Positions 1 through 59,905 of a stretch of 59,905 bases of DNA are shown one piece after another (the stretch's first letter is position 1; every line of letters begins with the position of its first letter). This DNA comes from an uncultured Porphyromonadaceae bacterium (lineage in GTDB: Bacteria; Bacteroidota; Bacteroidia; Bacteroidales; Muribaculaceae), in NCBI GenBank assembly GCA_947175645.1, contig CAMWNP010000017.1, positions 1-59,905 of the forward strand, read 5' to 3'. Under the pieces are notes generated by a model, which had not been told where the DNA came from, made no database searches, and saw only the letters and a program-made list of their open reading frames with translations. Both the position numbers and the translations under genes were made by a program.

Positions 1-108
1 CGTATCCTTTTGATCCTTTGATATAATTAACTTTTTTATCCCGAACTCGCGTTAAGAGATCTGCTATAAAAAAGGAGAGGAAGACTACGGGTTCCGCAAT
101 CGGATAAT
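1..108. other. Window edge, downstream of the RNase H gene
   Basis: This 108-base stretch precedes the stop codon of the minus-strand RNase H gene. It is AT-rich at first (runs such as ATATAATTAACTTTTTT). I see no convincing gene, tRNA or strong terminator hairpin in it. Confidence 0.5.
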
Positions 109-753
109 CTACTTTCTGCCGAAGTCAGCCGGAATTTCTCCCCACTGTTCTGTGTCCCACTTTAAAACGGGATTGAGGATGTGATGTGTCTGAACCCATT
201 TGTCGGCACGCTCAAGCAGTTCGAAGATTTTTCCGTTGGCCTGTGTACGGTCAAGTTTTGACCTGTGCCCGTGGTTACGGAGCCATGCCAGCGCCGTCCG
301 GCTGTCGGAATATACCGGAGTCCTGTGGTCACCCGATTTGTCAAGCAGTGCCAGAGCATGCACCAGCGCCAGATATTCCGCAACATTGTTAGTGCCGTCA
401 GGGAGTGGGCCCAGGTGGAACAGTTCCTCACCTGTGGCTATTTTCACTCCACGGTATTCCATTGGTCCCGGAACACCTGAACATGCTCCGTCAACCGCTA
501 TACCGGAGGTGTTGATTTCCGGAATGGCGTCATAATTGACAGCCGTGGCTCTGTGTGATGCAATCGCTTTGATAATACCTATGTGGTCCGCCGGATCGCC
601 ACGGTAGGCCAGCGTTGCTGCCGTTTGTGAGTCAAATGCCTTATACTTCGCTCCCGGATAGTTCTTTATCTGCAACTGGCACTCCTCCCATGAGTCATAA
701 ATCCCCGGATTTACACCCACCCATACTACATAGAATCTGCGGCGTGCGGTCAT
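109..753 (-). CDS. rnhA: Ribonuclease HI with N-terminal viroplasmin-type domain
   Basis: This 214-residue protein should degrade the RNA strand of RNA:DNA hybrids in the cytoplasm. Residues 1-50 form the caulimovirus viroplasmin-like hybrid-binding domain (FYVVWVG, then GIYDSWEEC and YKAF), known from eukaryotic-type RNase H1. The catalytic domain follows, with acidic residues visible at D88 (AVDGAC), E126 (NVAEY), D150 (YSDS) and D210 (PADFGRK). I chose the ATG at 753 because the viroplasmin domain starts right after it; the 33 residues upstream in frame are unlike the family. The start overlaps the stop of the upstream dehydrogenase gene as ATGA, so the two are probably translationally coupled. 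Confidence 0.92.
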   Translation of the reverse strand: MTARRRFYVVWVGVNPGIYDSWEECQLQIKNYPGAKYKAFDSQTAATLAYRGDPADHIGIIKAIASHRATAVNYDAIPEINTSGIAVDGACSGVPGPMEYRGVKIATGEELFHLGPLPDGTNNVAEYLALVHALALLDKSGDHRTPVYSDSRTALAWLRNHGHRSKLDRTQANGKIFELLERADKWVQTHHILNPVLKWDTEQWGEIPADFGRK

Positions 754-1928
754 GAGAACTGAAGGATTAGTTTTATGTCCATGTGACGCATGCCTATGGC
801 GGATGCTACGCGTGAATTGGTGAGTTTGCCGAGGAAGGTGAATACGGCACATTGCATTCCCGGACTCAGTTTAAGGGCGTTGGTGACACCCTCCAGGGTA
901 ACCAGATCGCCTAACATTGTTATCAGGGTGTTGCTGAGGGCCATCGCTGCCGTTCGTGGCACCGCGCTTCCGGCGTGTATGTAACATACGCGGTTTCCGT
1001 CGGCGTTATTGTCGCACGGACGGGCTTTGGAAAGATTCACGGTGGGAAGTGACGGGAAAGTGGCCCCTTCCCGTTCGCTGAGATCAAAGGTGATTACTCC
1101 TGCCTTCATGCCGGCCACAACGTTGCTCCCTATGGGGTGCATCTGGTCAGTGTCCGTGACTATGACCACATCCGCTGTGGTCAATGCTTTGGCAACGGCT
1201 GAAGGATGAAGTGCCGAACCAATTATCTGCGGACCAAGTTCACGGATGGCTGACCGGAGGCGGTAGACGTTACTGTCGAACATCCTGACTATGGACCCGA
1301 GTCCGGAAGCCGAGCGGGCCGCTGCCATTCCCGCTATACCTGCTCCTATCACCGTTACTTCACAAGGCATAAGTCCTGCCACGCCACCAAGCAGGATTCC
1401 TTTTCCCGTAACGGCATCGGCAAGCAGCGATGAGGCTATGGCCATGGCTGCACGTCCGTCTATTTCCGAGAGGATGTCGGCGAACGGGCGGTGACCTGAT
1501 TCATCGCGTATAAGATCCAGTGCCACGGAGATTATACCCCTTTCGAGTAGAGTGCGGACAATCTCCTTAGTCTGACTTTCAGTATGGAGCATGGTCAGCA
1601 GTACGGCCCCGCGGCGCATCATGCGTATGTCCGACGGTTCCGGTGGCGCAAGGTGAATGACGATGTCACACTGAAGAGCCTCCTGGCGTGACACTATATG
1701 CGCACCGTGACTGATGTAGCGGTTATCCGTATAGTGAATGGTGTCGGCAGCGCCTTTCTCTATGTAGATGTTGAATCCACGGTCACTGAGAACCTCGGCA
1801 CCTTCAGGTGTGAGGGGGAAGCGCTGCTCGTTACTGTTGCAGCATCGGGGTAGTCCTATACTGAATTTTCTGTGACCGGTGGCTATTTCCGCCGGACAGG
1901 GGGCGGTGAATTCTGATGATTCTCCCAT
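750..1928 (-). CDS. Alanine dehydrogenase / transhydrogenase-alpha family protein
   Basis: This 392-residue protein has the AlaDH/PNT fold: an N-terminal substrate domain and an NAD-binding Rossmann domain with VIGAGIAGMAAA near residues 192-203. Alanine dehydrogenases interconvert alanine and pyruvate plus ammonia with NAD. The arginine-bearing RFPLTPEG segment and the histidine in LLTMLH match the family. The usual lysine in the segment around VIHLAPP is not obvious, so substrate specificity is uncertain. It lies 78 bases downstream of aroK and overlaps rnhA by four bases. The family call is firm; the exact reaction is not. Confidence 0.72.
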   Translation of the reverse strand: MGESSEFTAPCPAEIATGHRKFSIGLPRCCNSNEQRFPLTPEGAEVLSDRGFNIYIEKGAADTIHYTDNRYISHGAHIVSRQEALQCDIVIHLAPPEPSDIRMMRRGAVLLTMLHTESQTKEIVRTLLERGIISVALDLIRDESGHRPFADILSEIDGRAAMAIASSLLADAVTGKGILLGGVAGLMPCEVTVIGAGIAGMAAARSASGLGSIVRMFDSNVYRLRSAIRELGPQIIGSALHPSAVAKALTTADVVIVTDTDQMHPIGSNVVAGMKAGVITFDLSEREGATFPSLPTVNLSKARPCDNNADGNRVCYIHAGSAVPRTAAMALSNTLITMLGDLVTLEGVTNALKLSPGMQCAVFTFLGKLTNSRVASAIGMRHMDIKLILQFS

Positions 1929-2006
1929 AGCAAGAATTTATGATAATCAGTTCAATAAAAGAAAAGAATGCCCGGAGCGGGCTTTGACAGGATGGCGGCA
2001 ATCCTC

Positions 2007-2537
2007 TCAGCGAGTGAGGAACCGCTCTATGAACTGAGCGGTTGTCTGCCTGATCTGCTCCGTGGTTTCCATGTTCCCGGAGTCAAAAGTGTGATGCGCC
2101 TGACTGTAATACGGTGTTCTGCGAGTCAACTCATCCGTAATGAAACGGCTCAGTTGTTCATCATTCATCGCGGCGATAAGCGGACGCTGCTCACGGGCCT
2201 GTATCAAACGGGAAAGGAGCACGTCGTGGCTCGCGTTGAGCCACACCGTGCGTCCCTCTTTGTTCATTATCTCCATGTTCCTTCCAAAGCACGGAGTGCC
2301 TCCGCCGCAGGCCACCACCATTTCGTCAGGCGACTGCGCTATGCGGCGGAGAGTTTCTTCTTCAAGTTCACGGAATTGTTGCTCGCCATGTTTAGCCCAG
2401 AATTGTCTGATGCTGCATCCGGCACGCTCTTCAATCAGTTCATCCAGATCTTCCACCTTGATTCCGGTGGCATCATGAAGAGCCCTGCAGAGGGTGGTTT
2501 TGCCACACCCCATGAACCCGATAAGGAATGTTATCAC
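2007..2537 (-). CDS. aroK: Shikimate kinase
   Basis: This 176-residue P-loop kinase phosphorylates shikimate at the 3-OH in the chorismate pathway (cytoplasm). The Walker A motif is GFMGCGKTT at residues 8-16. The shikimate-binding LDELIEE follows near residue 32, then the CGGGTP loop near residue 77 and the lid arginine in EQRPLI. Length is typical for AroK. Its ATG overlaps the stop of mscL (ATGA at 2534-2537), so it is likely co-transcribed with mscL. Nothing else of the aromatic pathway is in the window. Confidence 0.95.
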
Positions 2538-2965
2538 TGTTTGTTCTGTTTCTCAAGAATATCGCGGATCTGGGTGAGCAGTTCCTCTTCCTTGGTGGGT
2601 GCGGGAGGAGCGGCGGGAGTCTCGGCTTCTTTTTTCTTGAATTTTGTAATCACCATAATTGCCACGAAGATACAGAATGCAATGATGATGAAGTCAATGA
2701 TATTCTGGAAGAACATACCGTAGTTGAAGTTGACAGCCTCGCTGATAACCTCACCTGCGGCATCTTTAGTCTCGGGGCGGAGGGTATATGACAGTTTATT
2801 GAAGTTTACATCGCCTGTGCAAAGACTGATGACGGGCATCATTATGTCATTTACAAGAGAGGATACGATTTTGCCGAAAGCACCACCGATGATCACACCG
2901 ACTGCCATGTCGACTACATTGCCTTTCATGGCGAACTCCTTGAAGTCAGATAAAAATTTTCCCAT
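2534..2965 (-). CDS. mscL: Large-conductance mechanosensitive channel
   Basis: This 143-residue inner-membrane channel opens under membrane tension to release solutes on hypo-osmotic shock. The N-terminal amphipathic helix ([13 protein letters not shown]) is followed by TM1 ([18 protein letters not shown]), a periplasmic loop, TM2 ([18 protein letters not shown]) and a C-terminal helical bundle ([15 protein letters not shown]). The linker before the bundle is proline/alanine-rich ([13 protein letters not shown]). It appears to be the first gene of the mscL-aroK unit, with a -7 promoter element 28 bases upstream of its ATG. Confidence 0.96.
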
Positions 2966-2992
2966 AAATAGATAGTTTTGATGTTTATATCA

Positions 2993-3000
2993 CAAATTTA
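2993..3000 (-). promoter_or_regulatory. Candidate -7 element for mscL
   Basis: The minus strand reads TAAATTTG, matching the Bacteroidota -7 consensus TAnnTTTG. It would start a transcript with a leader of about 20 bases before the mscL ATG. I see no clear TTG at the expected -33 distance. Confidence 0.45.
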
Positions 3001-3053
3001 ATAGTTTTTCTGCTATTTATAACATTTTTTATCCTTTTTTTGTTCAATGAGCC

Positions 3054-3175
3054 CACCGGATGCGCAAAAAATCAGATTATGGACGTCGCTCTTCACGTAA
3101 CTTTAGGAATAAATCTCTGAGAGGAGGTCTTAACATACCTGTGCCGGATTTAAGCACACCGGATGCGTAATTTTG
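3054..3175 (+). promoter_or_regulatory. umuD promoter with CCGGAT repeats (candidate SOS operator)
   Basis: TAATTTTG at 3168-3175 fits the -7 consensus. The 11-mer CACCGGATGCG occurs at 3157-3167, directly abutting this element, and again at 3054-3064. A shorter GCCGGAT lies at 3143-3149. No good -33 TTG is present. The placement next to the -7 box suggests a repressor site. The predicted start near 3182 favours the second ATG (3203) as the umuD start. Confidence 0.45.
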
Positions 3176-3202
3176 CGGTAAACAACGATGAGGGTAAAAC
3201 AA

Positions 3203-3655
3203 ATGCGCACGTTAATTCTATATAAATCACACGTCTCAGTCCGGTTGGCTCTGCCGTATGCCGATGGTGGCGTTCAGGCCGGATTCCCAAGTCCGGCGCA
3301 GGACTATCTGTCAGAAACTATTGACCTTAATCATGAACTCATAGAGCATCCTTCGGCCACTTTCTATGCCCGGGTGGTGGGCGATTCAATGATAGAGGAA
3401 GGCATAGCCGAAGGTGATCTGCTTGTCGTTGACAGGGCTTTAGAGCCGGAGCACGGTGATCTGGCGGTGTGCTGTCTGAATGGGGAGTTTACCCTCAAGC
3501 GGTTGCGGCTGCTGGATGGCAACAGAGTCATGCTGATGCCGTCAAACAGGCGTTACCGCCCTATAGAGATATGTGAAGGCGACGATTTCCGCGTGTGGGG
3601 GGTAGTGGCTTACACAATAAAATCTAACCGCAGGCGACGCACGAGGTTATGGTAG
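3203..3655 (+). CDS. umuD: UmuD-like S24 autoprotease, polymerase V accessory subunit
   Basis: This 150-residue LexA/UmuD-family protein is expected to self-cleave when stimulated by RecA filaments and then partner with UmuC in error-prone DNA repair. The cleavage site is an Ala-Gly pair at residues 26-27 (QAGFPSPA), matching Cys24-Gly25 of E. coli UmuD. The catalytic serine is S62 (GDSM) and the general-base lysine is K99 (FTLKRL). An upstream in-frame ATG at 3188 exists, but it sits too close to the predicted transcription start. The gene overlaps umuC by seven bases. The LexA-like DNA-binding domain is absent. Confidence 0.92.
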   Translation: MRTLILYKSHVSVRLALPYADGGVQAGFPSPAQDYLSETIDLNHELIEHPSATFYARVVGDSMIEEGIAEGDLLVVDRALEPEHGDLAVCCLNGEFTLKRLRLLDGNRVMLMPSNRRYRPIEICEGDDFRVWGVVAYTIKSNRRRRTRLW

Positions 3656-4944
3656 GACTGGTTGATTGTGATAACTTTTTCTGCTCATGTGAACGTGTTT
3701 TCCGTCCGGATCTGGCACGTGTGCCGCTTGTGGTGCTGAGCAATAATGACGGATGTGTTGTGGCGCGTTCTGCCGAGGCCAAGAAGATGGGTGTACGCGA
3801 AGGGTTGCCCTACTATCAGTTGCTGGAGCAGTTCCCGGATGGAAAAATAGTGGCATTCTCTTCAAATTATACACTCTATGGCGATCTCTCCGCCCGCATC
3901 ATGCAGATTTTGCGTGACGAAGCGCCTGATGTGATCCAGTACTCCATCGATGAGGCTTTTCTTGTTCTTGACGGGGTAGGGGAGGACGGACTCAAACAGT
4001 GGGGTGAGCGGCTGTGCGCTAAGGTGTTGCGCTACACCGGAATGCCCGTAAGCCTTGGCATCGCTCCGTCAAAAACGCTTGCCAAAGTAGCCAGCAGATA
4101 TGCCAAGAAATATCCCGGTTACAGGAAATGCTGCCTGATGGCCAATGAAACACAGCGCCGCAAAGCGTTGGAGTCTTTTCCCGTGGAGGATGTATGGGGG
4201 ATTGGACGGCGTATAAGCGCGTCACTGCAGATGCAGGGTGTGACAACTGCCCTGCAGTTTGCCTCTCTCCCAAAGGATATGGTGCGGAAACGCTACCATG
4301 TCACCGGGGAGCAGACCTGGCGTGAACTTAACGGCGAGGATGTTATCAGGCTGGAATGTATGTCAGATACGAAGAAGAAAACCATAATGACCAGCCGCAG
4401 TTTCCCTGGCATGCTGACGGAGATGGCCGATCTTGGGACACACGTGGCCAACTATGCGGCACGATGTGCGGTGAAACTGCGCCGCCAGCAGAGTGTGTGC
4501 GAGATGGTTACGGTTTTCATTCAGTCGAACCATTTCCGTGAAGACCTCCTGCAGTACGATGCCTCCGCAAGCCATACCTTCGCCACTGCCACCGCCACCA
4601 CCGGGGAACTGGTAAATGCTTCGCTCAGGCTTCTGGAGAAGATTTATAGGCAGGGCATCTACTATAAACGTGCCGGGGTGATGGTCAGCGGTGTGGGTAG
4701 TGCCCTGGCGCTCCAGCCCGACCTCTTTGAGTTCAACCCCGCGGAGCGGGCAAAGCAAATGAATGTCTGTGCCGCGCTGGACAGCATCAACGGCCGCATG
4801 GGGGCTGACACCGTAGTGCTGGGGGCGCAGCAATACAGGCAGAAATCCGCCGACGGAAAAAGTGTGAAGTTCGTAAATGCCATACGCCGCGCACTGAAGT
4901 CGCCGGACTATACAACTGTTCTCGGCTCGTTTGAGGTCTGTTAG
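3649..4944 (+). CDS. umuC: UmuC-like Y-family DNA polymerase V catalytic subunit
   Basis: This 431-residue translesion polymerase has the Y-family N-terminal catalytic motif (LVDCDNFF, metal-binding Asp 6) and the second acidic motif SIDEAF near residues 99-104. The steric-gate region and little-finger domain follow. The segment QPDLFEF near residue 355 looks like a beta-clamp binding motif (QxxLF). It functions in SOS mutagenesis with the adjacent umuD, whose stop it overlaps. Length matches UmuC (about 420). The paired operon is of the chromosomal or mobile-element umuDC type common in Bacteroidota. Confidence 0.95.
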   Translation: MVGLVDCDNFFCSCERVFRPDLARVPLVVLSNNDGCVVARSAEAKKMGVREGLPYYQLLEQFPDGKIVAFSSNYTLYGDLSARIMQILRDEAPDVIQYSIDEAFLVLDGVGEDGLKQWGERLCAKVLRYTGMPVSLGIAPSKTLAKVASRYAKKYPGYRKCCLMANETQRRKALESFPVEDVWGIGRRISASLQMQGVTTALQFASLPKDMVRKRYHVTGEQTWRELNGEDVIRLECMSDTKKKTIMTSRSFPGMLTEMADLGTHVANYAARCAVKLRRQQSVCEMVTVFIQSNHFREDLLQYDASASHTFATATATTGELVNASLRLLEKIYRQGIYYKRAGVMVSGVGSALALQPDLFEFNPAERAKQMNVCAALDSINGRMGADTVVLGAQQYRQKSADGKSVKFVNAIRRALKSPDYTTVLGSFEVC

Positions 4945-5106
4945 TCACAACCCTTTCATACTATCGCTGAAGTGTATGATCAGCATGGAGTTGACTTTAC
5001 AGGCTCTCTTTTCAGCGGACATCCGTATATAGACCTATGGAAAATCTGACCAAAAAAAGAGTGAAAAAGAGTAAGAAAAAAATTTTTTACGCAATAAGAA
5101 ATTTTG

Positions 5107-5154
5107 TATCTTTGCAGAAATTTTTCCGTAATTGATTACGGCGGGAAAATTTGA
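5107..5154 (+). promoter_or_regulatory. nhaD -7 element and leader hairpin
   Basis: TATCTTTG (5107-5114) matches the Bacteroidota -7 box. The predicted leader of about 78 bases opens with a strong hairpin. CCGTAAT and ATTACGG flank a TG loop at 5126-5141, with AAATTTT and AAAATTT as outer arms. A 20-base stretch around the -7 box and the downstream TAATTGATTAC are also found at plsC (17621-17658). Confidence 0.5.
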
Positions 5155-5198
5155 GCCAAAGAAGAGAAAGAATACCATAACAAACATCTGTCACATCC

Positions 5199-6590
5199 AT
5201 GATTCTCACATTAATCATTATTTTTTTCATAGGCTATCTGGCTATTGCCTTCGAGCATCCGTTGCGCATCGACAAATCAGCACTCGCGCTTCTGCTGGGC
5301 ATGACCCTGTGGATAGTCTATGCGCTTAACTGCGATTCTCTTGCCAACCCTGATCTGGTAAAAGCCTATGTGGCCGAGAACGGCCATGCAATGCAACATC
5401 TTTCGTGGCATGAGCAATGCATGCAGTATATTCTGAACGTTGACATTGTGGAGTCTCTGGGTGAGATTGCCCAGACTCTCCTCTTCCTCATCGGTGCGAT
5501 GACAATAGTTGAACTAATTGATGTCCACGGGGGCTTCACCGTAATTACTGACAAAATCAACACCCGCAACAAGCGTCTGTTCATGTGGGTAATATGCGGA
5601 ATAACCTTCATTCTTTCCGCTATACTTGACAACATGACCACTACAATAGTAATGGTTATGCTGCTCAGGAAACTTGTGGCCGACAAGAACGAGCGGTGGA
5701 TCTATGCCGCCATGATTGTGATTGCGGCAAACACCGGAGGCGCATGGTCGCCGATAGGTGACGTGACCACCATACTGCTGTGGGTCAAAGGTAACGTAAC
5801 GGCAACCGCCCTCATAAAATTCGTTCTTCTCCCAAGCGTGGTGGCTATGATCATCCCGCTGATATTCGCAAGTAAAATGGTGAAAGGTGAACTTTCCGCG
5901 CCAATGCAGAACACAAAGGTGGTGGAAGCCATATCATTGCGTGAAAAGCGGCTGATATTTTTCCTTGGTGTTGGCGGGCTGATTTTCGTGCCTGTATTCA
6001 AGTCACTCACCCACCTCCCTCCGTTCATAGGCATTCTTCTTGTGCTGGGTGTGCTCTGGACTTTCACTGAAATGATGTACAACGGCAAGATGCTGGAGCG
6101 TTCACGCGAGCACCGACTGCCAAAAGTAATCGCCCGCATCGACATGCCCTCTATCCTTTTCTTCCTCGGAATTCTTATGGCGGTGTCAGTCCTGCAGAGC
6201 ACAGGCATCCTGAAAATGACAGCCGAATATCTTGATGACAGCATCCACAATGTCTATATTATCAACATACTCCTCGGAGCCCTTTCCTCAGTGGTGGACA
6301 ATGTGCCTCTTGTGGCAGGAGTGATTGGAATGTATCCTGTGGAGATGCATCCCGATGTCACGGGCTATGCCGCTAACTTCGTAATTGACGGAGCATTCTG
6401 GGAATTCCTCAGTTACTGCGCCGGTGTGGGAGGTTCTCTCCTGATAATCGGCTCCGCCGCAGGTGTGATCGCCATGGGTCTCGAGCGGATCAACTTCGGA
6501 TGGTATCTTAAACGCTTCTCCCTTCTCGCTCTTGCAGGCTACCTTGCCGGCGCTGGAGTTTACATCCTTGAGGTTTATCTCTTCAAATGA
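5199..6590 (+). CDS. nhaD: NhaD-type sodium:proton antiporter
   Basis: This 463-residue inner-membrane protein has about eleven or twelve hydrophobic segments and should export Na+ in exchange for H+. Hallmarks of the NhaD / ion-transporter superfamily are LDNMTTTIV near residue 147, NTGGAWSPIGDVTT near residue 177, and the second-repeat VVDNVPLVAG near residue 366. It begins with a hydrophobic helix (MILTLIIIFFIGYL). It is transcribed from its own promoter with a structured leader. In the same window the Na+-pumping NQR complex would build the sodium gradient that NhaD can dissipate or balance. Confidence 0.93.
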   Translation: MILTLIIIFFIGYLAIAFEHPLRIDKSALALLLGMTLWIVYALNCDSLANPDLVKAYVAENGHAMQHLSWHEQCMQYILNVDIVESLGEIAQTLLFLIGAMTIVELIDVHGGFTVITDKINTRNKRLFMWVICGITFILSAILDNMTTTIVMVMLLRKLVADKNERWIYAAMIVIAANTGGAWSPIGDVTTILLWVKGNVTATALIKFVLLPSVVAMIIPLIFASKMVKGELSAPMQNTKVVEAISLREKRLIFFLGVGGLIFVPVFKSLTHLPPFIGILLVLGVLWTFTEMMYNGKMLERSREHRLPKVIARIDMPSILFFLGILMAVSVLQSTGILKMTAEYLDDSIHNVYIINILLGALSSVVDNVPLVAGVIGMYPVEMHPDVTGYAANFVIDGAFWEFLSYCAGVGGSLLIIGSAAGVIAMGLERINFGWYLKRFSLLALAGYLAGAGVYILEVYLFK

Positions 6591-6622
6591 CATGTCGTCC
6601 TGACTGACAACACGCTGACTAA

Positions 6623-7312
6623 ATGGAAGTAGTATACGAAGACAACCATATAATTATCGTTAACAAAGCCCCGGGCGAGATTGTCCAGGGGGATAAAACC
6701 GGTGACAAACCTCTTTCAGAAATAGTGAAGGAGTGGATAAAGGAGAAATATGCCAAGCCGGGGAATGTTTTTCTGGGAGTGGTTCACCGCCTTGACCGTC
6801 CTGTGGCAGGGCTGGTGATATTTGCCAAGACATCTAAGGCGCTCGCCCGGATGAACGAGATGTTCCGGAACGGCGAAGTACATAAAACCTACCGCGCCAT
6901 AACACGCAACCGCCCTCCCGAAGATTCCGATGAACTGCTCCACTATATCACAACGGTGGAGAAAACCAACAAATCATACGCCCACGCAGAGCCATGCCGC
7001 AACGCAAAGGAGGCACGTCTGCGCTATCGACTTATCTCACAGTCAGACCGCTATAACCTTATTGAAGTGGAACTGCTGACCGGACGAAAACATCAGATAC
7101 GTGTGCAATTAGCAGCCATCGGATGTCCCATCAGGGGTGACCTGAAGTATGGCGACAAACGCTCAAACCCTGACGGATCCATCTCACTGATGGCTCAACG
7201 CGTCAGATTCACACATCCGGTTTCCGGCAAGGAAATCGATGTCACCGCTCCCGCTCCCAAGAATGAGCCTTTATGGAAAATATTAGAAGCAAATGAAGAA
7301 GGAAGATCTTAA
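6623..7312 (+). CDS. RluA-family RNA pseudouridine synthase
   Basis: This 229-residue protein isomerises specific uridines in rRNA or tRNA to pseudouridine. The RluA motif HRLDRPVAG (residues 55-63) carries the catalytic Asp58. The C-terminal RKHQIRVQLA segment and GDLKYGD also fit the family. There is no S4 domain, as in RluA and the shorter Bacteroidota homologues, so the target cannot be named. The C-terminus overlaps fmt by 20 bases, suggesting one operon of RNA-related functions. Confidence 0.9.
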   Translation: MEVVYEDNHIIIVNKAPGEIVQGDKTGDKPLSEIVKEWIKEKYAKPGNVFLGVVHRLDRPVAGLVIFAKTSKALARMNEMFRNGEVHKTYRAITRNRPPEDSDELLHYITTVEKTNKSYAHAEPCRNAKEARLRYRLISQSDRYNLIEVELLTGRKHQIRVQLAAIGCPIRGDLKYGDKRSNPDGSISLMAQRVRFTHPVSGKEIDVTAPAPKNEPLWKILEANEEGRS

Positions 7313-8264
7313 GATTGTATTTTTAGGTACACCCGAGTTCGCAGCCTATTCGCTGGAAAAAATCATAGATTCAGGATTCAACGTGGCTGCCGTAGTGACT
7401 ATGCCTGACAAGCAGGCCGGACGTGGTCACCATCTGCTCCAGTCGGCCGTCAAACAAGTCGCATTGGCTCATGATCTCCCCGTATTGCAGCCGGTAAGTC
7501 TGAAGGATGAGACCTTCGTCGATGCGCTCCGGGAGATTGGTGCCGACCTGTTCGTGGTAATAGCCTTCCGCATGCTCCCGGAGGTTGTGTGGACCATGCC
7601 ACCTCTCGGCACTTTCAATCTTCATGCATCGTTGCTTCCCGCCTACCGTGGGGCTGCCCCCATAAACCGTGCGGTTATGAACGGCGACACACAAACCGGT
7701 GTGACAACCTTCTTTCTCAAACATGAGATAGACACCGGCGACATCATAGCGCAGGAAGCGATTGACATCGCACCGGATGAAAACGTCGGATCAGTCCATG
7801 ACCGTCTGATGATGCTGGGAGCCGACCTCACAATAAAAACCCTGAATGATATCATTGCCGGAACACTGTCGCCAATTCCGCAGGAGTCACTTCTGACAGA
7901 CGGTCGGCAACCGACACAGGCCCCGAAGATATTCAAGGAAACATGTATGATTGACTGGACTCTTCCCGCTGCAAGAATCTACGACCATATACGCGGACTC
8001 TCCCCCTATCCCGCCGCATGGACCACTCTCCATGACGATACCCTTCCTGCCGAAGGCCTCCAGTTGAAAATATTCGAGGCTGAAAAAACTAACCGCTCAT
8101 CAGCCGCACCGGGATCCGTGAATCTCACCACTCGCGGAGAGATGTTTATTGACTGTGGAGACTCAGCACTCAAAATCACACAGGTGCAGTTGCAGGGGCG
8201 CAAGCGGATGAAAACCGACGATTTTCTGCGCGGGGCAAAACTCTCAAATCCTAAAGTAAGTTAA
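7293..8264 (+). CDS. fmt: Methionyl-tRNA formyltransferase
   Basis: This 323-residue enzyme formylates Met-tRNAi using 10-formyl-tetrahydrofolate for translation initiation. The N-terminal Rossmann-like domain begins IVFLGTPEFAA. The catalytic triad is visible as N109 and H111 (FNLHASLLP) and D147 (HEIDTGD). The C-terminal tRNA-binding domain (YDHIRGLSPYPAAW onward) is complete. Usual family length is about 310-320. It overlaps the upstream pseudouridine synthase gene. Confidence 0.97.
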   Translation: MKKEDLKIVFLGTPEFAAYSLEKIIDSGFNVAAVVTMPDKQAGRGHHLLQSAVKQVALAHDLPVLQPVSLKDETFVDALREIGADLFVVIAFRMLPEVVWTMPPLGTFNLHASLLPAYRGAAPINRAVMNGDTQTGVTTFFLKHEIDTGDIIAQEAIDIAPDENVGSVHDRLMMLGADLTIKTLNDIIAGTLSPIPQESLLTDGRQPTQAPKIFKETCMIDWTLPAARIYDHIRGLSPYPAAWTTLHDDTLPAEGLQLKIFEAEKTNRSSAAPGSVNLTTRGEMFIDCGDSALKITQVQLQGRKRMKTDDFLRGAKLSNPKVS

Positions 8265-8269
8265 TTGTC

Positions 8270-8299
8270 TTGTTCAACTGATTTTATTTCATAAATTTG
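8270..8299 (+). promoter_or_regulatory. Promoter of the ROK kinase gene
   Basis: TTG at 8270-8272 and TAAATTTG at 8292-8299 are separated by 19 bases, matching Bacteroidota sigma-ABfr promoters. The expected leader before the ATG at 8328 is about 20 bases. Confidence 0.6.
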
Positions 8300-8327
8300 C
8301 AGAATAATAATCCAACAAACCTAAAAT

Positions 8328-9314
8328 ATGAACACTAACAAACCATACGTTGTCGGTATCGATATCGGCGGAACAAACACAGTATTCGGCATTGTTGACG
8401 CTCGTGGCGCAGTGATTGCCAGTTCAAGTATCAAAACTGCAAAACACAGTAACATCGAGGATTACATTGATGAACTTTATAATGAACTGACCAAACTTAT
8501 AACCACCCACGATGCAGAAGGCAAAATCCACGGAATAGGAATTGGCGCCCCCAACGCAAACTATTTCACCGGAACTATCGAGGATGGTGTGAACCTTCCC
8601 TGGCCCACTCCAATACCTCTGGCCAAACTGGTTAGCGAGAAATTCGGCATACCCGTGGCTATTACCAACGATGCAAATGCCGCAGCGATAGGTGAAATGA
8701 CCTACGGTGCCGCACGCGGTCTGAAAGATTTCATCATGATCACCCTGGGAACAGGCGTGGGTAGCGGTATTGTTATCAACGGACAGATGGTTTACGGACA
8801 TGACGGCTTCGCAGGAGAACTCGGTCACGTGACTGTAAAACGTAACAACGGACGTTTGTGTGGCTGCGGAAGAACCGGCTGTCTGGAAGCATATTGCTCT
8901 GCAACCGGAGTTGCCCGCACGGCACGCGAATTCCTTGAAGTGCGTAACGAGCCATCAATGCTGCGCAACCTTGATATAGACTCAATTACATCAAAAGATG
9001 TGTATGATGCGGCAATAGCAGGGGATAAACTCGCTCAGGAAATCTTCGAGTATACAGGTGATATCCTCGGAGCCGCGCTTGCTGACTTCACTACTTTCTC
9101 CGCTCCGCAGGCGTTTATCCTCTTCGGTGGACTGGCAAAGAGTGGCGAAATTCTGATGCGTCCGATACGTAATTCCATGGAAAAGAACATGATGCCTCTG
9201 TGGAAAGGTAAGGTCAACCTTCTTCTCTCGGAACTCAAGGAAGCCGATGCCGCTGTTCTCGGTGCTTCAGCACTCGGCTGGGAGGCAAAACCTCAGGAAC
9301 AGCCCCAGCAGTAA
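8328..9314 (+). CDS. ROK-family sugar kinase, probable glucokinase
   Basis: This 328-residue cytoplasmic kinase should phosphorylate glucose or a related hexose with ATP. The phosphate-binding loop is GIDIGGTNT (residues 10-18). The catalytic aspartate lies in ITNDANAAA near residue 121. The ROK zinc site is CGCGRTGCLEAYC, preceded by GELGHVTV (the ExGH sugar-binding motif). There is no N-terminal helix-turn-helix, so it is a kinase and not a ROK repressor. Glucose versus N-acetylmannosamine specificity cannot be decided by eye. It has its own promoter. Confidence 0.88.
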   Translation: MNTNKPYVVGIDIGGTNTVFGIVDARGAVIASSSIKTAKHSNIEDYIDELYNELTKLITTHDAEGKIHGIGIGAPNANYFTGTIEDGVNLPWPTPIPLAKLVSEKFGIPVAITNDANAAAIGEMTYGAARGLKDFIMITLGTGVGSGIVINGQMVYGHDGFAGELGHVTVKRNNGRLCGCGRTGCLEAYCSATGVARTAREFLEVRNEPSMLRNLDIDSITSKDVYDAAIAGDKLAQEIFEYTGDILGAALADFTTFSAPQAFILFGGLAKSGEILMRPIRNSMEKNMMPLWKGKVNLLLSELKEADAAVLGASALGWEAKPQEQPQQ

Positions 9315-9341
9315 TCCCTATATAAAACAAACCTATAATAT

Positions 9342-9374
9342 GGAGGGTGTGTCATTCATTTTGATGCATCCTCC
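9342..9374 (+). terminator. Imperfect hairpin after the ROK kinase gene
   Basis: GGAGG and CCTCC enclose a partly mismatched stem containing GTGTGTCA. It resembles a degraded copy of the stronger GGGTGTGTCA hairpins at 9502-9535 and 42105-42136. Confidence 0.4.
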
Positions 9375-9397
9375 ATTGTTCATAAATGAAACACCGT

Positions 9398-9470
9398 GAC
9401 GGGACAACCCCTGTGTGTGCCGTAGGATTCGAACTCACCACCTGACTTATGACCTATTCTGACCAATATA
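9398..9470 (-). other. tRNA-like 3' fragment (anticodon-loop to T-arm resemblance)
   Basis: Read on the minus strand, this segment contains GGTCATAAGTCAGG followed by GAGTTCGAATCCTAC. These resemble a CAU anticodon loop and a T-arm. The T-stem has one mismatch and no D-arm or matching acceptor stem is visible, so it is not a functional tRNA. It may be a remnant of a tRNA integration site, or chance. Confidence 0.3.
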
Positions 9471-9501
9471 AAAACATATGTATTATTCTTATAAATATAA
9501 A

Positions 9502-9535
9502 AAAGGGTGTGCCGGTTTCTTTTGACACACCCTTT
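9502..9535 (-). terminator. Rho-independent terminator
   Basis: AAAGGGTGTG (9502-9511) pairs perfectly with CACACCCTTT (9526-9535), and on the minus strand a T-run follows. It sits just downstream of the Ala-rich small gene, which it should terminate. Confidence 0.75.
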
Positions 9536-9562
9536 GCGTGAAATATGTTTTATAGGTTTAGA

Positions 9563-9874
9563 TCACTGGAATTTCTGTGCTTTCTCGTGAGCCATGGCTG
9601 CGATTTTTTCTGCCACGTCACCACCTTTTTCAAGAACAGATGAAGCAACGTCTTTAGCCTTTTCTTTAATGGTTTCAACCATTTCGCTGTGTTTTTCCTT
9701 GCATGCGTTGATTTTGGCTTTGGCTGCTGCTTTTGCGGCGTCAATTGCCTGTGCGCTTTTTTCTTTCATTACATCCATCTCATTTTTTGCTGCAAATTCT
9801 GCTGAGTCAACTGAGATTGCTGCTGCGGTTTCTGAAACCTGTGCCGCTGCGTTAGCGATTGTCTGTTTGTTCAT
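9563..9874 (-). CDS. Ala/Lys-rich helical protein of unknown function
   Basis: This 103-residue protein is almost entirely Ala, Lys and Glu and should form one long amphipathic helix or coiled coil. Segments such as AAKAAAKAKINACKEK and VETIKEKAKDVASSV recall LEA-like or apolipoprotein-like repeats. There is no signal peptide or membrane segment. I chose the ATG at 9874 (MNKQTIANAAAQ); the 11 residues upstream look non-coding. It lies 63 bases downstream of the DEAD-box helicase gene on the same strand. I do not recognise a family; a cytoplasmic stress or nucleoid-type role would be a guess. Confidence 0.7.
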   Translation of the reverse strand: MNKQTIANAAAQVSETAAAISVDSAEFAAKNEMDVMKEKSAQAIDAAKAAAKAKINACKEKHSEMVETIKEKAKDVASSVLEKGGDVAEKIAAMAHEKAQKFQ

Positions 9875-9937
9875 AGTCGTAAGTTTTATTGTTTGATAAT
9901 AAAACATCTGCAGAGGTGAAAAGGTTCAGGTCAGGCA

Positions 9938-11257
9938 TCACACCCGTGAGATTTTCACCGATTTATTCTTTATCTTTTCTCCTTTAATCTTCTTCATGAC
10001 TTCGGAGATACGTGCTGACGGAACCGCCACAAGTGCGTGATGGTCCTTGACAATGATTTTACCTATTTCTTCGGCTGTCAGACCCCCTTTCTGAATAAGG
10101 AATCCGAGTATGTCGCCACGTGATAATTTCTCACGTTTGCCGGCACTGAAGTAGAGCGATGCCACCGGTGAGGGTTCGGGCGCGGAGGTGATTTCCGGTG
10201 GATAGAACTGACGGTCGAAACTGATGAAGTCAGGGATATTCTCTCCTTCGGCTGTGATTACGTAGATTGTTCCGTCTGCTTTCACACGTGCTGTGCGTCC
10301 GTTACGGTGCGTCCATGTCTCCTCAGTCAGTGGCAGGTGGTAGTGTACAACTGCTGCAACATCGGCAATGTCAAGTCCTCGGGAGGCCAGATCTGTTGAA
10401 ACAAGCCATGGGGTGGAGCCGTTGTTGAACAGGTCTATGGCCAATTCTCGATCACGTTGTTCCAGACCTCCATGATAGAGTCCTACGGGATATCCGCGTT
10501 TCTTGAGGTTGTTGAACACTCGTTCTGCACTCTCTCTGTGGTTAACGAAAACTATGTATGGGGCATCAGGGGAGAAGGTGGCGAGAAGTTCGGCAAGAGT
10601 AGTCAGTTTGTCGCGCTCCGGTGAAGGCACATCAACTATGCGCATTCGTGAGCGCGGTGCTTCCGTACGTGTGGTGTAGTCAATTGTCACAGCACCTTCC
10701 ATATCTATGAAGTCAGGCATTTCCGTAAGGAGGGTTGCAGATGTCAGTGTGACTGATGAAACTTTACGGGGCATTGCGCGTACAATTTTTTTCATTTCCC
10801 CGTGAAAACCGAGTTCAAGCGATTTGTCATACTCATCCATCACCATGGCCCGGATATCATTGAGCGACAGTGTGCCACGGGTGATGTGGTCAAGCAGACG
10901 TCCGGGAGTTGCCACCGCTATATCAGGCATTGAGCCTTCAATACTGCTGACTTCATCTGACATGGGATGTCCGCCATAAAGAGGGAGAATCTTATAGCCG
11001 GGTGAGACAGAGCGGATAACATCGGCTATCTGTATGACAAGTTCACGTGCCGGGGCTATGACCACTCCCTGAAGTTTACCGCACGGAGTCTGCATCTGAC
11101 GCAGCAGCGCAATGGTGAAGGCTAAGGTCTTGCCCGAGCCGGTAGGCGCGATCAGGAAAAGTTTCTGAGCCTCTGTGGAAAGAACGGCAAGTTGCATGGG
11201 ATTAAGTTCCTCGATGCCGGTTGCCTTTATGTTATTGATAATCTGTTTTTTCTGCAT
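9938..11257 (-). CDS. DEAD-box-type RNA helicase with DEYD motif II
   Basis: This 439-residue RNA-dependent ATPase probably remodels RNA during ribosome assembly or decay. Visible motifs in order are: the Q-motif region (NPMQLAVL), motif I APTGSGKT, Ia PARELVIQI, Ib TPGRLLDH, motif II as MDEYDKS in place of DEAD, motif III SAT, V STDLASRGLD, and VI HRNGRTAR. The C-terminal stretch after residue 370 (GDILGFLIQKGGL, then HHALVAVP) resembles the DbpA-type RNA-binding domain, which targets 23S rRNA in E. coli DbpA. I prefer the ATG at 11257 (MQKKQIINN) over that at 11278, because the helicase fold starts there. Confidence 0.9.
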   Translation of the reverse strand: MQKKQIINNIKATGIEELNPMQLAVLSTEAQKLFLIAPTGSGKTLAFTIALLRQMQTPCGKLQGVVIAPARELVIQIADVIRSVSPGYKILPLYGGHPMSDEVSSIEGSMPDIAVATPGRLLDHITRGTLSLNDIRAMVMDEYDKSLELGFHGEMKKIVRAMPRKVSSVTLTSATLLTEMPDFIDMEGAVTIDYTTRTEAPRSRMRIVDVPSPERDKLTTLAELLATFSPDAPYIVFVNHRESAERVFNNLKKRGYPVGLYHGGLEQRDRELAIDLFNNGSTPWLVSTDLASRGLDIADVAAVVHYHLPLTEETWTHRNGRTARVKADGTIYVITAEGENIPDFISFDRQFYPPEITSAPEPSPVASLYFSAGKREKLSRGDILGFLIQKGGLTAEEIGKIIVKDHHALVAVPSARISEVMKKIKGEKIKNKSVKISRV

Positions 11258-11348
11258 AATTCTGAAATTAGTAGTCAACTGACACTGTCATTGTCCGGCT
11301 GATTATAGCCCGTGGTCTGTGACAGCGCGTGAATCCAATATTATAACA

Positions 11349-12554
11349 TTATTTTTCCAGCGGGAGTTCAATGGTGAAAGTAGTTCCTTTTCCGGGTTCT
11401 GAGTCAAGGACATATATTTTCCCGTTATGATATTGCTCCACTATGCGTCGTGCCAGAGTCAGTCCCAGTCCCCAACCACGTTTTTTTGTTGTGTAGCCGG
11501 GTGAGAACACGTTCTTGAAGTTCTTACGTGATATTCCTTTACCGGTGTCTTTTACATTAATGAAAGCCCACTGCCCGTGACGTGCGGTGGTTACGGTTAT
11601 CGAGCCCTTTCCTTCCATGGCGTCGACGGCATTTTTTATCAGATTTTCCATCACCCATTCAAAAAGAGGTGCGGAAAGCATGGCGGGAAGCGGTTCAGGT
11701 GATATTCGGGCGGTCAGCGATATGCGGTTCGATATCCTGCCGGCCATATATTCGGTGGCGTGGGTGACAAGTGTGTTGAGGTCTACTTTCTCCAGAGTAG
11801 GAGCGGAGCCAATTTTTGAAAAACGTGATGCTATGGTTGACAAACGGTTGACATCCTTATCCATCTCCCTGACATAGTCCGCACTGACACCTTCGGCACG
11901 GAGCACTTCTATCCAACCCATGAGCGAGGATATGGGAGTGCCTAACTGGTGCGCGGTTTCCTTACTCAGCCCCACCCACACCTTGTTCTGTTCCGCACGT
12001 TTGGTCGATGATACGGCATAGTAGACCACACCTATGAAAGTGAGCATGATCAGCAACTGAATATAAGGATAATATGCGAGGCGTTTGAGCAGTTTTGAAT
12101 CCTCATAATAGAGGTGTTGCAGATTATTGGGCGACACAATGATGTGGATGACGTTAGGCCCGTTGCGCAACTTATCCAGTTTCGAGTGCAGAAAGCGGCT
12201 GTTGATGTCCGAAAGGAAACCCCTGTTCATTGAGTCCACCGGTTCAGGGAGATCAAAGTTACGGTGGTCAATGATGACATCCTCGTCATTGACAAGCAGA
12301 ACAGGAATAGTGTGGTTGCGTTCTATTATAGTGAACAGAAACTCCACGTTAGCCACATCCGGATTGTCTGATTCTGACAGGCTGATGATTTCCTTGGTGG
12401 CGTCGGCCCATATCTCCATCCGCTCACGCTCCTGACGTGCAAGGTCATTGACAATGTTGTTTGACACATACAGGAAAAGTCCCACCACCGCCACAGTGGC
12501 GATTAGGAACAGCAGGGTCCAGTATCGTGATATGTCAGGCTTTTTGAGAGTCAT
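11349..12554 (-). CDS. Membrane sensor histidine kinase (orphan)
   Basis: This 401-residue kinase has two membrane helices (about residues 12-30 and 164-182) enclosing a periplasmic sensor region of roughly 130 residues. The phospho-accepting histidine is H202 in KETAHQLGTP. The HATPase domain shows ENLIKNAVDAM (N box), DTGKGIS (G1) and GWGLGLTLARR (G2). No response regulator gene is adjacent, so its partner is elsewhere. I chose the ATG at 12554 because it overlaps the HAD gene by 20 bases and precedes the first membrane helix; upstream in-frame Met codons lie in the HAD gene. The signal sensed is unknown. Confidence 0.9.
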   Translation of the reverse strand: MTLKKPDISRYWTLLFLIATVAVVGLFLYVSNNIVNDLARQERERMEIWADATKEIISLSESDNPDVANVEFLFTIIERNHTIPVLLVNDEDVIIDHRNFDLPEPVDSMNRGFLSDINSRFLHSKLDKLRNGPNVIHIIVSPNNLQHLYYEDSKLLKRLAYYPYIQLLIMLTFIGVVYYAVSSTKRAEQNKVWVGLSKETAHQLGTPISSLMGWIEVLRAEGVSADYVREMDKDVNRLSTIASRFSKIGSAPTLEKVDLNTLVTHATEYMAGRISNRISLTARISPEPLPAMLSAPLFEWVMENLIKNAVDAMEGKGSITVTTARHGQWAFINVKDTGKGISRKNFKNVFSPGYTTKKRGWGLGLTLARRIVEQYHNGKIYVLDSEPGKGTTFTIELPLEK

Positions 12555-13368
12555 AATCAATAAAACGTGCAACGGCATTGTCATTATTGGAACCAATGAC
12601 AAGTGTGGCCTCGGAACGTACATCGGGTAGGGCATTCGCAACGGCTACGGAAAGATCTGCTACTCTCATCATGGGAAGGTCATTGAGATTATCACCGAAA
12701 ACCACGATTCTTTCCGCACCGATATGCTCTGCCAGACGCCTGATGGCCGCTGCCTTGTTTACTCCGGGAGCGAATACTTCAATGAGCGCGGTTTCAGGGT
12801 CAAAAATATCAGGGTATGCTGAAACGGAGCACTGACAATCTTCTTTCAGCCGGCCGGCAATGCTGTGGATCAGTTCTTTGGGCCCTGTACCGAATATCAG
12901 TATTGCCCTGTTTGCCTGCTCCGGAATACCGTTGAGGTGGAATTTCTTCAATGGCAAATGCTTGCGCTGCTCGTAAAATTCTGCTTCTGCTTTATTCAGT
13001 TGCGGAGTGTGGTATACCTGCATGATGTCATCCTCGGGAAGTTCATAGACGAACGGTATGTAGCCCACCTCACGGAATGTGCTTATTATCCTGCTGTATT
13101 CCTCCGGTTCTATCAATACGGGATGGATGTAGCGCTGAGCGTTGAAGTCCCATAAGGCAGCACCGGTCATGACAACGGCCGGAATCCTGACGTGACACTC
13201 TTTGAGGAGCGGCTGCACGGTTGCAGGCGTACGGGCCGTTGCTGCGGTGAACATCACACCACGGTCAGCCAGCGAGGAAAGGATCATTGCGGACTCCTCG
13301 GATACCTCACTATGGCTGTTCAGAAGCGTACCGTCAAGGTCGGAGATATAAACTGTCTTTGACTTCAT
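12535..13368 (-). CDS. Cof-type HAD-IIB phosphatase
   Basis: This 277-residue HAD hydrolase probably dephosphorylates sugar phosphates or flavin/nucleotide phosphates in the cytoplasm. Motif I is ISDLDGTLLNS (nucleophile Asp, residues 8-18), and the C-terminal motif IV is VVFGDNLNDLPM. The large C2-type cap between them is typical of Cof/YbiV proteins. Its stop lies inside the start of the histidine kinase gene, suggesting coupling. A near-consensus promoter ends only four bases before the ATG, so the mRNA may be leaderless. Confidence 0.9.
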   Translation of the reverse strand: MKSKTVYISDLDGTLLNSHSEVSEESAMILSSLADRGVMFTAATARTPATVQPLLKECHVRIPAVVMTGAALWDFNAQRYIHPVLIEPEEYSRIISTFREVGYIPFVYELPEDDIMQVYHTPQLNKAEAEFYEQRKHLPLKKFHLNGIPEQANRAILIFGTGPKELIHSIAGRLKEDCQCSVSAYPDIFDPETALIEVFAPGVNKAAAIRRLAEHIGAERIVVFGDNLNDLPMMRVADLSVAVANALPDVRSEATLVIGSNNDNAVARFIDYDSQKA

Positions 13369-13373
13369 ACTGC

Positions 13374-13403
13374 AAATTTAATTAAAAAAATGTAATTCAG
13401 CAA
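13374..13403 (-). promoter_or_regulatory. Promoter for the HAD gene, possibly leaderless
   Basis: The minus strand shows TTG (13401-13403), 19 bases, then TAAATTTG (13374-13381). Only CAGT separates this from the ATG at 13368, so transcription would start at or next to the start codon. Confidence 0.5.
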
Positions 13404-13546
13404 TGAACCTCCAATGAATATGATGCGGAAGCGGATGTGACCGGCAATTCGGAAGAAATGATATCCATATTTATCGATTTCAGGAAGTTCCTCTCTTTTG
13501 TCTGCAATCTGATCTACTATTTACATCCCAATTTATATCTCCGATT

Positions 13547-13888
13547 TCATGTCACACAGTACGGGATCGTCATGCGGGCGGTGTTGTCGTAGAGGTTCAG
13601 ACCTGACTGGCTCATCCAGTGGTTGCCTATGTGGAGGTGTTCGGTCACGGGAGTGAGGTTATTGGTGCCATCCGCTTTGTAGTCGCAGGGGAGGATATAG
13701 GGGGTGCCTGTAGGATAGAGTCCGGTGCGCTGCACGGTGGCACCCTTGTCATCCACCACTGCCATAACGGAGCCCTGACGGTTGCGCAGACATTGATAGT
13801 GTTCGCCTGAGGTCAGATCGTAGTAGCCGGTGTAGGTGTTCAGACGTAGCCGGTCTACGATATACTTTGTATGTCTGCGTCTATTCAC
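13547..13888 (-). pseudogene. Truncated Rhs core fragment, copy A
   Basis: This is a piece of an Rhs/YD-repeat protein core. It contains GYYDLTSGEHYQ, then RNRQGSVMAVVDDKGA and YDNTARM. It has no ATG start, no toxin tip and no N-terminal region. A frameshift falls just at the conserved ARMxDPxL motif: another frame reads on as DDPVLCDMKSEI before stopping. Its core is about 95% identical to copy B at 16637-16911. The only start available to the open frame is a GTG overlapping the stop of the preceding secreted-protein gene. Probably non-functional, but it could serve as a recombination donor. Confidence 0.8.
13572..13846 (-). repeat. Direct repeat copy A (Rhs core)
   Basis: This 275-base segment aligns without gaps to 16637-16911, with about 14 differences. 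A central block of 168 bases (13623-13790) is identical to 16688-16855. The repeats are in the same orientation, so recombination between them would delete the toxin and immunity-like genes in between. Confidence 0.9.
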
Positions 13889-14478
13889 TTTTCTTTTAAA
13901 TCATCATACAGGCTATACTTTGAATAGTTTACCCTAAACTTAAACTCTTTATATACCTTTGGTTGGCGTGGATTTAGTTTCATGTCACTCTTATTTACCA
14001 CCAGAAACGTATCTTTGTTATGAACAAAAAAACCGCTGAAACTATCAATTTTGTTGTTTCCTGGTTCAATTCCACAGTGATTGTCTCCAATCAAAAAAGA
14101 ATATCGTTTAGGCTTATTATCTTTTAATGATTTGATATATTTTAAAATTTTTCTGAATTCTTTATCTGTAGGTACTTCCAATTGTGGCATTTTTATTGTT
14201 ACATACCTATTGACGGCGTAGAAATATTTACGCGATTTCTCATTTCTATAGGGCAAGGTGTTTTGGACGCTGTCCACTTTAATCCTACTCCCTGAAACGG
14301 TCACATCCGCCGGGAGATCTGCCAACAGACTATCGATATATTTTTCTGTTTTTCCGGCAAGTTCAAATTCATATCTTGAATCAAAATATCGATTGTATTT
14401 ATTGGAAAAACTGCTGCTTATAGTTATTACAGACAAGCATACTGACAATGATAGTAAGAAACCTTTTACGTTATTCAT
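13885..14478 (-). CDS. Secreted protein of unknown function in Rhs island
   Basis: This 197-residue protein starts MNNVKGFLLSLSVCLSVI, a likely Sec signal peptide. The mature part is rich in Lys, Tyr and Asn and contains one conserved-looking pair (NHCGIEPGNNKID). No family is recognised. I chose the ATG at 14478; the frame opens with a GTG two codons earlier. Its base composition is more AT-rich than flanking core genes, consistent with horizontal transfer. It follows the lipoprotein gene by 13 bases and overlaps Rhs fragment A. A periplasmic immunity or orphan accessory role is plausible but unproven. Confidence 0.7.
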   Translation of the reverse strand: MNNVKGFLLSLSVCLSVITISSSFSNKYNRYFDSRYEFELAGKTEKYIDSLLADLPADVTVSGSRIKVDSVQNTLPYRNEKSRKYFYAVNRYVTIKMPQLEVPTDKEFRKILKYIKSLKDNKPKRYSFLIGDNHCGIEPGNNKIDSFSGFFVHNKDTFLVVNKSDMKLNPRQPKVYKEFKFRVNYSKYSLYDDLKEK

Positions 14479-14491
14479 AATCACTCAAATT

Positions 14492-15130
14492 TTAACTTTG
14501 TTTTTCCCTGGATTTTAAATAAACATCCAAACCTTCGTCTTCACTTAGCAGTTCACATCTTCCATCGATTATCCTGAACGTAACATCCCAGTAATCTATA
14601 TATCCTCTCAGTACTACTATTGCTTCTTCTGCTTCTTCTGCTTCTTCTGCTTCTTCTGCTTCTTGTGCAAAATCATGGAAGTTCTCAGGTTTACATTTTG
14701 GGAATGATTCAACTTTAGAAGTTTTCACCATACAATAGTAATCATTGTATGTAAAATATCCCTGATAACTCCATGATATAATATAATCTCCGAAGACAAA
14801 ACGAACAAAGTCATCAGACTGGTAATGAAACATCTCCATCATAATGGGATGTTCCGGCCCTTTATCTATAGTGTTAGTCACTTTCAATGATTTTAGTAAC
14901 GCCTCTAAAAACATGCCATGTCCGCTCAGGTTTAATTCCGGAAGTTGTAGATTATTTGAATGTTTAACTTCGTCTGAGTTGCCCTTAATTGAACTTGTAT
15001 CTGATTTTTCAATTGGAGTTTTATTTTCAATTGGAGTTTTATTATTGTTATTTGAACATGCGAGAAAATTTAAACAAAGACTGCATAACAGCATCTTTAA
15101 AAGTTGGTTTGTAAATGCTTTCATATTCAT
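14492..15130 (-). CDS. Lipoprotein with EEA tandem repeat, Rhs island
   Basis: This 212-residue protein has a lipobox signal peptide (LCLNFLACSNNNN; Cys near residue 25) and should be a lipoprotein. A duplicated KTPIEN segment follows the lipobox, encoded by an 18-base tandem repeat. Near residue 157 there is a run of EEA units encoded by a 9-base tandem repeat. No known domain is recognised. The start codon overlaps the stop of a decayed Rhs fragment, so it seems to have been placed behind an earlier Rhs gene, where immunity genes normally sit. AT-rich relative to the core genome. Confidence 0.75.
   Translation of the reverse strand: MNMKAFTNQLLKMLLCSLCLNFLACSNNNNKTPIENKTPIEKSDTSSIKGNSDEVKHSNNLQLPELNLSGHGMFLEALLKSLKVTNTIDKGPEHPIMMEMFHYQSDDFVRFVFGDYIISWSYQGYFTYNDYYCMVKTSKVESFPKCKPENFHDFAQEAEEAEEAEEAEEAIVVLRGYIDYWDVTFRIIDGRCELLSEDEGLDVYLKSREKQS
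14621..14665. repeat. 9-base in-frame tandem repeat
   Basis: Four copies of TGCTTCTTC plus one TGCTTCTTG encode EEA units in the lipoprotein. The unit is a multiple of three, so slippage would change the length of the acidic run without shifting the frame. Confidence 0.9.
15006..15041. repeat. 18-base tandem duplication
   Basis: Two perfect copies of an 18-base unit (TTTTCAATTGGAGTTTTA) duplicate the KTPIEN segment just after the lipobox cysteine of the lipoprotein. Confidence 0.9.
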
Positions 15131-15276
15131 TTGGAATTAACCCTGTTGGTGGTGATGAGTTTGCTGAAAGTGTGGGTGCATTTCAGCAATGTGCCGTCAG
15201 GAGAGTACACGTTGTTTATGATGTTTCCCTCAACATTACTCCGTATGACCGACTCCGATCCATTTGCCACTCCTCA
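15127..15276 (-). pseudogene. Decayed Rhs remnant preceding the lipoprotein gene
   Basis: The open frame without a start codon reads through SVIRSNVEGNIINNVYSP and DGTLLKCTHTF before stopping at 15127-15129. The VYSPDGTLLK stretch is typical of YD/Rhs repeats in Bacteroidota. The stop overlaps the ATG of the lipoprotein gene. It looks like the residue of an older Rhs gene that once lay upstream. Confidence 0.6.
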
Positions 15277-15385
15277 GACCCTCAAAACGAACCTCCGCTG
15301 CGTAGCGTTTATGCCTGTTCTCTGCATTACAACAAATATTGCCGAGCATCATCAGCACACCAAAAAGGGTTATATATTTCTTCAT
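15236..15385 (-). CDS. Small putative secreted peptide (49 aa)
   Basis: The ORF starts MKKYITLFGVLMMLGNICCNA, which looks like a signal peptide with possible cleavage after NA, and ends SGKWIGVGHTE. It overlaps the decayed Rhs frame. It may be the real N-terminus of the lost Rhs gene, separated by a frameshift, or a stand-alone small secreted peptide. It is 17 bases upstream of nothing obvious on its own strand other than the Rhs remnant, so a remnant is the likelier reading. Confidence 0.4.
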   Translation of the reverse strand: MKKYITLFGVLMMLGNICCNAENRHKRYAAEVRFEGLRSGKWIGVGHTE

Positions 15386-15402
15386 GCTTAAAAATTTTAT
15401 AG

Positions 15403-15948
15403 TCAATACAACCCTAGGAAATTCGCTTCAACCTCCTCAAGAAACAGTTTAATGAAATCTTGCATTTCAGAAGTGGTGTCAAGTGATTGAATTTTATTCT
15501 TTAACTTTTCATATTCCAGCATGTCATACTGATTATCTACATCAAATGCATAACCTACTGAACTAGCGAATCTTTCGGTTTTATCCGGATTCAATCTCAG
15601 ATATTCCAACACGAGTAACGGATTAGAATCCAATATTTTCGCCGAGTACTCCGACATCCCTTCCGACAGTGCAGCATCGCTCTTTTCCAGTATTCTGAAA
15701 TAAAGCATTATATTGAATGCGTTGGCAATATCACTATTACGGCGCTGGCAGATCTCATCAAACATATCGAATGTGGCATAATCATCACTTGGGCTAAACA
15801 AACCCTCATAAACTAACCGCGCGGTTTCATTAACCTCTCCGGATTGAAGATATTTCTGCTGCTCCGACACAGAAAAATCATCCCAATAGGGGTTAGCCAT
15901 GCATAATGCCGGGATTAACGAAAGAAGCATAAACATAATAGTATACAT
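15403..15948 (-). CDS. Secreted protein, candidate immunity to the Rhs tip
   Basis: This 181-residue protein starts MYTIMFMLLSLIPALCMA, a likely Sec signal peptide, placing it in the periplasm. The mature part is acidic, Glu/Asp/Leu-rich and probably all-helical (for example EYLRLNPDKTERFAS and FIKLFLEEVEANF). No family is recognised. It begins 18 bases after the stop of the short Rhs gene with the L,D-transpeptidase-like tip, the classic place for an immunity gene. A periplasmic location matches a toxin that would act on peptidoglycan. The immunity role is inferred from position and localisation only. Confidence 0.7.
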   Translation of the reverse strand: MYTIMFMLLSLIPALCMANPYWDDFSVSEQQKYLQSGEVNETARLVYEGLFSPSDDYATFDMFDEICQRRNSDIANAFNIMLYFRILEKSDAALSEGMSEYSAKILDSNPLLVLEYLRLNPDKTERFASSVGYAFDVDNQYDMLEYEKLKNKIQSLDTTSEMQDFIKLFLEEVEANFLGLY

Positions 15949-15966
15949 AATTTTGTAAATTATACG

Positions 15967-16989
15967 TTAAGGAACAAGGTATTGAGTATTGTCCGAAGTT
16001 GGTGTTTTTTCTTTCTTTATCAAATCATCTGTTACTATTACCTTTCCCGGTATTTCATTTACATCATTAGATTGTAATTCATCCGTTATTGACTTCATTT
16101 TTTTTATATCTTTATCATACGCTCTGATACATCCTTCTGTTCGTTTTAATATTGGATTTTTATTTTCTTCCCATTTCCCCGTTTTAGAATTATAGACCTC
16201 TTGACGTCCGCCATGAATACGTATCAGGCTTCTTCCTGTCTCTATTATTTCGCCTGATTCACCAACCATATTTAGTCTATGGTTAGGACCATATGAGACA
16301 CGACTTTTCCCAGATATCCAAGGCAATTTATCTGGTATATCATATACTCCAAGAGGAGTATCGCCATATTCCAAATATCTATTATGATTAGTTTCTTTCT
16401 TTCCTTCTACTCGAACATCAAATCTGAATAATTCTTTACCCTTATGATCTGTGAGTACAGCAACACCATAACCATATTCACTTCTATCTTTATAAACATG
16501 AACCGTTACATCCCACAATCCTAATGGATCTATTTTATTTGCGAAGTTTGAACTGCAATGGACATAGTGATTATTTTGAGGGAATTTAAACGCATATTCA
16601 TCAACAGATTTAAATTCGCAGAGGACTGGGTCATGCATGCGGGCGGTGTTGTCGTAGTAGTTCAGACCGCCGTAGCCCATCCAGTGATTGCCTATGTGGA
16701 GGTGTTCGGTCACGGGAGTGAGGTTATTGGTGCCATCCGCTTTGTAGTCGCAGGGGAGGATATAGGGGGTGCCTGTAGGATAGAGTCCGGTGCGCTGCAC
16801 GGTGGCACCCTTGTCATCCACCACTGCCATAACGGAGCCCTGACGGTTGCGCAGATACTGATAGTGCTCGCCGGAGGTCAGATCGTAGTAGCCGGTGGAG
16901 GTGTTCAGACGGAACGATTTGTTATCAGCCTCAAAGTTGCCGTAGAACGAACACCCTTCGGTGACCGAGCGGTTGGAATATTTTTTCAT
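15967..16989 (-). CDS. Short Rhs protein with L,D-transpeptidase-like toxin tip
   Basis: This 340-residue protein has an Rhs core remnant at residues 1-158, ending in the DPLGL junction (154-158) that normally separates Rhs cores from polymorphic toxin tips. The tip (159-340) shows DTPLGVYDIP near residue 210, then IRIHGG (H259), and RTEGCIR with C287 and R289. This matches the HG...(S/T)xGCxR active site of YkuD L,D-transpeptidases, known to cut or cross-link peptidoglycan. T6SS effectors such as Tlde1 use a related fold. No signal peptide or secretion domain is present. A strong promoter lies 32 bases upstream, so the shortened form is likely expressed. A secreted candidate immunity gene follows. 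The fold call is by motif only. Confidence 0.75.
   Translation of the reverse strand: MKKYSNRSVTEGCSFYGNFEADNKSFRLNTSTGYYDLTSGEHYQYLRNRQGSVMAVVDDKGATVQRTGLYPTGTPYILPCDYKADGTNNLTPVTEHLHIGNHWMGYGGLNYYDNTARMHDPVLCEFKSVDEYAFKFPQNNHYVHCSSNFANKIDPLGLWDVTVHVYKDRSEYGYGVAVLTDHKGKELFRFDVRVEGKKETNHNRYLEYGDTPLGVYDIPDKLPWISGKSRVSYGPNHRLNMVGESGEIIETGRSLIRIHGGRQEVYNSKTGKWEENKNPILKRTEGCIRAYDKDIKKMKSITDELQSNDVNEIPGKVIVTDDLIKKEKTPTSDNTQYLVP
16637..16911 (-). repeat. Direct repeat copy B (Rhs core)
   Basis: Same-orientation partner of 13572-13846, located in the expressed short Rhs gene. The 168-base block 16688-16855 is identical to 13623-13790, which suggests recent duplication or gene conversion. Confidence 0.9.
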
Positions 16990-17020
16990 GGCAAGAGAGA
17001 AATGATTCGTCAGTGTTTGG

Positions 17021-17051
17021 CAAATATATGGAATTTCTATCTAACCTGCAA
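17021..17051 (-). promoter_or_regulatory. Promoter of the short Rhs gene
   Basis: On the minus strand a TTG (17049-17051) lies 20 bases before TATATTTG (17021-17028), a near-perfect Bacteroidota promoter. The predicted leader is about 24 bases. Confidence 0.6.
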
Positions 17052-17185
17052 GTTTTCCGCGTATTTTGAGGTTTTTCATTGCCCGGGAGCCGTTAGCCGG
17101 TTGAGAGTGGGATTGAGAGCAGGCTGAATCTTTTTGAACCTTTGAACCTTTTGAAGAAAATTGTTGAAAATAATCTGTGTAAAGT

Positions 17186-17216
17186 TTTGATATGTGGATA
17201 ATTATGTGTACCTTTG
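17186..17216 (+). promoter_or_regulatory. Promoter of rpmE2
   Basis: TTTG (17186-17189), 19 bases, then TACCTTTG (17209-17216). The leader of about 66 bases contains two short GCGC elements (near 17235 and 17247) that could pair. The rest of 16990-17288 holds only this promoter and that of the Rhs gene, plus a short TTTGAACC-type repeat near 17137-17155. Confidence 0.65.
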
Positions 17217-17288
17217 CAAGCCATTACTAAGTAGCGCCTTACCAGCGCGAATGTTAATTTGTTGATTTATAAATAATTACGTAAGATT

Positions 17289-17543
17289 ATGAAAAAAGAT
17301 ATTCATCCTTCAAACTATCGTGAAGTGGTTTTCAAAGATATGTCAAACGAAGAGATTTTCATCACTCGTTCAACAGTTGCATCTAAGGAAACTATCGAAG
17401 TTGACGGTGTAACTTATCCCTTGGTAAAACTTGAAATCACCAGTTCTTCTCACCCCTTCTTCACCGGTAAACAGAAACTGGTTGACACCGCAGGTCGTGT
17501 TGATAAGTTCATGAGCCGCTACGGTAACCGTCGTAAGAAATAA
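17289..17543 (+). CDS. rpmE2: 50S ribosomal protein L31 type B
   Basis: This 84-residue ribosomal protein begins [17 protein letters not shown] and contains [12 protein letters not shown] and the C-terminal [10 protein letters not shown]. It lacks the CxxC zinc-binding cysteines of type A L31, so it is the zinc-independent type B, often used under zinc limitation but constitutive in Bacteroidota. It is monocistronic: its own promoter lies upstream and a strong terminator follows. Confidence 0.97.
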
Positions 17544-17564
17544 TATCTTTACGGAAATATACTG

Positions 17565-17594
17565 AAAAAAGTCACGCCCGGCGTGACTTTTTTT
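17565..17594 (+). terminator. Rho-independent terminator after rpmE2
   Basis: GTCACGC (17571-17577) pairs with GCGTGAC (17581-17587), flanked by an A-run and a run of seven T residues. Confidence 0.9.
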
Positions 17595-17626
17595 GTTTCC
17601 CGTTTCCCGCATTAAAGGAGATTTTG

Positions 17627-17634
17627 TATTTTTG
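17627..17634 (+). promoter_or_regulatory. -7 element of plsC
   Basis: TATTTTTG fits the -7 consensus. It lies 28 bases before the ATG at 17662, which supports that start over an upstream in-frame ATG at 17593. The region shares long identity with the nhaD promoter. Confidence 0.5.
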
Positions 17635-17661
17635 CAGAAAGATCTCCTAATTGATTACCTG

Positions 17662-18384
17662 ATGAAAATACTCTATTACGTTTATTTTTTCATTGTGGCC
17701 GCGCCCATCCTGCTTGTGGCAACAGTGGTGACGGCACTGCTCACCGCCATCGGTTCGATTGTCATCGGAGACCGCTGGTGGGGTTATTATCCGGCCCACA
17801 TCTGGGCACGCCTGTTCTGTTGGCTGTCGCTGGTCGAAGTCAAGGTAAGCGGCAGAGAGAATATCAGCAGCAGCGAGAACTACATTTTCGTGGCCAATCA
17901 CCAGGGTGCATTTGATATTTTCTCAATCTACGGTTTCCTGGGACATAATTTCCGCTGGATGATGAAAAAGAGTCTGGAGAAAATCCCGCTGGTGGGTTAT
18001 GCCTGCAAAAAGGCCGGACATATCTTTGTCGACCATTCCGGCAACTCAGGCGTACGTCACACAATGACGGATGCTGAAAAGGAACTTAGCCAAGGAATGA
18101 GCCTGTGCATATTCCCGGAGGGTTCACGCACTTTCAACGGTGAGGTGGGGCGTTTCAAAAGAGGTGCATTCCAGTTATCCCGGGAGTTCGGACTTCCCAT
18201 AGTCCCTATCACTATTGACGGTGCTTTCAAAGTTATGCCACGCACGGCCAAACTTCCTCAGTGGGGAAAAATATATCTTACTATTCACAAGCCCGTGGCT
18301 GCCCCTACAGGCGATGAGAAGGAGATGGCGGATTTAATGCGTGCAACACGCGACACCATCGTTGATGCAATGAGGAAAAACTGA
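17662..18384 (+). CDS. plsC: 1-acyl-sn-glycerol-3-phosphate acyltransferase (PlsC family)
   Basis: This 240-residue membrane-associated acyltransferase adds the second acyl chain in phosphatidic acid synthesis. An N-terminal hydrophobic helix (MKILYYVYFFIVAAPILLVA) precedes the catalytic NHQGAFD (HX4D) motif. The acyl-acceptor motif FPEGSRTFNGE follows, then PIVPITIDG. The start is set by the -7 box at 17627-17634. It is followed four bases later by rsgA. Full length for the family. Confidence 0.92.
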   Translation: MKILYYVYFFIVAAPILLVATVVTALLTAIGSIVIGDRWWGYYPAHIWARLFCWLSLVEVKVSGRENISSSENYIFVANHQGAFDIFSIYGFLGHNFRWMMKKSLEKIPLVGYACKKAGHIFVDHSGNSGVRHTMTDAEKELSQGMSLCIFPEGSRTFNGEVGRFKRGAFQLSREFGLPIVPITIDGAFKVMPRTAKLPQWGKIYLTIHKPVAAPTGDEKEMADLMRATRDTIVDAMRKN

Positions 18385-18387
18385 CAG

Positions 18388-19332
18388 ATGGAAGGACTTG
18401 TTATAAGAAATACAGGCAGTTGGTATGTGGTCCGCGACATGCAGGGGGGCAGAGAACTCAATTGTAAGGTTAAAGGGAATTTCCGACTGAAAGGTATACG
18501 CACCACAAATCCGGTTGCGGTGGGTGACCATGTGACGTGTGTGGAAAACGGCGACGGAAACGGATTCATCACTGCCATAGAGCCGCGCAGAAACTATATT
18601 ATACGCAAGGCCAGCAACCTGAGCAAGGAGGCTCACATCATTGCGGCTAATGTTGATGCCGCCATGCTTGTAGTGACGCTTTTCCATCCAACAACCTCCA
18701 CCACCTTCATTGACCGTTTCCTGGCAACTGCGGAGGCATACCGTGTCCCCGCCACTATAGTCATAAACAAGATTGATCTTCTGGTGGAAGATGATGAAAA
18801 GGAATATCTTGAGGCCATATCATACCTTTACAAGAGTATAGGCTATGATGTCGTACAGGTATCGGCTCTGGAGCACAAGGGTATAGAGGAACTGAGAGTC
18901 CGCATGGAAGGAAAAATCACCCTGCTGAGCGGCAACTCAGGGGTGGGTAAAAGCACATTGATAAATGACCTTATACCCGGACTGGATCTTCGTACTGCCG
19001 ATATTTCCGATGCACATGACACCGGCATGCACACCACAACTTTCTCCGAGATGTTCCCTTTGCCGGGTGACACCGACGGCTGGATTATTGACACACCCGG
19101 AGTGCGCGGATTCGGGACCATTGAGATGGACCGTCATGAGGTGGCTCATTTCTTCCCGGAGATATTTGAGATAGGAAGGGAGTGCCGCTACGGCAACTGC
19201 ACCCACACCCATGAACCTCATTGCGCTGTGCGTCAGGCTCTTGAGGAGCAGCGGATAGCACAGAGCCGCTATAATTCATACTTGAGTATACTGGAGGATG
19301 AAGAACCGGACAAATACCGCAAGCCGTTTTGA
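18388..19332 (+). CDS. rsgA: Small-subunit ribosome maturation GTPase
   Basis: This 314-residue circularly permuted GTPase checks late 30S assembly. An N-terminal OB fold (residues 1-70) is followed by G4 (VINKIDLL), then G1 (GNSGVGKST near residues 181-189) and G3 (DTPGVRGF). The C-terminal zinc finger has Cys and His residues in [14 protein letters not shown]. The permuted G4-G1-G3 order is diagnostic. It overlaps tcdA by 35 bases and follows plsC closely, so the three probably form one transcript. Confidence 0.97.
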
Positions 19333-20098
19333 CCGCACTCGTCTTCTTCTCGGAGATGAGGTGATGGAGAAAATAGCCTCCGCCCGCGTGATAATCTTTG
19401 GCGTAGGTGGTGTTGGCAGTTGGTGTGCTGAGTCACTTGCTCGCACCGGATTCCGCCATATCACCCTTGTTGACTGCGACCGTGTGGACATCACCAACAT
19501 CAACCGCCAGATGCCCGCTCTAACCGATACAATAGGCGCGATTAAAACCGATGTTGTGCGTGACCGTATTCTTGCTATAAATCCTGATGCCGAGGTTGTT
19601 TCAATAAAGGAGTATTATACGGAAGCCACCGCCTCAAAGTTCGATTTCAATGAGTATGACTACGTTATTGACGCCATTGACTCGCTGAAAGATAAGGTTT
19701 TGCTGATTCGCCGAGCAACCGCGTCACGTGCTGTGTTTTTCTCCTCTATGGGAGCGGCACTGAAGATGGATCCCACAAAAATCAGTGTGGCTGAATTCTG
19801 GAAAGTCAATGGCTGTCCGCTTGCAGCAGCACTTCGTCAGCGGTTTCGCCGAAGCGGTGAGTTCCCTGCCAAGAAATTCAAATGTGTCTATTCTCCTGAG
19901 ATTTTTTCCAACCGGGGCAATATGGAGCATAAATATGACCCGTCAGCCGGTGGTGATGACGCCGACACCGTCAATCTGACAGCACGCAAAGCGATCATTA
20001 ACGGAACTGTGGCACACACAACTGCCGTTTTCGGATTTACATTAGCGGGACTTGTGGTGCAGGACGTTCTTAATCGGTTTACGTTACGAAAAACATAA
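19298..20098 (+). CDS. tcdA: tRNA threonylcarbamoyladenosine dehydratase (ThiF/MoeB family)
   Basis: This 266-residue E1-like enzyme uses ATP to cyclise t6A37 of tRNAs into ct6A. The nucleotide-binding loop is [17 protein letters not shown], the adenylation region contains NINRQMPAL, and the C-terminal hydrophobic segment ([16 protein letters not shown]) is typical of TcdA/CsdL. MoeB or HesA would be alternatives, but the length and the NRQ-P-L pattern favour TcdA. The gene starts inside the 3' end of rsgA and ends at a strong bidirectional terminator. Confidence 0.9.
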
Positions 20099-20128
20099 AA
20101 GGCGCACCTGTGTGAAGGCGCGCCTTTT
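20097..20128. terminator. Bidirectional terminator
   Basis: AAAAGGCGC (20097-20105) and GCGCCTTTT (20120-20128) pair perfectly. The hairpin lies between the converging tcdA and leucine-rich-repeat genes and can serve both. Confidence 0.85.
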
Positions 20129-20151
20129 CGTTCAAGTTTAACGTAGTGTTG

Positions 20152-21111
20152 TTATTTTACAGCCACTTTCTTGCCACAGATGATATAGAAACCGGGAGCG
20201 AGACCTGCGATTTCTGATTTGCCTTCGCGTAGGTTGACGGATTTAACCACGTTACCTACGATGCTGTAGACATTCACTTTTGCTGCTTCGGGTAGTGTTA
20301 CTTCTACCGCGCCGTTTCCTAATGCTTTCACTGAAACTTCGGGTGCTGCTTCAGTTACATCTTTCACTCCCAGGGTGCCGATGGGATAGATACGGTTTTT
20401 GAAGTATGACCATCCGAGAAGTGACTGATATTTTGAGATACTTTCTTCGGGAACGAAAAGTTCCATGGTGCCGTAGTCTGTATCTTCAAAAAGAGTGTAG
20501 ATTTCATCACCATCAAGGTATCCTTTTTTGATTGCAGGAGGAGTATCGGCATGACAGATAACTCGTGTTATCTGGGGATTGCCTTCAAAAACGAAGCCAC
20601 CGAGGTTGGTTAATGAGGCCGGGAGTTCAACCACTGTCATTTTGAGGTTCTTGTCAAATGAATAGTTGCCGATAGAGGTTAGAGTTTCGGGAAACTTCAG
20701 ATTTTCAAGAACATAGCAATTACGGAACGACCAGTGTCCGATGGTTTTAACACCGGGCATCTCAACGGTTTTGAGATTTTCACAACCGTCGAAGGCATAA
20801 TCGCCGATTGAAGTTACTGAGGCAGGAAGAATTACGGATGTCACCATGTCACAGTCAGAGAATGCGCTTGAACCCACACCGACAACGGGAATAGTCTCGT
20901 TATCACCGTTAATGATTGACTCAGGAACAACAATGTCACCGGTATAAATTTCTGGTGCCTTAAGTGAGGTGACCGAAACGGCAGTTTTCTTGGAATTGTA
21001 AACATAGCGGATGCCATTTCTGGAGATGTAAGACGCTGCGGAGCCGCTAACCACACTTGCCAACATCAATACAACTGCAAAACTCAGTTTCAATGCGTAG
21101 TTTTGTTTCAT
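20152..21111 (-). CDS. BspA-like leucine-rich-repeat secreted protein
   Basis: This 319-residue protein has a Sec signal peptide (about residues 1-26, ending GSAAS). Several LRR_5/BspA-type repeats follow, such as VTSVILPASVTSIGDYAF and LTSIGNYSF (residues 85-185). After a linker, the last 60 residues (VNVYSIVGNVVKSVNL to GFYIICGKKVAVK) resemble a type IX secretion C-terminal sorting domain. It is probably displayed on or released from the outer surface and may bind host or microbial proteins; the ligand is unknown. It is monocistronic. Confidence 0.85.
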   Translation of the reverse strand: MKQNYALKLSFAVVLMLASVVSGSAASYISRNGIRYVYNSKKTAVSVTSLKAPEIYTGDIVVPESIINGDNETIPVVGVGSSAFSDCDMVTSVILPASVTSIGDYAFDGCENLKTVEMPGVKTIGHWSFRNCYVLENLKFPETLTSIGNYSFDKNLKMTVVELPASLTNLGGFVFEGNPQITRVICHADTPPAIKKGYLDGDEIYTLFEDTDYGTMELFVPEESISKYQSLLGWSYFKNRIYPIGTLGVKDVTEAAPEVSVKALGNGAVEVTLPEAAKVNVYSIVGNVVKSVNLREGKSEIAGLAPGFYIICGKKVAVK

Positions 21112-21155
21112 AAGTGATAAATTGATTTATTATTTATTGTAATTGGAAACTTTTG

Positions 21156-21163
21156 CAAAGATA
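21156..21163 (-). promoter_or_regulatory. -7 element of the LRR gene
   Basis: The minus strand reads TATCTTTG, about 45 bases before the start codon. A TTTTG lies 22 bases further upstream (from 21186), slightly wide for a -33 element. Confidence 0.4.
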
Positions 21164-21236
21164 TTAATTGTTTTTGATATTTATGCAAAATTTTGATGAT
21201 TTTTGCTGAAAATATTCAAAAATTATGAATATCTAT

Positions 21237-21833
21237 CTATTTTACCTTATCCGGATTGCGGGCTACGAATTCCTTCCACGACTTGGGCCCGGCGGCTTTC
21301 ACAGGGCGCGATGATTCATAGAAGTGGCAGAGTGCGGCCGCCAATGCATCGGTTGAGTCAAGTTGGGGCAGGAGTTGATCGCGCGGTATGTTAAGAATAC
21401 GCACGAGCATTTCACGGACCTGCTCTTTTGAAGCCGCACCGTTTCCGGTTATCGCCATCTTGATTTTTCGCGGCTCATATTCAGTTATTGGAACCTGGCG
21501 TGAAAGTGCAGCGGCCATGGCAACCCCCTGGGCACGACCGAGTTTCAGCATCGACTGGACATTTTTGCCGAAGAAGGGAGCCTCTATTGCCATTTCGTCA
21601 GGAAGGTAATGATCAACAATTCCCTGCACACGCTGATAGATGTGGTTCAGTTTCATGTAGTGATCCTCCATCTTGGACAAGGTTATGACTCCCATTGCCA
21701 GGATTATCGGTTTTTTCCCTTTGACACCTATCAGTCCGTAACCCATTACGTTTGTTCCGGGGTCGATACCGATGATGATCTTGTCCCATTCCCCGGCAGG
21801 TGCTGATGAAATGTTTGGATTGGCGTCAGTCAT
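21237..21833 (-). CDS. ruvC: Holliday junction resolvase RuvC
   Basis: This 198-residue endonuclease cuts Holliday junctions in homologous recombination with RuvAB (not in this window). Catalytic acids are visible at D24 ([11 protein letters not shown]), E84 (AIEAPFF) and the [12 protein letters not shown] segment near residue 160. The first 17 residues are an extra N-terminal tail compared with E. coli RuvC. Its start overlaps the stop of the upstream DUF4286 gene by four bases. Confidence 0.96.
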
Positions 21834-22141
21834 AGAACCTCCACTTTTTCCATGAAAGTGGAAAAGTACACAATTTCCCCCTGTAATTCCTTGTGGATTG
21901 ACTCCTTAAGTGTGCCTGCTTCAGTATCGTGCCACTTACTTGCATCCTCCAGTGAGTTACATTGGAAGTGGATGGCAAATGAAACGGTTCCGGGTTCCAC
22001 CTGCATCAGTATACGCGTGAAAAGGGGGTGAGTTAGATGTCCGGAAGCAAGTGCCGCAGGTATGTAAGTGTTGCGGGCCCAGTCAATAAAGCGCTGTGCA
22101 TGTTGCTCCGTGACGTGAAATGATGTGTTGAGGATGTACAT
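21830..22141 (-). CDS. DUF4286 family protein
   Basis: This 103-residue cytoplasmic protein begins [10 protein letters not shown] and has the small ferredoxin-like or dimeric alpha-beta-barrel look of DUF4286. It is regularly found next to ruvC in Bacteroidota; that is recalled knowledge, not a search. It has no signal peptide or catalytic motif. The function is unknown. It is coupled to ruvC by an ATGA overlap and follows the GYF/CD225 gene by 25 bases. Confidence 0.75.
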
Positions 22142-22166
22142 GGATTTTAAGTATTAGCCTGGGATA

Positions 22167-22652
22167 TCAGAAGAACATCAGGTAAAGAAGCATGACAATG
22201 CCGAGAGCAACCGACGCAATGAACCAGTTTCGTGCTTCTGTTGAAGCAATGTAAGATTGGTTAATGTCACCCCGGTCATAATATCGGTTGACTTTTGTGG
22301 CCTTGATTATGGCAACGATGGCAAGGGGGAAGCAGAACAGTAGAGCCATTATGCTTTCAGCCAGATAGTTGTTAGGCCGAGGAAAGAGATCGTTTGCGGG
22401 AGGCGTTCCCGGATAGTCGCAACAGGACTGTTTCCGGGCTACACCGAAAGATTCCGCGTCGAACGGTGGAGGTGCAGGCTCCTGCATGCGTGAGAGTGCT
22501 TCGTCAATCTCGGGAATCTCACAGATGCGTTTCCAGTCAGGGAGTCCCTCATACCAGATGTGGGTCTGCGACGTGGCGCCATGAACAGGGATATCGCTCA
22601 GATACATCGGACCTATGGTCTTGCCGTTGATGAAGAGATAGAATTTTTTCAT
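22167..22652 (-). CDS. GYF_2 and CD225/dispanin domain membrane protein
   Basis: This 161-residue protein has an N-terminal GYF_2 domain (residues 1-48: FINGKTIGPMYLSDI, then IWYEGLPDWK and EIPEID). A Pro-rich linker follows, then a C-terminal CD225-like pair of membrane helices (IMALLFCFPLAIVAIIKA and FIASVALGIVMLLYLMFF), with the characteristic EARNWFIAS between them. Such bacterial proteins are widespread and uncharacterised. The start at 22652 overlaps the glycosyltransferase stop (ATGA). An upstream in-frame ATG at 22730 falls in that gene and was rejected. Confidence 0.8.
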   Translation of the reverse strand: MKKFYLFINGKTIGPMYLSDIPVHGATSQTHIWYEGLPDWKRICEIPEIDEALSRMQEPAPPPFDAESFGVARKQSCCDYPGTPPANDLFPRPNNYLAESIMALLFCFPLAIVAIIKATKVNRYYDRGDINQSYIASTEARNWFIASVALGIVMLLYLMFF

Positions 22653-23392
22653 TGTCTGTAGCGTGCGAGATGACGGAAGAGAAAGCGTATATGACGGAAT
22701 GCCGTGGGGATGGTGCCGTAGTATCGACACATTATGTTGAAGCGCTCGCGTAACGATTTCTTGTGATTGGCAGTGGTGACACCTTCATGAAGGTAGTCAA
22801 TGACAGTACCGTCAATATAAACGTTTCCCGGGGATTTACGCAGAATCTGTATACACCAGTCATAGTCGGCGGAGAAACGGTAGGATGTATTGAACTGTGG
22901 CGCCAGATCGCGTCGCGCGAAGAAAGCCTGATGGCAGACCACCATCCCGTTTGAGAAAGACCGGAACGTCAGATTGTCGGGAGCGGTAAGGTGTCGGGGG
23001 CCGAGAATGTTACGCTCCGCATCCACCAGAACTGTCTGTCCGTAGGCAACGCCCGGAAGTCCGTCGGCATACTCCTTTATCGCCCTGTGAACCATGGCAA
23101 GGGTTTCCGGGGTGTGAAATGTATCGCCGGCGTTCAGGAAAACCACGTATTCTCCTGTGGCGCGTGCGAGAGCGTCGTTCATTGCGTAGTACAGGCCTTT
23201 GTCGGGTTGCGAGACCAGAGAGAGGGTATCGCTTCCAAGTTCCCGGATAATCCTGAGTGTGTTGTCAGATGATCCGCCGTCCTGAACTATGTGTTCAAAG
23301 TCACGGAAAGACTGACCGGCAACGGACCGGAGAGTAGGGGATATGGTGCTTTCGGCGTTGAAGCAGACTGTTATGATGGAGAAGAATGGCAT
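22649..23392 (-). CDS. Family 2 glycosyltransferase
   Basis: This 247-residue GT-A enzyme transfers a sugar from a nucleotide donor, probably during surface polysaccharide or glycoprotein glycan synthesis. It starts FFSIITVCFNAE, shows VQDGGSSDNT for nucleotide binding, FLNAGDTF as the DxD-like metal motif, and SADYDWCIQIL near residue 190. There is no membrane helix. It resembles the WcaA/colanic-type small GT2 group. It is coupled to the GYF/CD225 gene rather than to other glycan genes, so the acceptor is unknown. Confidence 0.88.
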   Translation of the reverse strand: MPFFSIITVCFNAESTISPTLRSVAGQSFRDFEHIVQDGGSSDNTLRIIRELGSDTLSLVSQPDKGLYYAMNDALARATGEYVVFLNAGDTFHTPETLAMVHRAIKEYADGLPGVAYGQTVLVDAERNILGPRHLTAPDNLTFRSFSNGMVVCHQAFFARRDLAPQFNTSYRFSADYDWCIQILRKSPGNVYIDGTVIDYLHEGVTTANHKKSLRERFNIMCRYYGTIPTAFRHIRFLFRHLARYRQ

Positions 23393-23465
23393 TCTTGACG
23401 TATATAGATAAAGAACAGCCGCGATGGATATGCTCCAAGGCGGCTGTCAGGAATTTCGTAAGAAA

Positions 23466-23636
23466 TTATTCACCGGGGATGATAGCCTCGCTGGGGCAAA
23501 CGCTTGCGCAGGTACCGCAGTCGATGCAAACATCGGGGTTGATAACATAGATATCGCCTTCAGAGATAGCCTCAACGGGACATTCGGGGAGACAAGTGCC
23601 GCAAGCAACACAAGAGTCTGTAATTACGTAAGCCAT
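23466..23636 (-). CDS. 2[4Fe-4S] ferredoxin
   Basis: This 56-residue protein carries two full cluster-binding motifs: CVACGTCLPECP (residues 9-20) and CIDCGTCASVCP (residues 37-48). It is a low-potential electron carrier in the cytoplasm, of the clostridial type, likely serving pyruvate:ferredoxin oxidoreductase or hydrogenase in an anaerobe. It has its own strong promoter and a 40-base leader. Confidence 0.97.
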   Translation of the reverse strand: MAYVITDSCVACGTCLPECPVEAISEGDIYVINPDVCIDCGTCASVCPSEAIIPGE

Positions 23637-23683
23637 TGTTGTAAAATTTTAGTTGGAATTAATGCGTTATTTGTTTTACGTTG

Positions 23684-23714
23684 CAAAAGTAATGATTTAT
23701 ATTTGAGTTTACAA
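23684..23714 (-). promoter_or_regulatory. Ferredoxin promoter
   Basis: On the minus strand TTG (23712-23714) is 20 bases before TACTTTTG (23684-23691), a consensus Bacteroidota promoter. Confidence 0.65.
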
Positions 23715-23764
23715 TATTTGCAGAAATTTTTTTGAGGTATTTCCAACATAATCAAAGACCCGCT

Positions 23765-24421
23765 TCAATCTTCACCTTCCTTATATGTGGATAAATTTTT
23801 GAGTTCGCTCAGAGTGGCGATGGTCCGCCGGGCCGGTGTACCTGTGTTCTGAGGGTGGATGTTTTCAGCGGTTGCCTCAAGCATGATTGTATCCCAGCCG
23901 TAGCGGTGAGCGGGGTGGAAGTCTTTTGCCGGATTGTCACCGATGTATATGAACCGGCTGAGATTTTGGAACATCCGGGGTATTTCGGCAAACGGTTTAC
24001 CGGACAGTTTATCGGCTTTACGTTCTTCCGATATCCATATTTCTGAAAAGAGATCTTCAATGCCCAGCAGACGTATTTTGGCGCGTTGTCGGATGGAAAA
24101 TCCGTCGGTTATAAGCGTAAGTAGATAGCCCTGTCGCCGCAGTTGCCGGAGCAGGTCGGGAACAGGTGTCAGGAATGGGGCTACACCTTCACCTGTACGA
24201 TAAATCCGTATCATACTATTGAGAATGCCGGTGTTTCCGTCAGCCCACTTCTCCATGACGACATAAGGCAGTTTCAGGTCATAGAAGCATGGTTCGGGAA
24301 GGTGGGGGAACTCTTCTCTTATGGCATCAAAGACTCCGCGTATGTAGGCTGTTTCGTGAAGAAGGGTGTCGTCAAGGTCGAATGCCAGGAGCGTTTCGGC
24401 GGGGATTATTTTTCCGGGCAT
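23765..24421 (-). CDS. HAD-superfamily hydrolase
   Basis: This 218-residue HAD phosphatase has motif I FDLDDTLLHE (residues 14-23), a C1-type helical cap, motif II LITDGF, and the C-terminal IGDNPAKDF with acidic residues. It is similar to YjjG-like or phosphoglycolate-phosphatase-like proteins; the substrate is not evident. It overlaps the aminotransferase gene upstream by 16 bases, placing it in the acyltransferase-aminotransferase-HAD operon. A sugar-phosphate phosphatase role in glycan synthesis is plausible. Confidence 0.85.
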   Translation of the reverse strand: MPGKIIPAETLLAFDLDDTLLHETAYIRGVFDAIREEFPHLPEPCFYDLKLPYVVMEKWADGNTGILNSMIRIYRTGEGVAPFLTPVPDLLRQLRRQGYLLTLITDGFSIRQRAKIRLLGIEDLFSEIWISEERKADKLSGKPFAEIPRMFQNLSRFIYIGDNPAKDFHPAHRYGWDTIMLEATAENIHPQNTGTPARRTIATLSELKNLSTYKEGED

Positions 24422-25539
24422 ATTTCATTTATGGCTATGATCACCCGGTTGACTTCATCGTCAGTGAGCGATGATCCTGAGGGCAGACACAGTCCCCGGC
24501 TGAAGAGGTCTTCCGATATGCCGTTGGTGTAGGCGGCCGCATCTGCGAATACCGGCTGAATGTGCATGGGACGCCATAGCAGACGCGTTTCAATACCCCT
24601 TTCAGCCAATGCAATGCGGAGTTGGTCCGCTGTAACGGGTGATGCATTGGAAAGTGTTATTGTGGTAAGCCAGAAGTTGCTGTTGAATTCAGCCGAAGGA
24701 TTCTGCTTCACTCTGATGTAAGGATGAGATGCAAATGCCTCGGAATAGATGTCATGTATCCGCCGACGCCGTGCGAGATGCTCTTCCAGCACATCCATCT
24801 GTCCGCAGCCTATGGCGGCGGAAACATTTGACAGACGGTAGTTGTAGCCCACATGTTCATGGTAGTAATACGGACGGTTCTCGCGTGCCTGGGTAGCATA
24901 GAAAAGAACTCTCCCGGCATCTTCGGATGTGGGACAGATTAGCGCTCCACCTCCTGAGGTGGTGATAATTTTGTTGCCGTTGAACGATAAGGTTCCGTAC
25001 CGTCCGAATGTGCCGCAGAATTTACCTCCGAGTGTTGAACCGAGAGCCTCCGCAGCATCCTCGACCACGGGGATGCCAAATTCGGCGGCAATTTCAATGA
25101 TACGGTTCATCTGAGCGGGCATGCCGTAGAGATGCACCGCTATGATTGCTGCGGGATAGCGTCCGGTTTTGGCATGGCGGTCAATAATTGCACTCCTCAT
25201 CAGTTCCGGGTCAATGTTCCATGTAGTTGGTTCGGAGTCGACGAACACCGGTGTGGCTCCCTGATAAAGGATGGGATTTGCAGAAGCGGAGAAGGTGAAT
25301 GACTGGCATATCACTTCATCGCCGGGCTTGATACCGAGCATCACGAGTGCCAGATGTATGGCTGCCGTTCCCGCGCTGAGAGCCACAATGAACGGTGAAT
25401 CCAGATAGTCACCGAGTTTCTTTTCAAAAAGATTGACGTGAGGGCCTAATGGCACAATCCAGTTGTCAGCCAGCGCCTCATCGATATATTTTTTTTCATG
25501 CCCCCCGGCATGGGGTAATGACAGTTTGATATCGTTCAT
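24406..25539 (-). CDS. DegT/DnrJ/EryC1-family sugar aminotransferase
   Basis: This 377-residue PLP enzyme transfers an amino group to a keto-sugar nucleotide, as PglE, LegC or EpsN do. The PLP-binding features are SAGTAAIHLAL near residue 55, VVEDAAEALGS near residue 158 and the Schiff-base lysine in SFNGNKIITT near residue 187. The start (NDIKLSLPHAGGHEKKYI) is typical of the group that makes 4-amino-4,6-dideoxy sugars. It lies far from the LegB-like gene at 54.6 kb but could act in the same pathway. It overlaps both neighbours. Confidence 0.9.
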   Translation of the reverse strand: MNDIKLSLPHAGGHEKKYIDEALADNWIVPLGPHVNLFEKKLGDYLDSPFIVALSAGTAAIHLALVMLGIKPGDEVICQSFTFSASANPILYQGATPVFVDSEPTTWNIDPELMRSAIIDRHAKTGRYPAAIIAVHLYGMPAQMNRIIEIAAEFGIPVVEDAAEALGSTLGGKFCGTFGRYGTLSFNGNKIITTSGGGALICPTSEDAGRVLFYATQARENRPYYYHEHVGYNYRLSNVSAAIGCGQMDVLEEHLARRRRIHDIYSEAFASHPYIRVKQNPSAEFNSNFWLTTITLSNASPVTADQLRIALAERGIETRLLWRPMHIQPVFADAAAYTNGISEDLFSRGLCLPSGSSLTDDEVNRVIIAINEICPEK

Positions 25540-26591
25540 TTTTTTTGAGTGTTAAGTTGACCCGTGAGTATCTGTGCGAGAAGCGGACTGCGGGCAATCA
25601 AGTAATTGACACCCAGTGTTACTGTGACCACTACGGCTGCCAGAGGTACGGTAACAATCAGAGTGGGAACAATGTCAAGGGCAGCATTGCGGAGAGGTTC
25701 CTGAAGCCATGGCAATGGAAAGAGGAAAAAGTAGTGTAGAAGATAAATTGCGAGGCTTTCCCGCCCGAGAAGTTTCCAGATATTGCCCCAACGAGTTCCG
25801 GCAGGAGATGCAAACGCTGTATTGCACCATTGCTGCGCTATGGTCATTACTGCAATGGGCAGGGCGAGATGAAACAAGGGGAGGAGATAGGGCTGGAAGG
25901 GTTCCATAAAGGGGTAGTCCCATCTGTATGCGAGGAAGAAGAGTGAGAGCGAGCCTGCGATGAGTGAGCAGGTGTAGTAGGGGCTGCGGGTGATCATTTT
26001 GTCAAACAGAGCGGAGTGGCGGCGACAGAAAACCCCGAACATGAAAGGAACTGTGAACTGTGCTATCAGTGACAGTGAAAAAAGATCGTTGAGATAAGGT
26101 GTTGCGAAACAGTTGTCTGCCACGTTGATGATTATACACACGGCGGCAATGAAAAGGACTCCGGCCACCCCGCTCCGGATTGACCGCAGTACAGGGGTTG
26201 TCAACGTGTAAATCAGAATTATCACGAACAGGACGTAAGGGAACCAGTATCCGTTCTTGTATTCGTTGACAAGTGTGCCCTCAAGAGTCATGTCAAGCGG
26301 ACTCTGCACACCGCTATGAGGGAAGTAAAGAGTCCACAGAAACAGCATGACAACACCGGGAATAATCAGTTGACGGAATCGGCTGATGAGTTTGGGGAGT
26401 GCGAAATCATGCTTATATGTGAAGTAACCGCTGATGAAGAAGAACATGGGCATGTGCACCAGACCGATGAACTTGAACAACGGTGCCCGGTCGATATCCC
26501 GGATACAGAAAGTGAGTATGTGTCCGATTACCACAAGAAATATGGCGAATCCTTTGACAACGTCAAAGTGATGGAGTCGTGGTTTTTCCAA
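25536..26591 (-). CDS. Acyltransferase 3 family membrane protein
   Basis: This 351-residue inner-membrane protein has about ten hydrophobic helices. It starts with the diagnostic RLHHFDVVKGFAIFLVVIGH, whose histidine is the catalytic candidate, followed by HMPMFFFISGYF. Members O-acetylate surface polysaccharides, lipids or peptidoglycan. Its operon with a sugar aminotransferase and a HAD phosphatase suggests that it decorates a glycan. The ATGA overlap with the next gene indicates coupling. The acceptor cannot be named. Confidence 0.9.
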   Translation of the reverse strand: MEKPRLHHFDVVKGFAIFLVVIGHILTFCIRDIDRAPLFKFIGLVHMPMFFFISGYFTYKHDFALPKLISRFRQLIIPGVVMLFLWTLYFPHSGVQSPLDMTLEGTLVNEYKNGYWFPYVLFVIILIYTLTTPVLRSIRSGVAGVLFIAAVCIIINVADNCFATPYLNDLFSLSLIAQFTVPFMFGVFCRRHSALFDKMITRSPYYTCSLIAGSLSLFFLAYRWDYPFMEPFQPYLLPLFHLALPIAVMTIAQQWCNTAFASPAGTRWGNIWKLLGRESLAIYLLHYFFLFPLPWLQEPLRNAALDIVPTLIVTVPLAAVVVTVTLGVNYLIARSPLLAQILTGQLNTQKK

Positions 26592-26643
26592 AACAGTTCG
26601 GGTTTAGAATAGATGTTACAGGCAGTAATGGGAAATGTTAGAA

Positions 26644-26687
26644 AGGATGAGACCCCATCAACCCTTATGATTATGAAGTCTCATCCT
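26644..26687 (-). terminator. Terminator of the nqr operon
   Basis: AGGATGAGAC (26644-26653) and GTCTCATCCT (26678-26687) are perfectly complementary. The hairpin lies 13 bases after nqrF. Confidence 0.75.
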
Positions 26688-26699
26688 GTCATTCGTTTA

Positions 26700-28004
26700 T
26701 CAGCCTCCGAAGTTATCGTAGTGGATTGATTCGGGGTCAACGCCTAAAGAGTCAAGCATTTTGTTGACAGCGTTACTCATGGGGCCGGGACCACACATGT
26801 AATATTCTATATCTTCGGGATTCTCATGATTCTTGAGATAGGTGTCGTAGATCACCTGATGAACGAAGCCGGGTGTATATTTGACTCCTGCTGCGTCCGC
26901 CGCCGGATCGGGACGGTCGAGAGCCAGATGGAAGTGGAAGTTGGGGAATTCTTTTTCCAGTTGCAGGAAATCGTCGAGATAGAATACTTCATTAAGGGCG
27001 CGTGCTCCGTAGAAATAGTGCATTTCACGGTCGCGTGTGTTGAGGGTCTTGGTCATGTGCATGATCTGTGCACGGAGCGGGGCCATACCGGCACCACCGC
27101 CAATCCACATCATCTCTGCCTTGGAATCAAAGTTGGGATGGAAGTCACCGTAAGGACCACTCATACGAACTTTATCGCCCGGTTTGAGAGTGAAGATGTA
27201 ACTTGATGCGATACCGGGCATAACATCCATGAATCCAACCTCGGGTTTCGGTTTGAAAGGTGGAGTGGCAATGCGGACAGTCAGCATGATGCGGTCTCCT
27301 TCAGCCGGATAGTTTGCCATTGAATAAGCACGGACAGTGGTCTCGGTGTTTTTGCAAACCAGTGAGAACAGTCCGAATTTTTCCCAGGAAGGAAGATATT
27401 CATCACCTATGAGAGCCTTATCTATGTCACGGTCGTAACTCATTTCATAAGGGGGAATCTTTATCTGGGCATAAGAACCGGGAATAAAGTTCATGTGTTC
27501 TCCGGGGGGAAGTGCCACAATGAATTCCTTGATGAATGTGGCCACATTTTTGTTTGATATGACTTCACACTCCCATTCCTTGACATCCAGAGCCGATGCG
27601 GGAACACCAATTTTCATGTCATCCTTCACTTTAACCTGACAAGCAAGTCGCCAGTCGTTCTTTATTTCTTTACGTGAAAAGTGTACGGTTTCAGTAGGCA
27701 GGATTTCACCACCACCTTCAAAAACCTGAACTTTGCACTGACCGCAGGAGCCTTTTCCACCGCATGCTGATGGCAGGAAAATGTTGTTGTCCGCCATAGT
27801 TGAAAGTAGTGATTTTCCTGACGGGGTTTCCAGATCCTTCGAGTTATTGATCTCAATCTTCACCAAACCGGCTTTTACCAGAAAACGTTTGGCTGCCAGG
27901 AGTACGGCCACGAGCAGCAGGGTTGTCAGCAGGAATATGCCAACGCCGGCAATCAGGGTGAGTGTGGCTGTCTGCGATGCAAGTAATATATTATAAGTAG
28001 TCAT
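26700..28004 (-). CDS. nqrF: Na+-NQR subunit F (NADH-oxidising)
   Basis: This 434-residue subunit takes electrons from NADH to FAD and then to a 2Fe-2S cluster. One N-terminal membrane helix is followed by a ferredoxin domain with CGGKGSCGQC and a later Cys in LACQVKV. A ferredoxin-reductase domain then binds FAD (RAYSMANYP) and NADH (MWIGGGAGMAPLR and the terminal YYMCGPGPM). It ends with HYDNFGG, as in typical NqrF. It is the last gene of nqrABCDEF. Confidence 0.97.
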   Translation of the reverse strand: MTTYNILLASQTATLTLIAGVGIFLLTTLLLVAVLLAAKRFLVKAGLVKIEINNSKDLETPSGKSLLSTMADNNIFLPSACGGKGSCGQCKVQVFEGGGEILPTETVHFSRKEIKNDWRLACQVKVKDDMKIGVPASALDVKEWECEVISNKNVATFIKEFIVALPPGEHMNFIPGSYAQIKIPPYEMSYDRDIDKALIGDEYLPSWEKFGLFSLVCKNTETTVRAYSMANYPAEGDRIMLTVRIATPPFKPKPEVGFMDVMPGIASSYIFTLKPGDKVRMSGPYGDFHPNFDSKAEMMWIGGGAGMAPLRAQIMHMTKTLNTRDREMHYFYGARALNEVFYLDDFLQLEKEFPNFHFHLALDRPDPAADAAGVKYTPGFVHQVIYDTYLKNHENPEDIEYYMCGPGPMSNAVNKMLDSLGVDPESIHYDNFGG

Positions 28005-28008
28005 TGCA

Positions 28009-28626
28009 TTAAAGTTTTATACCGAGGAAACTCATGAAGGCTATACCCATCAGGGCTGTGATGATGAACGTGATGCCGATGCCGCGCAATGGCCGGGGAA
28101 CGTTTGAGTAGGAATCGACACGTTCGCGGATTGCTGCAACGGCAGTGATTGCCACGAGCCATCCTATACCCCAGCCGGCACCCGCACAAGTCGCGGTCCA
28201 TACATTCGGAAATTCACGCTGCTGCATGAAGAGTGAACCTCCGAGGATGGCACAGTTAACGGCTATAAGTGGAAGGAATATTCCAAGTGATGCATAGAGC
28301 GAAGGACTATATTTTTCAACAACCATCTCAACCAATTGGGTCATGGAGGCTATAACAGCAATGAACATTATCAGTGAAAGGAAACTGAGGTCAATGTCAG
28401 CATACTCCTGACCGAGCCAACTCAATGCACCGGCCTTCAACACGTAGGTTTCCAGCAAGTAGTTGATGGGGAGGGTTATGACAAGCATGAATGTGACGGC
28501 AACACCCAGACCGAAGGCCGTCTTTACATTTTTGGAAACAGCAAGGAATGAACACATACCTAAAAAGTATGCGAACACCATGTTGTCGACGAAAATGGAG
28601 CGTATGAATAGATTCAGGTTTTCCAT
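28009..28626 (-). CDS. nqrE: Na+-NQR subunit E
   Basis: This 205-residue integral membrane subunit has about six helices and starts FIRSIFVDNMVFAYFLGMC. The cysteine in LGMCSF and the one in VNCAILGG near residue 113 sit in half-helices and, with NqrD, bind the intramembrane iron cluster. It is homologous to RnfA. The gene lies between nqrD (5-base gap) and nqrF (4-base gap). Confidence 0.97.
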   Translation of the reverse strand: MENLNLFIRSIFVDNMVFAYFLGMCSFLAVSKNVKTAFGLGVAVTFMLVITLPINYLLETYVLKAGALSWLGQEYADIDLSFLSLIMFIAVIASMTQLVEMVVEKYSPSLYASLGIFLPLIAVNCAILGGSLFMQQREFPNVWTATCAGAGWGIGWLVAITAVAAIRERVDSYSNVPRPLRGIGITFIITALMGIAFMSFLGIKL

Positions 28627-28631
28627 ATCAT

Positions 28632-29255
28632 TTATTCTTGAAGGTCTTTGTTAAGTGATCGGTGAACCCAGATGATGCATGCCACCACTATGAGTGCCAT
28701 GGGCGGAAGAATCATGAGTCCGTTGTTGACATATCCGTGTTCGTAGCACCACTGGGGAACAACCTGGTACCCCAGGAGTGTGCCGCTACCCAGAAGTTCG
28801 CGGAAGAATCCTACTATCACAAGGATAATGGCATAGCCTACACCGTTGCCTATACCGTCAAGGAATGAAGGCCAGGGCCTGTTGGCCATAGCGAATGCCT
28901 CAAGGCGCCCCATCAGAATACAGTTGGTGATGATTAGTCCGATGAATACGGAGAGTTGTTTGGAAACATCATAGGCGTAAGCCAGAAGAAGTTGGTTCAC
29001 TATAACCACGAGTCCGGCGACCACAACCAGTTGCACTATTATTCGGATGTTGGTGGGGATGGTGTTGCGGATAAAAGATATTATTACATTGGCGAATGCC
29101 AGAACTGCAATCACTGAGAGACCCATGACTATGGCAGGTTCAAGTTTGGCGGTTACGGCAAGCACTGAGCAGATGCCGAGAATCTGCACTATAACTGGGT
29201 TGTTCTTTGAGAACGGATTGAAAATCACGCTTTTGTTTGAAACTTTATCTGCCAT
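28632..29255 (-). CDS. nqrD: Na+-NQR subunit D
   Basis: This 207-residue six-helix membrane subunit begins MADKVSNKSVIFNPFSKNNP. Cysteines in ILGICSVLAV and LIITNCILMGR sit at the positions used for the Fe site shared with NqrE. It is homologous to RnfE. I chose the ATG at 29255: the longer reading frame from 29321 lies inside nqrC and adds residues not seen in the family. It overlaps nqrC by 11 bases. Confidence 0.96.
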   Translation of the reverse strand: MADKVSNKSVIFNPFSKNNPVIVQILGICSVLAVTAKLEPAIVMGLSVIAVLAFANVIISFIRNTIPTNIRIIVQLVVVAGLVVIVNQLLLAYAYDVSKQLSVFIGLIITNCILMGRLEAFAMANRPWPSFLDGIGNGVGYAIILVIVGFFRELLGSGTLLGYQVVPQWCYEHGYVNNGLMILPPMALIVVACIIWVHRSLNKDLQE

Positions 29256-29955
29256 TGCTGCTAAGTTTGTTAAGGTAAGCCTGATAGGGTTTAAGACACT
29301 CGTCAAGCATGGCCGCCACACCTTTGGAGGTTATGGTGCCACCTGAGATTCCGTAAACGTAGTCGCTGTTGTCCTGAGGTTTCTGACCTTGTTTGACTAC
29401 CGTTACGGGGAAAAATTCATCACCTTTGAAGAGTTCTTTTCCGGCAAATTGTCCGCGGAACTTTTCTGTGGTTATTTCAGCACCGAGTCCGGGTGTTTCA
29501 CCCTGATGATCGAAATATGCGCCATAAACCGTAGAACCATCGCTGTCAAGCGCTATGTAGCCCCAGATTGGTCCCCAAAGACCTGCACCGTAAAGAGGGA
29601 TGATATATTTTTTTGAGCCGTCAAGGGTGCAGATGAACAAGGGCAGTTGCCGTTTGGAAAGTTCGTTCTTAAGTTGTTTCTGAACACTGACGTCAAAAGC
29701 GTTGTCACCGATAGAGTCACCGTTGGCGTTCACCACTAATTGTGAGGTGATATACTTTTCAAAGTCGGCTGATATTTGAGTGGGGTCAGGAGTGATATTT
29801 ACTGACGCCAGAATTTGTTTGCGGCGGTCGTTATCTTCGTTTGCCTGCTGCTTCTCCTTCAAGGAGAGTGCGGTCATGGCAAGAGCCGAGCCAACCACCA
29901 CTACTAACACAATAATATATATTACTGTGTAGATGTTGCTTTGTTTGTTAATCAT
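29245..29955 (-). CDS. nqrC: Na+-NQR subunit C
   Basis: This 236-residue subunit has one N-terminal membrane helix (IIVLVVVVGSALAMTA) and a periplasmic FMN-binding domain. The covalent FMN site is seen as ISGGTITSKG near residues 208-217; the family consensus is SGATxT, so the Ala is Gly here. The threonine receiving FMN is kept. The flavin transferase ApbE that loads it is not in this window. Confidence 0.96.
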   Translation of the reverse strand: MINKQSNIYTVIYIIVLVVVVGSALAMTALSLKEKQQANEDNDRRKQILASVNITPDPTQISADFEKYITSQLVVNANGDSIGDNAFDVSVQKQLKNELSKRQLPLFICTLDGSKKYIIPLYGAGLWGPIWGYIALDSDGSTVYGAYFDHQGETPGLGAEITTEKFRGQFAGKELFKGDEFFPVTVVKQGQKPQDNSDYVYGISGGTITSKGVAAMLDECLKPYQAYLNKLSSNGR

Positions 29956-29958
29956 TTG

Positions 29959-31158
29959 TCAGGCTTTAATACGTTTGAGACGACGGTTGATGTTTGCTTG
30001 AACCACGCAATAGTCGATGAGCGGAGCGAAAGCGTTCATAAGCAATACGGCGAGCATGGCTCCTTCGGGGTAGCCGTTGTTGTAGGTACGTATGATTATG
30101 GCTATCACACCCACAAGGAATCCGTAGATGTATTTACCAACGGTTGTACGGGCTGTGGTGACAGGGTCGGTTGCCATGAAGACGGCAGCAAAGGCGAATC
30201 CGCCGAGGCATAACTGATCCTGAACGGTGAGAAACGATGCCGGGTAGGTTGGTGTGGCGAAGCAGTTTGCAATCCATGCCATGAATGCACCGCCGGCGAA
30301 AACTGAAAGGATTATGCGCCAGTTGGCTATGCCTGACACAAGAAGAATGAGTGCGCCAATCAGGATGCAGAGGGTTGATGTTTCACCGAACGAACCCGGA
30401 ATGAGACCGAGAAACATGTCCCATGAGGTAATGGCTTTACCGGCGATGTCAGTAACGGCTATGTCGCCTCCTGTTGCCGTGGCTATCTGTCCCAGCGGAG
30501 TGGCACCTGTGAAATTATCCGGAAGGTTGTGACCTAACCCCAGGATTGTGTCGGACGACACGAATACTTTGTCACCGCTCATGCTTGCGGGGTAGGCGAA
30601 GAAAAGGAATGCTCGGGTGACCAGAGCCACGTTGAGGATATTGTAGCCTGTTCCACCGAACACCTCTTTAACGAATATTACAGAGAAGGCGGTTGCCACG
30701 GCAATCATCCACAGGGGTGTCTCCACCGGACATATCAGGGGAATAAGAATACCTGTGACGAGGAATCCTTCCTGAATCTCCTCACCTCGCCATTGTGCCA
30801 CGGCAAACTCTATGCCGAGACCAACCAGGTATGCGACAACAAGGGTGGGGAGTACGGCCAGGCAGCCGTAGGCCATAATCTGCCAGAAAGGGAATTCAGT
30901 TGCTCCTGCGGCGAGCCAGTTCTGATAACCTGCGTTGTACATGCCGAATAACAGACAGGGCATCAATGCGAGTACAACAATTATCATTGTGCGCTTGGAG
31001 TCCCGGCTGTCATGGATGTGCACACCGGAAGTTGCGGTTGTTTCCGGAGTGAACAGAAATGTTTCGAAGCCGTCGAACACCGAGCGGAACGGGTGGAGTT
31101 TTCCACCTTCCTCAAAGTGAGGTTTGATTTTATTTAAGTAGTTCCTTAGTGCTTTCAT
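29959..31158 (-). CDS. nqrB: Na+-NQR subunit B
   Basis: This 399-residue membrane subunit carries riboflavin and a covalent FMN. The FMN threonine lies in NFTGATPLG near residue 220. About ten hydrophobic helices are visible. It is homologous to RnfD and forms part of the quinone site and the sodium channel. It sits between nqrA (23-base gap) and nqrC (3-base gap). Confidence 0.97.
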   Translation of the reverse strand: MKALRNYLNKIKPHFEEGGKLHPFRSVFDGFETFLFTPETTATSGVHIHDSRDSKRTMIIVVLALMPCLLFGMYNAGYQNWLAAGATEFPFWQIMAYGCLAVLPTLVVAYLVGLGIEFAVAQWRGEEIQEGFLVTGILIPLICPVETPLWMIAVATAFSVIFVKEVFGGTGYNILNVALVTRAFLFFAYPASMSGDKVFVSSDTILGLGHNLPDNFTGATPLGQIATATGGDIAVTDIAGKAITSWDMFLGLIPGSFGETSTLCILIGALILLVSGIANWRIILSVFAGGAFMAWIANCFATPTYPASFLTVQDQLCLGGFAFAAVFMATDPVTTARTTVGKYIYGFLVGVIAIIIRTYNNGYPEGAMLAVLLMNAFAPLIDYCVVQANINRRLKRIKA

Positions 31159-31181
31159 CAGATTTCTGCTGTGTGATGGAT

Positions 31182-32528
31182 TTATTCAGTTTCCTTGCGG
31201 AGGTATTCCAGACCTTCGGCAACGATTTTCTGGAGTTCGAGTTTGGAGGTGTCGACATATTCCGCCAAAGCGAAATCTTCAGGGATAACCTCATAGATTC
31301 CCAGTTTCTCCATATTGTCGATATCTTTGCTCAGGATGGCTTTTATGAGATATTCCGGAAGAATGTCCATTGGCATCACTGATTCATATTCTCCTGACAT
31401 GATCATTGCACGTCGACCACCCTTGATTCGTGCGTCAGGCGAGAAAAGGCGGTGTAGGAAATGCCCGGGGAAGGATCGGCTGACACTCATCTTTGAGGGA
31501 GACAATGAAGCCCAACCCATGAATTCCGCTACATCGTCACCTTCGGGAATAACTGTCACCTGATAGAAGGGCCAGCGTATATAGCCTTCAGGACCTACGT
31601 TTATTCCGGTGAGGAGGTTTCCTGAAATATATCGTTTATGACGGTCATCATCCTTTAGGTTTCCTTCAAGTATCGCTTTCAGAGGTGCGCCTACAAGAGT
31701 ACGGATAAACTCCGGGTGTTTGACCTCGCTGCCGGTGACTGCAACGAGAGATGTGGGAGCGATGGCACCTGACCTGATCATGGTTCCGATTCGTGCTGCC
31801 GTGATGGTGGAAAGAGTCCACACAACTTCTCCCTTATTGACGGGGGCAATGTTAGCAATGGCTGTTCCTATGTTTCCCGCCGGGTGAGGACCGTCTATGT
31901 CAATCATTTCGGCACCGGGAATGTCGGGCATCCGGCTTCCGCGTCGGCGTGTTACATAGACTTTGCCGTCAGTGAGATGATTTAGCAGTTCTACTCCGGC
32001 AACGATGAGGTTTACCTTATCTTTCAGAAGAACGTCAAAGTCAGGAGCAAGAGGGCTTGAATCGAATCCGGCGATGAAGATGTCGCGCGGGCGTACCTGC
32101 GGGTCGGGTATTATGCCGAAAGGTAACTGGCGCATTATCACCCACATTCCTGACTGCATCAGCAGTTTGATTACTGATTCATCATCGGTGGGGTTAACAC
32201 TTTGAGATATACCTTTGTCGTAGTTCTGTTGGTCAACGGCAATGACAATGCGGATGATTTTTCTGCGTTCGCCCCTGACAATCTCCTTGATTGTACCGGT
32301 TACGGGACTTACGACATTCATCTCCTCGTGGACTTTATCATGAAACAGGGGCTGCCCTTTGCGGATGGGGTCTCCCTCTTTGATGTTGAGTTTAGGTGTC
32401 AGACCGGGGAAGTCATCCGGGAAAATGGCTATGTGGTCAGGGATGACCACTTTTTCAACCTTGTCAGATTCCACTTTTCCGGCAAGTTCCAGGTCAAGTC
32501 CTTTCTTTATTTTTAACTGTAAACTCAT
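31182..32528 (-). CDS. nqrA: Na+-NQR subunit A
   Basis: This 448-residue peripheral subunit of the sodium-pumping NADH:quinone oxidoreductase begins MSLQLKIKKGLDLELAG and contains the RnfC-like biotinyl-lipoyl-type N-terminal domain (EGDPIRKGQPLFHDK). It faces the cytoplasm. I chose the ATG at 32528 because an in-frame ATG at 32558 lies inside the predicted promoter. It is the first gene of the six-gene operon, which energises the membrane with Na+. Confidence 0.97.
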   Translation of the reverse strand: MSLQLKIKKGLDLELAGKVESDKVEKVVIPDHIAIFPDDFPGLTPKLNIKEGDPIRKGQPLFHDKVHEEMNVVSPVTGTIKEIVRGERRKIIRIVIAVDQQNYDKGISQSVNPTDDESVIKLLMQSGMWVIMRQLPFGIIPDPQVRPRDIFIAGFDSSPLAPDFDVLLKDKVNLIVAGVELLNHLTDGKVYVTRRRGSRMPDIPGAEMIDIDGPHPAGNIGTAIANIAPVNKGEVVWTLSTITAARIGTMIRSGAIAPTSLVAVTGSEVKHPEFIRTLVGAPLKAILEGNLKDDDRHKRYISGNLLTGINVGPEGYIRWPFYQVTVIPEGDDVAEFMGWASLSPSKMSVSRSFPGHFLHRLFSPDARIKGGRRAMIMSGEYESVMPMDILPEYLIKAILSKDIDNMEKLGIYEVIPEDFALAEYVDTSKLELQKIVAEGLEYLRKETE

Positions 32529-32555
32529 AAGGTCGGAAAATAAGTTAAATTTTTG

Positions 32556-32587
32556 CAAATATAACTAAATTTCGGCTAATGTTCAAA
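32556..32587 (-). promoter_or_regulatory. nqr operon promoter
   Basis: On the minus strand TTTG (32584-32587) is 20 bases before TATATTTG (32556-32563), leaving a leader of about 20 bases to nqrA. Confidence 0.65.
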
Positions 32588-32613
32588 ATATTTTTGTCTA
32601 ATATACCCTACAA

Positions 32614-32690
32614 TTCTTATATTTTTATAATTCGTATAAGTCTTATAAATTTTATAAATCTTATAAATCTTATACATCTTATAATCTTAC
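32614..32690. repeat. AT-rich tandem repeat between ftsH and nqrA
   Basis: The segment is built from units close to TTATAAATC. Two perfect copies (32652-32669) are followed by TTATACATC and TTATAATC. Similar but looser units extend upstream. It lies directly upstream of the nqr promoter and downstream of ftsH. The 32559-32761 gap otherwise holds the nqr promoter and a terminator. Confidence 0.75.
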
Positions 32691-32711
32691 GCTTGCCGTA
32701 TAATATGGCAA

Positions 32712-32738
32712 AGACCGCGGGCGGGGTGCTCGCGGTCT
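32712..32738. terminator. Hairpin terminator after ftsH
   Basis: AGACCGCG (32712-32719) pairs with CGCGGTCT (32731-32738). It is GC-rich with only a weak T-run, located 24 bases after the ftsH stop. Confidence 0.6.
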
Positions 32739-32761
32739 CTTTAATTGGTTGTCGATAAGGG

Positions 32762-34903
32762 TTAAACGGATTTATTTTCTTCAGTTTTATTATCCGCAGG
32801 TTTTTCTTCTACCGGTTTTTCCTCGGACTGCTGAGGCTCTACTACTGGAAGTTCATCCCGGTTGCTTTCCTCCTGGGTTTTCCCCTCCTGTTCAGGGAAC
32901 GGGGGAGGGGTGTTTTCGGTGGTTATTTCAGTTGCTTCCACGTCCATTACGGGTGGTGGAGGAGGAACTGTCCCTTTTTCTTTGTCTTCGCGTGCTTTGA
33001 GAATTTCATCGGTACGTGAAACCCACTGACGGGGACCAAAGATTCTCTCCACGTCATCGGTGAAGATAACCTCTCTTGATATGAGAGTGTCGGCGAGTTG
33101 GGCGTGTCCTTCGGCATACTGACGGAGTATGGATTTGGCGCGCTCATACTGTTCGGCGATTATCCGGCTGACCTCCTCATCGATAAGTTTCGCGCGGTCA
33201 TCACTGTAAGGTTTTGTGAACCCGTAGTCTTGCCCGGTTGAATCATAGTAACTTATGTTGGGGAGACGATCGCTCATTCCATAATAAACAACCATCGCGT
33301 AGGCCTGCTTGGTGACACGTTCAAGGTCATTAGCGGCCCCGGTGGATATTCTGCCAAGGAAGAGTTCTTCGGCAGCGCGTCCACCCAATGTGGCGCACAT
33401 CTCGTCAAGGAGAGCCTCCGAGGGTGTGATCTGTCGTTCTTCAGGAAGATACCATGCCGCACCGAGTGCTTTGCCACGGGGGACTATGGTGACCTTGATC
33501 AGAGGATTGGCATAACGTAGCATCCAGGAAACGGTTGCATGGCCGGCTTCATGGATGGCGATGGCACGTTTTTCCTCATCGGTAGTGATTTTGTTACGTT
33601 TTTCAAGACCTCCGATAATGCGGTCAACCGCATCGATAAAGTCCTGACGTTGAACGGTTTTCTTGTTGTGGCGTGCGGCAATCAGGGCTGCTTCGTTGCA
33701 CACGTTTGCTATATCGGCTCCTGAGAAACCGGGAGTTTGGCGGGCAAGAAGATCCACATCTACGCTGTCGTCAATCTTGATGTTTCTGAGGTGAACCTTG
33801 AAAATTGCCACACGGTCGTTCAGATCGGGTAGTTCAACGTAAATCTGGCGGTCGAAACGTCCGGCACGCATAAGCGCTTTGTCAAGAATATCGGCACGGT
33901 TAGTGGCTGCAAGGATGATTACTCCGCTGTTTGAACCGAATCCGTCCATTTCTGTCAGAAGTTGGTTCAGGGTATTCTCACGTTCATCGTTTGAACCCAT
34001 GTTTGCATTGCGACCGCGGGCACGACCAACGGCATCGATTTCGTCAATGAAGATAATACATGGTGATTTTTCTTTAGCCTGACGGAAAAGGTCACGTACG
34101 CGTGAAGCACCCACACCGACGAACATCTCTACGAAGTCGGAGCCTGACATGGAGAAGAATGGAACGTTCGCTTCACCGGCCACAGCCTTTGCAAGCAGGG
34201 TTTTACCTGTTCCGGGAGGTCCTACAAGGAGAGCACCCTTAGGTATTTTACCGCCAAGGTCAGTGTAGCGCTGAGGATTTTTCAGGAACTCCACGATCTC
34301 CTCTATCTCGGTTTTTGCCTCTGACAGACCGGCCACATCGTCGAATGTTACTTTGACGGGACTGTCCTTGTCAAAAACCTGAGCCTTTGACTTCCCGACG
34401 TTGAATACGCCACCGGGACCGCCGCCATCTTTGTTTGACATTCTGTTCATGATGAAGAACCAGAAGAAAATCAGCAGCAGCACCGGACCGAATGTCCACA
34501 GCAGAGAAGAGTAATCGCTGCTTTTCTCATATTTGACGTCACCTTTGAACAGACCGTTAGCCTGCCATTCCTCTATCTTTCTCTGCAGATTGTCAGCGGA
34601 CGGAATGTCGGTGACCAGTTTGGCAGGAGTGTGGGAATCTTTTTTGTATTGTGACTCATGGAAAAGCGTTGAAGCAAGCGAATCATTAAGAAAAGCCTCC
34701 GCTTCGTTCTTATTAGTTATCACTATGATTTTGTCAACGCCACCTGAGGTGCAGTATTTCTCGAATTCCGTGAAGTTCACTTCTTTGGAGATGCTGTTTT
34801 CATCAAGGTAGAAAACGCCTATAAGGGCTATCAGGATGATAGCGTACATCCAATAAAGGCTGAATCCGAATTTCTTTTTGTTTCCGGGTTGTTTGAGGTT
34901 CAT
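32762..34903 (-). CDS. ftsH: ATP-dependent zinc metalloprotease FtsH
   Basis: This 713-residue inner-membrane AAA protease degrades misfolded membrane proteins and regulatory substrates. Two membrane helices (near residues 14-24 and 128-150) flank a periplasmic domain. The AAA module shows GPPGTGKT (about residue 227), [11 protein letters not shown] and the SRH ([20 protein letters not shown]). The zinc site is HEAGH near residue 450. The last 75 residues are an acidic and Pro-rich tail (PPPPPVMD, then [17 protein letters not shown]) beyond the E. coli length. It follows rsfS by 47 bases. Confidence 0.97.
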
Positions 34904-34950
34904 TTTACTTTTTGGTGAAATGATGAATTAACGTTGTATCACTTGAGATA

Positions 34951-35325
34951 TCAGTCAAGGTCAGGTATTTCGGTGATTACGGCATCGCTCCATAACTCCT
35001 CGAGGTTATAGTGATGGCGCGCATCGCGTGTGAACACATGAACCATAATGTCGCCGTAATCTATTACTATCCATTCGGCGGCACGGTATCCGTCGTAGTT
35101 GAACGGCTTGACGCGCAGTTCTTCAAGAAGGCGGTCGCGTATGTTGTCAGCGACAGCAGCCACCTGAACCGGGGTGTTGCCCTGACAGATGATGAATGTG
35201 TGAGCCGGGGCCGATTCAATGGCGGTCATGTCAAGCAGACTGATCTGTTTTCCCTTTCGGTCCTGTATGGCCTCGATGATATTGTCTGTGATGAGTTCTG
35301 ATTTCGTTATTGTTTTTAAATCCAT
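34951..35325 (-). CDS. rsfS: Ribosome silencing factor RsfS
   Basis: This 124-residue RsfS/YbeB/Iojap protein binds L14 of the 50S subunit and prevents subunit joining in starvation. Segments AEWIVIDYGDIMVHVF and HHYNLEELWSDA are diagnostic. Length is typical (105-125). It shares a strand with ftsH downstream, an arrangement common in Bacteroidota, and lies 53 bases after trkA. Confidence 0.96.
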   Translation of the reverse strand: MDLKTITKSELITDNIIEAIQDRKGKQISLLDMTAIESAPAHTFIICQGNTPVQVAAVADNIRDRLLEELRVKPFNYDGYRAAEWIVIDYGDIMVHVFTRDARHHYNLEELWSDAVITEIPDLD

Positions 35326-35378
35326 TTTCTTAATCCGTGTTTCTGATATAACTTAAACAAATAAGAAAAAATAAAGGT

Positions 35379-36713
35379 TTAGATGAATAGTTTTTCTATG
35401 CGGTGAAGTGTGCCAGAGAGCGCGAAAACCACCACAGAGTCACCTGCGTCTATTCTTGTGTTACCGCTGACGAGCATTCCTTTGCCGTTACGGATCAGCC
35501 CCGCAAGGGTCATATCTCTGGATAGTTTCATATCCTTGATAAGACCACGTGTGATCTTGGCGCCTTCCCTTACATCAAATTCAGCCACCTCGGCACCTGC
35601 CAGTGACATGCATTTGTTTGACTGGGTGTCACTGTCAAGCAGATGCTGGAATATTTTGCTTGAGGCGAGCAGTTTTTTGTTGATGATTGTTCCTATGTTC
35701 AATCCTTCTGCCTCGGAAATGAACTGGATGTTTTCAACTTCGGCAATGGTCTTGCTGACTCCGAACTCCTTGGCTGTGAGACATGCGAGAATGTTTGTCT
35801 CGGAACTTTCGGTGAGTGCGATGAAGGCATCCATGTCTTCTATTCCCTCCTCCAGAAGGATGTCATTGTCACGTGCATCCGCACAGATTATTTCGCAACC
35901 GGGACACCTTTCCGGCAACCTGCGGCATATTTCAGGATCCCTTTCGAGAATCTTTATGTTGTATTCTCCTTGAACGAGGTTTGAAAGACGTGCGGCTATC
36001 TTGCCTCCTCCCATAATCATGATGTTGCGGATGCGTGTCTGTTTTTTTCCACACATTTCACGTAGTTCGTCAAGATGCTGGCGGGTTGTCATCACATATA
36101 TGATGTCACCTTCGTGTATTTCATCAAAACCTCCCGGGATGATGGTGCGGTTATGGCGTTTGATTGCGCAGATGTGGAAGTTGTGGTGGGTGAACGTGAT
36201 ATCCCTCAGTTTCATGTTGACTATCGAAGCGTTCTGACGGAGTTTGATCCCTACCACAATCAGTTGACCGTCATGAAGTTCGAACCAGTTGCGCACCCAT
36301 GTGTGACGTAGAGCCATCCTTATTTCCAGGGCGGCGAGATATTCGGGATAAATGGTGTCGTTGACACCTATTTTCTCAAAGAATTCCCTGTTACGGCTAC
36401 GCATGTACTCGTAGTTGTCGATTCTTGCCACGGTTTTCTGAGCCCCTAAAGCCTTGGCAATGGCGCAGGCGGTGACGTTGTCGGTCTCGTAGGGTGTAAC
36501 TGCTATGAAAAGATCGCATTTGGCTACTCCGGATTCACGCAGGGTTTCAAACGACGTGGGTGCGCCAACCATTGTCATCAGGTTGTAGTTGGCGTCAAGA
36601 AGAGCGAGTTTCTGGGCATCGGTGTCAATGAGAATGATGTCCTGAGCCTCCTTGGAGAGTAGTTTGGCAAGATGTGATCCAACTTCTCCGGCGCCTCCAA
36701 TGACAATTTTCAT
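35379..36713 (-). CDS. trkA: Trk potassium uptake regulatory subunit TrkA
   Basis: This 444-residue cytoplasmic NAD(H)-binding subunit gates the TrkH K+ channel. It contains two RCK units: the first begins MKIVIGGAGEVGSHLAKLL, the second IMGGGKIAARLSNLV near residue 230; each is followed by a TrkA-C domain. No TrkH gene is adjacent: the next gene downstream is rsfS. The start overlaps the dxs stop by four bases. Confidence 0.95.
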   Translation of the reverse strand: MKIVIGGAGEVGSHLAKLLSKEAQDIILIDTDAQKLALLDANYNLMTMVGAPTSFETLRESGVAKCDLFIAVTPYETDNVTACAIAKALGAQKTVARIDNYEYMRSRNREFFEKIGVNDTIYPEYLAALEIRMALRHTWVRNWFELHDGQLIVVGIKLRQNASIVNMKLRDITFTHHNFHICAIKRHNRTIIPGGFDEIHEGDIIYVMTTRQHLDELREMCGKKQTRIRNIMIMGGGKIAARLSNLVQGEYNIKILERDPEICRRLPERCPGCEIICADARDNDILLEEGIEDMDAFIALTESSETNILACLTAKEFGVSKTIAEVENIQFISEAEGLNIGTIINKKLLASSKIFQHLLDSDTQSNKCMSLAGAEVAEFDVREGAKITRGLIKDMKLSRDMTLAGLIRNGKGMLVSGNTRIDAGDSVVVFALSGTLHRIEKLFI

Positions 36714-38632
36714 TTCTGTGCCTCCTTCCCGGCTTCGATGATTCTGTCGGCGATGGACCGAGGATCCAGATGACAGAGTTCCTTGAGTTGGGCCACCGTT
36801 CCCTGGTGTACGAAACTGTCAGGCACTCCCATGCGGATTATGCGTGGGGAGTACCCGTGGTCTGCCATCCATTCCGTCACTGCGGAACCAAGACCACCTA
36901 TCACTGATGCATCCTCCACTGTTATCACCGGTTTGTTCATCCGTCCTATTTCGTGGAGCATGTCGTTGTCAAGCGGCTTGAGGAAAACAGCATCATAGTG
37001 AGCGGCTGAAACGCCTTCCTCTTCGGCGGATCTGACAGCCTCCTTAACCTCTTTTGCGATCGTTCCGATGGAGATTACCGCCACATCGGTCCCATCCTTG
37101 ATTTTTTCTCCTTTTCCGATTTGGACGGGAGTCATCGGCTGACGCCATTCTACGTTTTTACCGGAACCTCTGGGGTAGCGGATGGCCATGGGATATTTCT
37201 CACGTTGGTTGGCAGTCAGCATAAGATTGCGTAGCATGACCTCACTGCTCGGCGCCGCAATGATCATTCCCGGAATGGAGCGGAGATAAGCAAGGTCAAA
37301 AAGCCCGTGATGGGTCACACCGTCCTCACCCACCAATCCTGCGCGGTCAATGCAGAATGTTACCGGAAGTTCCTGGATGGCTACATCGTGGATGATGTGA
37401 TCATAACCACGCTGAAGGAAAGAGGAATATATAGCCACGAAGGGACGTTTCCCTTCGTGTGCCAGTCCGCCGGCAAAGGTAACTGCATGTCCTTCCGAGA
37501 TTCCGACATCAAAAACACGTCCCGGCATTTCAGCCTGCATGATGTTGAGCGATGTTCCTGATGGCATGGCTGCCGTGATGCCAATGATACGGTTATCATT
37601 GCGTGCCAGTTCAAGCAAGGTTTCACCGAAGACTGTCTGATATTTCGGTGGTTTAGACCCGGAAACACCGGTGCGCAGTTCCCCGGTTTCAGGATTGAAT
37701 TTACCCGGGGCATGCCAAGTGGCGGGATCTTTTTCAGCCGGTTCATATCCTTTCCCTTTCACGGTGCAAAGGTGGAGTATGCGAGGACCGTTCATGTCCT
37801 TTATATCGTTCAGGACCGTGACCAGACTTTTTACGTCATGCCCGTCAAACGGACCGAAGTAACGTATGTTAAGACCCTCGAATATATTCTGTTCACGAGA
37901 AAGAAGAGCCTTCAGGCTGTTGTTGAAACGCATGATCAGACCCTTTCCTTTGTCGGTGACAAGGTGGTGACGTTTAAGGAAACTGTAAAGTTTGTAACGG
38001 ATATCGTTGTAGCGTTTCGAGGTGGTGAGATGCGCCAGGTTACTGTTGAGCGAGCCAACGTTACGGTCAATTGACATATCGTTGTCGTTCAGTATGATCA
38101 GAAGGTCATTCGGCACGTTGGCTGCATTGTTCATTCCCTCGAAGGCAAGTCCTCCGGAGATTGAGGCGTCACCTATGACCGCCACCACGTTTCTGCGAGG
38201 CGATTCCTTATCCATTGCTGAAGAAATGGCCATTCCTAAAGCGGCGGATATGGAGTTTGACGCGTGTCCGGCGGTGAATGTGTCGTAAGGGCTTTCAGCA
38301 GGATTAGGGAAGCCGCTCAGACCGTTGAGTTTACGGTTCTCATGAAAGCGGTTGCGGCGACCGGTGAGCAGTTTATGACCGTAGGCCTGATGCCCCACAT
38401 CCCACACAATGCGGTCGTAAGGAGTATTGAGAACGTAATGGAGAGCCACCGTCAGTTCAACAGCACCCATCCCTGATGCGAAGTGTCCTGGATTGTCGCT
38501 CAGTGAGTCGATCAGGAACGACCGTATTTCCGCACAAACCTTGGGCAACTCTTCCACGGGGAGTTTCCGGAGATCGGCGGGTGAATCGATCGTTTCAAGC
38601 AACGGATACTTACTTTTTGTCTTTTCTTCCAT
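36710..38632 (-). CDS. dxs: 1-deoxy-D-xylulose-5-phosphate synthase
   Basis: This 640-residue thiamine-diphosphate enzyme condenses pyruvate and glyceraldehyde 3-phosphate in the first step of MEP isoprenoid synthesis, also feeding thiamine and pyridoxal. The substrate/ThDP motif GHQAYGHKLLTGR is near residue 75, GDASISGGLAFEGMNNA near residue 148, and the transketolase-like pyrimidine domain with DRAGLVGEDGVTHHG near residue 425. I chose the ATG at 38632 (MEEKTKSKYPLL). It starts 23 bases inside the small membrane protein gene and overlaps trkA. Confidence 0.97.
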   Translation of the reverse strand: MEEKTKSKYPLLETIDSPADLRKLPVEELPKVCAEIRSFLIDSLSDNPGHFASGMGAVELTVALHYVLNTPYDRIVWDVGHQAYGHKLLTGRRNRFHENRKLNGLSGFPNPAESPYDTFTAGHASNSISAALGMAISSAMDKESPRRNVVAVIGDASISGGLAFEGMNNAANVPNDLLIILNDNDMSIDRNVGSLNSNLAHLTTSKRYNDIRYKLYSFLKRHHLVTDKGKGLIMRFNNSLKALLSREQNIFEGLNIRYFGPFDGHDVKSLVTVLNDIKDMNGPRILHLCTVKGKGYEPAEKDPATWHAPGKFNPETGELRTGVSGSKPPKYQTVFGETLLELARNDNRIIGITAAMPSGTSLNIMQAEMPGRVFDVGISEGHAVTFAGGLAHEGKRPFVAIYSSFLQRGYDHIIHDVAIQELPVTFCIDRAGLVGEDGVTHHGLFDLAYLRSIPGMIIAAPSSEVMLRNLMLTANQREKYPMAIRYPRGSGKNVEWRQPMTPVQIGKGEKIKDGTDVAVISIGTIAKEVKEAVRSAEEEGVSAAHYDAVFLKPLDNDMLHEIGRMNKPVITVEDASVIGGLGSAVTEWMADHGYSPRIIRMGVPDSFVHQGTVAQLKELCHLDPRSIADRIIEAGKEAQK

Positions 38633-38798
38633 TCCTGATATACCTTTTATAGAGTGGAACAAATACCACGATTCCGGAGCATACGATAACGAAGATAGTC
38701 CACAAAGTTATCTCCGGTGATCCTGAAATCACCAGATAACACAATGCAAGCCAGAGGATTGTCAGGCAAGAGAAGCGGAATATCTGCGTACCGGTCAT
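38610..38798 (-). CDS. Small two-helix membrane protein
   Basis: This 62-residue protein has two hydrophobic helices (IFRFSCLTILWLALCYLVIS and IFVIVCSGIVVFVPLY) and a basic tail (KRYIRNGRKDKK). No family is recognised. Its 3' end overlaps the dxs start by 23 bases, so it probably leads the dxs-trkA transcript. The codon use and overlap support a real gene; the function is unknown. Confidence 0.65.
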   Translation of the reverse strand: MTGTQIFRFSCLTILWLALCYLVISGSPEITLWTIFVIVCSGIVVFVPLYKRYIRNGRKDKK

Positions 38799-38849
38799 TG
38801 AACTGATGATTGGTTTGTAGAGGAATTGGTTTGCGTTGTTCTGAGTCTA

Positions 38850-38857
38850 CAAAATTA
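38850..38857 (-). promoter_or_regulatory. Candidate -7 element upstream of the dxs unit
   Basis: The minus strand reads TAATTTTG about 52 bases before the small membrane protein gene. No good -33 is seen at the standard distance. Confidence 0.35.
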
Positions 38858-38920
38858 CAAAATCTCCACCATATACTGACGGTGCAAATGTTAATAAATT
38901 AAAATGGTGGAGTTGCGTGA

Positions 38921-39622
38921 TCAGTCAATCTCATTCAATGATGTTACCGTAGCCACCCCCGGAACAGGTGCGTGAGCACCGTTGCGGTTGAAATAGATCA
39001 CCTCCCATCCGGCGTTTAATCCACCCTGGACGTCGGTGGCGGGGTTATCTCCGACAATGATTGATTCAGCGGCGGTGGCACCCGCTTTTGAAAGTGCGTG
39101 GTCAAACAGACGGCGGTCAGGCTTGTTTACGCCTATCTCATCGCTAAGTGTCACGCAGTCAATCAATTCGGTGAGCCCGGCTGATTGGAGTTTACGGTAC
39201 TGGACCTCTTTGAATCCATTGCTGATTATCCCAATCCGGAATCCCCGGGCACGCAGCCGGCGGAGAAGGTCGTGGGCACCTTCCACGGTCAGTGTACATT
39301 CCCCCAGCCGGTCAAGGTAATAGTCTGAAAATTCTTTCCATGTTGAGTCCGTAAGTGGATATCCGGCCTGTGAGAGTGGCCGACTGAAGCGCTCACGCAT
39401 AAGGTAGTCACGCGTAATTTTCCCCACGTTATAATCAGCCCAAAGCGCGTGGTTCACTTCAAGATATTTATCACAGAATTCCTCCGGTGAACTGAAATAA
39501 TCCTGAAGCCGGTAGTGGCTGTATAATTTTTTCAGAGATTCAAGCGAGTTACGTTCAAAGTCCCAGAGGGTATCGTCGAGGTCTACCCACACCCATTTTA
39601 TTTTGTCAGCATCAATCAACAT
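38921..39622 (-). CDS. yjjG: YjjG-family noncanonical pyrimidine nucleotidase
   Basis: This 233-residue HAD phosphatase cleaves nucleoside monophosphates, with a house-cleaning role against modified pyrimidines. Motif I is VWVDLDDTLWDF (residues 11-22), motif II IISNGF, and the C-terminal motif IVGDNPATDVQGG. The C1 cap is of YjjG size. It overlaps the transporter gene upstream by 11 bases. The specific substrate is inferred from family resemblance. Confidence 0.85.
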   Translation of the reverse strand: MLIDADKIKWVWVDLDDTLWDFERNSLESLKKLYSHYRLQDYFSSPEEFCDKYLEVNHALWADYNVGKITRDYLMRERFSRPLSQAGYPLTDSTWKEFSDYYLDRLGECTLTVEGAHDLLRRLRARGFRIGIISNGFKEVQYRKLQSAGLTELIDCVTLSDEIGVNKPDRRLFDHALSKAGATAAESIIVGDNPATDVQGGLNAGWEVIYFNRNGAHAPVPGVATVTSLNEID

Positions 39623-40322
39623 CAGTCAGTTTCCACCAGTTATATGATATGTTTTTGTCAATCACATCCCCTTCATGTTTCTTGAGTTTTTTAACAAGAC
39701 GGATGGTGATGGGGAGGATAATTATCTCGTAGCCGGTTTTAAGCAGCGCCTGCGTCACTATCAGAGAGAATATCGTAGGCCACGGGAAAGTTCCCGCAAA
39801 CGCTATGGGGAAAAAGATGAGTGAATCCACGGACTCCCCCCAGAGCGACGACAGTATGGCACGCAGCGAGAATCGCCCTTTTGTGTCAGCGGCCTTCATC
39901 TTGCTCATTACGTAAGCATTGACCATTGAACCGCATAGAAAAGCGGTGAAACTGGCGAACATTATGCGCGGAACGCTACCGTAGATCTGTTTCATGGCAT
40001 CCTGATGCTCCCACTCTTTTCCTCCGGGGAGAATGATGGCTAACTGGAGCATCAATGCTACCACAAGGGCTGAGATGAATCCCATCCATATCATCAGACG
40101 TGCTTTTCTAAATCCATATACCTCTACTACACAGTCGTTTATGATGTATGAAACGGGAAAGACAATAACCCCGGCCGTGATGGTGAACCATCCAAGGTCT
40201 ACCGTCTTAATCTCAACGAGGTTGGAAATTATCAGGCACACGCAGAAAAGGGTGGACAGGAGCAGGAAGGTAAGAGAAACCTTCGGACCGGAGTCATGGT
40301 TATTATTTTTGTTACTACTCAT
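39612..40322 (-). CDS. Queuosine precursor transporter (YhhQ/DUF165)
   Basis: This 236-residue inner-membrane protein has about six helices and imports preQ0/preQ1 for queuosine tRNA modification. The signature VFPVSYIINDCVVEVYGF lies near residue 60 and GESVDSLIFFPIAF near residue 165. I prefer the ATG at 40322; another at 40337 would overlap the AspT-like gene by seven bases. No queuosine synthesis gene or preQ1 riboswitch is visible nearby. Confidence 0.9.
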   Translation of the reverse strand: MSSNKNNNHDSGPKVSLTFLLLSTLFCVCLIISNLVEIKTVDLGWFTITAGVIVFPVSYIINDCVVEVYGFRKARLMIWMGFISALVVALMLQLAIILPGGKEWEHQDAMKQIYGSVPRIMFASFTAFLCGSMVNAYVMSKMKAADTKGRFSLRAILSSLWGESVDSLIFFPIAFAGTFPWPTIFSLIVTQALLKTGYEIIILPITIRLVKKLKKHEGDVIDKNISYNWWKLTDVD

Positions 40323-40330
40323 TTCGTTGA

Positions 40331-41992
40331 TTAGCAAAGTAATACGATTACAATCTGAACGATGATGACACGTGCGAACATACTCAGCGGGTATACCGTC
40401 GCGTATGCCACCGAGGGTCGGTCACCCGGAAGTGTGGTGTTGGCATAGTCAAGGGCCATGGGGTTTGCCATTGATCCGCAGAGCATGCCTGTGGCTGTCC
40501 CGAAGTCTATCTTCATCAGTTTCACGGCTATGAGCCCCAGGATGATGGTTGGTATGACGGTGAGCAGAAATCCGAGTCCAACCCACAGGGCGCCTTCGGC
40601 ACGGAACACGGTTTCAAAGAAATGGGCTCCTGCGTCAAGTCCCAGGCATGCCAGAAACAGTGCTATCCCTATGGCACGCAGCATGAGGTTGGCGGAACTT
40701 GTGGTGTATGTGACCATGTGCAGTCGCGGTCCGAATGTGCCGACGAGTATACCCATGATGATGGGACCTCCCGCCAGACCAAGACTGATGGGGAGATTCA
40801 TTCCCGGAATATGTATGGGAAGGGCACCGAGAATCACTCCGAGAACTATGCCGATGAACACCGGAACAAGATTAGGCTCGTTCAATACATTCACGGCATT
40901 GCCAATTAATGGTTTGATTTTTTCCATGGCGCTCTGCTCGCCAACAACAATGATTTTGTCACCGAGTTGCAACCGGAGCGATGGAGTGGCAAGCAGGGGC
41001 ATGCCGCTGCGGTACACTCTGCTTATGTTGACACCGTAAAGGTTGCGCAGGCGAAGCGAGCCTAATGTTTTGCCGTTCAACTCCTTGCGAGTCACAAGGA
41101 AACTTTCTGAAACCAGACGCCGGTCAACGGCATTCCAGTCTATGTCCTGTCGGTTCCAGTCGTCAGGTTCCTGCTCACCGAACAGCATCAGAAGTGCGTC
41201 AAGATCGGCCGGTGCGCTGATCACGAGCACGCGGTCATGCTCCTGGAGAACAAGATCGGACGTGGGTATGCTGACCACACCTCCCCGCCACATGCGCGAT
41301 ATGACAAACTGACAGTTGGTTGCTTTTCCTATCTGGGCTATGGTCTTGCCGAAGATTCCCGGATTGCGTACCTCAAATTCAGTGTTGATTGGGCGCGGAA
41401 GGTTTGAAACCGGAGTATCGGTTATTTCTGTGTCACGGATGAAGAGCACCCGCATCAGAATTATTGCCAGTATGACACCAACCACGCCGAGAGGGTAGGT
41501 GACAGCGCATCCCAGGGCTGCGGTGTCGGAAGGTATACCATACTGCGAGAGTGCTTGCTGCACCGCACCGAGTGCGGGGGTGTTGGTGGTCGCACCACAG
41601 AAAATTCCCATCATGTCAGGCAGATTCACGGGTGTGATGAATGTCAGGACTATTGCCACTATCAGTGTAAGTAAGGCCAGTGACAGACCCAGCATGTTCA
41701 GTTTCACACCGCCGTGGGCAAGTGAACTGAAAAATCCCGGTCCTACCTGCAGCCCGAGGGCATAGACAAACAATACCAGTCCGAAGTTTTCGGCATAGTG
41801 GAGCATGTCGGAGTTTATGCTTAATCCTATGTGGCCGGCAATAATTCCTACGAAAAACACAAAGGTGACACCCAGTGATATACCTCCAATTTTTAGTTTC
41901 CCCAGAGATATTCCTATTGCGCTAATCAGTGACAGAATCAGAAGAGCCTGCATGGCACTGTGCTCGGTAAGTAAATTTTCAATCCATGTCAT
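40331..41992 (-). CDS. AspT/YidE-type transporter with two RCK_C domains
   Basis: This 553-residue inner-membrane protein has two blocks of about five or six helices flanking two central TrkA-C (RCK_C) domains. The layout matches aspartate:alanine exchangers and YidE/YbjL transporters. Repeated GxxxG-like elements (GLVLFVYALGLQVGPGFFSS; GIFCGATTNTPALGAVQQAL; GMLCGSMANPMALDYA) match the AAE family. Substrate could be aspartate/alanine or another organic anion. Upstream is a terminator-bearing gap; downstream are the queuosine transporter and yjjG. Confidence 0.88.
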   Translation of the reverse strand: MTWIENLLTEHSAMQALLILSLISAIGISLGKLKIGGISLGVTFVFFVGIIAGHIGLSINSDMLHYAENFGLVLFVYALGLQVGPGFFSSLAHGGVKLNMLGLSLALLTLIVAIVLTFITPVNLPDMMGIFCGATTNTPALGAVQQALSQYGIPSDTAALGCAVTYPLGVVGVILAIILMRVLFIRDTEITDTPVSNLPRPINTEFEVRNPGIFGKTIAQIGKATNCQFVISRMWRGGVVSIPTSDLVLQEHDRVLVISAPADLDALLMLFGEQEPDDWNRQDIDWNAVDRRLVSESFLVTRKELNGKTLGSLRLRNLYGVNISRVYRSGMPLLATPSLRLQLGDKIIVVGEQSAMEKIKPLIGNAVNVLNEPNLVPVFIGIVLGVILGALPIHIPGMNLPISLGLAGGPIIMGILVGTFGPRLHMVTYTTSSANLMLRAIGIALFLACLGLDAGAHFFETVFRAEGALWVGLGFLLTVIPTIILGLIAVKLMKIDFGTATGMLCGSMANPMALDYANTTLPGDRPSVAYATVYPLSMFARVIIVQIVIVLLC

Positions 41993-42104
41993 GTGGTGGG
42001 TTTGGATTCGTTTGGGGGTAATAATGATTGGTCGCGGCTGAACTTAAATTATTAACAGTCCGCCTGTATTATTTAAAATTCCACTTATTATATATTATTA
42101 ATGA

Positions 42105-42136
42105 GGGTGTGTCATACGGTTTGAACTGACACACCC
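42105..42136. terminator. GGGTGTGTCA hairpin terminator
   Basis: GGGTGTGTCA (42105-42114) pairs perfectly with TGACACACCC (42127-42136). It terminates the minus-strand lipoprotein gene. The same motif occurs near 9343 and 9505. The rest of the 41993-42157 gap is AT-rich without a gene. Confidence 0.75.
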
Positions 42137-42157
42137 CCATCAGAAATATAATTTTAA

Positions 42158-43843
42158 TCAGCGGATCGATGAGATGTTGAAGTTGGAGAACTCAAGATCG
42201 GAAGCGGCACGTTTGGCCAGTTTCTTGTCAAGGGCGACAGCCTGTTTGAGGTTATCCTTAACCATTGATTCGTTGTTGGTTCGGGCACCTAAAACAGCCA
42301 TCAGATAATAAGTGGTGGCATCGGGAGTATCGATACCGGCGAGGGTATTTTTAGCCTTGCTGTAGTTTTTGGTAAGAATCTGGGCGAGTGCGGCGTTGTT
42401 GGTCTTTGCATCGCCGAAAGCCTTAACGGCAGCGTTTGCATCACCCTGGAGCAGATAGAGTGTTCCGGTAGCCTCGCCGAGTTCATCCAAGCCTGCTGCA
42501 TTGCCGAATTTCTGGCGGGCATCGCGGTAGTCCTTCTTCATCATTGAGGTCAGACCGAGGTTGAGTTGGGGTTCTGCTTCAGCGGGGGCTATACGGGCAG
42601 CCTGAGCGAAGTTGGCTTTTGCAGCGGAGAAATCTCCGATTTTGAACTGTTCTACACCCAGATCATTGAAGGTGCGGTAGTCATCGGGATATAGTTCCGC
42701 AGCCTTATTATAGATTCTCAGTTTCTGGTTCTGATTGTCAGTGAGTGTGGCGCAGTAGAGAATTTCATCAACGGAAAGTTTTGAGGGATTGGTTGCGAAG
42801 AGTTCCTGAATCTCACGGTCGCTCTTTCCGATTACGTTGATTGATGCCGTAATGCGTGAGTAGCGTAACTGAGGAAGGATTTCATCTGCGAGTTGGTCGA
42901 ATACGGAGGAGAGATTACGGATTTCACGTTCGCGTTCCTCGGGGTCTTTGAACTGTTCGAGAACGCTGAGTATCAGTTCTTTGTCCTGAATGTTGCTTTT
43001 TGCAACCAGCGCACGGAATCCTTCCCAGTCTTCGGGTGTGAACTGAGCGGTGAGTTCACCGAATTCGGTGATGTTATCACGTTTCAGTTGATTGGTGAGA
43101 TATTCGTTGGTGCTCTTCTCACGTTGTTCGGCCAGGCGGGTGTTGAAATCGAGTTTACCTTCGGGCGATGCGTAGGAAGAAATGTTTATTTCCTCAATTT
43201 CGCGGTTGTCTGCATCATTTGCATTGATGATGCTCTGCTGCAATTTGGCCATCTGGTCGGTTTGCAGTTCGCTCTCGCGTATGTTTGCGCGGTTGACAAG
43301 GAACCGGATGTCAGCGGCGTATTTCTCGTTGATGATGCGCTGGAACTTGTCAGGAGCAATGGCGGGAGTTGCGTTGGCTGCCTGAGCGAGGGCTCCTGTA
43401 GTTACCAGTCCGTCAGCGACTTTTACACGGGGAAGCACATACTGCTTGTTGCCTTGACGCACGTTGAATCCGAGCATCAGTTCGCTCTTGATCATTTCCG
43501 GTTGATAGTTATAGACAACCGGTATGGTTACTGTTCCACCTTGTTCGTAATTGATAACGGGTGAGTTTCCACGCACTTTCTCGCCCTGGAAACTATAACT
43601 TTGTGAAGCCACTTCCTCTCCGTTGAACACCAGATAAGGGGTTACGGTGACTTCAGCGTTCTTCTGGAAAAATTTCTGAGGGATGTTTGCTGTGACAGTG
43701 GCGGGGACTCTTTCGCCCACTACTTCAAGAGGATTGGGATTTACGGAAAAATAGTCAGCGGAAAACTGATTCATTTTCTTGCTGCAACCGGTGAGCATCA
43801 ACATAGCACACGCTCCACCGGCAATGAGTGATTTTATTTTCAT
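42158..43843 (-). CDS. TPR/OmpA-like outer-membrane lipoprotein
   Basis: This 561-residue protein has a lipobox (LMLTGCSKK, Cys 20), so it is a lipoprotein. Residues 30-160 form a beta-rich domain, then an OmpA-like region (INISSYASPEGKLDFNTRLAEQR near residue 220), and a C-terminal block of TPR repeats (EQFKIGDFSAAKANFAQA; LNLGLTSMMKKDYRDA; residues 370-545). Such proteins are abundant in Bacteroidales and may be structural outer-membrane components. It is monocistronic. The exact function is unknown. Confidence 0.85.
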   Translation of the reverse strand: MKIKSLIAGGACAMLMLTGCSKKMNQFSADYFSVNPNPLEVVGERVPATVTANIPQKFFQKNAEVTVTPYLVFNGEEVASQSYSFQGEKVRGNSPVINYEQGGTVTIPVVYNYQPEMIKSELMLGFNVRQGNKQYVLPRVKVADGLVTTGALAQAANATPAIAPDKFQRIINEKYAADIRFLVNRANIRESELQTDQMAKLQQSIINANDADNREIEEINISSYASPEGKLDFNTRLAEQREKSTNEYLTNQLKRDNITEFGELTAQFTPEDWEGFRALVAKSNIQDKELILSVLEQFKDPEEREREIRNLSSVFDQLADEILPQLRYSRITASINVIGKSDREIQELFATNPSKLSVDEILYCATLTDNQNQKLRIYNKAAELYPDDYRTFNDLGVEQFKIGDFSAAKANFAQAARIAPAEAEPQLNLGLTSMMKKDYRDARQKFGNAAGLDELGEATGTLYLLQGDANAAVKAFGDAKTNNAALAQILTKNYSKAKNTLAGIDTPDATTYYLMAVLGARTNNESMVKDNLKQAVALDKKLAKRAASDLEFSNFNISSIR

Positions 43844-43864
43844 GAGGTAGATAGTATTTTGCTA

Positions 43865-43872
43865 CAAAGTTA
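43865..43872 (-). promoter_or_regulatory. -7 element of the TPR lipoprotein gene
   Basis: The minus strand reads TAACTTTG, 21 bases before the start codon. No strong -33 TTG is visible. Confidence 0.45.
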
Positions 43873-43912
43873 CGGAATAGTTATGAATCTTACCACTTTC
43901 GGCACTGTTTTT

Positions 43913-43944
43913 TTTGGTTGATTACAAAAAAAATCGTAAATTTG
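43913..43944 (+). promoter_or_regulatory. Promoter of the subtilase pair
   Basis: TTTG (43913-43916), 20 bases, then TAAATTTG (43937-43944). The leader to the ATG at 44022 is about 70 bases. Confidence 0.6.
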
Positions 43945-44021
43945 TAGTTCACAACTGAATGAAGCCCGTCATCTTGTTCAGCATGACTGTACCTCTTCAA
44001 AAAAATAAAGAAAAAACATAA

Positions 44022-46187
44022 ATGAGAAAGATTTCATATTTCATTTCCGCTCTGCTTCTTGCCGGTTCTCTTTCAATGAGCGCGGAGAATAAACTTGATG
44101 CATCATTAAACAATTTCATGCGTAAATCACCGGCTTACGCAGGTAAGACCATTAAAAATCTCGGCTCAAATGACGGTTCTGATCAAAACCGTGCGGCTGT
44201 CCTCATCACACTTGCCCCCGGATCCACTTCGGAGGATCTTAAAGAGAACGGCATAGAGATTTCGGAGGTTTACGGAAACATTGCTGTGGCCTACGTTACC
44301 GCTTCTGATTTGCGCCTGATGCAGCAAATGGATTGCGTCAGCCGTGTTCAACGCAGCCGCAAGAAACGTCTGCTGAACAATACCGCACGGTCGGCAACCT
44401 CGGTTGACAAAATACATCAGGGGACTGAACTTTCGCAGAGTTTTACAGGCGATGGTGTGATTGTGGGTGTGGTCGACGGCGGATTCGATCCCAATCACAT
44501 AATGTTCAAGGATGCTGACGGCAACATGCGCGTCAAGAAATTCTGGAATTATACCGTAAATGACAGAACGGGAAAAATTACCACAAATACCTACACGGGT
44601 TCCTCACTTACCTCATTCACCACTGACGACAACTCGGCAACGCATGCAACGCATGTGACCGGTATAGCCGCCGGAGCATATAACTTCGGCAAGACAGGTA
44701 CTCAGTACTACGGAATGGCTCCTGAAGCAGATATCCTGATGGCCGGAGGTGATTTGACTGATGATGTCATCCTCTCCGGAGCGAAGGCTATGATTGATTA
44801 TGCCAAAGGTGAAGGTAAACCGCTGGTAATCAACATGTCGTTGGGTGACAACATCGGTCCGCATGACGGTAGCGATGCGTTCACATCCGCTCTTAATGAA
44901 CTTGCGAAGGACAACACCATCTGCCTGGCGGCCGGAAATGAGGCTGACTTGAACATTGTGGTAAAGAAAACATTGACGTCCTCTGACAAAACAGTGCGTA
45001 CGACTATTATTCCCACAAGCGATCTCCTTGCCGAGGACAGAAAATTCCAGGCGTATTGCGATGTCGAGGTGTGGGCTTCTGATAACAGGGAGTTCTCGGT
45101 CAAGTTCGCAATGGTAAACAAATCAACCGGCTCGGTTGTCTACTCGCTTGATGGAACCACTTCCATGAAATATGTCAGCAGTGGAAACATGCGTGAGTCC
45201 GGTGATGCACAGAACACCCAGTTCACAAATGCATACCCCGACAGTTATGCCGGACTCCAGAAAGGACTATCTTCCGCAAACAACCGTTATTATGCAGAGA
45301 TGACATTCTATCTGATCAACAAATCAGCGACATCAAAAACATACCTTCCGGCAATTATCGTTGAAGGACAGCCGGGACAGACTATCTGGATATATAATGA
45401 TGCTTATTATACTGAGTTCTCGAAGTCCGGTCTTTCAGGTTATGATGATATCACAACTGACGGTACTATCAGCAACATGGCCTGTGGCAAGAACACTATA
45501 GCGGTTGGTGCATATTCAACACGCTCAAGTTCATGGGCTGCAAATGGTAAGATCGCTCCATTCTCAAGTTGGGGTAATCTTGCTGATGGTCGTTCCTTAC
45601 CTCACGTCAGCGCTCCGGGAGTGGATATGATCTCCGCAATGTCTACACCCTACTATAACAGCAGCAACTATAGTTCTTTATATGATCCTGTTTCCTATAC
45701 CGCCACTGTAAGCGGTAAGAAATACACATGGACACAGATGAGCGGTACTTCCATGGCTACCCCCGTGATGACAGGAGTATCGGCGTTGTGGCTACAGGCG
45801 GATCCGCAACTGACTCCTCATCAGATCTGCGATATAGCCAAATCAACCGCGCAGCCCGCTGATAACACCGTGCAGTGGGGCGCCGGCAAACTTGATGCTT
45901 ACGAGGGTATTAAGAAGGTACTCGGAATGTCATCTGTGGTGAGTGTCATTGACCGTGAAGAGGAAATTCTTATGATTAAATCTCTGGATAATAACATTTA
46001 TGAGGTTTACATGCCGGGTTGCGGCAATCTTTCGGTTACGCTGTATAATATGAGTGGTTCTGCAGTCGCTTCCTCTGAAGGCTCAGATGAAGTGATCATC
46101 AGTGCAGAAGGGCTGGCGGCAGGAATTTATCTGCTCCGCGCTACTGATGGCTCTAACTGCGCAACCCGCAAAATCATTGTACGATAA
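44022..46187 (+). CDS. Secreted subtilisin-like serine protease (S8), first of pair
   Basis: This 721-residue protease has a signal peptide (ISALLLAGSLSMSA, cleavage near residue 22) and an I9-like propeptide (about residues 25-125). The S8 catalytic domain has the triad Asp in VVDGGFD (near 151), His in ATHVTGIAAG (near 210) and Ser in SGTSMATPVMTG (near 576). The large insertion between His and Ser holds a beta-rich domain. The last 75 residues (LYNMSGSAVASSE to TRKIIVR) resemble a T9SS C-terminal sorting domain. It is followed three bases later by a paralogue. Confidence 0.93.
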   Translation: MRKISYFISALLLAGSLSMSAENKLDASLNNFMRKSPAYAGKTIKNLGSNDGSDQNRAAVLITLAPGSTSEDLKENGIEISEVYGNIAVAYVTASDLRLMQQMDCVSRVQRSRKKRLLNNTARSATSVDKIHQGTELSQSFTGDGVIVGVVDGGFDPNHIMFKDADGNMRVKKFWNYTVNDRTGKITTNTYTGSSLTSFTTDDNSATHATHVTGIAAGAYNFGKTGTQYYGMAPEADILMAGGDLTDDVILSGAKAMIDYAKGEGKPLVINMSLGDNIGPHDGSDAFTSALNELAKDNTICLAAGNEADLNIVVKKTLTSSDKTVRTTIIPTSDLLAEDRKFQAYCDVEVWASDNREFSVKFAMVNKSTGSVVYSLDGTTSMKYVSSGNMRESGDAQNTQFTNAYPDSYAGLQKGLSSANNRYYAEMTFYLINKSATSKTYLPAIIVEGQPGQTIWIYNDAYYTEFSKSGLSGYDDITTDGTISNMACGKNTIAVGAYSTRSSSWAANGKIAPFSSWGNLADGRSLPHVSAPGVDMISAMSTPYYNSSNYSSLYDPVSYTATVSGKKYTWTQMSGTSMATPVMTGVSALWLQADPQLTPHQICDIAKSTAQPADNTVQWGAGKLDAYEGIKKVLGMSSVVSVIDREEEILMIKSLDNNIYEVYMPGCGNLSVTLYNMSGSAVASSEGSDEVIISAEGLAAGIYLLRATDGSNCATRKIIVR

Positions 46188-46190
46188 TTA

Positions 46191-48329
46191 ATGCGAATAA
46201 TTCTCTCTCTCTTATTTTTTCTGCCGATACTCCTGGAAGGGGTGTCGGCAGGTCATATCTCACCTGAACTAAAAGCACGTCTGACACGTGTGGAGAGCAT
46301 CACATCTCTTTTCTCAGATACGGAATCGGAGGAGTATATTCCTGTGATTATGCGCCTTACCGATGAACAGAGTGCTGAGGAACTGGAATCGATGGGTGTA
46401 ATCATCTGGCACACGCGCGATGATCTTGCCTTGGGTGCCGTGCCCCGTTCTATTGTTCATGATGTTGTAGGTTCTCGATGGATAAGGGAAATCTCCTCTT
46501 CACAAGCATCCGTCCCGTCCATGAACCGTGCTTCTCAATGGGTGGGACTTGACAAAATCCGTGATCGGATTGACCTTGACAAAGTGTATGACTGTGAAGG
46601 AGTTGTGGTCGGTTTCAGTGATATAGGCTATGACCCGTCGCACATATCCTTTATGAATGGTGACGGAACACACAGAACTGTGCGTTTATCGCATTACGAT
46701 GGTATTTCCGGTACATGCCAAAAGTGTGAATCACCTTCGGAGGTGGCTGCATGGACCACTGACAATGTTGAAAAGTATCATGCCACACATGTGTGCGGCA
46801 TACTCGCCGGGTCGGCTGCGGATTCACCCTATAATGGTGTGGCACAGAAGGCTGAGATCGTAGCCACAACATCAAACCTATATGACCCGGAGATACTTGC
46901 AGGGGTTGAGGATGTTGTCAGGTATGCGCAGAGCGTGGGTAAGCCTGCGGTTGTGAATCTTTCCTTATCCTCAGCCATGGGCCCGCATGACGGAACCCAA
47001 CTTTTCAATGAATATATCGATAAACTTGGTGAGGAAGCATTGATCACGGTGTCAGCCGGAAATTCTGCCACTTCACCCGTTGTTGTGTCAAAAACATTTT
47101 CAGTTGACGACACCTCTATGGGTACGGCGTTTATGGAGGAATGGGTGTGGCGTGGTTACAACGTGAACGGGGCATTCGATGTGTGGAGCGACAATGATGA
47201 GGAACTGCTCACTGAACTTCTTGTCATTGATGATAATACCTCTCAGATTATAAGCAGGATAAAGATTGACGGTGAGGAATCCGTGATCATATCCCATGAG
47301 TATGCCGTTGATTATCCACGGGGCACGGTTGATCCCGGTTTCGATTCTCTGTTCACCGGCATCATCATCGTTTATCGTGAGGTGAACCCCCATAATAACC
47401 GGTATAATGTTTATGTTGACCTTTCCTATTCACCCCGCAAGGAGCAGACATCCCACGGATGGGCGGAATCATGGATAGGGCTTGAAGTGACGGGATCTCC
47501 GGGAACGAGGGTTGACGGATATGCATCAAGCGGGATACATTTAAGTAAGAAAACACCCACGATGCTCGCGGGTAGCGGGGTAGGCAGCATAAACGACATA
47601 GCCACTGCCGCCAATGTGATATCCGTTGGTGCATATTCTACTTGCAACAGCGTTGTGCAATCTGATGGATCTTCCTTCGGTTATCCGGAGTATAATGTGG
47701 GGCAGATCGCATATTTCTCAAGTTACGGAACATTGGTCGACGGAAGGAAGTTGCCTCTGGTATCAGCCCCGGGTGCTGTGGTTGTATCCGCTGTATCATC
47801 TCCGTATCTTGAAAACGGAGGTTCCTTCAGCCCACTGGTCGAATCCCGCGATTATGAAGGTAAAACATATTGCTGGGGCGCTGAGGCAGGAACATCGATG
47901 TCCGCGCCATTAGTGGCGGGTGGATTGGCTCTGTGGTTGCAGGCTGACCCTATGCTGTCTGTTGATGATGTAAAAAGAATTTTACTGGAAACCTCGCCAC
48001 TGCCGCATGATGCCGTTGAGCCGGGGTGGGGAGGTGGTATGTTCAATATGTACGCCGGACTGAAAATGGTGCGGAAGGAATCCGGGCTTGACAACGTTAT
48101 GGACCCTATGAAGCCTGTGGTCACGCGTAGCGGAGACATGCTGACGGTGACAAGCGTGGAAGATCTCCCGCTTTGTTGCTCACTGACCGCAATGAACGGT
48201 TCAGTTGTTATAAGTCAAACCGGAGTTCAAAGTGTTGAACTCTCCCTCGCCGGAGTCCCTAAAGGAGTCTATATACTGAATGTGTCACAGGGTGACAAGG
48301 TGTGTGGTGTAATCAAGATAATCCGTTGA
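46191..48329 (+). CDS. Secreted subtilisin-like serine protease, second of pair
   Basis: This 712-residue paralogue of the previous gene has a signal peptide (SLLFFLPILLEGVSAG) and the triad Asp in GFSDIGYD (near 143), His in ATHVCGILAG (near 200) and Ser in AGTSMSAPLVAG (near 568). The oxyanion Asn lies in VSAGNSA. All catalytic residues are kept. The propeptide and the T9SS-like tail (CSLTAMNGSVVIS to KVCGVIKIIR) are also present. Its stop directly abuts the stop of the converging rfbC gene, with no terminator between. Confidence 0.92.
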   Translation: MRIILSLLFFLPILLEGVSAGHISPELKARLTRVESITSLFSDTESEEYIPVIMRLTDEQSAEELESMGVIIWHTRDDLALGAVPRSIVHDVVGSRWIREISSSQASVPSMNRASQWVGLDKIRDRIDLDKVYDCEGVVVGFSDIGYDPSHISFMNGDGTHRTVRLSHYDGISGTCQKCESPSEVAAWTTDNVEKYHATHVCGILAGSAADSPYNGVAQKAEIVATTSNLYDPEILAGVEDVVRYAQSVGKPAVVNLSLSSAMGPHDGTQLFNEYIDKLGEEALITVSAGNSATSPVVVSKTFSVDDTSMGTAFMEEWVWRGYNVNGAFDVWSDNDEELLTELLVIDDNTSQIISRIKIDGEESVIISHEYAVDYPRGTVDPGFDSLFTGIIIVYREVNPHNNRYNVYVDLSYSPRKEQTSHGWAESWIGLEVTGSPGTRVDGYASSGIHLSKKTPTMLAGSGVGSINDIATAANVISVGAYSTCNSVVQSDGSSFGYPEYNVGQIAYFSSYGTLVDGRKLPLVSAPGAVVVSAVSSPYLENGGSFSPLVESRDYEGKTYCWGAEAGTSMSAPLVAGGLALWLQADPMLSVDDVKRILLETSPLPHDAVEPGWGGGMFNMYAGLKMVRKESGLDNVMDPMKPVVTRSGDMLTVTSVEDLPLCCSLTAMNGSVVISQTGVQSVELSLAGVPKGVYILNVSQGDKVCGVIKIIR

Positions 48330-48878
48330 TTAAGCGAATGTTAATGCTTCGGCAAAACTAATTCCGTTGCGGTCTTTTTCCGAAATGATCATATCGGTGG
48401 AAGGAATTTGCCAGTCCACACCTACCGTGGGGTCATTAAATGAAAGAGTGTGTTCGTTTGCCGGATCGTAGACATTGTCTACCTTGTATAGGAACCGGGC
48501 TTTGGGCGACAGAGTCACGAATCCGTGCGCAAACCCCCGGGGTACGTACAGTTGTCGGTGATTTTCCCCTGAAAGGTTAACGGCAAGATATTTACCGAGG
48601 GTGGGGGAGGAGGCGCGCATGTCAACGACTATATCAAGAACTTCACCTTCGGTCACCCTTACGAGTTTGGCCTGTGAGGAGGCTCCTCCCTGAAAATGCA
48701 GCCCGCGCAACACTCCATAGCCTGACAATGACTCATTCTCCTGCACAAATTCCACCTCACCCACGTGTGCCCTGAACTCCGCGGGCTTGAATGACTCGAA
48801 AAAATATCCGCGGGAGTCACCGTAAACATGAGGCTCCATAAGCCATACTCCCTCTATCGCCAACTGCTTGTAGTTCAT
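48330..48878 (-). CDS. rfbC: dTDP-4-dehydrorhamnose 3,5-epimerase
   Basis: This 182-residue cupin epimerises dTDP-4-keto-6-deoxyglucose to the L-lyxo form for rhamnose synthesis. The active-site histidine lies in VLRGLHFQGG near residue 64. The other hallmarks are VRVTEGEVLDIVVDMR and LYVPRGFAHGF. I chose the ATG at 48878 (MNYKQLAIEGVWL); a longer frame from 49160 lies in the divergent gene. The rest of the rfb set is not nearby. Confidence 0.95.
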   Translation of the reverse strand: MNYKQLAIEGVWLMEPHVYGDSRGYFFESFKPAEFRAHVGEVEFVQENESLSGYGVLRGLHFQGGASSQAKLVRVTEGEVLDIVVDMRASSPTLGKYLAVNLSGENHRQLYVPRGFAHGFVTLSPKARFLYKVDNVYDPANEHTLSFNDPTVGVDWQIPSTDMIISEKDRNGISFAEALTFA

Positions 48879-48882
48879 TTTC

Positions 48883-48913
48883 TTTGATATTTTCCACAAA
48901 AGTAATAAATTTG
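48883..48913 (+). promoter_or_regulatory. Promoter of the GlmU-like gene
   Basis: TTTG (48883-48886), 19 bases, then TAAATTTG (48906-48913). It is interleaved with the rfbC promoter on the other strand. Confidence 0.55.
48897..48904 (-). promoter_or_regulatory. rfbC -7 element
   Basis: The minus strand reads TACTTTTG in the 58-base gap between divergent rfbC and the GlmU-like gene. It is two bases from the -7 element of the opposite promoter. Confidence 0.5.
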
Positions 48914-48936
48914 TAGCAGAAAAGAATCCACAGATT

Positions 48937-50121
48937 ATGAAAAAGTTGATATTGGTTGATAACCCGACGGTCAAAACAGACCTTCTGCCATTGTCATACA
49001 CACGTCCCGTGGCAGACCTCAGGGTGGGGATAACCACAATAAAGGAGAAGTGGCAACGTGCCACCGGCGCAGAGTGCAGATATCTCACTGAAGAATATCT
49101 CAGCGACAAATTCATTTGTTTCCCGGAGGGGGAGGATGCGGTATTCGTCAATGGAAACATCCTTCCATCTGACGAACTGGTTCAGGCTATGGACAGGCTT
49201 GAGCCGTCGGAAGAACTGCTCCATGAGGGAAAACGGATAGCATTCCGGAGCAAGGTGAAACCTCTCGGTGATGATTATGTCGCTGACTGTAGGTCTGAAT
49301 TCGCAGGAACTCTTACTGAAGTCAGATTCCTCTACGATATTTTTTTATTGAATGACATTGCCATACAGGAAGATTTTTTCCATATCACATCCGGCAGAAA
49401 GTCAGATCCGCTAAGAGACTCCAACACTGTAATCGGTGATGCCTCACTGATTTTTGTAGAAGCCGGAGCAACGGTTGAGGGAGCGTTTCTGAACACCACG
49501 AAAGGACCGATATATGTAGGCGCAGGTGCGGAAATCATGGAAGGATCGGCTCTTCGAGGACCGGTGGCACTTTGTGAACATTCTGTTGTCAACATGGGCA
49601 CGAAAATCTACGGGGCCACAACCATAGGTCCATGGTGTAAAGTTGGTGGAGAACTGAACAATGTTGTGATGATTGGCTACAGCAACAAGGCTCATGACGG
49701 ATTCCTGGGGAACGCCGTTATTGGAGAATGGTGCAACATAGGGGCAGGATGTGTGGCATCTAACCTGAAAAATGACTACACTGAAATAAAACTCTGGAAC
49801 TATAATGCGCGGCGGTTTGCACGCACCGGACTTCAGTTCTGCGGACTTATGATGGGTGATCATTCCAAAGCAGGCATCAACACTATGTTCAATACCGCCA
49901 CGGTGCTGGGAGTAGGAGTCAATGTCTATGGATCAGGTTTCCAGCGTAACTTCCTTGCATCGTTCAGCGAAGGTTCGCGGGCGGGATTCACTGATGTGCC
50001 GTTGTCAAAATTCTTTGATGTGGCCCGACGGGTTATGGCTCGCCGTGGCTGCGAACTTACTGAGACTGACTGCCGTATCTTCGAACATATCAACGAAATG
50101 GCCCACAACTTCAAATATTGA
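48937..50121 (+). CDS. GlmU-like sugar-phosphate nucleotidylyl/acetyltransferase
   Basis: This 394-residue protein has the N-terminal half of a nucleotidyltransferase-like domain (LSYTRPVADLRVGITTI near residue 20) and a C-terminal left-handed beta-helix of hexapeptide repeats (residues 165-340; GAGAEIMEGSALRGP, KIYGATTIGPWCKVGGEL, GNAVIGEWCNIGAG). It matches the Bacteroidota GlmU-type family proposed to make UDP-GlcNAc in place of classical GlmU. Activity is recalled family knowledge. It is essential-type cell-envelope metabolism if so. Confidence 0.85.
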   Translation: MKKLILVDNPTVKTDLLPLSYTRPVADLRVGITTIKEKWQRATGAECRYLTEEYLSDKFICFPEGEDAVFVNGNILPSDELVQAMDRLEPSEELLHEGKRIAFRSKVKPLGDDYVADCRSEFAGTLTEVRFLYDIFLLNDIAIQEDFFHITSGRKSDPLRDSNTVIGDASLIFVEAGATVEGAFLNTTKGPIYVGAGAEIMEGSALRGPVALCEHSVVNMGTKIYGATTIGPWCKVGGELNNVVMIGYSNKAHDGFLGNAVIGEWCNIGAGCVASNLKNDYTEIKLWNYNARRFARTGLQFCGLMMGDHSKAGINTMFNTATVLGVGVNVYGSGFQRNFLASFSEGSRAGFTDVPLSKFFDVARRVMARRGCELTETDCRIFEHINEMAHNFKY

Positions 50122-50158
50122 AGTGTGAGCCATCTGTATATGATCACCTGTCAGGCGT

Positions 50159-50737
50159 TTATTCCATATCCATAGCCATGTAGTGCTGGTAGGGATGGTT
50201 GCATGCGGGACATTTTTCAGGAGGAGTAGTTCCTTCATAGATGTAACCGCAAACAAGACAGCGCCATTTGATGGGGGTCTCTCGTTTCCAAACCGTACCG
50301 TCCTGAACCTGCTTCAGATAACTTTCAAAACGTGCGCGATGGGTTGCTTCAACTTCAGCAATGGCACGGAAGTGTTCGGCGATATCGGGGAAACCTTCCT
50401 TGTCAGCCACCTCGGCAGCCTGGGTGTACTGTTCTACACCTTCACGTTCCTCTTCGGAAGCGGCGGTTGCAAGGTTGGATGCAGTGTCAGCGATTACACC
50501 GGCATCAACGGCAAGATTGCAGGGAACAGATCCGCCTTCAAGATATTTAAAGAAAATCTTTGCATGATGGAGTTCATTCTCGGCGGTTTCAGTAAATACT
50601 TGCTCGATAGGATAATACATTTCCTTGTTAGCCTGTTTGGCATAGAAGATATAACGGCTGTAAGCAGCGGATTCAGACATGTAGGCGGCAACAAGATTTT
50701 TTTCGGTCTGTGTGCCTTTAATACTTTTTGTTCCCAT
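50159..50737 (-). CDS. rbr: Rubrerythrin
   Basis: This 192-residue peroxidase reduces H2O2 in anaerobes. A four-helix diiron domain carries the ExxH pairs (ENELHHAKIFF and EVEATHRARFE). A C-terminal rubredoxin domain has CLVCGYIYEG and CPACNHP. It protects from oxidative stress in the cytoplasm. It is divergent from the glsA operon. Confidence 0.97.
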   Translation of the reverse strand: MGTKSIKGTQTEKNLVAAYMSESAAYSRYIFYAKQANKEMYYPIEQVFTETAENELHHAKIFFKYLEGGSVPCNLAVDAGVIADTASNLATAASEEEREGVEQYTQAAEVADKEGFPDIAEHFRAIAEVEATHRARFESYLKQVQDGTVWKRETPIKWRCLVCGYIYEGTTPPEKCPACNHPYQHYMAMDME

Positions 50738-50759
50738 AATAGAATGTTTTATATTTTTG
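50725..50759 (+). promoter_or_regulatory. Promoter of the glsA operon
   Basis: TTTTTG (50725-50730), 21 bases, then TATTTTTG (50752-50759), leaving a leader of about 20 bases to the ATG at 50786. It lies within and next to the rubrerythrin start. Confidence 0.5.
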
Positions 50760-50785
50760 TTTTGTGCTTTATTATTTAAACGAAT

Positions 50786-51634
50786 ATGGATGAAAATAGT
50801 TCAATGAATCTTGAGATAGATGTAAAAAGGGTAATCAGCGACAGGCTCGGCGCTAAGGCCCGTTTCATTCCCGGATTTGCTGTCGGCATGCTTGAACGGC
50901 TTATCTGTCAGGATCATCTGAACCGGATTCTTCGCAACAACGCCCACAGAAGTGGAGCGGAATTTTGTCACGGTGCGCTAACTGATATGGGTGTGTCGTT
51001 CAAGGTTGAGGGACTGGAGAATATGCCCTCACCCGAAGATACACGTGTCTTATATGTGTCGAATCACCCGTTGGGTGGACTTGACGGACTTATCCTGATT
51101 GATTTTCTTTCAGGGTATCATGGGCGTGAGGTGAGATTCGTTGTGAATGACCTGCTGTCAGCCGTCAAACCTATGGCTTCGCTGTTTGTCCCTGTGAATA
51201 AACATGGGGCACAGGGAAAAGAGGCCGTCCGAAAAGTCAATCAGACCTTCGGGGGAGATGACCCTATAGTGATGTTTCCTGCCGGATTATGCTCCCGTAG
51301 AAACAGTGACGGGGAGATTCGTGACCTGGATTGGCAGAAAATGTTCGTGATTAAGGCAAAACAGAGTGGCAGAACCGTCATTCCTTTGTATTTCAGTGGG
51401 CATAATTCATCTTTTTTTTATAAATTTGCACGATGGAGAGAGAAAGTGGGTATCCGCTTTAATATAGAGATGATTCTGCTCCCGCGCGAGATGGTTCGCG
51501 GAGAGGGTAAAACCTACACGATTCATGTAGGCAAACCGGTGGAGCCATTTGTAATGGAGGATGACTCTCCTCTTTCCGTAGCACGGGAGATACGCCGGCG
51601 GGTGTATCTGTTATCCCCGGATACCACCCGCTGA
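50786..51634 (+). CDS. glsA: Glycine-lipid O-acyltransferase (GlsA-like)
   Basis: This 282-residue PlsC-type acyltransferase adds the second, ester-linked fatty acid in glycine (serine-glycine) lipid synthesis, by analogy to B. thetaiotaomicron GlsA. The catalytic motif is NHPLGGLDG, with five rather than four residues between His and Asp. FPAGLCSRR takes the place of the FPEGTR motif, typical of this group. A GlsB-like gene follows 16 bases later. Hemolysin-like acyltransferase is an alternative name. Confidence 0.85.
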   Translation: MDENSSMNLEIDVKRVISDRLGAKARFIPGFAVGMLERLICQDHLNRILRNNAHRSGAEFCHGALTDMGVSFKVEGLENMPSPEDTRVLYVSNHPLGGLDGLILIDFLSGYHGREVRFVVNDLLSAVKPMASLFVPVNKHGAQGKEAVRKVNQTFGGDDPIVMFPAGLCSRRNSDGEIRDLDWQKMFVIKAKQSGRTVIPLYFSGHNSSFFYKFARWREKVGIRFNIEMILLPREMVRGEGKTYTIHVGKPVEPFVMEDDSPLSVAREIRRRVYLLSPDTTR

Positions 51635-51650
51635 AAACGAAAATATCCAA

Positions 51651-52583
51651 ATGGAAGACAGAATTATTGAACCTGTAGAAATTGACAAAATAATCGCTGA
51701 ACTAACCCCCGACAAGTTTCTGCGCCATACAAATCGCGGTGGTAACGAAATCTTTGTTGTGGATGCGTTCAACAGTCCCAACGTCATGCGTGAGGTTGGA
51801 CGTCTGCGTGAAATGACATTCCGTGCCGCAGGGGGTGGTACGGGAAAGGAATGTGACATCGATGAGTTCGATACCATGGATGTTCCATGCCGCCAGATGA
51901 TTGTCTGGAATCCCGAGGAGCGGATGATTCTCGGAGGATACCGCTTTATTCTGGGCAAGGATATGACAATCAAGGATGGCGCGCCAAACATAGCAACAGC
52001 ACACATGTTCAACTTTTCGGATGAGTTTATCCGTGACTATCTTCCTTACACCATAGAACTCGGACGCTCATTCGTCAGGGTTGAATATCAGTCGTCTAAA
52101 GCAGGAGCACGTGCTATTTTCGCTCTTGACAACCTTTGGGATGGACTCGGGGCGCTTACAGTGGAGAATCCTGAAATCAAATATCTTTTCGGGAAAATGA
52201 CCATGTATCCCAGTTACAACACCTCGGCCAGAGACATGCTGCTCTATTTCCTGAATCATTATTTCCCTGACAACGACAATCTTGTCACTCCTAAAGAGCC
52301 GTTGAAAACATTAACTCCTCCTGATGATATGCAACGGATCTTCTCAGGTGACGATTTCAAGAAGGATTTCAAGATTCTCAATGCCGCCATACGTGAAACG
52401 GGTTTTTCAATTCCTCCGCTTATCAATGCCTATATGAGTCTTTCGCCAACCATGAAATTATTCGGAACCGGAATAAATCATGAGTTCGGTGAAGTTGAGG
52501 AAACCGGTATCCTGATTTCCATTTCGGATATTTTTGAAGAAAAGAAGAAACGTCATATAGAATCTTATCACCATATTGAATGA
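51651..52583 (+). CDS. glsB: Glycine-lipid N-acyltransferase (GlsB-like)
   Basis: This 310-residue GNAT-fold protein of the OlsB/hemolysin type N-acylates glycine with a 3-hydroxy fatty acid, the first step of glycine-lipid synthesis. Key segments are EVGRLREMTFRAAGGGTG near residue 47, YTIELGRSFVRVEYQ near residue 133 and LLYFLNHYFPDND near residue 200. It pairs with the upstream GlsA-like gene. It overlaps the Wzi gene by four bases. Confidence 0.85.
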   Translation: MEDRIIEPVEIDKIIAELTPDKFLRHTNRGGNEIFVVDAFNSPNVMREVGRLREMTFRAAGGGTGKECDIDEFDTMDVPCRQMIVWNPEERMILGGYRFILGKDMTIKDGAPNIATAHMFNFSDEFIRDYLPYTIELGRSFVRVEYQSSKAGARAIFALDNLWDGLGALTVENPEIKYLFGKMTMYPSYNTSARDMLLYFLNHYFPDNDNLVTPKEPLKTLTPPDDMQRIFSGDDFKKDFKILNAAIRETGFSIPPLINAYMSLSPTMKLFGTGINHEFGEVEETGILISISDIFEEKKKRHIESYHHIE

Positions 52584-54121
52584 ACAACTTTACGAGAATA
52601 ATACTCTTATCGGTGGCACTGGCAGTTGCCGTACTTCCTTCAAAGGGGGAGTACCCCGTCAATTACACCACCGAGGTGATGGCAAATGCAGGAAACGGAA
52701 CGTTCGCTCCTTATTATATGACAGCAAACCGACATGGGATTCTAACCCAGTCAAAAGGATTGATTGTGCATGCCGGTGCGTGGCGTCCGTTAGATACATC
52801 TTCACGGTTCAGTTATGATTTCGGACTGGATATATTCGGTGGTGTGACTAACAATACGGAATATAGCAAGTGGCATTCATCCGGTTCTCAATCCGGTCAG
52901 GGCGAATGGAACACCCATGCCGAGCATCCTGCTTATTTCTGGATTCAGCAGGTCTACGCATCGCTGAAATACCGATGCCTGTATATCAACGCGGGAATGA
53001 AGGACCGGGACTCATATATGCTTGATTCCTATCTGTCATCGGGCGATATGATTCAGAGCGGAAATGCACGTTCCGTACCTCAGGTGAGAGCCGGATTCAT
53101 TGATTTTCAGAATATCCCTTTCACAAACGGATGGTTGCAGATCCAGGGTGAGGTGGCTTATGGAATTTATTGCCAGAACAAGTGGTTCGATAACCACTTC
53201 GACTACTTCACAGGTGTGATGACAAAGAATATGTTGTTCAACTACAAGCGACTTTACTTCCGTACGAATCCGGCAAAACCGTTCTCCGCCACTTTCGGCG
53301 GACAGGGAGCCGGACAGTTCGGCGGCACATCATTCACCTACAGCCGGGGTGTGCTTACCGGGGTGGACCGTCACTCCCGCAGCCTGAAATCATTCTGGCA
53401 GGCTCTGATTCCACATTCAAACGGTGTGGAGGGATACTTCGAGGGTCAGCACTTAGGGAGTTGGGACATAAAGTTACGCTACCGCCTGCGTAACAAAACC
53501 GAGATTTCGGCATACGTGCAGAATCTCTGGGAGGATGGTACAGGAATGGGTAAACTCAACGGCTGGGACGGTCTGTGGGGCCTGGAATACCGGGCACCCC
53601 GGAAAGGATGGCTCGATGCAGCAGTCATTGAATATCTGCAGACAACAAACCAGAGCGGGCCTCTCCACTGGGATCCGGCGGATGTCAGCGGAACAACACT
53701 TAACATCGGTCAGGCCACCGGCTCGGACAACTACTATAACAACGGATTCTACGGGGCATACGCCAACTTCGGTATGGCTCAGGGCAACCCGTTGCTCAAG
53801 TCGCCGATATTCTACACCAAAGGTGGCATACTCTTTCAGGACAACCGCGTGAAAGCACTCCATGTGGGACTCTGCGGCTCACCCGCCAAAGGGCTGACCT
53901 ACCGCCTGTTGGGAAGTTACCGCACATCATGGGGCAGTTACGCATATCCCCGGTTGGAGAAACTCCACAGCGCAAGTTTTCTTGCCGAAGCCATATATTC
54001 CCTTCCCTCGGTTAACGGACTTGATCTGAAGGGAGAACTCGGCGTGGATCACGGTAAACTGTTCGGAAATCGTGTGGGCTTGTGCGTTACTGTGTCATAT
54101 TCCGGTCTGCTGAACTTTTAA
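52580..54121 (+). CDS. Wzi-family capsule assembly outer-membrane protein
   Basis: This 513-residue protein has a signal peptide (LSVALAVAVLPSKG) and many alternating beta-strands ending in LCVTVSYSGLLNF, as in an 18-strand barrel. It matches the capsule assembly Wzi family. Wzi in E. coli is a lectin that anchors capsule at the surface. Its ATGA overlap with glsB links lipid synthesis and capsule attachment in one transcript. Confidence 0.85.
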   Translation: MNNFTRIILLSVALAVAVLPSKGEYPVNYTTEVMANAGNGTFAPYYMTANRHGILTQSKGLIVHAGAWRPLDTSSRFSYDFGLDIFGGVTNNTEYSKWHSSGSQSGQGEWNTHAEHPAYFWIQQVYASLKYRCLYINAGMKDRDSYMLDSYLSSGDMIQSGNARSVPQVRAGFIDFQNIPFTNGWLQIQGEVAYGIYCQNKWFDNHFDYFTGVMTKNMLFNYKRLYFRTNPAKPFSATFGGQGAGQFGGTSFTYSRGVLTGVDRHSRSLKSFWQALIPHSNGVEGYFEGQHLGSWDIKLRYRLRNKTEISAYVQNLWEDGTGMGKLNGWDGLWGLEYRAPRKGWLDAAVIEYLQTTNQSGPLHWDPADVSGTTLNIGQATGSDNYYNNGFYGAYANFGMAQGNPLLKSPIFYTKGGILFQDNRVKALHVGLCGSPAKGLTYRLLGSYRTSWGSYAYPRLEKLHSASFLAEAIYSLPSVNGLDLKGELGVDHGKLFGNRVGLCVTVSYSGLLNF

Positions 54122-54133
54122 TATCTTCTGATT

Positions 54134-54595
54134 ATGAAACGTACGCTTTTCATACTCCTTACGATGATATCCATGACTTTGATATCATCATGCACTCATA
54201 ACAACGGGGACATCGGACCTTGGTTCGGTCAGTGGAAACTGAGCGAACTGAAAATTGACGGTGTGGCTGATCCCGCTTACAAGGGGGATGTGTTCTGGTC
54301 CTTCCAGACCAATATCTTCATGATGAAGGAAATGCTTACGGATGGCACCGGACAATGGGCCGACATGCGCTGGGGCTCATGGGAAGAGAGCGACGGAGAA
54401 CTGTTGCTTATCTTCACCTTCTCATCCGATCATACACCTCCCGGCCAAGGCTCCTATCACCCTCTCCCCGGGATGTATCTCCCTACAAATCAGGTAAGTC
54501 ACTTGAAAATACTGAAATATCCCGGTTCAAAAATGGAACTCTCCTACACAACACCGGAGGGAAAACAGATAACGTATTATCTTGAACGATGGTAA
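54134..54595 (+). CDS. Lipocalin-like lipoprotein of unknown function
   Basis: This 153-residue protein has a lipobox (MTLISSCTHN, Cys 20). The mature part, with FGQWKLSELKIDG and repeated aromatic strands, looks like a small beta-barrel of the lipocalin-like kind found in many Bacteroidota lipoproteins. No family is firmly recognised. It lies 12 bases after the Wzi gene and overlaps the LegB-like gene by seven bases. Confidence 0.7.
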   Translation: MKRTLFILLTMISMTLISSCTHNNGDIGPWFGQWKLSELKIDGVADPAYKGDVFWSFQTNIFMMKEMLTDGTGQWADMRWGSWEESDGELLLIFTFSSDHTPPGQGSYHPLPGMYLPTNQVSHLKILKYPGSKMELSYTTPEGKQITYYLERW

Positions 54596-55575
54596 ACGAT
54601 AAACTTGTATTAGTCACAGGTGCCGACGGATTCATCGGCTCCCATCTCACCCAGTTGCTGCTTGAGCAGGGCTACCGCGTGCGTGCCCTCTGCCAGTATA
54701 ATTCGTTCAACAACTGGGGATGGCTCGAGGGAATTAAGCATCCTTCATTGGAAATTGTGACCGGTGATGTCCGTGACGCAGCCTTCTGCCGTCACATTGC
54801 CCGGGGTTGCCACACAATATATCATCTGGCTGCACTTATAGCCATCCCTTACAGTTATGTGGCGCCGGAAAGTTACGTCGACACAAATATAACCGGTACA
54901 CTTAACATTTGCCAGGCGGCACGTGACTGTGGCGCAGCCAGGGTGGTGGTGACTTCCACATCGGAGGTTTACGGCACAGCCCAGTATGTTCCGATAGACG
55001 AGAAGCACCCGCGTCAGCCCCAGTCGCCTTACTCGGCCACGAAAATCGGTGCGGATGCCATTGCCATGAGTTTCTTTAATGCATTCAATCTGCCGGTAGT
55101 GATTGCGCGCCCGTTCAATACTTATGGCCCACGTCAGTCGGCACGTGCTATAATCCCAACGATAATCAGCCAGATAGCATCCGGCAAAAAGGAGATTCTG
55201 GTGGGTGACCTCACTCCGACGCGTGACTTTAATTTCGTGCGCGACACCTGCCGTGGATTCCTTGCTCTGGGAACAACACCCGGAATTGAAGGACGTGACA
55301 TCAATATTGCCACAGGCACTGAAGTTTCAATGCGGGAGACTCTGGAAACCATCGCAGATATAATGGGAGAGAAGGTTGAATTCAAGGTTGACCCGCAGCG
55401 GCTGCGTCCTGCCTCAAGCGAAGTGTTCCGACTTTGCGGCGACAATACTCTGATTACTACTCTTACTTCTTGGCGCCCTGAGTATGACCTGCGCCGGGGA
55501 CTCACCGAAACCATCGGCTGGTTCGTTGATCCGGAGAATCTGAAACGCTATAAACCTGAAATTTATAACAGATGA
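54589..55575 (+). CDS. LegB-like NAD-dependent sugar-nucleotide dehydratase/epimerase
   Basis: This 328-residue extended SDR begins LVTGADGFIGSHLTQLL and has the Ser-Tyr-Lys triad in TSTSEVYG and YSATK. It resembles LegB, the UDP-GlcNAc 4,6-dehydratase of legionaminic-acid synthesis, and GDP-mannose dehydratase-type enzymes. The adjacent NeuB-type gene supports a nonulosonic-acid role. The substrate is not proven. It overlaps the ATP-grasp gene by four bases. Confidence 0.85.
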   Translation: MVNDKLVLVTGADGFIGSHLTQLLLEQGYRVRALCQYNSFNNWGWLEGIKHPSLEIVTGDVRDAAFCRHIARGCHTIYHLAALIAIPYSYVAPESYVDTNITGTLNICQAARDCGAARVVVTSTSEVYGTAQYVPIDEKHPRQPQSPYSATKIGADAIAMSFFNAFNLPVVIARPFNTYGPRQSARAIIPTIISQIASGKKEILVGDLTPTRDFNFVRDTCRGFLALGTTPGIEGRDINIATGTEVSMRETLETIADIMGEKVEFKVDPQRLRPASSEVFRLCGDNTLITTLTSWRPEYDLRRGLTETIGWFVDPENLKRYKPEIYNR

Positions 55576-56534
55576 ACAACGAAGTCAACATACTCATGCT
55601 TGGCGGAGCCAAACGTGTGTCATTCGCTACAAAACTTGCCATACACGGCTATCGTATAGGATTGTCGGTCAACCTGATGAGTTGGGAACTTGATAAGGTT
55701 GTGCCCATAGCCTGCGTTGCAGAGGTCATAGAAGGACCACGATGGGATGACCCTGACATTCTTGACAAACTTCACCAACTGGTGAAAGTAAGAAAAATTG
55801 ACATAATCATTCCGTTTGTCGATCCCTCGATTGCCATTGCCGTGAAGTATCGTGACAAGTATGGCGATGTGTTTGTTCCCGCCGGTGACCTCACCGCTGT
55901 TGAGGAGATGTTTGACAAAACAGTTGCTTCACGTAGATTCGAGGAATTAGGATTGCCCGTCCCCGCAGTATGGCATGAAGGTCAGACTCCACGCTTTCCC
56001 CTTATTGCCAAACCTGCGTGTGGCTCTGCATCACGAGGAATAAGGATCCTTCGTAACGAGGATGATATGCGTGAACTTGATAATAAGGAGAATTATCTTA
56101 TTCAGGAATATATCGAGAACGCCGAGGAACTTACTGTTGACTGCTACGTGAACCGCAGGGGAGAGATCATTACAACCGTTCCGCGCCGACGCCTTACTGT
56201 TGTTGACGGAGAAGTGACACGTACCATAACCGTGGCTGACCGCCCTGTCATAGAACTGGCTGTTGATGTGCTGAAGAAGTTTGATTTCAAAGGAGCCGTG
56301 ACCGTTCAGTGTCTGCGTGAGGTAACCTCCGGACGTCTGCTTCTGATGGAGGTGAATCCACGTTTTGGAGGCGGTATAGTGTGTTCCATACACGCCGGCG
56401 CGAACTTCCCGGAATTTCTATTCGCCGATTTCGGAGGTGCTCCCATGCAGCCCTGTGTTGACTGGCGCCACGGCACTGAGATAACAAGATTCATGACTGA
56501 AGTGGTATTTTACAATGGAGAACTGCAGGGATAA
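55572..56534 (+). CDS. ATP-grasp enzyme in nonulosonate operon
   Basis: This 320-residue protein has an N-terminal pre-ATP-grasp domain (ILMLGGAKRVSFATKLA) and an ATP-grasp fold (FPLIAKPACGSASRGIRI near residue 142; YLIQEYIENAEELTVDCYV; LLMEVNPRFGGG near residue 265). It resembles CarB-like carboxylate-amine ligases. In this operon it could ligate an amino acid to a sugar acid or to the nonulosonate. The substrate is unknown. It overlaps both neighbours (4 and 20 bases). Confidence 0.8.
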   Translation: MNNEVNILMLGGAKRVSFATKLAIHGYRIGLSVNLMSWELDKVVPIACVAEVIEGPRWDDPDILDKLHQLVKVRKIDIIIPFVDPSIAIAVKYRDKYGDVFVPAGDLTAVEEMFDKTVASRRFEELGLPVPAVWHEGQTPRFPLIAKPACGSASRGIRILRNEDDMRELDNKENYLIQEYIENAEELTVDCYVNRRGEIITTVPRRRLTVVDGEVTRTITVADRPVIELAVDVLKKFDFKGAVTVQCLREVTSGRLLLMEVNPRFGGGIVCSIHAGANFPEFLFADFGGAPMQPCVDWRHGTEITRFMTEVVFYNGELQG

Positions 56535-57531
56535 AGTGATAATTATCGCCGAAGCAGGAGTGAACCACAACGGTGACCTTGCACTGGCCGAGAAAATGGT
56601 CTATGCCGCCAAGGAGGCGGGTGCTGACTATGTGAAATTTCAGACAGCCGTGCCGGAACTCGTTATATCCACTTTTGCACCGAAGGCAGAGTATCAGAAG
56701 GAAACAACCGGAGAAGGAGAATCGCAACTTGACATGTGCCGGAAAATACATCTTCCTCTATCAGACTATGAGGGACTTAACCGACTCTGCGGTAAAGTGG
56801 GGATAGGATTCATGAGTACTCCTTTTGACCTTGTTTCAATAGACACTCTTCAACCTCTTGCAATGGATTATTGGAAAATCCCTTCGGGAGAGATAACCAA
56901 CCTTCCGTATCTGCGCAAGATTGCATCCAAGGGTGGTAAAGTGATTCTCTCCACAGGTATGAGTGTGTTGCCTGAGATAGAGGCAGCAGTCGAGGTGCTT
57001 GAAAAGGGAGGTATTCCACGTTGCGACATAGCATTGTTGCACTGCAACACACAGTATCCTACACCTTATTCTGATGTGAACTTGCGTGCGATGGAGGCCC
57101 TCCGCTCGTTGGGATGCGGTGCTGTAGGTTATTCCGATCATACGAATGGAATCGAAGTGCCTGTGGCTGCCGTGGCTATGGGTGCACGCATTATAGAGAA
57201 GCACTTCACCCTTGATAAATCATTGCCCGGACCGGATCACAAGGCTTCGCTTGATCCGGAGGAACTCAAGGCTATGGTAGAGGCTATCCGCCACATTGAA
57301 ATGGCACTTGGATCTTCTGAAAAAATGGTATCTCCTTCTGAACAGGGAAACATTGTTGTTGCCAGAAAGAGTATTGTTGCCACCCGTGACATAGTGGCGG
57401 GAGAACTGCTCACTGAAGAAAACATCACAGTGAAACGCCCCGGCAACGGTGTATCGCCCATGCTGTGGGACAGTGTCCTGGGCACACGTGCCGTACGCGA
57501 TTTCTCTGCCGATGAACTGATTGAACTCTGA
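56515..57531 (+). CDS. neuB: NeuB-type nonulosonic acid synthase
   Basis: This 338-residue enzyme condenses a 6-carbon N-acyl-mannosamine-like sugar with phosphoenolpyruvate to make a 9-carbon sialic, legionaminic or pseudaminic acid. The TIM barrel begins IIAEAGVNHNGD and contains MSTPFD, KIPSGEITNLPYL, GYSDHTNGIE and EKHFTLDKSLPGPDH. A C-terminal SAF antifreeze-like domain starts near residue 280 (ARKSIVATRDI). No CMP-sugar synthetase is in the window. Confidence 0.92.
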   Translation: MENCRDKVIIIAEAGVNHNGDLALAEKMVYAAKEAGADYVKFQTAVPELVISTFAPKAEYQKETTGEGESQLDMCRKIHLPLSDYEGLNRLCGKVGIGFMSTPFDLVSIDTLQPLAMDYWKIPSGEITNLPYLRKIASKGGKVILSTGMSVLPEIEAAVEVLEKGGIPRCDIALLHCNTQYPTPYSDVNLRAMEALRSLGCGAVGYSDHTNGIEVPVAAVAMGARIIEKHFTLDKSLPGPDHKASLDPEELKAMVEAIRHIEMALGSSEKMVSPSEQGNIVVARKSIVATRDIVAGELLTEENITVKRPGNGVSPMLWDSVLGTRAVRDFSADELIEL

Positions 57532-57535
57532 CCTC

Positions 57536-59125
57536 ATGAACCTGCTGCTCCCTCCTGACCTTAACAATGAAAAACGGTTGTTGAAGTCTGCTGATAACCA
57601 GATTGTGGTCATTGGTGCCAATGGTGCCGGAAAGACCCGTTTCTCTGACCGACTCATTGCAGAACTCGGCGACCGTGCATACCGGCTGTCGGCACTTGAG
57701 GCTCTTTACGGAACACCTTATGGGGCTTCTCCCTCACCGGAACTTCTTGACTCATTATATCGCAAGACCACTGCCGCTTCAACTCTTTTTGCTTCGGACA
57801 TCAAACTGATGTTTGACAAACTCATTGCCGTGATCATGGGGGAGGAAATAGCAAATCTGATAAGTTATAAACTTGATGTCGCCGAGCATCATCATTCCAA
57901 GTTACCGGTCACCCGCCTTGACAGGTTGATTCACGCCTGGCAGGAAATCTTCCCTCAGAACAAAGTTCTAATACGTAATGGTGAACTCCTCTTTTCAAAC
58001 AGTAGCGATGACACCCCCTTCTCCGGACTGAAACTATCTGATGGTGAGAAGGTTGTTCTCTACTATATAGGAGCGGTGCTTTATGCGCCTTATGATTCCT
58101 ATGTTTTCGTTGACAACCCCGGGCTGTTCCTGCATCCCTCCGTGACTGCAACCGTGTGGAACAAAATAGAGTCACTGCGCAATGACTGCCGTTTTGTATA
58201 TACTACTCATGATCTTGAATTCGCATCGTCACGAAGCGGAAGCACGGTTGTGTGGGTGCGCGGGTATGATGCCATGAAGGACAGATGGGATTATGATGTG
58301 CTGGAGGGTAAGACAGGTATTCCGGAAGAGGTTTATCTCACCATCATCGGTGCCAGGAAACCTGTCCTGTTTATTGAAGGTGATGCTGACCACTCCATTG
58401 ATTCAAAACTTTATCCACTGATATTCAAGGATTTCACTGTGCGGTCTTTGGGGAGTTGCAACAAGGTTATCGAGGCCGTGCGCACATTCAATGACCTCAA
58501 AGGTTTCCATCATCTCGACAGTTACGGTATAGTAGACCGTGATCGTCGTGAGGTTAAGGAAGTAGAGTATCTGAGACGTAAGAAAATCCTTGTCCCTGAG
58601 GTTGCTGAAATAGAGAACCTGCTGATGCTTGAAGAGGTTATCAGGGCCGTGGCCGGATTCAGGAAGTGTAATGAAAATGAAGTATTCTCAAGAACCCGCA
58701 AGGCTGTCATGGATTATTTCCGGATGGAGTACAGGAAGCAGGCGCTTGAACACACCCGACACAGGGTCAAACGCACTGTAGAATATCGCATCGATCGCCG
58801 TTTCGCCGACATAAACAAACTTGAGGAGCACATGCTTGATCTGGTCAATGAAATAAATCCGCGAGGCATTTATAACGAAATGTGCAGAGAGTTTACGGAT
58901 CTTCTTAAATCTGAGGACTATCACGGCATACTAAAGGTGTTTAATCAGAAACGGATGCTCTCAGTCACGGGCTTGCCTCGTCTGTTAGGACTCGGCTCAG
59001 CAGATGATTACCTCCGCGTTATTCTCCGTATCCTCAATTCCGACCGTCCTGAAGCCGATGCAATACGCCGGGCGGTCCTGCAAAACTTCAATGCATCATT
59101 TGAACAGGTTCTCAACCGTCAGTGA
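57536..59125 (+). CDS. AAA ATPase with TOPRIM/DUF4435-like domain
   Basis: This 529-residue protein has an ABC/SMC-like ATPase domain with Walker A GANGAGKTR (near residue 29), an LSDGEKVVLYY signature near residue 170 and Walker B FVDNPGLFLHPS near residue 195, where the usual catalytic Glu is Asn. TTHDLEF is the H-loop. A TOPRIM/DUF4435-like region follows, with LFIEGDAD and IVDRDRRE. OLD-family nucleases share this layout. I chose the ATG at 57536; a TTG at 57521 overlaps neuB. It is the last gene of the operon and ends at a strong terminator. Confidence 0.8.
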   Translation: MNLLLPPDLNNEKRLLKSADNQIVVIGANGAGKTRFSDRLIAELGDRAYRLSALEALYGTPYGASPSPELLDSLYRKTTAASTLFASDIKLMFDKLIAVIMGEEIANLISYKLDVAEHHHSKLPVTRLDRLIHAWQEIFPQNKVLIRNGELLFSNSSDDTPFSGLKLSDGEKVVLYYIGAVLYAPYDSYVFVDNPGLFLHPSVTATVWNKIESLRNDCRFVYTTHDLEFASSRSGSTVVWVRGYDAMKDRWDYDVLEGKTGIPEEVYLTIIGARKPVLFIEGDADHSIDSKLYPLIFKDFTVRSLGSCNKVIEAVRTFNDLKGFHHLDSYGIVDRDRREVKEVEYLRRKKILVPEVAEIENLLMLEEVIRAVAGFRKCNENEVFSRTRKAVMDYFRMEYRKQALEHTRHRVKRTVEYRIDRRFADINKLEEHMLDLVNEINPRGIYNEMCREFTDLLKSEDYHGILKVFNQKRMLSVTGLPRLLGLGSADDYLRVILRILNSDRPEADAIRRAVLQNFNASFEQVLNRQ

Positions 59126-59151
59126 GCGAATTTGTTGAGGGGATGTAACGG

Positions 59152-59186
59152 AAGAAGTCAAACCTGACAGGCAGATTTGACTTCTT
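59152..59186. terminator. Bidirectional terminator
   Basis: AAGAAGTCAAA (59152-59162) and TTTGACTTCTT (59176-59186) form a perfect 11-bp stem between the converging AAA-TOPRIM and flavodoxin genes. Confidence 0.9.
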
Positions 59187-59211
59187 ATGTATGTGGAAAA
59201 TCGTGTTAGAT

Positions 59212-59709
59212 TTATTCTTCTTCGCGCAGCACTGCAACCCATTGTTTGATGCGGGGTTCGGTGAGATCGGCATGGTTGGTGTCATCAATGAGCAGACCAA
59301 CGATTGAGCCGTCACGTTCAGCCTCGGTGTGCGTGAAGTTGTAGACTTCGGCTGGATAGGAACCTATGCGTTTCGCTTTGGTGTCCTTCATCATGTCATA
59401 CATATATCCAACGGCATTACAGAAAGTCTTTTTCATCTTTTCATCGCCACATCCGAAAAATGCCACCTTTTTACCTTCAAGGTCAAGTGACTGCACTCCG
59501 TCAAGGAAGTCATGCATGTCGTTCTGCATGTCGCCTGCGCCCCAGGTGCTGCACCCGAGGATGATGAGGTCATAATCAGCGACATCAACGGGTGATCCCT
59601 TTTTAACGTTGATAATATCTTTGTCGGCAACTCCCATGGCTGCTCCTATCTGTTTGGCTACCTTTTCGGTTGTTCCGGTAGTGGATCCGTAGAATATACC
59701 TGTTTTCAT
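59212..59709 (-). CDS. fldA: Flavodoxin
   Basis: This 165-residue long-chain flavodoxin is an FMN-containing low-potential electron carrier. The FMN phosphate loop is YGSTTGTTEKVA (residues 7-18). The isoalloxazine-contacting STWGAGDMQNDM lies near residue 54, and FGCGDEK near residue 85. The long-chain insertion is present. It could replace ferredoxin under iron limitation. Confidence 0.97.
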   Translation of the reverse strand: MKTGIFYGSTTGTTEKVAKQIGAAMGVADKDIINVKKGSPVDVADYDLIILGCSTWGAGDMQNDMHDFLDGVQSLDLEGKKVAFFGCGDEKMKKTFCNAVGYMYDMMKDTKAKRIGSYPAEVYNFTHTEAERDGSIVGLLIDDTNHADLTEPRIKQWVAVLREEE

Positions 59710-59905
59710 GATTCTTTTCTTTTATTTGTTATTTAAACAAGAAAAGTGGTATTCTGGTTCACCTCCTGGTGATACAAAAAGAAAGACGGTGTGTCATAAT
59801 AAGCCATCGGCATCGTTGCTTTCGGAAGCGGCTTCAGTCACATACTTGGGGTAAGCATCCGAAACTAGCCGTCTTGATGGAAATAAAAAAATCGCATGGT
59901 CTTAT
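59710..59905. other. Intergenic edge upstream of flavodoxin
   Basis: I see no confident gene. On the minus strand an open frame (DAYPKYVTEAASES) reads to TTATTATGA but has no start codon and a stop at the window edge. AGACGG at 59784 and CCGTCT at 59869 are inverted and far apart; they could form the base of a structured RNA or be chance. Confidence 0.4.

Follow-up and report, generated by a model that had tools for sequence, protein, structure and literature searches.

Rhs toxins with LD-peptidase tips are not new; they were catalogued in 2012, with Bacteroidetes included (PMC3482391). In the cited passages of that work, Zhang et al. (2012) linked the Tox-LD-peptidase domain to RHS repeats, listed Bacteroidetes among its lineages and predicted that it damages the wall. 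A subset of its immunity proteins was described as secreted or membrane-bound (PMC3482391). We analysed a short Rhs gene in a 59,905-nucleotide stretch of DNA, hereafter called the window, from an uncultured bacterium of the Muribaculaceae. It resembles the Tox-LD-peptidase toxins, which have linked immunity genes, in its LD-peptidase tip (H, S, C in the cited passages), its RHS repeats and its place in Bacteroidetes (PMC3482391), and a candidate immunity gene lies next to it. The window copy differs in being a short orphan that bears its own start codon behind a promoter-like site, and the protein encoded next to it has no Pfam match.

The L,D-transpeptidase (LDT) fold, as seen in the model of a relative, and the H...C motif are shared with Tlde1a, whose chemistry, like that of Csd6, is covered in PMC9638812. 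In the case of Tlde1, the cited passages describe a T6SS effector whose H...(S/T)HGC motif contains 14-17 residues (PMC9638812), whereas the window tip sits on an Rhs core, has an H-to-C distance of 28 and occurs in a genome in which VipB was not found. TANFOR toxins are also known from Bacteroidetes; their C-terminal tips are diverse, and a link to the T9SS has been proposed for them (PMC7073777). They have another N-terminal carrier in the cited passages (PMC7073777), whereas three full-length relatives identified here start with DUF6443.

The orphan CdiA-CT/Rhs-CT modules are similar in that a displaced tip and its immunity gene lie behind a recombinable conserved core (PMC3150448, PMC3967940). 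As in an orphan Rhs-CT/RhsI module, the window has a short Rhs fragment that lacks the export part and shows homology to the core of full-length Rhs proteins. As described in the cited passages, such modules are usually without translation starts (PMC3150448, PMC3967940), a trait that is usual and not defining. In contrast, an ATG and a promoter-like site were found in all three short copies of this genome. The head of the window gene is repeated on three contigs, which also sets it apart from the published modules. The promoter and the start codon are the unusual part of the window copy, and a head that bears a promoter is a departure from the orphan CT modules of the cited passages (PMC3150448, PMC3967940). 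Since those modules usually lack translation starts, the question arises of whether orphan tips with an extracytoplasmic target can be safely transcribed and translated. We consider that the locus is probably an orphan Rhs toxin/immunity module, of which the toxin tip is a predicted L,D-transpeptidase-fold cell-wall enzyme. It offers a concrete Bacteroidota case of an Rhs tip that probably attacks the wall. Full-length relatives of it are available, as are candidate families of immunity proteins, and its catalytic residues can be tested.

The tip of the short Rhs gene

The short Rhs gene lies at 15967..16989 on the minus strand and encodes 340 aa. An earlier note, made from the DNA letters alone, had claimed this frame and an L,D-transpeptidase-like tip in it. 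The frame is present, with H259, C287 and T284-E-G-C-I-R289 at the positions claimed and an H-to-C distance of 28. The same note had the Rhs core end at a DPLGL junction after 158 residues. DPLGL is indeed found at residues 154-158, but the Rhs core common to other copies stops near codon 117. Among named domains, the Rhs part gave a weak match (22.5 bits for TIGR03696, versus a cut-off of 32.5), but its homology to Rhs was clear, with 66% and 59% identity to two copies in genome G003. The gene begins within the Rhs core, and the G003 core copies match from residue 6 onward. The full-length Rhs copy of G003 carries a Toxin-JAB1-like tip (19.8 bits versus a cut-off of 21). No signal-peptide-like N-terminus was seen in the window protein; the hydropathy maximum at its N-terminus was 0.07, versus 2.05-2.72 in three full-length relatives. 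Such starts were judged by this hydropathy measure and not by a trained predictor.

The general form of the YkuD motif is H...(S/T)xGCxR, and the window tip has it in H259, T284, G286, C287 and R289. The YkuD-type domain covers residues 183-298 (16096..16443, minus strand), with the H259 codon at 16213-16215 and the C287 codon at 16129-16131. Over these residues, Pfam PF03734 (YkuD) gave 21.7 bits with the whole protein and 22.8 bits with the tip alone, slightly below the cut-off of 23.4. The same profile was above the cut-off in four of the five relatives scanned (L040, L045, L046 and L047). The L041 gene, also listed as L039 and L049, had no YkuD match in the Pfam scan, and the relatives L061 and L063 were left out of the PF03734 scan. 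In profile comparison, the window tip alone reached only 6.1% against the YkuD profile; the YkuD profile comparison used eight of the ten YkuD matches, leaving out L072, which is the window copy, and L073, which scored 22.8 bits when taken alone.

The tip alignment consisted of the window and seven intact relatives, and the G345 relative, which has an in-frame TAG near the contig end, was left out. H259 and C287, the residues whose conservation the earlier note had made decisive, were invariant in all eight aligned rows, as was R289. The invariant alignment positions include D57 T58 P59, G81 P82 N83, H106 G107 G108, T131, G133 C134 and R136. The H-to-C distances were 28 (window), 27, 21, 20, 18, 16, 15 and 15. 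The spacing in the window had been described as longer than in classic YkuD enzymes. Because the distance ranges from 15 to 28 within the group, the long spacing was taken as a loop insertion. Judged by its motif and by the profile matches of its relatives, the window tip belongs to the YkuD type (L,D-transpeptidase fold), with the fold itself predicted from the model of a relative.

Structure prediction was carried out for the window tip and for L045, which is 39% identical to the window domain. Five models of L045 gave pLDDT values of 81.4, 60.8, 34.6, 33.0 and 32.5, one of which was confident. The best model matched L,D-transpeptidase-fold structures, Tlde1a included. The TM-scores from Foldseek were 0.43-0.52, with an E below 0.001 for one match only. 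The fold that had been proposed for the tip was therefore matched in the case of L045, but the model obtained for the window tip was of poor quality (pLDDT 44.8). When profile A1 was compared with PDB sequences, the best match was a helicase (E 0.29) and LDT chains appeared at E 1 to 1.3. An IpaB identity for P0001, from two chains at E 0.033-0.034 in a PDB sequence search, was set aside as chance, and an MCR identity from NCBIfam was rejected with matches far below the cut-offs.

The tip is rare. It was found in four of 398 genomes of the host family, this one included, where an in-frame stop interrupts one of the four copies, and in three of 395 genomes drawn from the phylum, again including this one. 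A pattern scan of GTDB contigs gave five loci from 43 matching stretches, of which L048 and L049 lie on contigs that also appear as G012 and G324. Pattern scans of viral contigs gave 17 and 593 matching stretches, with no relative among them. Two members of the family encode full-length Rhs proteins with a window-type tip (1081 and 1103 aa), both with DUF6443 and a hydrophobic N-terminus. In these two relatives the tip forms the C-terminal end of the RHS protein, which is the arrangement of Tox-LD-peptidase toxins, and the window gene keeps a stub of the Rhs core.

A second short Rhs gene of this genome, the C5 copy (L003 1501-2586), has the same head and an LDT-like tip of another type (type II, HRTN...SSGC). 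This tip scored 21.6 bits against YkuD, below the cut-off, and the type-II profile reached 51% against YkuD. The two type-II tips of locus L047 gave no match in the Pfam scan. On sequence grounds, type-II tips are likely to be LDT-like, less surely so than the window type (type I). The two types were not claimed as one family, with 1.7% in profile comparison. The type-II tip was present in seven of 398 family genomes, this one included, and its H...GC motif was found by pattern in three of seven further loci. The intact tips behind the head were LDT-like in two of two cases and came from two subfamilies.

Some further arrangements were observed among these loci. The C5 gene is followed by genes for two proteins with signal-like starts that appear SH3-like by eye, the first of them without a Pfam match. 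An array in a Bacteroidales MAG (L047 672-8141) combines two type-II tips with one LDT tip of type I and one tip resembling Peptidase_M91 (24.4 bits at a cut-off of 25), and each tip is followed by a gene that looks secreted by eye. In L061 (1297-2016), an LDT tip is joined to a tail resembling by eye a bacterial SH3 domain, which would suit a wall target.

Downstream genes and putative immunity

The stop codon of the short Rhs gene is followed after 18 bp by a gene for a 181-aa protein (15403..15948, minus strand). The hydropathy maximum at the N-terminus of this protein was 2.52, and the start is signal-peptide-like. It is a putative cognate immunity protein, assigned by its position and its signal-like start. 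A Pfam match was not found for it. Homology to the immunity family of the relatives was also not found, since 155 of 3000 and 77 of 2000 shuffles reached the score and hhalign gave 0.5%; some start points in these comparisons were set by eye (L045, L046, G438 and G565). That family consists of the genes downstream of six of seven relatives, in which the link of G565 is weak, and the 325-aa gene of G324 lies outside it.

Beyond the 181-aa gene, a 118-bp remnant at 15269..15386 (minus strand) was 89.8% identical to L003 2602-2719. It corresponds to the 5' end of the immunity-type gene found after the type-II-tipped Rhs gene of C5. An Rhs core scrap was read by eye at about 15130-15258. Two orphan immunity-like genes were then identified, one of 212 aa (14492..15130, minus strand) and one of 199 aa (13885..14484, minus strand), from the family that follows JAB-type tips in G003 and G004. 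The 212-aa protein scored 15.3 bits against the family profile, a score reached by 0 of 2000 shuffles, with a best pairwise E of 0.003, and the 199-aa protein scored 18.7 bits (0 of 2000 shuffles). The 212-aa protein has a lipobox-like start by eye and an EAEEAEEAEE run. No JAB tip was seen beside the two genes (window 13885-15130).

These genes allow another explanation, in which the promoter serves the immunity genes and the short Rhs frame is a mere 5' carrier of an immunity operon. It overlaps with the orphan toxin/immunity module and does not exclude it, and we regard it as a serious possibility that nevertheless falls short of probable. Such an operon is consistent with the gap of only 18 bp before the 181-aa gene and with the presence of two more orphan immunity-like genes in the same orientation, but the 118-bp gene remnant and the Rhs scrap separate the 181-aa gene from the next immunity-like gene. 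There is a precedent in E. coli EC93, in which, according to the cited passages, the orphan immunity protein was made and the orphan toxin apparently was not (PMC3150448). Against a carrier role, the motif and the frame of the tip are intact in the window.

In the case of an orphan toxin/immunity module, which we prefer, transcription from the promoter would lead to a tip made in the cytoplasm. The tip may be harmless there because the cytoplasm holds no peptidoglycan. The downstream protein would protect the periplasm from neighbouring cells whose full-length Rhs proteins bring in the same tip. In the periplasm of a target cell, the D-Ala4 end of the stem peptide would be cleaved or exchanged by the tip, acting either as an L,D-carboxypeptidase, the activity of Pgp2 and Bd1075, or as a transpeptidase, and the wall would be weakened. 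Since stretches of the Rhs core are near-identical, the tip and its immunity gene might be exchanged by homologous recombination.

The head, its copies and the secretion setting

The head (16641..17095, minus strand) is made up of upstream DNA of about 105 bp, which holds the promoter-like site, followed by the start codon and some 117 Rhs core codons. The site itself, TTG-N20-TATATTTG, lies at 17021..17051 on the minus strand and was classed as Bacteroidota-type by what we take to be the promoter consensus of that phylum. The sigma-70 scan did not list it because that scan uses another consensus. The motif had 9 matches on both strands of the window, versus 2.15 (sd 1.7) in 40 first-order Markov simulations. 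The boxes do justify the term near-perfect, which the earlier note used for this promoter. Taken alone, the motif carries little weight, but a block of about 105 bp with both boxes precedes all three short copies (window, C3 and C5).

The upstream 105 bp or so and about 43 codons are common to three loci of the genome, at 85-100% identity per 40-column window and mostly at least 95%. Head DNA of 133 bases was found at three places in this genome; in 40 other genomes it was not found, apart from a single 21-bp match in G022. The window and C3 heads have 2 differences in 360 bases and are so alike that selection and recent copying are indistinguishable. The dN/dS of the head copies (window/C5) was 0.093/0.350, which was not used as proof because the region is mosaic and its constraint is inherited from full-length genes. 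The C3 head copy (L044 7786-7925) starts about 70 bp after a tRNA-Met gene. An antisense ORF of 189 aa (16558-17127, plus strand) runs across the Rhs core of the window gene and a similar one across the C3 copy (L002 1348-1923); an antisense ORF in this place is most likely a composition artefact.

Near 16640 (about codon 117), the window gene parts from every other copy in the comparison, whereas C3, C5 and G003 remain similar to one another over roughly 40 further codons. The GC content changes there from 52.3% (16641-17095) to 34.4% (15967-16640). The window gene is a chimera, in which the Rhs core passes into an AT-rich tip near codon 117. The window and C3 copies are identical in every 40-column window from 16960 to about 16640, and the C5 copy departs from the window type near 16850. 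An Rhs core remnant at 13543..13846 (minus strand) matched the head over 305 bp at 92% DNA identity. It is a mosaic of the two core types, being of the window/C3 type from 16840 to about 16700 and then of the C5/G003 type.

Copies of this kind could also be debris. The short gene would then descend by deletion from a full-length Rhs gene that has since been lost. Its promoter and start would persist only by chance, the three copies would reflect recent duplication, and the tip would be decaying. This explanation is rather unlikely in our view. The scraps at the locus, the C3 copy, which reaches a stop after about 17 tip codons, and the G345 relative broken by its in-frame TAG are consistent with decay, but the window and C5 copies have intact frames, active-site motifs and adjoining genes with signal-peptide-like starts. 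A close full-length Rhs was not found in the draft assembly of this genome (G000), in which the other matches were about 30% identical, as expected for a lost parent gene; the head, however, is kept at 95-97% on three separate contigs.

The head could have a function of its own. With a promoter, a start, about 43-117 Rhs core codons and no export signal, it might be a duplicating or mobile unit, now at three sites, which is expressed as a docking piece for tip/immunity pairs. Tips that act on peptidoglycan only would be tolerated, as they would be inert in the cytoplasm. This proposal is speculative, and we think it quite unlikely to hold in full. If true, it would mean that the cell keeps a live, transcribed store of wall-attacking tips together with periplasmic immunities.

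The T6SS setting brought up in the earlier note was not supported. VipB was not found in the genome by a search with 14 controls, of which E. coli alone matched, and a TssC search was uninformative because no control matched. The genome encodes the T9SS protein SprA (2716.7 bits), and signal-peptide-like starts are seen in the full-length relatives. It is very improbable that the gene encodes a self-sufficient short effector for T6SS delivery in the manner of Tlde1, since the match of the relative's model to Tlde1a is set against a genome without detected VipB and against full-length relatives that are DUF6443/Rhs proteins with signal-peptide-like starts. A T9SS link of Rhs export is possible.

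The gene directly upstream of a full-length LDT-tipped Rhs gene (L041 6643-7728) has a T9SS sorting-like tail, with 17.5 bits for TIGR04183 at a cut-off of 23. A neighbouring gene in G003 (L042 652-1821) resembles this upstream gene by eye.
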